Shown one piece after another: positions 1 to 37,127 of a stretch of DNA of 37,127 nt (its first letter is position 1; each line of letters opens with the position of its first letter). Under the pieces are notes generated by a model that was given only the letters and a program-made list of their open reading frames with translations, was not told where the DNA came from and did no database searches. Origin of the DNA: Oscillospiraceae bacterium (GTDB taxonomy: Bacteria; Bacillota; Clostridia; Oscillospirales; Ruminococcaceae). Location: positions 1 through 37,127 of the forward strand of contig JAFLUE010000007.1 of assembly GCA_022508945.1 (NCBI GenBank). The letters are read 5' to 3'. Made by a program: the position numbers and the translations under genes.

Positions 1-111
1 TTCAGACGCTGCTTGTTTTTGCGAATTGCGTAAGTGTCTATAATTGTTGTTCTTGTCGAAAAATCTTTTTTGTTGGTTTTTATTTGAATTGGCAATTCGC
101 AAACCTCACAG

Positions 112-193
112 CGAGCCTTCGGCGCGCTGCGCTATCAAATCGACGGGTATGAGCGCTGCTTATACCCGTCGATTATTTTGGAAATTTCGCGCT
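112..193 (-). repeat. Dispersed intergenic repeat, copy A, with central hairpin
   Basis: Minus strand reads AGCGCGAAATTTC...GATAGCGCAGCGCGCCGAAGGCTCG; matches 28902-28984 (+) 13/13 and 23/25 at its ends. Central inverted repeat 138-154/158-174, 16 of 17 pairs plus a wobble. Confidence 0.75.
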
Positions 194-378
194 TGACTAT
201 TGCGTTGTTTTTAGTGCTTATAATGTTGTTCTTGCCGAAAAAATCGCGCGGGGTTGTTGCACTGCCTATACGCGGTTAATGGTTGGCGGGCGAGGGGATT
301 TTATATGATTCGATTGTTAAGTTTCACCAAATGTCGCGTGAAAAAGTAACAACTTTACACAAAACAGAGTAAAAACTA

Positions 379-407
379 TTGACTTTATAAAGTGAAAATA
401 TTACAAT
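379..407 (+). promoter_or_regulatory. SigA-type promoter for the pectinesterase gene
   Basis: TTGACT (379-384), 17-nt spacer, TACAAT (402-407), followed by a ~55-nt leader and a purine-rich RBS (gagagggaggtt) before ATG 470. Confidence 0.6.
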
Positions 408-469
408 AAAATTATAGTGGGGAAGTTTATACTTCACTAAATTTATTTTAATGAGAGGGAGGTTATTTT

Positions 470-3400
470 ATGCTTTTGAGAACAAAAGCAACAAAGGTTA
501 TTGTCTGGCTTTGTATAATGGCTCTGGCGATAACCGCAATTATTCCGAGCGGCTTTGTTCTGCCTAAAGTCCGGGCAGAAGTTACCGATAACGGAGAAGA
601 ATGGGATTTCGCAAAGGGCATACTCGTTACAGAGGCTCAGGAAAACCCCAAAACAACTGAAACCAATGATGGCAGTTTGACAATTAAGCCGAATGGTTCG
701 AGTTATTATTACAAAGACTCTTCACATGGCATTGTGCTTAATTCAGGTGTTACCATCGAAATCGAGGTTTCCGGTCCGACAAATCTTACTATTGGCGATT
801 GCCAATACTCTAACAATAGTACATCATGTAAACTTACGGTTAAGAGCTCGGACGGAAAATACAACGTCGAAAAGGACACTAACAACGGTTGTTATCACAA
901 TGGTAGTTCATTGGTGTACACATACACAGGCGGTGCTACAACTCTTACCATTGGATTTACCGGCAGCTATATCTACGTTCCTTACATTTCTATCGCGCCC
1001 GAAGCTGTGCCCGAGGCAGGCAAGACTTATACTTGGGATTTCGACGCAGATCCGGCTATTCCGAAAGATACCGAAGGAAAATCCGAGGTTACATCGAAGG
1101 ACGGACTGCTGACTGTTAAGACAGGCGGCAGTGCATACAGATATAACGGCGGTGGTCACGGTATTGAATTTAAACCGCAAAACTCTATTGAAATAAAGGT
1201 CGCGGGTTCAACAAAGCTCACTATAGGCGACTGCGGCTACTCCAACCCGACTACACTTACAGTTAAGGACAAGAACGGAAGCTACAAGGATACCGCGTCA
1301 ACTACGGTCAACGGCTGCAGCGGCGCGATGACCTTTACCTACAAAGGTGAGGCAACGACTCTTGAAATTACGTTTGTTGATTTGAGCATCTACATTCCTT
1401 ACATTACTGCCGAGCCGCTTGAGGAGGAAGAATCCAAGCCCGAAGTCAGACCCGACGAGCCTAACAAGACAGACGTTTGGGATTTCGGCGCGGCGAAGCT
1501 TGATGAGTCGAAATACAACAATTTGCTGACAGAGGCTGTCATCAACAGCTGGTATCCGGAAACCACTATAGTCGGTTCTCAGGATAAGAATACTACTACT
1601 CATGTGTTCGGCACTGTTGAGGCAAAGGATTTCCGTTTTGTTGACGGAAAAAATGATGGCAGGCACAGAATAAAGACCTCTAATACAAATCTTACAAGAT
1701 ACGAAACAAAGAGTAACGTTACGATCGAGGGAACATCTCTCCCCGGAGCTGTTTTCTCAAACAGCGGTTCACCCGATGTTTATATTGAGATCGTGCTTTA
1801 TGCGGGCGATATTCTTACCGTTTACGCGGGTGCTAACAATGCGGGAGACACACCTACGATTGAATTCGCTCCCCCGAGCGGAGAAACTAAGAGTGGTGTG
1901 AGCAACGCAGACGGCGTTAAGCTTACGTTCTATGCTACCGAATACGGTAAGTATAAAATTTATGCAATTGGTAGTCAAAAGCTCGTAGTTTACAGACTTG
2001 AAAGAGAACACACCAACCCCGTTGACGTAAGCGGAACCGTAACGGCTCCGAGCGATATCGGAAGCGACTATAAGATCAGCTTTACAAACCAAAAATCCGG
2101 CGCGGTAACAGAGGCGGCTGTTGAAAACGGTTCGTACAGTGTTACTCTCTACGACAACTACGTTTATGACGTTGCGCTTGTGGACGCGAACGGCTATATT
2201 GTTTCGAGCGGCGATACGCTTGATATTGCTAAGGGAAGCAGCGGAGAAACTCATAATATCACGATCTCGAAGGTTGCCCTTGCGAATGTTACGGGCAATA
2301 TCATCGGACTTGGCGATAAGCTCTCGGACTTAGAGCTTGAATTCGTAAGCCAAGACGAAAGCTCGATCTTCGTTCCCGAGATCAAGATCGAGCCGGACGG
2401 CTCGTTTACTCTTCAGCTCGCGATAGGCGTTACTTATGACATGATCGCAAGCGGCGTAAACGACTACGCTCTTGAAGAAGCGACAATAAAAGCGGATGGC
2501 GACATTACCGACAAGAAAATTACTTTCAAAGCAAAGCCCGTTTATGACATAACGATAAGCAGCAATCTTCCCGATGAAGCGAAGGGGAAGGCAATTATCA
2601 TCTTTACACATACCGAGGACGGAAATGAATATACGTTTGGTCTGTCTGACACTATCAAGCTCAGAGACGGACAGTATTCCGTAGTTGTAAAGAACACGGG
2701 TATAGTTCCCGTAGCTCAGAAGCCCACCGCAAACCTCACAGTAAACGGCGCGGCGGTATCAAAGGAGATCGAATTTGAGGCAATAAGCGTATGGGATTTC
2801 TCTAAGTACAACGGAAAGCCCGGAATGGATACCGACAACGACTATTATCTCGGACTTGCGGTCAAGAACGCTTATGAGCATGGTGTTTATCTTCGTGTAG
2901 CGGCAAACGGCGAGGTCAAGGTCCCCGTAACAAAGGGACAGATGGTGACTGCTACCTTCTGCAATTCGGGAACTTTCACCATCAACGGCAAATCCTTCAC
3001 TACCGTAAACAGTAAAGGCAGCACCAGCAAGACCGATGAAGCACGCGTGGTTGCTGAAGAGACCGGTTATCTTACCATATCGGTTACGGAGCAGACATAC
3101 TTCAACAGTATCGCAGTCTCCGAATCCACGGGATTCAAGGACAAGGTAACCGTAGGCCCCGATAAGGATTATCAGACAATAAACGAAGCTCTCGCGGCTG
3201 TGGCTAAGATGGACAGACCCAACAACGAGAGAGTTGAGATCGTAATTGACCCCGGAAACTATGAGGAAATGCTCGTTATCAATGTTCCGAACGTTTCGCT
3301 CGTAAACGCCGCGGGCAAGAACTCGAGCCTCCAGCTCAAAAACAACGGCGTTGATATCTGCGACAATGTTGTAAGAATCACATCCTACTATGGCTTCGGC

Positions 3401-5002
3401 TATAACTACTACAGCATGGGAACAGACTGCAAGTGGAACGAGGATGTTCTCAAGGCTAACAAGGCAAACGGTGAATACACGACCGTAAATCCCGAAGGAA
3501 CAACAAACGGCTGCTACTGGAACGCAACGGTAGTTGTAAAGGCAAGCGGCTTTGAGGCAAACGGAATCGTATTCGAAAACTCCTTCAACCAGTACATCTC
3601 CAAGAAGGAAGCCGATGATATCGTTGTTCATAAGGGCGGTACTCCCAATATCGGCGCACGTCCCACGACTTACGGCGACACAAGCGTTCAGAACAGAAGC
3701 TATGTGGAAAGAGCCGCGGCAATGGCTATCGTAGGCGATGAAGCGTTATTTGTAAACTGCAAGTTTGTCGGCAGACAGGATACCCTCTACGGCGGCACGG
3801 ACATCAAGGTCGCTTTCCACAAGTGTGATATTCTCGGCGCGGTTGACTTTATCTTCGGTCCCATGACCGCTGTGTTCTACAAGTGCAATCTCGTTATGAA
3901 CACAGACGATTCGACCTCCTCCGACCAGGCTTATATCACCGCCGCACAGCAGAAGACCGGCAGAGGCTATCTTATGTATGAATGTACGGTAACTTCTACC
4001 ACACCCGGCGTTGATACAGCTTCCAAAACACTCTCGAAGCCCGGCTTCTTCGGTCGTCCTTGGTCGGCAGACACCTCCGAGGTCGTATTCTACAAAACGA
4101 CCGTAGAAACCACGGATTACCCGGCTGCGAACGGAAAGTCTCTTATTGATCCGGCGGGCTGGAAAGATTCTCTGAAAGCGCGCTCCTCGAAAATGTATGA
4201 ATATGGCACGATCGAGAAAAGCGGCGAGGATAATTCCGCAAGCAGAGCTGACTGGACTACGTTCCTGACAGAGCCTGTCATTGACGGCGAAAACATTACA
4301 ATAGCGCTGTTCCTCGGCAACTGGGCAAGCGAGCTTCAGGCGAGAAGTCTTCTTCTCGAGACTGAAAGCGATGATCCAGAAGATCCCGAAGAGCCTGATG
4401 CTCCCGAGATCATCGAGCGCGAAGCCGAGGGCGTTAAAGCAGAGCTTTCGACAGACGCGCTTCCCGAGGGCGTAGACCCCGATGATGTTGAGTTCAAGGC
4501 ACAAGTGCTTACATCAAGCGACAATGAAGTCCTTTACGACCTCAAATTCGTTGTGGGCGGTGTTGAGATACACATCAACGGCACTGTCACCGTAAGACTG
4601 CCTTTGCCCGCTTCATTCAAAGGTGCGGATGTATACGTTTACTACGTTGACGACAACAATAAATACACCCCGATGAATGATGTTGCTGTTGACACTGAAA
4701 ATGGTCTTGTTGAATTTACGACGACCCATTTCAGCCATTACCTCCTGACGACCGAAGTCAAAGGCTCAGTGACTCCCGAACCTTCCGAACCTACCGAACC
4801 CGACGATCCTTCAGGTCCGTCTACGCCCGATGATGATCCGTCAAGCACACCTTCCTCCGGCTCGTCATCAACCACGCCTCCGGCATCTAACCCCTCGACA
4901 GGCGATATCGCAATGATGCTTATCACGCCTATCGCGGCAGGACTTATCAGCGCGGCGGCAGCTCTCTTCATTATTATAAGAAAGAGAAGAAAAGCAAAAT
5001 AA
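470..5002 (+). CDS. Multidomain surface pectin methylesterase (CE8, pectinesterase family)
   Basis: Signal peptide; repeated WDF-starting beta modules; pectinesterase motifs (GAVDFIFGP, GFFGRPWS); C-terminal NPSTGD + hydrophobic helix + RKRRKAK sorting signal. Confidence 0.9.
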   Translation: MLLRTKATKVIVWLCIMALAITAIIPSGFVLPKVRAEVTDNGEEWDFAKGILVTEAQENPKTTETNDGSLTIKPNGSSYYYKDSSHGIVLNSGVTIEIEVSGPTNLTIGDCQYSNNSTSCKLTVKSSDGKYNVEKDTNNGCYHNGSSLVYTYTGGATTLTIGFTGSYIYVPYISIAPEAVPEAGKTYTWDFDADPAIPKDTEGKSEVTSKDGLLTVKTGGSAYRYNGGGHGIEFKPQNSIEIKVAGSTKLTIGDCGYSNPTTLTVKDKNGSYKDTASTTVNGCSGAMTFTYKGEATTLEITFVDLSIYIPYITAEPLEEEESKPEVRPDEPNKTDVWDFGAAKLDESKYNNLLTEAVINSWYPETTIVGSQDKNTTTHVFGTVEAKDFRFVDGKNDGRHRIKTSNTNLTRYETKSNVTIEGTSLPGAVFSNSGSPDVYIEIVLYAGDILTVYAGANNAGDTPTIEFAPPSGETKSGVSNADGVKLTFYATEYGKYKIYAIGSQKLVVYRLEREHTNPVDVSGTVTAPSDIGSDYKISFTNQKSGAVTEAAVENGSYSVTLYDNYVYDVALVDANGYIVSSGDTLDIAKGSSGETHNITISKVALANVTGNIIGLGDKLSDLELEFVSQDESSIFVPEIKIEPDGSFTLQLAIGVTYDMIASGVNDYALEEATIKADGDITDKKITFKAKPVYDITISSNLPDEAKGKAIIIFTHTEDGNEYTFGLSDTIKLRDGQYSVVVKNTGIVPVAQKPTANLTVNGAAVSKEIEFEAISVWDFSKYNGKPGMDTDNDYYLGLAVKNAYEHGVYLRVAANGEVKVPVTKGQMVTATFCNSGTFTINGKSFTTVNSKGSTSKTDEARVVAEETGYLTISVTEQTYFNSIAVSESTGFKDKVTVGPDKDYQTINEALAAVAKMDRPNNERVEIVIDPGNYEEMLVINVPNVSLVNAAGKNSSLQLKNNGVDICDNVVRITSYYGFGYNYYSMGTDCKWNEDVLKANKANGEYTTVNPEGTTNGCYWNATVVVKASGFEANGIVFENSFNQYISKKEADDIVVHKGGTPNIGARPTTYGDTSVQNRSYVERAAAMAIVGDEALFVNCKFVGRQDTLYGGTDIKVAFHKCDILGAVDFIFGPMTAVFYKCNLVMNTDDSTSSDQAYITAAQQKTGRGYLMYECTVTSTTPGVDTASKTLSKPGFFGRPWSADTSEVVFYKTTVETTDYPAANGKSLIDPAGWKDSLKARSSKMYEYGTIEKSGEDNSASRADWTTFLTEPVIDGENITIALFLGNWASELQARSLLLETESDDPEDPEEPDAPEIIEREAEGVKAELSTDALPEGVDPDDVEFKAQVLTSSDNEVLYDLKFVVGGVEIHINGTVTVRLPLPASFKGADVYVYYVDDNNKYTPMNDVAVDTENGLVEFTTTHFSHYLLTTEVKGSVTPEPSEPTEPDDPSGPSTPDDDPSSTPSSGSSSTTPPASNPSTGDIAMMLITPIAAGLISAAAALFIIIRKRRKAK

Positions 5003-5037
5003 TGCCATTTGGCAGAGCTGAATAAGCGAATAAAAAC

Positions 5038-5070
5038 AAGACCCGCGGTTTAAAAACCGTGGGTCTTTCT
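5038..5070 (+). terminator. Rho-independent terminator
   Basis: AAGACCCGCGGTTT / AAACCGTGGGTCTT hairpin followed by T-rich sequence. Confidence 0.75.
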
Positions 5071-5158
5071 AACGAAAAAAACAAATATTTACATATATTT
5101 TTGTACAATTGCACAAAAATCGCATTGAAAAATCGGCGGTTATTTTTGAGGAAATCCC

Positions 5159-5187
5159 TTGACAAAACGGCGATTTTAGGGTATCAT
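5159..5187 (+). promoter_or_regulatory. SigA-type promoter for the pectate lyase gene
   Basis: TTGACA (5159-5164), 17-nt spacer, TATCAT (5182-5187). Confidence 0.7.
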
Positions 5188-5257
5188 TAAAGATGAAATA
5201 GTTTTCGATTAGGGATAGTTGTACCCTTTTGAAAACAAAAATGAGAAGGAGGATTTT

Positions 5258-8200
5258 ATGAAAACCAAAAGCACAAACAGGTTTGTCTCGTTGGCTTTGG
5301 CGCTCATTATGCTAATGACGTGCGTGTCGTTCAGCCCGTTAGCTATGCGCGCGAGTGCTGAAGGGGCAGACTCGAGTAAGTATGTTTTTGACGTAGGCGA
5401 TTTGGAGTTGGTGGCGAAAGGTGCCAAAAACGGTAAGACAGAATCGGCGGGTACTGACGAATATTTTACCGTTTGTTATGGAGATTCAAACGCACAGGTT
5501 GTAGAAAATGCAACAGGATTTGAAGGCGGATATACGTCGACTAAGCGTTTGGACTTTGGAGGTGCAACAAGCGACTCTCAATTTTCCGGACGCAAAAGAG
5601 TTATTGAATTTACTACAAGTGGTAAAGCTTCCGTAACGGTATGGTGGCAGTGCGGTACGAGCGACGGAAGATATGTTGCGCTTTATAACGCAGACACAAA
5701 GGATTTTATTTATAGCGATGATATTAATGTTGCTTTAGACACTACCGAAAACAAAAACAAGGCAGACACAACCAAGGACAAAACCTATATTTCCACATAC
5801 GAGCTTGATGCCGCGGGAACATATAGAATAGGTTGTGGATATAATACTTGCTATTTATTTAAAGTTGAAGTAACTGAAAGCGCGGCTGGGACTGATACGC
5901 CCGTTGAAACTAAGGATTACACTCTCGAAGCTAAAGACTTGGAGACTATTGCCTCTACTTCCGGTTCAACACAGGAAGGTACTGCAACAGAAGACGGTAA
6001 ATATTTCACCGTTAACTGGGGCGAAAAGGGTAGAGTTTTAGACGGCAAAAATGTTAGCTACGAAGATGGTTATACCAGTACAAAATGGATAGATTTTAAC
6101 GGCGGTACAAGCAGTGCGCCTACAAGGACTATCCAGTTTACCGCGGGCGACAGCGGTATTTTAAAGATTTGGTGGGGCAATGACGGTAGCGCTGAAAGAG
6201 GTCTTCAAGTGTACAAACTTGATGGCGCAGCAGCTACCGCGATAACAGATGCTTATTTCAAAACAGCAGGAAAGTCAACCAAATATGACGAGTTTGAAAT
6301 AGAAGCCGGCAACACATATTGCATCGGCGGTCCTGACGGAACAATTTATTTTACTAAAATAGTTGTTACCGAGGGCAAGCTTCCCGAAGCACCGACACGT
6401 CCCGAGTGGAGCCAAGTAGCAGCTCCCACGATCGGCGAGATTACACAGGACGGAGGCACGATCAAAGTTCCCGTAACCGCTGATGTTGGTAACAACGGCG
6501 GCGACAAGATAGCTGTCGTTATGACCGATGCAAACGGAAATGAGCTCGACTCAGCAGCCAGCACAGTCAAAGATAAAGGAAATTATACTCTTGAATTTTC
6601 TTCGGCTAAGAATTCGGGTACATACAAGTTTAAGGCTGTTCTGTCCCGTAAAGACGAAACAGACGTCAAGGAGAGCGCAGAAAAAGAATTTACTTTCCTG
6701 CTTCCTCTCGACAAGCCCACTATCTCGAGCGCTACCAGCAAGGGTAACGGTTCTGTTGAGTTAGAATGGAGCGCGGTTAAGGAAGCTACAAGCTACATCA
6801 TTTACTGCGATGGCGAAGAGGTAGGCACTGCGACCGAGACCAAGTTTATGGTTACGGGTCTTACCGTAGGTCAGACATACTCATTTACTGTAAAGGCTGT
6901 TCGCGATGGTGTACCGGCAGAAAAGGCTTCCGACGCTAAGACCGCTACTGTTGCAGAGCAAGCTCAGCAGACATGGAGCTTTATGTGGTTCGGTACTTCC
7001 ACAAGCAAGACTAAAAACTATTATGAGGGCGAACTTAACGAAGACGGAAAGGTAACTGTTGTCGCTAAAGGCGGCGGCGGCAAGTTCCTGTATCAGGAGC
7101 CCGGCGGCGAGGGAGTTTCGTTCTATTATACAGCAATCCCCACAAATGTCAATTTTACTCTCAGAGCTAAGATGAAAATTGACGAAAGAAAACTTAACAT
7201 CTCTCAGGAGGGCGCCGGCATTATGGCTATGGACAGCCTTCCCGAGACACCTTTCGATTCGAGCTATAAGCACACAACAAACCTGTACAGAGTAGGCGCA
7301 CAGCAGCTCAAGTACTACTATGACGAGAACAGAGGCGTTGTTTTCGACACATCCGCCGACTCGTATAACATGCAGATCGGTCTTGGTACAAACGCAAAGA
7401 CCGGCGCAACCGCAAGCGATAAGTCAAATATGCTGCTCGAAAATGCTACTCTCGAGACTATAGCGGCGGATAAGGGTTATGACAGCGGAACTTACTGCAC
7501 AATCGGCGGAGACCCGAATCCCGGCAAAAACGTTATAGCAGAGATCGATGAAATGATCTTAGAGCTTCAGAGAAATAACACAGGTTATTTCCTCTCTTAC
7601 TACACTGTAGACGGAGAGCTTGTAAAAACTCAGAAGTACTATGATCCCAAGGCGCTTGACGTGCTCGATTCCGATTTCGTTTATGTCGGCTTCACAGCAG
7701 CAAGAGAGGTTACAGCTACATTCTCCGATGTAACTCTCACCACGATCGCTCCCGAGAAGGACGCTCCCGCAGAGGCTAAGCCCATCACGGAGATCACTCC
7801 TACAGTATCGGTTGGTTCTGCTACATCGGCAAACTCGACTAAGTATACTCTTCTCCTCAAGAGCAACGTTTCCGGTAAGGTTAAGGTAATCTCCAACTCG
7901 ACGACCGTAGCTGAGGATGTTGTTCTTGACGGTTCAATTAACTATGTTTCTATAGAATTCGCGATCGTTGTCGGAAACAACAAGATCGAAATCATCTTTA
8001 CTCCCGACGAAGAGCAGGCATCGTTTGACGAGTTCACTAAGCTTACATCTACAGCTGATGTAACTAAGACAATAATGGTTAGACTTGATGACGTTGCTAA
8101 AGATCAGAAGAACCTTTATGTTTCTCCTTCCGGCTCAAGCAGCGGCAGCGGTACTAAGGACGATCCCTTCGATGTTTACACAGCGGTAAATATTGCAAAG

Positions 8201-9556
8201 CCCGGTCAGACCATTATTCTTATGGAAGGCAGATACAACCTTACCAAGAACCTCTTGATCGACCGCGGAATGAACGGTACATCCGAGAATCCCATCAGAA
8301 TGATCTCAGACCCCGACGCAAAATCACGTCCTGTGTTTGATCTGCAGGGAATATCTACAATGACTGCTGCGGGAGATTACTGGTATTTCTATGGCTTTGA
8401 TGTTACAAATTCTGTCAAGGCCGGTCTCGTAGTAGCAGGAAACCACAGCACATTTGAACTCATAAACGCATACTCGAACGAGGATACCGGTATATATATT
8501 CACGCGAAAAACAACAGCAACGACCCGAGGTCACTTTGGCCTTCTTACAACCTTATCCTCAACTGCACATCTTATGACAACGCCGACGCTATAACCGGCG
8601 GCGGAAACGCTGATGGATTTGCAGCTAAGCTCACCGTTGGCGAAGGCAACGTATTTGACGGCTGTGTAGCTTATAACAACAGCGACGACGGTTGGGATCT
8701 CTTTGCAAAAGAATCTTCCGGTCCGATCGGTGCTGTTACAATTAGAAACTGTATCGCTTATAACAACGGTAAGAATCTTGACGGTTCATTAGTTGGTGAT
8801 GGAAACGGCTTCAAGATGGGCGGTTCAGGTATCCCCGGCGAACACAAGATCTATGATTCCGTTGCGTTTAACAACGATAATAACGGTATCGACTGCAACT
8901 CCAGCCCCAACATTCAGGTTTACAGATGCACGTCGTATAACAACGGCAACTATAATATTCGTCTTGAAACAACCTCAAGCTATGCAGATCCGACAGCATA
9001 TGTGGTTGACGGTCTGGTATCCTTTAGGTTTGAAAAGGCAAGAGCAACAGGCGTTAACGATAAGGTTGATCCTAAGAACGGACAGACGCTCAGCGTACTT
9101 GAAAGTGTGATCAACTACTACTGGAGCAAGGGCAACAGCAATGGCGAAACGCTTTCTGCAGATATGTTCAAGGATCTCGATTTCAACGGATATGAGCGTT
9201 CAGCAGACGGCAAGATCGATCTCAAGGGCTTCCTCGCACTTAGCGATAAAGCTCCCCAGGCTCTTACATCGATATTCAAAGCTCTTGACGGCAACTATAC
9301 AACCTATGACTACGCGTCTGATCCCAATTACGTATTAACCAGCGGATCTGCGGTTGAGCCTGATCCCGAGAATCCTTCTTCCGGTAATGGCGGAGACTCC
9401 GGATCCGGAAGCGGAAGCGGCAGCGGCAGCACAACTAAGCCCGCTGAAACCGCTCCTCCTACAGGATTTGGCGTTGAAATCGTAGTTGCGGTACTTGCAG
9501 TTTCCGCGGCGGCTGCTATCGTTCTCTTCACTAAGAAGCGCAGAAGCAGCAAATAA
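5258..9556 (+). CDS. Multidomain surface pectate lyase (PL9-like) with duplicated N-terminal modules and FN3-like domains
   Basis: ATG 5258 preceded by AAGGAGG (the track start at 5219 is a TTG). Signal peptide; parallel beta-helix region KNLYVSPSGSSSGSGTKDDPF...GGGNADGFAAKLTVGEGNVFDGCVAYNNSDDGWDLF typical of PL9; C-terminal APPTGF + helix + KKRRSSK. Confidence 0.85.
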   Translation: MKTKSTNRFVSLALALIMLMTCVSFSPLAMRASAEGADSSKYVFDVGDLELVAKGAKNGKTESAGTDEYFTVCYGDSNAQVVENATGFEGGYTSTKRLDFGGATSDSQFSGRKRVIEFTTSGKASVTVWWQCGTSDGRYVALYNADTKDFIYSDDINVALDTTENKNKADTTKDKTYISTYELDAAGTYRIGCGYNTCYLFKVEVTESAAGTDTPVETKDYTLEAKDLETIASTSGSTQEGTATEDGKYFTVNWGEKGRVLDGKNVSYEDGYTSTKWIDFNGGTSSAPTRTIQFTAGDSGILKIWWGNDGSAERGLQVYKLDGAAATAITDAYFKTAGKSTKYDEFEIEAGNTYCIGGPDGTIYFTKIVVTEGKLPEAPTRPEWSQVAAPTIGEITQDGGTIKVPVTADVGNNGGDKIAVVMTDANGNELDSAASTVKDKGNYTLEFSSAKNSGTYKFKAVLSRKDETDVKESAEKEFTFLLPLDKPTISSATSKGNGSVELEWSAVKEATSYIIYCDGEEVGTATETKFMVTGLTVGQTYSFTVKAVRDGVPAEKASDAKTATVAEQAQQTWSFMWFGTSTSKTKNYYEGELNEDGKVTVVAKGGGGKFLYQEPGGEGVSFYYTAIPTNVNFTLRAKMKIDERKLNISQEGAGIMAMDSLPETPFDSSYKHTTNLYRVGAQQLKYYYDENRGVVFDTSADSYNMQIGLGTNAKTGATASDKSNMLLENATLETIAADKGYDSGTYCTIGGDPNPGKNVIAEIDEMILELQRNNTGYFLSYYTVDGELVKTQKYYDPKALDVLDSDFVYVGFTAAREVTATFSDVTLTTIAPEKDAPAEAKPITEITPTVSVGSATSANSTKYTLLLKSNVSGKVKVISNSTTVAEDVVLDGSINYVSIEFAIVVGNNKIEIIFTPDEEQASFDEFTKLTSTADVTKTIMVRLDDVAKDQKNLYVSPSGSSSGSGTKDDPFDVYTAVNIAKPGQTIILMEGRYNLTKNLLIDRGMNGTSENPIRMISDPDAKSRPVFDLQGISTMTAAGDYWYFYGFDVTNSVKAGLVVAGNHSTFELINAYSNEDTGIYIHAKNNSNDPRSLWPSYNLILNCTSYDNADAITGGGNADGFAAKLTVGEGNVFDGCVAYNNSDDGWDLFAKESSGPIGAVTIRNCIAYNNGKNLDGSLVGDGNGFKMGGSGIPGEHKIYDSVAFNNDNNGIDCNSSPNIQVYRCTSYNNGNYNIRLETTSSYADPTAYVVDGLVSFRFEKARATGVNDKVDPKNGQTLSVLESVINYYWSKGNSNGETLSADMFKDLDFNGYERSADGKIDLKGFLALSDKAPQALTSIFKALDGNYTTYDYASDPNYVLTSGSAVEPDPENPSSGNGGDSGSGSGSGSGSTTKPAETAPPTGFGVEIVVAVLAVSAAAAIVLFTKKRRSSK

Positions 9557-9585
9557 GCAAAAATCCACTAAAGCAAAATAAACTA

Positions 9586-9613
9586 CCGCGCTCCGAAAGG
9601 GGCGCGGTTTTTT
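9586..9613 (+). terminator. Rho-independent terminator
   Basis: CCGCGCTCC GAAA GGGGCGCGG followed by TTTTTT. Confidence 0.85.
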
Positions 9614-9626
9614 ATACCACAATAAA

Positions 9627-9655
9627 AAAGGGAACTCATCAATTAAGTTCCCTTT
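9627..9655 (-). terminator. Rho-independent terminator of glmS
   Basis: AAAGGGAACT...AGTTCCCTTT perfect 10-bp stem, A-tract on + = T-tract on -. Confidence 0.75.
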
Positions 9656-9664
9656 GGTAATTAA

Positions 9665-11491
9665 TTATTCGGTCGTAACCGACTTAGCGAGATTTCGGGG
9701 CTTATCGGGGTCATTACCACGAAGAACACTCGTATAGTATGCGATAAGCTGCAGCGCGCAGACCGTCGGCAAAGGAACGAGCATATCCGGCAGAAGCGTG
9801 TCAACATCAAAGCGCAGATCGACAGTGTTGTCCGCAAATTCGGTTGCTTTTCGGCAAAGCGCAATAATAAACGCGCCGCGCGCCTTGACCTCCTCCATGT
9901 TGCTTATCGTTTTTGCAATAACATTCTCCTGCGTCGCAACGGTTACCACAGGGATATTATCCTCAATAAGCGAGATCGTGCCATGCTTAAGCTCTCCCGC
10001 GGCATAAGCCTCGCTGTGAATGTAGGTGATCTCCTTAAGCTTTAGTGAACCCTCAAGCGACAAAGCATAGTCAAATCCGCGTCCAATAAAGAAAAGCTTT
10101 TCAACATTGACGAGACGCGACGCGATAAACTGACACTCGCCGCTTCTTTCAATAACATCCGTAATTGCCTTTGGCGCTGCCAGGATATCAAGCGTGAGCT
10201 TTCGCAAATCATCGAGAGAGATTTTTCCCCTTGCGAAAGCGAACCTGAACGCAAGCAGATACATAACCGTGATCTGAACCATATATGCCTTTGTACTCGC
10301 AACAGCAATCTCCGGTCCAGCAAGCGTATGAATACACATATCCGCCGCGCGGGCGATCGCCGAGTATTTGACGTTTACAACCGCGAGCGTTTTCGCGCCT
10401 TTTTCTTTTGCAAGCTCAAGACCCGCTTTTGTATCGGCTGTCTCTCCGCTTTGTGAAATAAGGATAACAAGATCCCCCTCGCCGACGATAGGCTCCATAT
10501 AGCGAAACTCACTTGCGACCTCGACTGTTACGGGAATCCTTGCAAGCTTTTCGATGGCATATCTTGCTACTATTCCCGCGTGCATTGCCGTTCCGCAGGC
10601 AACGATAAAGACGCGGTTCACTCCATTTAAAAGCTCGTCGGATATACCGCAGGACGAAAAATCCGGAACGCCGTCCTTTACGATATCCTCAAGAGTTTTT
10701 TGTACAACATTCGGCTGTTCGTGTATCTCCTTCAGCATGAAATGGGGAAAGCCGCATTTCTGCGCCTGTTCAATATCCCACTCCGCAACCTGCGCTTCCT
10801 TTACGATAGACATTCCGTGAGCGTCAAAATAGCTTGTTCCGCTTTCTTTCATACAAACGATCTCGCTGTCCTCAAGCAGAACATACTTTTTTGTATATTT
10901 CAGAAATGCGGGAATGTCACTTGCTATAAAATACTCCCCGTCGCCCTCTCCGACAATAAGCGGACTTTGCTTTCTGACAGCGTAGACCCTGTCCGGAAAG
11001 TCCTTAAACAATATCCCAAGCGCAAAGCTTCCCTTAAGCTCTTTCATTGTTTCGGTTATAGCCTTTAGCGGGTTGCGCTCGGAATAGTAATAGTCCAGCA
11101 AGCAAGCCGCAACCTCGCTGTCTGTCTGGCTGACAAACGAATAACCCTTTTCACTCAAAAACGCTTTAAGCTCCGCGTAGTTCTCAATAATGCCGTTATG
11201 TACAATGGTTACTCTGCCATTTGAATGCGGGTGGGAGTTTACGTCGGAGGGTTCGCCGTGAGTAGCCCAGCGAGTATGACCTATGCCGCACAAACCCCGC
11301 GGACTCCCCTCATTTGAAAGCTTTTCCCGCATACATTTAAGCTTTCCGCGTGTCTTTACGGTTTTTATCGAGCCGTTTTCAAATACGGCGATCCCGGCGC
11401 TGTCATAGCCTCTGTATTCAAGCTTCTCAAGTCCTTCCATAAGGACCTCTGTACAGTCGCGTTTTCCCAAATAACCAACAATTCCGCACAT
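9665..11491 (-). CDS. glmS: Glutamine--fructose-6-phosphate aminotransferase (isomerizing)
   Basis: MCGIVGYLGKRDCTEVLMEGLEKLEYRGYDSAGIA N-terminus (Cys nucleophile) and SIS domains ISQSGETADT, KPRNLAKSVTTE C-terminus. Confidence 0.97.
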   Translation of the reverse strand: MCGIVGYLGKRDCTEVLMEGLEKLEYRGYDSAGIAVFENGSIKTVKTRGKLKCMREKLSNEGSPRGLCGIGHTRWATHGEPSDVNSHPHSNGRVTIVHNGIIENYAELKAFLSEKGYSFVSQTDSEVAACLLDYYYSERNPLKAITETMKELKGSFALGILFKDFPDRVYAVRKQSPLIVGEGDGEYFIASDIPAFLKYTKKYVLLEDSEIVCMKESGTSYFDAHGMSIVKEAQVAEWDIEQAQKCGFPHFMLKEIHEQPNVVQKTLEDIVKDGVPDFSSCGISDELLNGVNRVFIVACGTAMHAGIVARYAIEKLARIPVTVEVASEFRYMEPIVGEGDLVILISQSGETADTKAGLELAKEKGAKTLAVVNVKYSAIARAADMCIHTLAGPEIAVASTKAYMVQITVMYLLAFRFAFARGKISLDDLRKLTLDILAAPKAITDVIERSGECQFIASRLVNVEKLFFIGRGFDYALSLEGSLKLKEITYIHSEAYAAGELKHGTISLIEDNIPVVTVATQENVIAKTISNMEEVKARGAFIIALCRKATEFADNTVDLRFDVDTLLPDMLVPLPTVCALQLIAYYTSVLRGNDPDKPRNLAKSVTTE

Positions 11492-11538
11492 AAAATTTCC
11501 CCCTTACTATACAGCAATATTCTATTCTCTGATATTTC

Positions 11539-11627
11539 ATTATATCACAAATTCAAGCGCCAAAGGCGCGGCAGCGCAGCATTTTGCACCGCGAAATGTG
11601 TGCAATGTAATTTTGCGAAGCAAAATA
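11539..11627. repeat. ~90-bp direct repeat, copy 1 (intergenic)
   Basis: attatatcacaaattcaagcgccaaaggcgcggcagcgcag...attttg...tgtaattttgcgaagca; second copy at 11717-11803. Confidence 0.8.
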
Positions 11628-11640
11628 ATTTGATGATTCA

Positions 11641-11718
11641 ATAAAATTGCCGTTCGGCGTAAGCCGACAGTGCCGAATGGCACAGCAAAACCGCGACAGC
11701 GGTTTTCGGAAATTTTAT
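11641..11718. repeat. Multi-hairpin inverted-repeat module between the two direct repeats
   Basis: Outer stem ATAAAATTGCCG/CGGAAATTTTAT (11/12) enclosing TCGGC-GTAA-GCCGA, GTGCC-GAAT-GGCAC and AAAACCGC-GACA-GCGGTTTT. Confidence 0.75.
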
Positions 11719-11803
11719 TATATCACAAATTCAAGCGCCAAAGGCGCGGCAGCGCAGTATTTTGCTTTGCAGAATGTGTGCGCTGTAATTTTGCGAAGCA
11801 TAA
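11717..11803. repeat. ~90-bp direct repeat, copy 2 (intergenic)
   Basis: attatatcacaaattcaagcgccaaaggcgcggcagcgcagtattttgc... parallels 11539-11627. Confidence 0.8.
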
Positions 11804-11908
11804 ATAGGATTATATCACAATTATATCACCAATGCATACAAAAGTCAATAACCGAATCCGAACCACTAAAAGATACCGCAGCATTACCGAAAGTCTTTGA
11901 AAAGTAGC

Positions 11909-11944
11909 CTGAGGGAAAACTTCCCTCAGAAAGTTTTCCCTCAG
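11909..11944 (-). terminator. Three-armed hairpin/terminator-like structure downstream of the AGCS gene
   Basis: CTGAGGGAAAACTT (11909-11922) pairs perfectly with AAGTTTTCCCTCAG (11931-11944); the intervening CCCTCAG (11923-11929) can pair with the same left arm. Confidence 0.55.
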
Positions 11945-11959
11945 AAAAATATTCAAAAC

Positions 11960-13510
11960 TTAATTCATGTTTTCCTCTTTGATCTCAAGCGCCACGTCCT
12001 TTTTATGTTCTGCCTGAATCGTCTTATCAAAGGAAAGCACCGGCTCAACATTTTCGTGCTTTATTCGGCGGTCAACATAGTTTTTCGTAATCTTCATGAC
12101 CACAGGCAGCAGCGATATGACGCCGATAAGGTTCGGAACCATCATAAGGGCGTTGAATGTATCAGAGATATCCCAGGCGAGCGACGAGGTCATAATTGCT
12201 CCGGAAATTATCATCAGCACAAAGAAAACCTTATAGCCCTTTGCCGCCTTAACTCCGAACAAATACTCAAACGACTTAGCTCCGTAATGCGACCAGCCGA
12301 CGACCGTTGTAAAAGCGAACAGCAAGAGCGCCACGGATACGAAAATGCTTCCGAACGGACCGAAAACATTCGCGAAGGAATCCGCGACAAGCGTCGCGTC
12401 ATCTGTTCCCTCCGCGACAGCGCCTGTTGACAGGTCGATCCTTCCGCTTGACATAACTACGAGCGCCGTCATTGTGCATACGACAAACGTGTCCGCAAAC
12501 ACCTCAAAGATACCCCACATTCCCTGTCTTACGGGTTCTCTTACATTTGACGCGGAATGAACCATAACCGAAGAACCCAAGCCCGCCTCGTTTGAGAAAA
12601 CGCCGCGCTTAAAGCCCTGGATAATTGTTTTCATGGCGATACCCACGCCGCCGCCGACTACCGCGGGCGTTGTAAATGCGAATCTGAAGATAGCCGCAAA
12701 CATTTCGCCGACAGAGGTTATATGTATACATATAACAATTAAACAGCCCAAAATATACGCTACCGCCATAAACGGAACAACTTTTTCGGCAAATGAGGCA
12801 ATTCTCGTAAGTCCGCCGAGAATGATAAGTCCCGCCAAGATCATCAGAATAATTCCGACAATGACCGAAGTCCACTTTACATCGGCGAAAGCATATCCAA
12901 GATCAATGTTTTTGAGTATCGCCGAGTCGAGATTTATAACAATTTTGTTTATCTGACCCATATTTCCGATGCCGAACGACGCCAACACCGCAAATACTGC
13001 AAACATTCCCGCCAAAACTCTTCCTACATATTTACAGTGCTTATATCCGCCCAAGCCGTCGCGAAGGTAATACATAGCGCCTCCGCTCCATTCGCCCTCT
13101 TTGTTTTTCCGGCGGTAGTATATTCCGAGAATATTTTCGGAAAAGTTTGTCATCATTCCGAAAAATGCCGCTATCCACATCCAGAAGACCGCTCCCGGTC
13201 CGCCGACGCATATCGCCGAAGCAACACCCGCGATATTTCCCGTTCCGATCGTCGCGGCAAGAGCCGTACAAAGCGCCTGAAACTGCGAAACGGAGCCTTT
13301 TCCGTCCTCGTTTTTGCGCGCCTTGCTCTTTTTTGAAAACATTCCTCCGATAGTTTTCATCCACCATTCTTTAATGTGCGTGACTTGGAAGAATTTTGTG
13401 AATATCGTAAGAATTACGCCTGCTCCTATAAGCAAAACAAGTCCTAAATTTGTCCAGACAAAATCGTTTATAATGCCGTTTACTTCGGCAATTTTTTCGA
13501 CAAAGTCCAT
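11960..13510 (-). CDS. Sodium:alanine/glycine symporter, AGCS family
   Basis: Multi-TM protein with AGCS motifs (QALCTALAATIGTGNIAGVASAI..GGPGAVFWMW, GVFSNEAGLGSS). Confidence 0.93.
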   Translation of the reverse strand: MDFVEKIAEVNGIINDFVWTNLGLVLLIGAGVILTIFTKFFQVTHIKEWWMKTIGGMFSKKSKARKNEDGKGSVSQFQALCTALAATIGTGNIAGVASAICVGGPGAVFWMWIAAFFGMMTNFSENILGIYYRRKNKEGEWSGGAMYYLRDGLGGYKHCKYVGRVLAGMFAVFAVLASFGIGNMGQINKIVINLDSAILKNIDLGYAFADVKWTSVIVGIILMILAGLIILGGLTRIASFAEKVVPFMAVAYILGCLIVICIHITSVGEMFAAIFRFAFTTPAVVGGGVGIAMKTIIQGFKRGVFSNEAGLGSSVMVHSASNVREPVRQGMWGIFEVFADTFVVCTMTALVVMSSGRIDLSTGAVAEGTDDATLVADSFANVFGPFGSIFVSVALLLFAFTTVVGWSHYGAKSFEYLFGVKAAKGYKVFFVLMIISGAIMTSSLAWDISDTFNALMMVPNLIGVISLLPVVMKITKNYVDRRIKHENVEPVLSFDKTIQAEHKKDVALEIKEENMN

Positions 13511-13541
13511 TGGTCTGCTCCTTTCATTTGATCCAAAGAAA

Positions 13542-13570
13542 ATTATATCATATTTTCACCGAATTGTCAA
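13542..13570 (-). promoter_or_regulatory. Consensus SigA promoter for the AGCS gene
   Basis: Minus strand TTGACA - 17 nt - TATAAT with TG extended -10. Confidence 0.8.
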
Positions 13571-13625
13571 CCCAAAGCGGCAAGCCACGATGAAATAATC
13601 GGGGCTTTGAAAAAATGACGAAAAT

Positions 13626-14762
13626 TTAAGCGAGCTTCTGCGCATAATAAGCAAGTATAAGCTTGGTCACTCTGCCATAGCTCCGCGTGCCGTCCTCGAC
13701 TCCCTGGATCGTAATAAAGGCATCGTTTGCGGAATGGGAGACCTCGTTTACCGTTCCTATTATCTCATCGGCTACTGTTCCCGTTCCGTGTGAGGAGTGG
13801 TCGTAGATGTACTTGCTGTTCGCTGCGAAATCCGCTTTCATTCGCTCCGAAAGCAGGCTGTTTGCTTCGACCCACATCTCGTAGTCAAGCTCGTTTGAAC
13901 AGTATGTAAACGCCATCATATACCCCGAATAGCGGTATTCTGGATAGTCGCTGTTGATGCACGAAAGAAAGGCAAGAAAATTACACTCGTTTTCAAACGC
14001 TATCCCGCGCGAATGAGCGCTTTCGTGAGCTGCCGTCGAGGGTATGAGATAATCGGGCTGAGCGATATTTACGTTACATTCCGCAAAAAACGGAAAATAC
14101 ATCCCCGTGATATGAGTATATGACCATGCTTCCGAAAGCATAACGGGCTTCTGTCTGCTAACCGACGTCCATAAAAACGGATAGTCTTTTACGAGCTTGT
14201 CATAGCCGCTGCCCGCGCGCTTAAGTTCATTTGTGCGGCTTTCGGGGAGCTTTGTGGAACCGTCGGGATTTTGTGGAAGTCCTTCAGCCGCGTTATTTGC
14301 CTCAGCAGCAAGCGTCTTGCAGACTTCAAGCAGAAATTCGGCTTTTTTTGGAGACGTATCAAGCTTCATTGTCTTTTCAAGCGGCAGCCGATAGTAATTC
14401 GCTCCGTGGCAGATCATGTACATAAGACACGCGAATGAAACAAATCCGCACAAGCCTTTTCCCGCCTTTATGAGAACTTTTTTCCTGTCGGGTTTGTTTT
14501 CGCATTTCCCGATCTTTCTCACAAGAAGAAATATCAACAGTCCCACAAGCGGTACAGCGAGAACGACCAGAAGCTCGGTAAACGAAAACGGAAACAGGCT
14601 TGTTATAAAACCGACAGGCACTGTAACCGCCTTGAACAGTACGCGTGAAAACACATATTCCGTAACCTCCGGCATAAGCGGAAGCAGAAAAAACATAAGC
14701 GCAGCTAAAATAAGCGGTATCAGGATCCAAAATTTGCCGATAATAACCAAAATCCTCTTCAC
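13626..14762 (-). CDS. DUF3810-like membrane protein with HExxH motif
   Basis: Three N-terminal TM segments, extracytoplasmic AAHESAHSRGIAFENECNFLAFLSC. GTG start at 14762 chosen because of the AAAGGGGGA RBS (track start 14792). Confidence 0.75.
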   Translation of the reverse strand: MKRILVIIGKFWILIPLILAALMFFLLPLMPEVTEYVFSRVLFKAVTVPVGFITSLFPFSFTELLVVLAVPLVGLLIFLLVRKIGKCENKPDRKKVLIKAGKGLCGFVSFACLMYMICHGANYYRLPLEKTMKLDTSPKKAEFLLEVCKTLAAEANNAAEGLPQNPDGSTKLPESRTNELKRAGSGYDKLVKDYPFLWTSVSRQKPVMLSEAWSYTHITGMYFPFFAECNVNIAQPDYLIPSTAAHESAHSRGIAFENECNFLAFLSCINSDYPEYRYSGYMMAFTYCSNELDYEMWVEANSLLSERMKADFAANSKYIYDHSSHGTGTVADEIIGTVNEVSHSANDAFITIQGVEDGTRSYGRVTKLILAYYAQKLA

Positions 14763-14969
14763 TTCGACTCCCCCTTTTGTTAATTCTAACATATTTATGG
14801 GGTAATTTCAAGTGCGTTTGAAAATATTCGTCAAATACAGCATCAAAATTTCACATAAAAACTTAGAAAAAAGTATTCCCTTTCGGAGAAAAATATGTTA
14901 TAATTAATATAGCTGTAAATTTATACTTTCATATAATCAAACATACAGCATTAATTATGAGGTAAATCT

Positions 14970-17339
14970 ATGAATAAAAAATTTCACTACATCAGAATAA
15001 AGGAAGAGCAGTCGCCCAAAAAAGCCTCGAAGAAAAGGCAGAAGATTCTTAAAAATGTCGGAAACGCTCTGACTATTGTCGGAACAACTATCTCCTCTAT
15101 GCTGCTTATTCTTGTAATTATGGTATGCATTGTTGTTACGGTCGTGACGGTATACATCCTCGATTTTGCGGACAACGGCTTTGACGCTGACCTGAAAGAA
15201 GCGGAGATGGATTTTGTAAGCTTTATTTACGCATATGACAGCGACGGCCAGGAGGTAGAGGTAAGGCGTATTACCTCGGGAGAAAACCGTATCTGGGTAG
15301 ATTACGAGGAAATATCTCCGAATATAGTATACGCGGTCGTTGCGACGGAGGATAAGCGTTTCTGGGAGCATAAGGGCGTAGACTGGGGAAGAACCGTTTA
15401 CGCGCTTTCGGCGGACGTCCTGAACCTTTCGGGAAAAGGACAGGGCGGTTCTACGATCACCCAGCAGCTTATCAAAAACATCACCGACGACGACGGCATC
15501 TCGTGGGAGCGTAAGCTGCGCGAGATATTCAGAGCGCTGTCGCTTGAGGAAAAATATACCAAGATCGACATTTTAGAGAGCTATTTAAACAGAATTCCCT
15601 ACAGCAATAACGTATACGGCGTAGCTGCGGCGGCACAGTATTATTTCGGAAAGGACGTCAGCGAGATAGATATCGCGGAAGCGGCGATCTTAGCGGGAAT
15701 TATCAAAAGCCCGCATACCCGTTCTCCGTATTCCGACCTTGCCGCTTGTAAGGAGCGTCAGGAAACCGCGCTCTACAACCTTTATGAACAGGGCTATATT
15801 ACCCTCAAGGAGTATGAAGAAGCAAGGATCGAGCAGGTTCAGTTCGCGAAGGTCGTTTTCGGCGACGCTTTCGGATATGTTGACCCGCGCTCACTCGAGA
15901 CAAGCCCCGATGATATCGAAGATGAAGACCCGGAAGATGATGAGAACTATAATGAGGCATACAAATGGAACGAGTATCAGGTAACTCAGAACTGGTATGT
16001 TGACGCGGCTATACGTCAGATTTGCGAGGACTATGCCGAGCTTAAGGGGATTACCTTTACCTCTGCGAGAAACGAGATCTACGGCGGCGGTTATAAAATG
16101 TATATAAATATGGATATCGAGATGCAGAACGCGCTCGAAGAGAAGTTCAGGAATCCGAAGATCGCCGTTGCAAGCTACGATCCGAACGCAAAATCCGAAG
16201 ACCTGCTTCAGGCGGCGTGTGTTATCATGGACTATACCGGAACCGTCCTGGCGCTTGCCGGAGGACTCGGAGACAAGCCAGGAAACGACTGCTTTAACCG
16301 CGCGACAATGGCCATACGCGCCCCCGGCTCGACAATAAAGCCTATTGCGGTTTATTCTACGGCGGTTCAGAAGAATCTTATCACATATTCGACATATATT
16401 CCGGATAAGAAGATCCCAAGACCCGATGATGACAACCCGAAGAAGATCTACTATTGGCCGGACAACTATGGCTACGCGGGCAATACGGGCGCTTTAATGC
16501 CTGTTTGGGAAGCGGTACGCTTGTCGAGAAACACCGTTGCGGTAAGAGTTACACAGATGCTTACGCCGCAGGCTTGTTATAACCAGCTTACGCAAAACCT
16601 CGGCTTTACGACTCTTGAGAAGAGCGATATCGCTCTGTCGCCGATGTCGTTCGGCGCTCTTACGGGAGGCGTTACGCTTATGGAGCTTGCCGCCTCGTAT
16701 CAGATCTTCGGAAACAGAGGCGTTTATTACGAGCCGATGCTTTACAGCCGCGTTGTTGACGGAAGGGGAAATGTTATCCTCTCGCAGGATTATTACGGCG
16801 TTCAGGCTATTGACAGCGATACCTCGTGGGTCACGAACCGAATGCTGAGAACGGTTGTTACAGACCCCACGGGTTCAGGACGCTTCACAAACTTCGGAAA
16901 GGTTGAGGTCGTCGGAAAAACGGGTACCTCAAACGACGAAAAGAACAAGGTGTTTATGGGTTTGACTCCGACGCACGTCACAGCAACTTGGGTAGGCTAT
17001 GACGACGGACGCAAGATCAAAATAAACCACAGATATTGCTCGGAGATCTGGCATGACGTAATGGTTGATGTTGAGGATACGACTGTTGAGAGCAAATTCT
17101 CCGCAGATTCTACCGTTATCCAAAGACAGTACTGTACGACGACGGGCTTGCTCGCAAGCGAGGACTGTGAGAAAACAAATGTCGGATATTACCGAAGGAG
17201 TAATCTCCCGGGCTACTGCACGGGCGATTGTGAATATATCGCGGAGGGCATTATAAACCGCTGGCAGGAGCTTGATGAGGAGGCGGCGAAGAAAGTTCTT
17301 GACGGAACATGGTCACAGGAAACTCCCATAAGGTATTAA
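14970..17339 (+). CDS. Class A penicillin-binding protein (transglycosylase/transpeptidase, PBP1A-like)
   Basis: N-terminal TM; GT51 motifs ATEDKRFWEHKGVDWGRTVYA, GGSTITQQLIKN; transpeptidase APGSTIKP, SRN, KTGTSNDEKN. Confidence 0.95.
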   Translation: MNKKFHYIRIKEEQSPKKASKKRQKILKNVGNALTIVGTTISSMLLILVIMVCIVVTVVTVYILDFADNGFDADLKEAEMDFVSFIYAYDSDGQEVEVRRITSGENRIWVDYEEISPNIVYAVVATEDKRFWEHKGVDWGRTVYALSADVLNLSGKGQGGSTITQQLIKNITDDDGISWERKLREIFRALSLEEKYTKIDILESYLNRIPYSNNVYGVAAAAQYYFGKDVSEIDIAEAAILAGIIKSPHTRSPYSDLAACKERQETALYNLYEQGYITLKEYEEARIEQVQFAKVVFGDAFGYVDPRSLETSPDDIEDEDPEDDENYNEAYKWNEYQVTQNWYVDAAIRQICEDYAELKGITFTSARNEIYGGGYKMYINMDIEMQNALEEKFRNPKIAVASYDPNAKSEDLLQAACVIMDYTGTVLALAGGLGDKPGNDCFNRATMAIRAPGSTIKPIAVYSTAVQKNLITYSTYIPDKKIPRPDDDNPKKIYYWPDNYGYAGNTGALMPVWEAVRLSRNTVAVRVTQMLTPQACYNQLTQNLGFTTLEKSDIALSPMSFGALTGGVTLMELAASYQIFGNRGVYYEPMLYSRVVDGRGNVILSQDYYGVQAIDSDTSWVTNRMLRTVVTDPTGSGRFTNFGKVEVVGKTGTSNDEKNKVFMGLTPTHVTATWVGYDDGRKIKINHRYCSEIWHDVMVDVEDTTVESKFSADSTVIQRQYCTTTGLLASEDCEKTNVGYYRRSNLPGYCTGDCEYIAEGIINRWQELDEEAAKKVLDGTWSQETPIRY

Positions 17340-17349
17340 AAATTACAGC

Positions 17350-17390
17350 TTCAAGGAAAACTCGACAGGACAAAAAGAGTTTTCCTTGAA
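17350..17390 (+). terminator. Rho-independent terminator-like hairpin
   Basis: TTCAAGGAAAACTC / GAGTTTTCCTTGAA perfect 14-bp stem directly downstream of the PBP stop. Confidence 0.6.
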
Positions 17391-17537
17391 TTATTTACAA
17401 ACAATATTTATTTTTTTCATTATAAAGCGTATCGGTGTGATAATACGGGCAATGGCTTTTGCGAAGATCTTGTATACACATTTAACGGAAGATCGGTATT
17501 GCTTGTTTATGATGCATGATATATTGAGGTGTTATAT

Positions 17538-18686
17538 ATGCGAAAAAATCGAATTTTAGCGATAGTTCTCTCTTCGGCTGTTTTGCTTGCCGGATGCGGC
17601 AGGATATCGGATAATGATACAATTCCGAAGCTCAGTTATTCTTCTTCGGACGATCAAAGCGCTCCCGACATCAGTTCTCCCGACAGCAGCTTTTCTGTCG
17701 GAGATAATTCGGCGGACAGCTCTTCGGAAGAAAGCTCAGCCAAAGAAAGCTCTTCGTCAAATAATACCATTGAAGAACCTTCGGAAAAGACCGAGGGAGA
17801 ATATAAGATCATTCTTGATCCGATAAACGAAAGGACGATTTTGTGCGAGGGAAACGAAATAACCTTGACCGGAAAAACGGTCAGCAGCTTTAAGCCGTCC
17901 GTCAATATCCCTCACAGCGAGACCTATCGTCAGAGCGGCGGGTATTTCACCTATAACGCGGTAATTCAAGACGGCTATACGGGTTATGGAAACATAACGA
18001 TCTTCAATAACATATATGTGAGGATATATGTGAGCAAGGGTGAGGTGACCTTTGTTCGGAGCGGCGAGGCTTTTGAAGCAAACGAAAAAGCGGTAAAGAA
18101 CGCGATCAGCCAGCCGCTGAATCAGGTCTCGGAATATATCGCGATAAACGCCGACAAATCAAAAATCGCCGAGATACTCGGTGAGATAACGAAGATCAGC
18201 AATGAGATATGCGCCGGTCTTACGAATGATTATGACAAGCTTCGGGCTATTTCAAAATGGGTCTCGGCAAATATATACTACGATTACTTGGCGTTTGACG
18301 CGGGGGTACCCGCCGAAACGATCACGCTCGATTATATGCTGAAAAATTCATCGAGCGTCTGCGGAGGTTATTCAAATATGACCTCCGCGCTTGCGGCGGT
18401 TCAGGGGATAAAGGTCTATAATGTCCACGGAAGCGCCGTAAACAACAACCTCACCTTTGGCGAAAAAGCTCCCGCGTATCACGAGTGGAACTATGCGGTA
18501 ATAAACGGGCGGGTCATCTGGATAGACGCGGGCTGGAACAGCCATTGCTATCGCTACAGGAACGGAAAATACGAGAGAGGGGAAGTCACCGTAAAATATT
18601 TTGATATAAGCGCGGATGCTCTCGCGCAGAATCATAAGGCAAACTACGCGGAATATCGGGACTATTTCGCGCTTTTGGAGGAATGA
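17538..18686 (+). CDS. Lipoprotein with Ser-rich linker and transglutaminase-like domain
   Basis: Lipobox LLAGC; Ser-rich linker; CGGYS / YHEWNYAVI / WIDAGWN Cys-His-Asp triad. ATG 17538 preferred over GTG 17529. Confidence 0.8.
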   Translation: MRKNRILAIVLSSAVLLAGCGRISDNDTIPKLSYSSSDDQSAPDISSPDSSFSVGDNSADSSSEESSAKESSSSNNTIEEPSEKTEGEYKIILDPINERTILCEGNEITLTGKTVSSFKPSVNIPHSETYRQSGGYFTYNAVIQDGYTGYGNITIFNNIYVRIYVSKGEVTFVRSGEAFEANEKAVKNAISQPLNQVSEYIAINADKSKIAEILGEITKISNEICAGLTNDYDKLRAISKWVSANIYYDYLAFDAGVPAETITLDYMLKNSSSVCGGYSNMTSALAAVQGIKVYNVHGSAVNNNLTFGEKAPAYHEWNYAVINGRVIWIDAGWNSHCYRYRNGKYERGEVTVKYFDISADALAQNHKANYAEYRDYFALLEE

Positions 18687-19477
18687 CAATGATCACCGCA
18701 GACATGCATACACATTCGTTTTTTTCGGGTGACAGCAATGAGCCGACGCGGGAAATGGTAATATCGGCAGTTGAAAAGGGCTTGAAGACCATTTGCCTTA
18801 CCGAACACAACGATATCGATTATCCGAACAACGAGTTTGATCTGAATGTTGAGGAGTATAGGGCTGAGCATTTGCGGCTCAAGGAAGAATTCTCGGATAA
18901 GATCGAGCTGCTTTTCGGAGTGGAGCTTGGAATAATGGGATATCTTTCGGACAGGCTGAAGGAATTTGTAAAAGACCAAGGCTTTGATTTTATTATCGGC
19001 TCATCGCATCTTGTAAACGGAAAAGACCCGTATTATCCCGAGTATTTTGAAGGGCTTGGCACAAAAAACGGTATTCTCGGGTATTTTGAAAGCATTTTTG
19101 AAAATATAAACTCATATTCGGATTTCGATGTTTACGGGCATTTGGATTATGTCGTAAGATACTCGGCGGAGAGATCGTATGACCCGATCGACTATCGTGA
19201 GATCATAGACGAGATCCTCAAAAAGCTGGTTTTAATGGGCAAGGGGATCGAAATAAACACCGAGGGTCTTAAGACCCTCGGCTATGTACACCCGCACAGG
19301 TTTATCCTCGAGCGATATCGCGAGCTTGGCGGGGAAATAATAACCGTAGGTTCGGACGCTCACGAAAGAACAAGGGTCGCCGCGGATCTCGACAAGGCCG
19401 AGTGTGCTCTTAAAAACGCGGGATTTGAGTATTATACGGTTTTCAGAGCGAGAAAGGCAGAGTTTATAAAGCTGTAA
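18683..19477 (+). CDS. PHP-domain phosphoesterase (histidinol-phosphatase HisJ-like)
   Basis: MITADMHTHSFFSGDS, CLTEHNDIDYP, YGHLDYVVRY, GSDAHERTRV; overlaps the preceding stop by 4 nt (ATGA). Confidence 0.85.
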   Translation: MTMITADMHTHSFFSGDSNEPTREMVISAVEKGLKTICLTEHNDIDYPNNEFDLNVEEYRAEHLRLKEEFSDKIELLFGVELGIMGYLSDRLKEFVKDQGFDFIIGSSHLVNGKDPYYPEYFEGLGTKNGILGYFESIFENINSYSDFDVYGHLDYVVRYSAERSYDPIDYREIIDEILKKLVLMGKGIEINTEGLKTLGYVHPHRFILERYRELGGEIITVGSDAHERTRVAADLDKAECALKNAGFEYYTVFRARKAEFIKL

Positions 19478-19635
19478 TAGGAAAAGCTGTATGCGGACGC
19501 ACAAAAGGTCTTTGCGTTTAGAATTAAGAGGTTAGAATCGGAGTCTGAAAGTTTTCACTCAAAAAATTTTCTGCAGCTTTAATTGCGGAACTTCCGCAGC
19601 TAATAAATATTTTATTCTCAGGAGGTATTGTTATT

Positions 19636-20208
19636 ATGAAGAAAGATCTCGGAGCGGTCCCCGCGGTCTATCCTATGCCGGTGCTTATGGTCGCGGCATA
19701 CGGCGAGGACGAAAAGGTGAATGTTATGAACGCGGCTTGGGGCATGATATGCGGTATGGACAAGATCGCGCTGTTTATTGACGAGGAGCATAAAACAACG
19801 CAGAATCTGCTGAAAAAGAAAGCCTTTACCGTAAGCCTTGCGGACAAAGCGCATATGGACGCCGCGGACTTCTTCGGCATCGCAAGCGGAAACACGATGC
19901 CCGATAAATTTGAAAGAACGGGATATAAAGCCGTAAAGAGCGGTTTTGTTGACGCGCCGATAGTTGAGGAATTTCCTGTCGTTATGGAGTGCGAGCTTGC
20001 GGAGGTCGTAAAAACCGAGAATATGTACTGTATTGTCGGAAAAATAGTAAACACCGCCGCGGAAGAAGCCGTGCTTTCCGAAAACGGAAAGGTCGATCCG
20101 CAAAAGCTGAACGCGCTTATTTTCGACCAGTTCCAGAGCGGTTATTACGTTTCGGGTGAGCAGGTCGGCAAAGCATGGAATGCGGGCAAGGCGCTTATGA
20201 ACAAGTGA
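19636..20208 (+). CDS. Flavin reductase family (flavoredoxin-like) protein
   Basis: PVYPMPVLMVAAYGEDEKVNVMNAAWGMICGMDK...FTVSLADKAHMDAADFFGIASG; RBS GGAGGT upstream. Confidence 0.82.
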   Translation: MKKDLGAVPAVYPMPVLMVAAYGEDEKVNVMNAAWGMICGMDKIALFIDEEHKTTQNLLKKKAFTVSLADKAHMDAADFFGIASGNTMPDKFERTGYKAVKSGFVDAPIVEEFPVVMECELAEVVKTENMYCIVGKIVNTAAEEAVLSENGKVDPQKLNALIFDQFQSGYYVSGEQVGKAWNAGKALMNK

Positions 20209-20243
20209 TCTGAATCATAAAAGAACGACGCCGGGAGTAATAT

Positions 20244-20771
20244 ATGGGATTTTTGGACAACATTTTCGGAAAAAGCGCAGGTTCAAATGACACCCCAAAA
20301 CAGGAAAAATCTGCTATCGTGCTTTCGGGAAGTACGCATATTATCGGCGACGAGTATATCGGTCTGGAGTATGAGGTCGACTGCTCGTTTAAAGCGGCAA
20401 AATCACATTCTGAGATCGAGCTTTTATGTACCTACGCTCCAAACGATGAATACGGACATGAGGGCGATATTCCGTATATCGCGGTTCAGGACGACGACAC
20501 TGTTTTTTGCGCGATAGACGAATACAAGGAAAGCGGAAGCTTTGAGGGTGCAAAAGAGCTTTGTCCGCTGTCGGGAAAATTTCTGTTCAAAGCAAAATGC
20601 GGGTATTACAAATATATGATGTATTTCTACGCGTTTGAGCGGGAGAGCGATCTATTTAGTCAGGCGGGTCTTTGCCTTGTTTATCCCGCCGACTATCTCG
20701 GAACTCAGGACGAAGCAAGGCTTATGAGGGTGCTTGATGACGCGGCGGAGAGCTTTCGCATAATAAAGTAA
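20244..20771 (+). CDS. Conserved-looking hypothetical protein, 175 aa
   Basis: Intact ORF in codon style of its neighbours, good spacing from the previous gene; no recognised domain. Confidence 0.65.
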   Translation: MGFLDNIFGKSAGSNDTPKQEKSAIVLSGSTHIIGDEYIGLEYEVDCSFKAAKSHSEIELLCTYAPNDEYGHEGDIPYIAVQDDDTVFCAIDEYKESGSFEGAKELCPLSGKFLFKAKCGYYKYMMYFYAFERESDLFSQAGLCLVYPADYLGTQDEARLMRVLDDAAESFRIIK

Positions 20772-20933
20772 CTTTGAGGGCATTGCTTTTGTGTTCTCAG
20801 CCGAACAATTGCTGAGGGGTTGTTGGATTGGCTTTAGGAGCTGCTGCGGCAACGCCATGCGCGCTTCGGAAACAAAAAGTTTTCCTCTCAAAACACGACC
20901 CGCGCAGATAGGCGCGGCACGAAAAAGTTTTTG

Positions 20934-20985
20934 GAGTAATTTTAAAGGGGACCCTTTTAAAAAAGGGTCCCCTTTAAAATTACTC
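20934..20985. terminator. Bidirectional terminator-like perfect palindrome (25-bp arms, 2-nt loop)
   Basis: GAGTAATTTTAAAGGGGACCCTTTT-AA-AAAAGGGTCCCCTTTAAAATTACTC; right arm contains the stop of the MetRS-like gene. Confidence 0.75.
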
Positions 20986-23001
20986 ATCCGTGCCGTCGCC
21001 GAACTGGCTTGGGTGGCGGGTGAAGAAATCGACGCGCGGCTCGAGGAATTTGAGCTTATGCGGCTTTCCGTCCGTAAAGTCCGACATCGTGTCGAATATC
21101 CTGTCCCAACTCCAGAAGCTCTCATCGAGCTGTAAATATTCGAGCAGCATTTCCGTTCCTTTTGGAGCCATAGGGTGAAGCAACACCGCCGCAGTCCTTA
21201 TCATATGGAACACATTGACAAGCGTTTTTTCGCGGAGCGCGTTGTCATCATTCTTGTCCGCGTCGCCAAGCGCCTTAGCCATATATTTGCTTGCTTTTCT
21301 GATATAGCTGTCGAGAACGTACGTCGCCTGATGGAACTCAAAACGGTACATAAAGCGCTCGTAATCGAGGACCGCTTTCTCCGCGTCAGCCATGACCTGA
21401 GGGTTGACCTCTCCCACGGGCATCTCTCCGCCGAAATACTTTTGCGTTGTATAGAAGCAGGTGCGTATCACGCGGTTATAAACATTCGAGAGCAGAAATC
21501 CGTCCTTAACTACGGGGTCTGCGTCCTCGGGCTTTGCGCTCGGATTATATGGCTTGGGCATAAAGCTTACGCTGCGCTGTCCCAGACCTAAGCCGAGGAA
21601 GTGCATACGAAGCTGTTCGGCGGTGTAGAAATCCAGAAGATCCGCCGCCATAGGCGGCTTTACCGCGCCCGAGCTTGAAGCCTTTTTGTCGAGGAATAAA
21701 ATGTGATTGTTCGCGCACAAAATAGGAAGCTGCATTTCGCCGTCGGGCGGATCGGCGGAGTTTTCGCCCTTTTGAAGCGCCATAAACATTCCCATTTCCG
21801 CTACGCCGTAAAAATAAATATTGTCCGCGCCGATGAACTGATAGACCTGCGCGTCCTTGCTGCACCAGAAGTCGCGCCATTCTTCCATATCGCGCCCCTG
21901 CTTTTCAAGCGCGGCTTGTGTAAACGAGATCGGCGCCCAAAGGCTCTCCGGCCAAACCCATACCGTAAGCGGGTCTTCTCCCTCAAGCACGGGCGCGGGT
22001 ACTCCCCACTCGATATTTCCCGTGAGTCTGAACGGAACGAGCGTCTTTCCCGTACGATAGCGGATGCCGTTCTGAGACAATACCCCGCAGGCGTCGTTCA
22101 TCTCGTTTAGTGTGTTGAATTTGATCGTAAACGAGGGCTTTTTCGGTTCTTCCATAAACTCATGAGAAGGCATCTGACCCTTGATTCTCTCGTAGTCTTC
22201 CATAAGCTCGTTTTTGATGTGGATTACGGGATCCGCGAGAAATTCGGAGATCGTGCTTGAAACAAGCTTTCTGACATTCTTCTGCTTTGATATCTGCTCG
22301 GAATATTCCTTTAACAGCGCGTTATATGACGGCAAGTCGAAATACCAGTTTTCCACGTCCTTCATTACCGGCGTTTCGCCGGTAAGCGTGCTTTTCGGGT
22401 CAATAAGGCTTTCGGGCATATACTGGTGTCCGAGGTCGCATTCGTCCGCATAGCCCTTTTCACTCTGACAGCCGTCCACAGGGCATTTTCCTATGACCTG
22501 CCTGCCGTTGAGAAAACAGCCTGCCTTTTCGTCAAAAAACTGCTTTGTGCTGATTTTTTTCAGATGACCGTTTTCATACAAACGGCGAATGAATTTGTCC
22601 GTATAATCATTGTGGATCTCGGCGGTTCTCCCAAGCCCCGACGCTCCGAAGACATTCAGGCTTATCATATAGTCGTCGAGCGTCTGCTTCTGCGCCTTGT
22701 GGTTTTCCTCGACAAAGTCCCGTATCGTGCCTTTAAATCCCGTTTCCTCGCATAATTTTCTGTAGCTTTCGGCGATAGGCGAACCGTAGCAGTCCGTTCC
22801 CGAAATGAAGATCACGTTCTCCCCGCCTATTCTGTCGCGCAGAAAACGCGCGTAAACGTCCGCAAACACAAACACCCCGCCTATATGCCCAAAATGAAGC
22901 TTTTTGTTTCCGTAAGGCATTCCGCCCGTGATGATGGCGCGCTTGGGAAATTCGGGGCGGGGGATACTTTTTCTGTCAAATGCTTTCTTTTCTTCGCTCA
23001 T
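20980..23001 (-). CDS. Methionyl-tRNA synthetase-like class I synthetase (divergent)
   Basis: HFGHIGG (HIGH), Zn-knuckle-like CPVDGC..CDLGHQ, GTDCYGSPIAES, WGVPAPVLEGEDPLTVWVWPESLWAPISF; the KMSKS position reads KASSS. Confidence 0.82.
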   Translation of the reverse strand: MSEEKKAFDRKSIPRPEFPKRAIITGGMPYGNKKLHFGHIGGVFVFADVYARFLRDRIGGENVIFISGTDCYGSPIAESYRKLCEETGFKGTIRDFVEENHKAQKQTLDDYMISLNVFGASGLGRTAEIHNDYTDKFIRRLYENGHLKKISTKQFFDEKAGCFLNGRQVIGKCPVDGCQSEKGYADECDLGHQYMPESLIDPKSTLTGETPVMKDVENWYFDLPSYNALLKEYSEQISKQKNVRKLVSSTISEFLADPVIHIKNELMEDYERIKGQMPSHEFMEEPKKPSFTIKFNTLNEMNDACGVLSQNGIRYRTGKTLVPFRLTGNIEWGVPAPVLEGEDPLTVWVWPESLWAPISFTQAALEKQGRDMEEWRDFWCSKDAQVYQFIGADNIYFYGVAEMGMFMALQKGENSADPPDGEMQLPILCANNHILFLDKKASSSGAVKPPMAADLLDFYTAEQLRMHFLGLGLGQRSVSFMPKPYNPSAKPEDADPVVKDGFLLSNVYNRVIRTCFYTTQKYFGGEMPVGEVNPQVMADAEKAVLDYERFMYRFEFHQATYVLDSYIRKASKYMAKALGDADKNDDNALREKTLVNVFHMIRTAAVLLHPMAPKGTEMLLEYLQLDESFWSWDRIFDTMSDFTDGKPHKLKFLEPRVDFFTRHPSQFGDGTDE

Positions 23002-23091
23002 AAATTATGTTGTCCTTCCAAGTAAAGTAATGAAATTCACCCTATTATTTTACCACATACAAGCAAAAAAATCAACCCTTTTAATCAAGAG

Positions 23092-23124
23092 TTTTAGGGA
23101 GAACCGAAAAGGCTCTCCCTAAAA
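23092..23124 (-). terminator. Rho-independent terminator of amt
   Basis: TTTTAGGGAGA / TCTCCCTAAAA perfect 11-bp stem downstream of the amt stop. Confidence 0.65.
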
Positions 23125-23207
23125 TCTCTGTTATTTCTTTATTTCGTCCCGACTGTTGCCGAGGGAAACTTCATTGTTCTGCACAAATTATAATTTGATC
23201 TGTCTGC

Positions 23208-24977
23208 TTATTCATTGTCCTGGAGAGCGTCATATCCGCTTTCGCCTGTTCTTACCTTGATTACGTCAGCGACATCGTATACAAAGATCTTTCCGTCGCC
23301 GATGCTGCCGGTGTACAGTACCTCTTTTGCCGTTTCAACGACTGTTTCAACAGGCACCTTGCAAACAACAATCTCCATTTTGATCTTCGGAAGCAGGTGC
23401 GTTTCGAGCGGAACTCCGCGGTACATTTCCGTAGAGCCTTTCTGCATTCCGCAGCCAAGGACGTTTGTTACTGTCATGCCCGTAATTCCGATCTTGCTCA
23501 TTGCGTTCTTCAAAGCCTCAAAGCGCTCCTGCTTTGTGATTATAACGACCTTTGTCATGCTTACGCCGTCAGAGGGAACATACTTTTTGTGTACAACGGG
23601 AACGGACTGCTCGGAAACATCCTTTTCAACCTTTTCGAGCGTGTCGATCTCTTTCTCCTTGCCCGAAGACGAAACCTCGACCTGCATAGAGGGAACAAAG
23701 TCCGCATAAGCAGCAGGCAGACCGTGTTCCGTTGCGTCAAGTCCTACGACCTCTTCATGGCGTGAAACGCGAAGCCCGATCGTTTTCTTGAGAAGAAGGA
23801 ATGTAAGTGAGATCATAACTCCCGTCCACGCGAGGACAGAAACCATGCCGAGAGCCTGAATGCCGAGCTGTTTAAATCCGCCGCCGTAGAACAAGCCTGT
23901 AATTTCGTTCTGACCGTTGCCTGTAGCAAACAGACCTACCGCGATCGTTCCCCACATACCGTTGAAGAAATGGACCGCGACCGCACCCACCGGGTCGTCG
24001 ATCTTGAGCTTGTAATCGAGAAGCCAAACGCCGAAGCATACCAAAAATCCCGAAACAATGCCTATTATAAGCGAACCTACAGCGTCCGTGTCCGCGCAGG
24101 GCGCCGTTATAGCTACCAGCCCCGCCAGCGACGCGTTAAGACACATCGAAACATCGGGCTTTCCGTGCTTTAGCCAGGTAAATATCATCGTCGTACAAGT
24201 AGCCACCGAGGGTGCGATCGTTGTGGTAAGGAAGATGTTCGCAAGGTATTCTACATTGGACGCCGCCGCACCGTTGAAGCCGTACCAGCCGAACCAGAGA
24301 ATGAATACGCCGAGAGCGCCGAGCGTCATAGAGTGACCGAGAATAGCGCGGGGCTTTCCGTCCTTGTCGAATTTTCCGATACGGGGACCTACCATTGCCG
24401 CGCCTATGATTGCCGACAATCCGCCGACCATGTGAATTGCCGTAGAACCCGCAAAGTCAACAAATCCCATCTGCGCCAGCCAGCCTCCGCCCCATATCCA
24501 GTGTGCCTCGATAGGGTAGATGACCGCGCTTATGATACCGGAGTATATGCAGTATGTCGAAAACTTTGTGCGCTCCGCCATTGCTCCCGAAACTATCGTT
24601 GCTGTTGTTGCACAGAAAACGAGGTTGAACACAAATTCCGCACAGCGGTCAAAGTTGCTGAAATTACCTAAAATATCGAGCGTCGGAACGCCCACAAGTC
24701 CGAAAAGCGCGTCCTCCCCGAGCATAAGACCAAAGCCCAAGAAGATGAAAACCACGGTCCCTATGCAGAAGTCCATCAGGTTTTTCATTATGATGTTTCC
24801 CGCGTTTTTGGCTCTTGTCATACCCGTTTCAACCATCGCAAAGCCGCACTGCATAAAGAACACGAGCGCTGCTCCTATAAGAAACCATATACCGTTTCCG
24901 TCGCCGACGTTAAACATTTCGGCGTCTACAATTTCCTGAACGCTTGCCTCAGAAAGCGCCGCAAGATGCTGTAACAT
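23208..24977 (-). CDS. amt: Ammonium transporter with C-terminal fused P-II (GlnK/GlnB-like) domain
   Basis: Amt TM core (GFAMVETGMTRAKNAGNI, DFAGSTAIHMVGGLSAI) followed by a P-II domain (TKVVIITKQERFEALKNAM..TVTNVLGCGMQKGSTEMYRG..LLPKIKMEIVV..GDGKIFVYDVADVIKVRTGE). Confidence 0.93.
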   Translation of the reverse strand: MLQHLAALSEASVQEIVDAEMFNVGDGNGIWFLIGAALVFFMQCGFAMVETGMTRAKNAGNIIMKNLMDFCIGTVVFIFLGFGLMLGEDALFGLVGVPTLDILGNFSNFDRCAEFVFNLVFCATTATIVSGAMAERTKFSTYCIYSGIISAVIYPIEAHWIWGGGWLAQMGFVDFAGSTAIHMVGGLSAIIGAAMVGPRIGKFDKDGKPRAILGHSMTLGALGVFILWFGWYGFNGAAASNVEYLANIFLTTTIAPSVATCTTMIFTWLKHGKPDVSMCLNASLAGLVAITAPCADTDAVGSLIIGIVSGFLVCFGVWLLDYKLKIDDPVGAVAVHFFNGMWGTIAVGLFATGNGQNEITGLFYGGGFKQLGIQALGMVSVLAWTGVMISLTFLLLKKTIGLRVSRHEEVVGLDATEHGLPAAYADFVPSMQVEVSSSGKEKEIDTLEKVEKDVSEQSVPVVHKKYVPSDGVSMTKVVIITKQERFEALKNAMSKIGITGMTVTNVLGCGMQKGSTEMYRGVPLETHLLPKIKMEIVVCKVPVETVVETAKEVLYTGSIGDGKIFVYDVADVIKVRTGESGYDALQDNE

Positions 24978-25057
24978 AATTACTGCTCCTTTGTAAAGTG
25001 GTTTAAGTCAATACCGTACAAAGCCGTCAGGCGGTCTTTATGCGGTGTTGCCTTAAT

Positions 25058-25123
25058 AAAAAAGAGAGCTATGAGAGGAAAACAGCGCGCTGGAATTTTC
25101 CTCTCATAGCTCCCTTGCTATGA
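25058..25123 (-). promoter_or_regulatory. Leader with intrinsic terminator and overlapping alternative hairpin (candidate attenuator) of amt
   Basis: Minus strand GAGCTATGAGAGGAAAA..TTTTCCTCTCATAGCTC (perfect 17 bp, 25096-25112 with 25066-25082) then U6; alternative TCATAGC-AAGGGA-GCTATGA overlaps its 5' arm. Confidence 0.65.
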
Positions 25124-25127
25124 CCTC

Positions 25128-25156
25128 ATTATACTCGCAAAAAATAATTTTGTCAA
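25128..25156 (-). promoter_or_regulatory. Consensus SigA promoter of amt
   Basis: Minus strand TTGACA (25156-25151), 17 nt, TATAAT (25133-25128). Confidence 0.8.
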
Positions 25157-25160
25157 TAGA

Positions 25161-25194
25161 AAATTGCAAGTTTTTTAGCTTGAACTTGCAATTT
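25161..25194. repeat. Perfect 12-bp inverted repeat just upstream of the amt -35
   Basis: AAATTGCAAGTT (25161-25172) / AACTTGCAATTT (25183-25194). Confidence 0.65.
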
Positions 25195-25402
25195 GTATCA
25201 TTCTACAAAAATAAACCACTTTTCTTTCCGTTCTGTTGCAGTTTTTACAAAAAGCGGAAGATGATGCGAAAAAACGCGTTGGATCACAAGGAAGGATAAG
25301 CGTTCAAGCATTATTTACCGACTTTTCGTTTAATTGGAAATCATATTTTTAGAGAAATTTGCAGAAAATATTGACGTAAACTTTCAAAAAGGAGTTGATT
25401 TT

Positions 25403-25567
25403 ATGTCGCGTCAATCATCGGGCATCATCAAGGGCGCTGCCGCGGGACTTGCCGTTGGAGGAGCAACCTTTGCCGCCGTAAAATATTTTTCGGATAACCG
25501 CCGAATTCGCCGCAAAACCGCGGCAAAAGCCGCGAAGCTTATCGGAACCTTTATGGATATGATGTAA
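25403..25567 (+). CDS. Small glycine/alanine-rich basic protein (YtxH-like size and style)
   Basis: AAGGAG RBS before ATG 25403; MSRQSSGIIKGAAAGLAVGGATFAAVKYFSDNRRIRRKTAAKAAKLIGTFMDMM. Confidence 0.65.
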   Translation: MSRQSSGIIKGAAAGLAVGGATFAAVKYFSDNRRIRRKTAAKAAKLIGTFMDMM

Positions 25568-25601
25568 AATAATTTGGGGAGAAGCTTTCTGAATAAAGGC
25601 A

Positions 25602-25629
25602 GCATTATGCGCCGAAGGGCGCATAATGC
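25602..25629 (+). terminator. Terminator-like hairpin
   Basis: GCATTATGCGCC-GAAG-GGCGCATAATGC perfect 12-bp stem; weak T-tract. Confidence 0.5.
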
Positions 25630-25667
25630 GCCCCAAACCACTTTTCAAAGACTTTTAATAATTTGCC

Positions 25668-26285
25668 TCACGCGAAATCGTAATACTCTTTTCCGACAGC
25701 GGCTACGGTTACATTTCCGCTGCATGCGTCAACGAGCTTTGCTTCAAGGTCGTTTGCGAATTGCTCGCGTACATATACCGTGATCTTTACGTTGTCTTCA
25801 AACTTTTCGTCGGCAGTTTTCGCACCGAATTCCTCAAATATTTTTGGGAGTTTTCCGTACAGTGAGTATTCTACGGAAACTTCGGTTTTAACAGCGAGCG
25901 CCATTTCCTTTATCTTCGCCGCTAAGACCGCGTCTGCCGCGGCTTTTGTGTACGCTCTCACAAGCCCGCCCGCGCCGAGAAGAACCCCTCCGAAATACCG
26001 TGTCACAACACAGCATACCCCGCTTAAGCCCTCTTTTTGCAAAACCTCGTAGATCGGGACTCCCGCCGTTCCTTGAGGCTCACCGTCATCGGAGTGGCGC
26101 GCACCGCCGTCCCTCAGAATGTACGCATAGCAGTTATGACGAGCCTTTCTGTGCATAGCGCGTATTTCCTCAATAAACCCGACCGCTTCTTCTTCATTTT
26201 CAACGGGCGCGAGATAACCTATGAACTCCGATTTTTTCTCCTCAAACCGCGCCTCGACGCGGCCTTCAACGGTTTTATATTCCAT
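25668..26285 (-). CDS. YigZ/IMPACT family protein
   Basis: MEYKTVEGRVEARFEEKKSEFIGYLAPVENEEEAVGFIEEIRAMHRKARHNCYAYILRDGGARHSDDGEPQGTAGVPI. Confidence 0.9.
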   Translation of the reverse strand: MEYKTVEGRVEARFEEKKSEFIGYLAPVENEEEAVGFIEEIRAMHRKARHNCYAYILRDGGARHSDDGEPQGTAGVPIYEVLQKEGLSGVCCVVTRYFGGVLLGAGGLVRAYTKAAADAVLAAKIKEMALAVKTEVSVEYSLYGKLPKIFEEFGAKTADEKFEDNVKITVYVREQFANDLEAKLVDACSGNVTVAAVGKEYYDFA

Positions 26286-26415
26286 TCTTAACCTCAATAT
26301 CACGGGAAACAGCGTACAGCTTCGATTTCTAACCTCTGACTTCTAAAAGAACAAATTCACGCGCATCGTCCGACGCGCGTGAGCTTGTTTATAAAACAAA
26401 ACGATTTTAGCGATA

Positions 26416-26619
26416 TTACTTGCCGAGATTATAACGCTTATTAAATCTGTCAACGCGTCCGCCGCTGTCAACGAGCTTCTGCTTGCCCGTGAAGAAAGGG
26501 TGGCACTTTGAACAAATTTCAACTCTTATGTCCTTCTTTGTGGAACGTGTTTCGATTACGTTTCCGCAGGCGCACTTGATAGTTGTCGCTTCGTATGCGG
26601 GATGAATACCCTCTTTCAT
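26416..26619 (-). CDS. rpmE: 50S ribosomal protein L31 (zinc-type)
   Basis: [63 protein letters not shown]; start at the internal Met of the track ORF. Confidence 0.95.
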
Positions 26620-26739
26620 TCTTCTCACCTCACAAAATTTGCTGTACATAAACTGCAAAAACAATTATAACATAATTCTCCCGAAAAATCAAGGGAATTT
26701 CCTAAAATATTCTTGTGTTATATTGTACAAATTATACTC

Positions 26740-28452
26740 TCATATTCCGAGAATTTTAGTGAATTCGCCTGACAGCTCCTTTTGTATTTCCACAGCGATA
26801 TCTCTTGCGGGAGCCTTTGTGGTGTAATAAACCTTGATTTTCGGCTCCGTACCCGAGGGTCTGATAATAATGCTTGCGTCGTCCTCAAGATAATAGGTGA
26901 TAACATCGGATTTCGGAAGCTTGATCTCGCTTGTTGTGCCGTCCGCTTCTTTACGAACGCTTGACTTGTAATCCGCCGTAGCCAATACCTTAAGTCCGCC
27001 GATGTTGCTTATTGACGAAGAGCGGAGGTTTGCCATGATCTCCTTCATCTTGGTCATTCCCGCTTCGCCCTCAAAGCCGAAATTCTCGACCTTGTTGAGG
27101 AATACTCCGTATTCGTCATAAAGGCGCTTTCTCGCTTCGATCATCGAGATCCCCTTTGAGCGGTAGAACGCCGCCATTTCGCAAATCAGCATGGAAGCAA
27201 CTACCGCGTCCTTATCGCGGACATATCCGCCCGCAAGATAGCCGTAGCTCTCCTCAAAACCGAAGATATAGCGATCTTCCTCGCCTGCCGCTTCAAGCAG
27301 CCCTACCTGCTCGCCGATGTATTTAAAGCCTGTGAGGACTTCTCTGAGTTCAACGCCATACTTTTTCGCAATCGCCTTTGTGATGTCGCTTGTAACGATC
27401 GTCTTTACCGCAACGGGATTTTTCGGCATTCTTCCAAGCTCTTTACGCTCTCTGCACACATACTCGAGCAGAAGCGCGCCCGTTTCGTTTCCTGTAAACA
27501 GCTCGTATCCGTCGCCGTCGGGAACGGCAATCCCCACGCGGTCACAGTCGGGGTCGGTAGCCAGCATAAGATCGGGCTTTTCCTTGTCGCAGAGCTTGAG
27601 TCCTACGGCAAGCGCCTCGCGTATCTCGGGATTCGGGAACGGGCAGGTCGGGAAGTTTCCGTCGGGATTTTCCTGCTCGGGAACGACAACAACGTTCGTA
27701 ACGCCGATCTCGGAAAGTATCCTTCTTACGGGCTTGTTTCCCGTACCGTTGAGCGGCGAATAAACGACCTTAAGTCCGCTCTTTGCCACAATGTCCATAT
27801 GGAGGCTCTGCTCCTTGACTTTTGCGATATAAGCGTCGATAACGCTGTCACCCATGTAGCTTACAGCTCCGCTTTCAACAGCCGCCTTGAAGTCCATGGA
27901 CTTAATGCCGCTGAAGGTATCGATGTTGTTTATTTTCGCGAGTACCGCGTCTGCCGCTTCGGACGTCATCTGACAGCCGTCCGCTCCGTAAACCTTATAG
28001 CCGTTGTATTTCGCGGGGTTGTGGGAAGCGGTAACAACGATTCCCGCGCCGCATTTAAGGTGGCGAACCGCCCACGAAAGCATGGGCGTCGGCATAAGCT
28101 CTTTATAAATATGTACTTTAATTCCGTTTGCCGCAAGGACCTCAGCCGCGCTTTCCGCGAAATATGTTGACTTTATGCGGCTGTCGTATGCTATAGCTAC
28201 GCTCTTTTCAATCCCGCTCGAAAGAATGTATTCCGCCAGACCCTGAGTTGCCTTTTTGACCGTATAAACATTCATGCGGTTTGTACCCGCGCCGATAACT
28301 CCGCGAAGTCCCGCGGTTCCGAATTCAAGCTCGCGGTAAAAGCGGTCGCTTATTTCCTCGGGCTTATCCTTGATCTGCTCAAGCTCGGTTTTAAGGTCGG
28401 GATCCTCAACTGCCTTTTCAAGCCAGAGCTTGTATTCTTTCTGAATATCCAT
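26740..28452 (-). CDS. Phospho-sugar mutase (phosphoglucomutase/phosphomannomutase family)
   Basis: FGTAGLRGVIGAGTNRMN, VTASHNPAKYNGYKVYG, DPDCDRVG, GFEESYGYLAG, RPSGTEPKIKVY. Confidence 0.95.
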   Translation of the reverse strand: MDIQKEYKLWLEKAVEDPDLKTELEQIKDKPEEISDRFYRELEFGTAGLRGVIGAGTNRMNVYTVKKATQGLAEYILSSGIEKSVAIAYDSRIKSTYFAESAAEVLAANGIKVHIYKELMPTPMLSWAVRHLKCGAGIVVTASHNPAKYNGYKVYGADGCQMTSEAADAVLAKINNIDTFSGIKSMDFKAAVESGAVSYMGDSVIDAYIAKVKEQSLHMDIVAKSGLKVVYSPLNGTGNKPVRRILSEIGVTNVVVVPEQENPDGNFPTCPFPNPEIREALAVGLKLCDKEKPDLMLATDPDCDRVGIAVPDGDGYELFTGNETGALLLEYVCRERKELGRMPKNPVAVKTIVTSDITKAIAKKYGVELREVLTGFKYIGEQVGLLEAAGEEDRYIFGFEESYGYLAGGYVRDKDAVVASMLICEMAAFYRSKGISMIEARKRLYDEYGVFLNKVENFGFEGEAGMTKMKEIMANLRSSSISNIGGLKVLATADYKSSVRKEADGTTSEIKLPKSDVITYYLEDDASIIIRPSGTEPKIKVYYTTKAPARDIAVEIQKELSGEFTKILGI

Positions 28453-28901
28453 TGAAATAGTCCTCCTTGAAACTGGAATTTTATAGTAGAATTATCCGAT
28501 AAAATTATAGCACAATTACAAAAAATTTTCAAGCGGGATTTTATATTTTTGTGAATTTTGCGTAAAAATACGTAAAATGGCTTTACGGCAGTAAATTTTT
28601 AGCTGTTCTATACGGATATTATTTGTATAAATCGCCGAACTTTGCTTTTTGAAAAGGATTTTTGTCGTCGAAAGTTGTATTTATTTACAGACGGGCAAAA
28701 GAGATTAAGAGTTTGCACACGGATATAATGTTGTTTCGGCGGATTTATCACATTGATACTACGTTGTGTCGGACGGATTTATTTAAAAATAATTTCAAAA
28801 TTCGCGAGATACTAAAATGCTGTTCCGGCGTATAACTAAATAAATTCGCGTCTGACCACTGTATGGTTTTAATTTATCCGTTTGAAGCCACAAAATGGCC
28901 G

Positions 28902-28984
28902 AGCGCGAAATTTCAAAAATCGGCAGACGCGGCGCAGCGCAGCTGAGCCGTGGCTGCCGGATAGCGCAGCGCGCCAAAGGCGCG
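28902..28984 (+). repeat. Dispersed intergenic repeat, copy B, with central hairpin
   Basis: AGCGCGAAATTTC (28902-28914) ... GATAGCGCAGCGCGCCAAAGGCGCG (28960-28984); centre CGGCAG..CTGCCG stem; whole unit further enclosed by GAAATTTCAAAA (28907-28918)/TTTTGAAATTTC (28993-29004). Confidence 0.75.
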
Positions 28985-29102
28985 GTGCGCGGTTTTGAAA
29001 TTTCTTTTTAAATCATCGGTCAAATACAACGTTACATCCGAGCAAAACATTACAGCCGAGAAAGAAATCCGCGGTTACTAATCTCTGAAGGGGGTTGAAT
29101 GT

Positions 29103-30113
29103 ATGCTTCCTCGTGAACGGATCGAACAGAACGAGCATTTGATTTTAAGCGAATTTGCCTGTAGGGCGGATATGTCAAAGGGGCGCGCGGTATATGAAAA
29201 GCCGTGTGAGCTGCGTACGGACTTCCAGCGTGACCGCGACAGAATTATCCACTGTAATTCGTTTCGCAGGCTAAAGCATAAAACGCAGGTCTTTCTTGTC
29301 CCTCTCGGCGACCATTATCGCACTCGGCTCACCCATACCCTCGAGGTAAGCCAGATCTCCCGCACAGTCGCGAGAGCGCTCGGCTTAAACGAGGACCTTA
29401 CGGAGGCGATCGCTCTCGGGCATGATCTGGGGCATACTCCGTTCGGTCACGACGGAGAGAGAATGCTCGGCACTCTTGTAAGCGGAGGCTTTCGTCATAA
29501 TCTTCAGGGCAGGCGTGTTTGTGAGAAGATCGAAAAGGACGGAAGGGGACTTAATCTTACTTATGAGGTCCTTGACGGAATTTGCGGACATACGGGAGAT
29601 AAGCTTCCCGAAACGCGCGAGGGAATGGTCGTTCGCTACTGTGACAAAATTGCTTACATAAACCACGATATCGAGGACGCTGTCCGCGGCGGAGTCATCA
29701 CCCAGGATATGCTTCCGGATTTTCCGGTAAAGGTTCTCGGAAAAACAAAATCCGCGCGTATTGCGAGTCTTGTGAACAGCCTTGTGAAAAACAGCGGCGC
29801 GGAAATAAAAATGGATTTTACCACGCAGAAGGCTCACGACGAGCTTCGCGAGTTTATGTTTGAAAAGGTATACCGCGCGTCTAAAACCGTTTCGGAAAAG
29901 GACAAGGCGTCGTATATAGTAGAGTATTTGTTTAAGTATTTTTTCAATAATAAGGACAAGCTTCCGAGGCTTTATCTCGATATATCCGAGCGCGACGGTC
30001 TTGAAACGGCGGTTTCGGATTTTATCAGTGGAATGACGGACGAGTATGCCATCGATTATTTTACGGCGCTTTGTGTTCCGAAAAGCTGGAAGAGCGGATA
30101 TATAGGAAACTGA
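29103..30113 (+). CDS. dgt: Deoxyguanosinetriphosphate triphosphohydrolase-like HD protein
   Basis: FRRLKHKTQVFLVPLGDHYRTRLTHTLEVSQISRTVARALGLNEDLTEAIALGHDLGHTPFGHDGE. Confidence 0.93.
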   Translation: MLPRERIEQNEHLILSEFACRADMSKGRAVYEKPCELRTDFQRDRDRIIHCNSFRRLKHKTQVFLVPLGDHYRTRLTHTLEVSQISRTVARALGLNEDLTEAIALGHDLGHTPFGHDGERMLGTLVSGGFRHNLQGRRVCEKIEKDGRGLNLTYEVLDGICGHTGDKLPETREGMVVRYCDKIAYINHDIEDAVRGGVITQDMLPDFPVKVLGKTKSARIASLVNSLVKNSGAEIKMDFTTQKAHDELREFMFEKVYRASKTVSEKDKASYIVEYLFKYFFNNKDKLPRLYLDISERDGLETAVSDFISGMTDEYAIDYFTALCVPKSWKSGYIGN

Positions 30114-30156
30114 GCCGAAGCTTTGCGCCCGCGCGCCGAGGCTTTGGCAGAGCGGG

Positions 30157-32139
30157 GTGTTTAAAACGGCAATTTCACCTGAATTTCAAGCGTTTCTGGA
30201 CGAGCTATGCAGAAACAGCGACATTTCTTCCGTCGCGGCCGAGCGCGGGATAAGCGTAAGGCGCTCGGGAAACAATTATTCATGCTGTTGTCCGTTTCAC
30301 GCGGAAAAAACACCGTCCTGCCATCTTTATACAGAGGATAACCATTTCCACTGCTTCGGCTGCGGAGCGCACGGAAGTGTCATAAAATTTGTCATGCAGG
30401 CGGAAAATACGGACTTTATGAATGCCGTGGAGATCCTGTCGAGCCGTGCGGGAATGACTGTTCCGCGCGGAAACGGCGGCGGAAAATACAAGCCGAAGGC
30501 TAAATATAACAGCTCCAATAATTACAGCCGAAGTTATCCGTCAGCCCCCGCTTCCGGCAGCGCAAGTCCGTCAGTCCCCGCGAATTCCGCAGAACCCGCA
30601 AACAGAGCTGCGGAATATTCGGGTCCCGATGAACCCCCGCCAATGACGCAGGAAGAATATTATACGTCTTATGATGACGGATATTCGAGGAAAAAGCGCA
30701 TTTACGAGATGAATCAACAGGCGGGCAGCTTCTTTCACAAACAGCTTTTTTCTCCCGAAGGAAAAGCGGGTCTGGATTATTTTACGGAGCGCGGACTTTC
30801 GGTTGAGACCATAAGGCGGTTCGGACTCGGATATGCGGCAGATGATTATCATAAGCTTCATTATTATATGAGGAGCCTCGGATATTCCGACGCGGAGCTT
30901 AAAGAAGCCGCGCTTATCAATACACGAAACGGAAAAGAGTTTTACGACAAATTCAGAAACCGCGTTATGTTTCCCGTGTTTGACGAACAGCGGCGCGTTA
31001 TCGCGTTTGGCGGAAGACGTATTGACGGCGGCAAAGAAATGAAGTATATCAATTCCGACGAAACGCCCGTTTTTCAGAAGCGCAGAACACTGTTCGCGCT
31101 GAATTACGCGAAAAAATCCAAGGCGGACTATTTCATAGTCTGCGAGGGGTATATGGACGTTATAGCCATGCACCAGGCGGGCTTTGACAGCGCGGTGGCT
31201 TCGCTCGGAACTGCGATAACCTCCGAGCAGGCGGAGCTGCTTTCAAAAAGAGGAAAGACAAAGGTCGTGCTTTCCTACGATTCGGACGCGCCGGGTCAGA
31301 AGGCTACTTCAAAGGCGATAGGGCTTTTTATGCAGACGTCGGTCGAAAAGGTGAGCGTTCTGAAAATATCGGGAGCAAAAGACCCCGATGAATTTATAAA
31401 GAATTATGGCGCGGAGCCGTTCAAAATGCTTATTGAAAATTCAACGGGAGCGGTAGCGTTTGAAATGGAGCGTCTGTCGGAGGGGCTTGATATGAACAGT
31501 CCCGATGACAAAAACGTTTTTATCAGGCGCTCCGTGAGGTTTATGTCTGAAATAGCGGATCCGGCGTTTCGGGAGCTTTGTGCGGAAAAAACGGCGGAGC
31601 TTGGAAATGTTTCAAAAAAATCGGTTTTGGACGGTGTGAACGACCTTGTTTCGCGGAAGGCTCCGTACGCGAAAATGAAGTCTGCGGAGACGAGGGCTGA
31701 CACGGGATATGGCGCGGAGGAATACGGCGGATATGACGGGGATATCGAACGCGGATATAATGACCTCAAAGGCAAGGAGAACGCCGAAGACGCGGTTTTG
31801 TCATATTTGTTTCACAACCCCGATGATATCCGAAAAATCGAAGAACGGCTTCCGGACGGATTGGTCACGGAGTTTGGAGATAAAGCATACAGGCTTTTGC
31901 TTGAAAAGATCCGCGAAAGTCATGGAGAATGCGAAATTTCGTGGCTCAATGAGAAATTTCCCGAAAAAATGGGCAGAATAACGGAAATCGCAAACGATAC
32001 GATCTACGCCTACAGCGAGGAATGTTTTCTCGAAGCAGCGGGGAAGCTTTCGGAGATAAAGCGCAGCTCCGAAAGCGTCTGTACATTTGCGGAGCTTGGC
32101 GATTATATACAGTATAAACAAGAAAAAGGAGAGAGTTGA
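30157..32139 (+). CDS. dnaG: DNA primase
   Basis: Zn finger [75 protein letters not shown] start. Confidence 0.95.
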
Positions 32140-32144
32140 TAGAT

Positions 32145-33236
32145 ATGTCTGAAAATTTAAGAGGAGAAAATCTGCTCGAAGAGCTTTTTAAGCAGGGAAA
32201 GAAAAAGGGCTTTCTTACTGCGAGGGAGATAACGGACGCTCTCGAAGAGCTTAACTTTGACGCGAATCAGATAAACCGTATTTTTGACAAGATCGCGTCA
32301 ATGGATATAAAAATCGTTGATAACTTTGATGTTGATACGGATTTTGATATCGATAATATTTTCGATTACGGCGAAAGAGATTTTGATAATCCCGAAGCGG
32401 ATATAGTTACGGCGGACGACTCCGTAAAGCAGTATCTTAAGGAGATAGGCAGAATACCGCTTCTTTCGACCGAAGAGGAGATCGATCTTGCCGCGAGAAT
32501 GGCGGCGGGCGACGATACCGCGAAAACAAGACTTCAGGAAGCAAATCTGCGGCTGGTAGTAAGTATAGCGAAAAAGTACGTCCGCAGGGGAATGCAGTTT
32601 CTCGATCTTATCCAGGAGGGAAATGTGGGCTTGCTTAAGGCTGTCGAAAAGTTTGACTATACAAAGGGCTTCAAGTTTTCGACATACGCGACCTGGTGGA
32701 TAAGACAGGCAATAACCAGAGCCATCGCCGACCAGGCGAGAACCATTCGTATCCCTGTCCATATGGTTGAAACGATTTCGAGAGTAAAAAAAGCGGAAAC
32801 ATATTTGCTGCATGAAAACGGAAGCGAGCCTACCGAGGACGAGATCGCAGAGTATCTCGGAATGTCTACCGAGAAGGTCCGCGAGATAATCCGCCTCGCA
32901 CAGGATCCCGTGTCGCTCGAAACACCTATCGGCGAGGAAGAGGACAGCCACCTCGGAGATTTTATCCCCGACGATGACGCTCCCGCGCCTGCCGACGAGG
33001 CTTGTAACAGTATGCTTAAGCAGATGCTGAGCGATGTTCTGGATACGCTTTCGGACAGAGAGAAACGCGTTATCATAATGCGCTTTGGACTTATTGACGG
33101 GAGAGCGAGAACGCTTGAAGAAGTCGGACAGGAGTTTCAGGTCACGCGCGAGCGCATAAGACAGATCGAAACAAAGGCGCTCAGAAAGCTCCGCCACCCT
33201 ACTCGAAGCAGAAAGCTGAGAGATTTTTTGGAATAA
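32145..33236 (+). CDS. rpoD: RNA polymerase primary sigma factor (RpoD/SigA)
   Basis: Region 1.1-like N-terminus, [36 protein letters not shown]-type region 2/3, [42 protein letters not shown]. Confidence 0.95.
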
Positions 33237-33322
33237 AGGGCTGCTTACATAAGACATATAAGCGGCATATTTGCTGTGAGAATTTTCACGGATATGCCCG
33301 AAGAATAAAAAGGATAAAATAA

Positions 33323-34375
33323 ATGAACAATACAGAAAAGATTTTAAGCGAGCTTGTTGAAAAAGCAAAGCAAACAGGAACTCTCAGCGCAAAAGAGCTG
33401 TATAATTTAATAGATGAGATCGACTTGGATATAGACAAGCTCAATGATTATCTCGAGCAAAACAATATAAAGCTTATCGACGATTTTATCGTTGAGGATG
33501 ATCTTGAAGACGGACTGAGCTATGATGAAAACGATCAGAGCGGAGCGGTCCTTGACGATCCCGTCAAGATCCACCTCAGAGAGATCGGACGCATACCGCT
33601 TCTTACAGCCGAGGAAGAAATAGAGCTTGCCCGAGAGATAGCGGATGGAAGCGAGGAAGCCCGAAACAAGCTTATTGTCGCGAATATGAGGCTTGTGGTA
33701 AGTATAGCGAAGCATTATGTGGGCCGCGGAATGCCGCTTCTCGATCTTATACAGGAGGGCTACAGCGGGCTTATAAAGGCTGTCGAAAAATTCGATCATA
33801 CAAAGGGCTATAAGTTTTCGACCTATGCGACTTGGTGGATAAGACAGGCAATAACAAGAGCCATAGCAGACCAGGCAAGGACGATACGTATTCCCGTGCA
33901 TATGGTCGAAACAATTTCCCGCGTAAAGAAAACACAGAACGCGCTGCTTCATAAAAACGGACGCGAGCCTACGACGGCTGAGATCGCGGAGGAGCTTAAA
34001 ATGACATCGGACAAGGTAAGAGAGGTCATGCGTATCTCTCAGGAGCCGGTGTCGCTTGAAGCGCCGGTGGGAGAAGAAGAGGACAGCTTTTTGGGAGATT
34101 TTATACCGGACGAGGACGCTCCGACGCCGGTAGATACGGCGATGAAATCCGTATTCAAGGACGAGCTGAACAAGGCTCTGGACACTCTCCCCGAGCGCGA
34201 GCGCGAGGTTCTGAAGTTCCGTTATGGAGTCGGTTATGACCGCTCGCATACTCTCGAGGAAGTCGGAAGACAGTTTAAAGTGACTCGCGAAAGGATCCGC
34301 CAGATCGAAGCAAAGGCGCTTAGAAAACTCCGCACCCAGGGAAAAAGCAAGGGTCTGAAGGTCTTTCTTGATTGA
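33323..34375 (+). CDS. Second RpoD-like sigma factor (tandem paralogue)
   Basis: Full sigma-70 regions 1.2-4.2, nearly identical region 2.3-3.0 to the upstream gene; region 4.2 [43 protein letters not shown]. Confidence 0.93.
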
Positions 34376-34609
34376 ATGATATTCAATAAATGTGATTTTA
34401 ACTTTGGCTGTCAATTTCCGATTGTCAACCTCAATTGAGTTAAATGAAGCTGTTTATTAGGCTATTTATCCATAATTTCCAATAATTGTTTTTTAAATTT
34501 ATAAAAAATGACTATTGAAATTGACGGCAATATGTGTTATACTAACGAATGTGAAGACAAAAATTTTTTCAGAAAGCAGTAGTTACAAAGTATAAGGAGG
34601 ATATATTAT

Positions 34610-35191
34610 ATGAATAACTCAGAACTTTCAAAAAAGATCGAGGGCTATTTAAAGTCTGCTGCAGCAAAGGCAAAGAAGTTTGAAGATCTTGTTGCGGTAA
34701 CTATTTCTTTAATTTCCGAGAATAATGAAGATTTGTACGTAGAAGTAAAGGACGGCAAGATAACCGTTGCTCCTTATCATTATGATGATTTTGGCTGCGC
34801 TATCCAGGGGGCTCCCGAGAACATCGACAGGGTTTTCTCCGGCGCGGTTTCTTTTGACAAGGCTCTCTCTGATGGGCTTGTAAATGTTGTTGCAGGTGAT
34901 GAAGCTAAGTTCAAGGCTCTTGAGGTGCTTGTTCCTTCCAAGAAGGCTCCTGCTAAGACTGCTGCTAAAGCTCCCGCCAAGAAGGCTTGCGCGTCTAAGT
35001 CTTGTGCAGCAAAGCCCGCGAAGGCTGCTCCTGCTCCTGCGAAGGCTGCTGAGGCTGCCGCAAAGCCCGCGGAAAAGCCTGCTGCTCCTGTAAAGGCTGC
35101 TTCTGCTCCCGCTAAGACAGCGACGGCGGCTGCTGCGCCGAAGCCTGCTGCTGCGGACACGGCGAAGAAGGCTCCCGCAAAGAAAAAGTAA
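34610..35191 (+). CDS. SCP2-like domain protein with Lys/Ala/Pro-rich histone-H1-like C-terminal tail
   Basis: RBS AAGGAGG; N-terminal DLYVEVKDGKITVAPYHYDDFGCAIQGAPENIDRVFSGAVSFDKALSDGLVNVVAGDEAKFKALEVL followed by repeated PAKKA/PAKAA units. Confidence 0.75.
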   Translation: MNNSELSKKIEGYLKSAAAKAKKFEDLVAVTISLISENNEDLYVEVKDGKITVAPYHYDDFGCAIQGAPENIDRVFSGAVSFDKALSDGLVNVVAGDEAKFKALEVLVPSKKAPAKTAAKAPAKKACASKSCAAKPAKAAPAPAKAAEAAAKPAEKPAAPVKAASAPAKTATAAAAPKPAAADTAKKAPAKKK

Positions 35192-35273
35192 ATTGTTTCT
35201 GATATTGAAATGCTCCCGTGTTAATTCGCGGGAGCTTATTTCAATGATCTTACAGAGGATCAAAAATCGCTCT

Positions 35274-35347
35274 GCGGATATAGTTTATCGGTAAAACATC
35301 AGCTTCCCAAGCTGAGGTGGTGGGTTCGACTCCCATTATCCGCTCCA
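35274..35347 (+). tRNA. tRNA-Gly(CCC), CCA encoded
   Basis: GCGGATA acceptor / TATCCGC-T-CCA; anticodon loop TTCCCAA on a TCAGC/GCTGA stem; GGTTCGACT T-loop; 74 nt. Confidence 0.92.
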
Positions 35348-35352
35348 AATCG

Positions 35353-35398
35353 AAAACCCCATTTAAACCGCGTTACAATACGATTTAAATGGGGTTTT
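35353..35398 (+). terminator. Rho-independent terminator after tRNA-Gly
   Basis: AAAACCCCATTTAAA / TTTAAATGGGGTTTT perfect 15-bp stem. Confidence 0.7.
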
Positions 35399-35607
35399 GT
35401 TTATATAAAATTAGTTTGAAAAATACGTAAAAACTTAAAAATTTCACAGATATTTAATAAAATGTCAGTCAAAAAGCAGTCAAATGCAGAGAAGCAAAAA
35501 ATAAGGCAGAGGCTAAACCCAAACAACAGCCATGGTTGTTCACGTCTGCGTCTCTTGGAAACCAGTGCAGATAAAAGCGGTTTGATATTGATAATAAGTG
35601 CTAAAAA

Positions 35608-35631
35608 CGCGGCAGCTTAAATGCTGCCGCG
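35608..35631 (-). terminator. Rho-independent terminator of the ABC ATPase gene
   Basis: CGCGGCAGC-TTAAAT-GCTGCCGCG, AAAAA on + = T-tract on -. Confidence 0.8.
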
Positions 35632-35637
35632 AATTAT

Positions 35638-36276
35638 TTATCTTATTTTTACAAGCTTTCCCTTGTCCATCTTGCAGACCGTATCGCACAGCACATCAAT
35701 GTCCTCCGTGCTGTGTGAGGCTATCAGGATCGTTTTGCCCTGCGCTTTCAGGTCAAGCAGATACTGCCCCATATCCTTTACGCCGTTCTTGTCAAGACCG
35801 TTCATCGGCTCGTCGAGTATCAGCATCTCGGGATCTTCCATGATCGCCTGTGCAAGCCCTAAACGTCGGCGCATATCGAGAGAATATTTCCCGACATGCT
35901 GCTTGTCGTCGGGGTTTAGACCGACGCTTTTTATCGCGTTTTTGATCTCGTCCTTGCCTATTTTATTTGAGATATTCGCGAGTAATTTCAAGTTATTAAA
36001 CCCCGAATAATTCGGCAGAAAACCGGGCGTTTCGATGATTACGCCGATGTTTGTCGGAATGTCGATGTCTTTGCCGATTATTTTGCCATTAACGCGTATC
36101 TCGCCTATTTTGTACGGCACTATCCCGCAGATGCATTTTATCAGCATCGTTTTTCCCGAGCCGTTTTGCCCGATAAGACCGTGAACCTTTCCTTTCTCAA
36201 AATCCATCGATATATTATCAAGCACGGTCGCTTCTTTGAATTTTTTCGTGAGGTTTTTTACGGTAATTGCATTCAT
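35638..36276 (-). CDS. ABC transporter ATP-binding protein (antibiotic/lantibiotic-efflux type), signature motif altered
   Basis: Walker A GQNGSGKT, Walker B MLILDEP, H-loop ASHS; signature YSLDMRRRLG. Confidence 0.9.
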   Translation of the reverse strand: MNAITVKNLTKKFKEATVLDNISMDFEKGKVHGLIGQNGSGKTMLIKCICGIVPYKIGEIRVNGKIIGKDIDIPTNIGVIIETPGFLPNYSGFNNLKLLANISNKIGKDEIKNAIKSVGLNPDDKQHVGKYSLDMRRRLGLAQAIMEDPEMLILDEPMNGLDKNGVKDMGQYLLDLKAQGKTILIASHSTEDIDVLCDTVCKMDKGKLVKIR

Positions 36277-36386
36277 TTCGACCTCCTTTCACAGAAGTAA
36301 ATCCCTGATCCACCGCATCTCGACATTGACCAACATATAAATCAACAGTGAGCATTTTGGGGATTTGCCTATGAAAACTGTAAAAG

Positions 36387-37127
36387 TTATAAGCCCCAAA
36401 CCTCATGGATATCTTGAAATTCTATAGGCTCAATAATACGATCCCAACCGAATTTCCATACGCCGCTTTCCTTTTTCAGCACGCCCTTTCCCGGCATTGC
36501 GTTTCCTATACCATCAATGTAGAAAAAATATGAAAATACGATCTCATCATCTGTTTTTGACATGACCTTTGCCATCATACCGGGACATGGCAGGCGCGAA
36601 TTACCCGGACCAATTGGAATATGATACAATCTGCCGTTTATTTCAATAAGCAGCGGCTCATATGGCTCAGAGTAATCCCGAAGAACGATCCGGTCATTTT
36701 CAATATCCGCGTATGCTCTGTAATCATCAATAGAACCTGAGAAAAAATACTGTTGGTACAGAGCATTAAATTCGTCAAAATTGTTGAAATAAGTATTGGG
36801 CACAATAAAGTAAGGAAGCTCCATGCCTTTGTATTCCAGTATATACTGATATTTGTGTTCGGCATCGGTGTTGTTCTCATATTCAAGCTCATAAATGTTA
36901 TCATAATAAATGTTATAATGTAATGCACAATACAAAAAGAGAGCCATGGGATAGTTTTCCTTCAAGAATGATTGAAGCCATAGGTCGTCCTCTGTGAAAT
37001 CATCATACTCAAAGTCGTCAAAATATACAACATCATATTCATGCGGTGTTTCCGCCGAGCTTTCGCCGCTGCCCGAATTTGGTGTATGATCCGATGACGA
37101 GGAGTCTTCATATGTGCTGCCGTCCGG
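36387..37127 (-). CDS. Exported/lipoprotein-like protein with Ser-rich linker, N-terminus beyond the window edge
   Basis: Track ORF (start 36965) begins at TTG; the same frame stays open to 37127 reading PDGSTYEDSSSSDHTPNSGSGESSAETPHEYDVVYFDDFEYDDFTEDDLWLQSFLKENYP. Confidence 0.7.
   Translation of the reverse strand, partial: PDGSTYEDSSSSDHTPNSGSGESSAETPHEYDVVYFDDFEYDDFTEDDLWLQSFLKENYPMALFLYCALHYNIYYDNIYELEYENNTDAEHKYQYILEYKGMELPYFIVPNTYFNNFDEFNALYQQYFFSGSIDDYRAYADIENDRIVLRDYSEPYEPLLIEINGRLYHIPIGPGNSRLPCPGMMAKVMSKTDDEIVFSYFFYIDGIGNAMPGKGVLKKESGVWKFGWDRIIEPIEFQDIHEVWGL

Follow-up and report, generated by a model that had tools for sequence, protein, structure and literature searches.

Upstream regions that recur before unrelated genes within one genome are known as putative mobile promoters (promoter propagation). 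In the family described here, the moving unit is instead a folded element lying between an upstream module and the SD, and the flanks stay behind. Correia (CREE/NEMIS) and ERIC elements are conserved in sequence, and their position is not fixed relative to start codons. They resemble the present family as inverted-repeat elements of ~100 bp and can be transcribed into UTRs, as is generally known and summarised in PMC3049150. The BOX elements of Streptococcus pneumoniae, described together with RUP and SPRITE, are co-transcribed with genes and can alter their expression (PMC3049150). Like the present family, they are modular intergenic repeats of Firmicutes, with boxA and boxC forming the outer structure and boxB an inner module that folds independently, but the modules of BOX are recognised by their sequence and are enriched between convergent genes (PMC3049150). 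Judged against this published description, the present family is set apart by interchangeable arms held by pairing only and by a nearly fixed distance to the start codon in two species. REP/REPIN-RAYT systems are similar in their high-copy short palindromic repeats, their hairpins and their oriented small loops (PMC8049555). The present family differs from them in forming a three-way junction rather than paired hairpins, in its fixed leader position, and in the absence of Y1/RAYT from the genome studied here and from four other carriers (G018, G427, G424 and G423). In the literature searched, of which coverage was partial, no prior description of this repeat family was found.

Architecture and copies in the window's genome

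The window is a stretch of 37,127 nucleotides that makes up one contig of an Oscillospiraceae genome of 2.33 Mb in 284 contigs (G000). A preliminary description had pointed to two dispersed units in it, with constant ends around a variable hairpin. Both blocks are present where reported, and their common 13-nt start and the end block matching at 23/25 positions are correct. The proposed unit of 82-83 bp, however, stops inside a second hairpin and omits the 3' arm of an outer stem, so that the full element measures 97-98 bp (98 bp in copy B, 97 bp in copy A). Nor is the core a single variable hairpin: the element is a three-way junction in which an outer stem P1 (GAAATTTCAAAA/TTTTGAAATTTC) encloses hairpins P2 and P3. 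Read 5' to 3', it consists of P1 (~12 bp), P2, whose lower part carries a bulged purine, a single A as linker, P3, GG and the 3' arm of P1. The parts of the copies in the window are as follows.

28907..29004, + strand: copy B, complete three-way-junction element (covariance model match 28907-29015, 106.7 bits; fold)
28907..28918, + strand: copy B, P1 5' arm GAAATTTCAAAA (sequence, fold)
28919..28962, + strand: copy B, hairpin P2 with base ATC/GAT and a bulged G at 28959 (fold; ATC/GAT pairing suggested by covariation)
28964..28990, + strand: copy B, hairpin P3, GCGCAGCGCGCC AAA GGCGCGGTGCGC (fold)
28993..29004, + strand: copy B, P1 3' arm TTTTGAAATTTC (sequence, fold)
29005..29015, + strand: AT-rich spacer TTTTTAAATCA downstream of copy B (by comparison, leader copies elsewhere run into AAGGAG)
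28884..28906, + strand: upstream module of copy B, a degenerate form of AAAACAACGTTATATTCGAGCGC (comparison with other copies)
28756..28800, - strand: degenerate opposite-strand family unit made up of the P1 3' arm and the downstream module (89% identity, 58 bits; also seen as inverted repeat I2)
92..188, - strand: copy A, three-way junction of 97 bp with P1 partly degenerate, apparently chimeric (covariance model match 81-188(-), 83.2 bits; fold)
177..188, - strand: copy A, P1 5' arm GAAATTTCCAAA (sequence)
138..174, - strand: copy A, hairpin P2, AATCGACGGGTATAAGC AGC GCTCATACCCGTCGATT (sequence, fold)
106..132, - strand: copy A, hairpin P3 (sequence, fold)
92..103, - strand: copy A, P1 3' arm TTTGCGAATTGC, of the type of another subfamily (comparison with loci L179 and L199)
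189..211, - strand: upstream module of copy A, AAAACAACGCAATAGTCAAGCGC; the same module precedes many copies (sequence comparison)
1..29, - strand: 5' part of a third element (GCAATTCGCAAAAACAAGCAGCGTCTGAA), truncated at the contig end (1 mismatch against L179)

Copy A looks chimeric, as its 5' P1 arm is of the GAAATTTC type and its 3' arm TTTGCGAATTGC belongs to the other subfamily (GCAATTCGCAAA; L179, L199). Compared with dinucleotide shuffles and with flanks included, the two full copies fold with z = -5.2 and -4.9, and 0/200 shuffles were as stable. In hairpins from the window's genome and from two close species, G018 (MAG JAAVIC01) and G427 (CAMWMN01), the apical loops on the sense strand of the element are mostly GNA/AAA triloops (GCA 46, GAA 43, AAA 40 and GTA 12 vs TTT 14, TTC 6 and TGC 3). 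Triloops of this type are known from very stable single-strand DNA hairpins.

A chance GC-rich similarity between just two copies had been raised as the reading that would undo the preliminary description. It is countered by the covariation of P1, P2 and P3 in a relative and by a search of the host genome, which returned dozens of copies: GAAATTTCAAAA with at most one mismatch occurs 305 times genome-wide, against 14 times for the reversed control. A DNA consensus search gave 93 matches, and a covariance model from 12 copies (R1) gave 110 at E<=0.1, some of which are the palindromes read on the antisense strand. As copies are frequent at contig ends, the true number is probably higher. The hairpins are highly variable, with many unrelated P2 arms combined with one P1, and a second subfamily has the P1 GAATTTCAAAA and a different joining sequence. 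Only 6/62 copies in this genome adjoin an SD at leader spacing, so a leader role is not simply transferable to the two flagged copies. Terminator-like hairpins enclose several of the copies. At L074, L080 and L197, matching terminator-like hairpins flank the element on both sides and differ between copies, as if the elements had been inserted in terminator loops.

The window has further features besides these copies. Next to copy A, positions 470-9556 encode a pair of very large proteins, of 1510 and 1445 aa, whose pectinesterase and pectate-lyase-like beta-helix domains predict a role in pectin degradation. Another repeat pair at 11525-11803 (101 nt, 87% identical), with a AAGCGCCAAAGGCGCGGCAGCGCAGC block and hairpins of its own, is apparently separate from the family studied, and a perfect 25-bp inverted repeat with a 2-nt loop (I7) is found at 20934-20985.

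Leader position and covariation in two close species

In G018 and G427 the family has at least 150 and at least 85 copies, respectively. Nearly all of them are on the coding strand, followed by an SD and start codon 15-25 nt after P1 (mode 20-21). Among 106 elements from these two species and a few other loci, 88 show this spacing on the same strand and a single such case occurs on the opposite side; the remainder are largely first members of tandem pairs, or lie at short ORFs or contig ends. The downstream genes are unrelated housekeeping genes, including those for ribosomal proteins L20 and L2, CTP synthase, GMP synthase, IMP dehydrogenase, AccC (biotin carboxylase), SmpB, AlaS, pyruvate kinase and AroQ; ten of these assignments and three phage-type ones were made by family model and the others by sequence recognition. 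Other congeners share the layout, yet with other P1 sequences, although one of these comparisons selected perfect stems and hence shows the variety of P1 rather than its pairing. In a prophage-like block of G018 (L123; contig 9, 72000-78000), separate three-way-junction leaders precede a major head protein gene, a head-tail adaptor gene and another gene of a phage family, which suggests that the host leader has spread into phage genes.

A TATAA-like box is conserved ~30 nt before P1. This upstream motif is a possible promoter, but no -35 is visible, and the module also occurs in tandem arrays, sometimes with truncated elements. The window itself carries two adjacent primary-type sigma-70 genes at 32136-34375 (+), with 71-79% DNA identity over aligned blocks at a spacing of 1139, the second of which matches sigma-70 regions 1.2-4. 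Tandem housekeeping-like sigma factors are unusual, and perhaps they might be related to the unusual promoter-like module.

Ribosome-site insulation was considered as the main effect of the leader. The mean unpaired probability of the ribosome site is 0.564 in native sequences, 0.530 when shuffled and 0.523 with the element deleted. This predicted gain in accessibility is significant but small, and insulation alone may thus not explain the leader.

Pairing is kept as the sequence changes. In an alignment of 26 G018 sequences, 98.1% of cells are standard pairs, vs 82.0% when shuffled and 32-45% with partners slid. Two-sided change is seen in 36/50 pairs, including 6/12 in P1, so that all three stems covary, and the covariation score is 0.452 vs 0.171 for shuffled sequences. 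Template switching in imperfect palindromes has been reported to create and maintain hairpins (PMC8794818), and because it can also homogenise palindromes (PMC8794818), a test of strand was included. GU- and AC-type mismatches count the same in a palindrome of double-stranded DNA, while GU alone can pair in the sense RNA. Distinct hairpins in G018 and G427 have a GU:AC ratio of 140:20, or 82:17 once the commonest shared motif is removed (p 2e-11). In the window's genome, copies away from an SD give 33:25 (p 0.36), and G006 hairpins give 17:7 (p 0.06). P1 is without the wobble bias (21:15). Ascertainment does not explain the GU contrast, as the models behind every set favour GU equally; transcription-linked, strand-biased mutation could add to the GU excess. 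Based on the 5'-UTR position, the strand-specific wobble tolerance and the fixed start-codon spacing, selection at the RNA level is likely in G018 and G427.

Arm exchange, insertion and distribution

G018 and G427 share ~96% protein identity. Most of the orthologous genes examined between them keep their leader, but many pairs differ by complete replacement of one or more stems; P2 or P3 is gone from some leaders, and two G427 orthologues are without the element. Within G018, similarity between elements barely follows that of their flanks (Spearman 0.12 and 0.08), and an identical 112-nt element precedes two different genes. The identities of P2 and P3 are also nearly independent (correlation 0.06), with one P3 sequence found in seven elements with different partners. 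P2, P3 and flanks thus assort almost independently.

At rdgB, an attempt to polarise the insertion was set aside: the element is absent from all congeners with a readable junction, but layout and start position differ among them and many loci were unparsed. The dgt locus lies downstream of copy B.

29103..30113, + strand: dgt, dGTPase-like HD phosphohydrolase (HD and HD_assoc domains; ATG 98 nt past the end of copy B)
28696..29102, + strand: upstream region, 407 nt from the conserved dgt promoter region (which ends GACGGG at 28695) to the dgt ATG (comparison with congeners)

The same promoter-to-ATG interval is 19 nt in the close relative G006, which leaves ~390 nt extra in the window's genome, and in the congeners with a readable site these ~390 bp are missing, the dgt promoter region lying about 20-60 nt from the ATG. 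Copy B is therefore part of a lineage-specific insertion. The 407-nt interval holds copy B, the opposite-strand degenerate unit and other repeat modules, and by this comparison copy B would have arrived upstream of dgt as part of ~390 bp of repeats. It is on the same strand as dgt, but at 98 nt from the ATG it is off leader spacing. The empty sites at dgt and at the G427 orthologues show no clear target-site duplication, the dgt insertion being composite.

A covariance model derived from 26 copies in one congener (R2) detected the family in 15/43 congeners, in numbers from 1 to at least 150, with no matches in the other 28. Of 394 genomes sampled from the order, the window's own was the sole match, and a scan for the leader pattern over 84,980 species returned five MAGs only (JAAVIC01, CAMWMN01, JAFLUG01, JAIEDJ01 and JAAVHV01). 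The family is restricted to one Clostridia genus, in which, according to a dgt protein tree, carriers fall in two separated parts. The named carriers are draft MAGs, and most of the leader data come from the G018/G427 pair. Carriage by phages was rejected, as the leader pattern had no matches in the viral contigs scanned, though one prophage-like block of G018 has leaders. As to a mobilising enzyme, a search for the Y1 family found none in most carriers: among eight tested, Y1_Tnp (PF01797) occurs only in G006 and is absent from G000, G018, G427, G424, G423, G021 and G023. A REP/RAYT system was rejected on this ground, although short palindromic hairpins in many intergenic copies are a trait of REP/REPIN sequences, just as the terminal inverted repeats formed by the P1 arms are one of MITEs.

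Possible function and origin of the family

The preliminary description had left a choice between a structured RNA under covariation and a mobile palindromic family of the REP or MITE kind. Each alternative finds support, in different genomes. In G018 and G427, position at a fixed distance before start codons, pairing kept under sequence change and strand-specific wobble tolerance argue for a structured 5'-UTR leader. Most copies in the window's genome lack these leader features: they lie away from gene starts, the wobble bias is absent and one copy sits in a lineage-specific insertion, all of which favours repeat DNA, though not of the REP/RAYT kind, whose defining Y1 transposase is absent there and from four other main carriers. 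The family is thus probably a modular palindromic repeat that acts as a putative structured 5'-UTR leader in some species and has spread as intergenic repeat DNA in the window's genome.

Judging from position and wobble bias, the leader would be transcribed in G018 and G427, placing an RNA element beside the ribosome landing site, ahead of the AT-rich TATTTAGATAAGGAG. Its very stable, self-contained fold could shield the 5' side of the mRNA and so affect stability, and it could prevent base pairing between the landing site and other sequence. A stable generic fold would suit a role in protecting the mRNA 5' end. As the element serves unrelated housekeeping genes, it would be a generic leader rather than a sensor. 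Copies may spread and swap arms by copying or recombination between dispersed elements, and in the window's genome the family would have spread mainly as intergenic repeat DNA.

Alternatively, the element could be selfish and MITE-like, moved in trans by some transposase that targets the AT-rich stretch before the SD, its RNA fold being useless to the host. The terminal inverted repeats, the high copy number, the patchy occurrence among species and the lineage-specific insertion at dgt would all agree with this, as would copies between terminator-like hairpins in the window's genome and identical copies with unrelated flanks. We nevertheless regard it as unlikely, given that strand and spacing are nearly invariant in G018 and G427, that the wobble bias tracks the sense RNA only where a copy is a leader, that leaders persist at orthologous genes, and that no matching IS was identified and Y1 transposase is absent from five of the main carriers, the window's genome included. 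The conserved junction (bulged purine, A, GG), the variable distal stems, the 5'-UTR position and the conserved upstream motif rather recall a regulatory RNA class, either a riboswitch or a protein-binding leader, that would convey one global signal to >100 genes. Such a role is distinctly doubtful: the junction bases are conserved, but conserved unpaired bases are few, and the genes come from all pathways, those for ribosomal proteins and phage heads among them. No Rfam family matches either; Rfam reported only a tRNA in the window and nothing above the gathering cut-off in six loci. The known RNA family NrrF, the best sub-threshold match, was rejected (E 0.011, antisense and far below the cut-off).

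Covariation might also have arisen during DNA replication, through template switching that copies one arm onto the other and produces paired change without selection. The mechanism is a reported one (PMC8794818), and GU:AC is balanced in the window's genome, but it leaves the start-codon spacing and the strand bias of mismatches in G018 and G427 unexplained, and the three-arm architecture is kept across species with different P1, P2 and P3. It is improbable as the sole source of the covariation and likely as a contributing process. In a further alternative, the elements would be attC-like sites at which a cassette system recombines, or group IIC intron targets, in line with their variable imperfect palindromes with conserved ends and the proximity of copies to terminators. 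By inspection, the core motifs RYYYAAC/GTTRRRY are absent from the element ends, and the elements precede ordinary housekeeping genes rather than cassette-like ORFs, which makes this origin hardly credible.

On the reading of a putative leader derived from a repeat, one lineage may have adopted a single three-way junction, determined by pairing rather than by sequence, as a regular component of the 5' UTR of >100 unrelated genes and diversified it by arm exchange, so that what is a scattered repeat in a relative has become a domesticated leader; this is put forward tentatively, as a possibility we rate at somewhat less than even. Dispersed palindromic repeats are usually treated as junk or as occasional regulators. 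Covariation in such palindromic repeats calls for a strand-specific test, for example of GU against AC mismatches. The interchangeable arms amount to a natural experiment in which the contribution of structure to leader function can be told apart from that of sequence. Since the same family occurs in related species both as dispersed DNA between genes and as a uniform component of the 5' UTR of many transcription units, the step from selfish repeat to a part of gene expression would be open to direct study.
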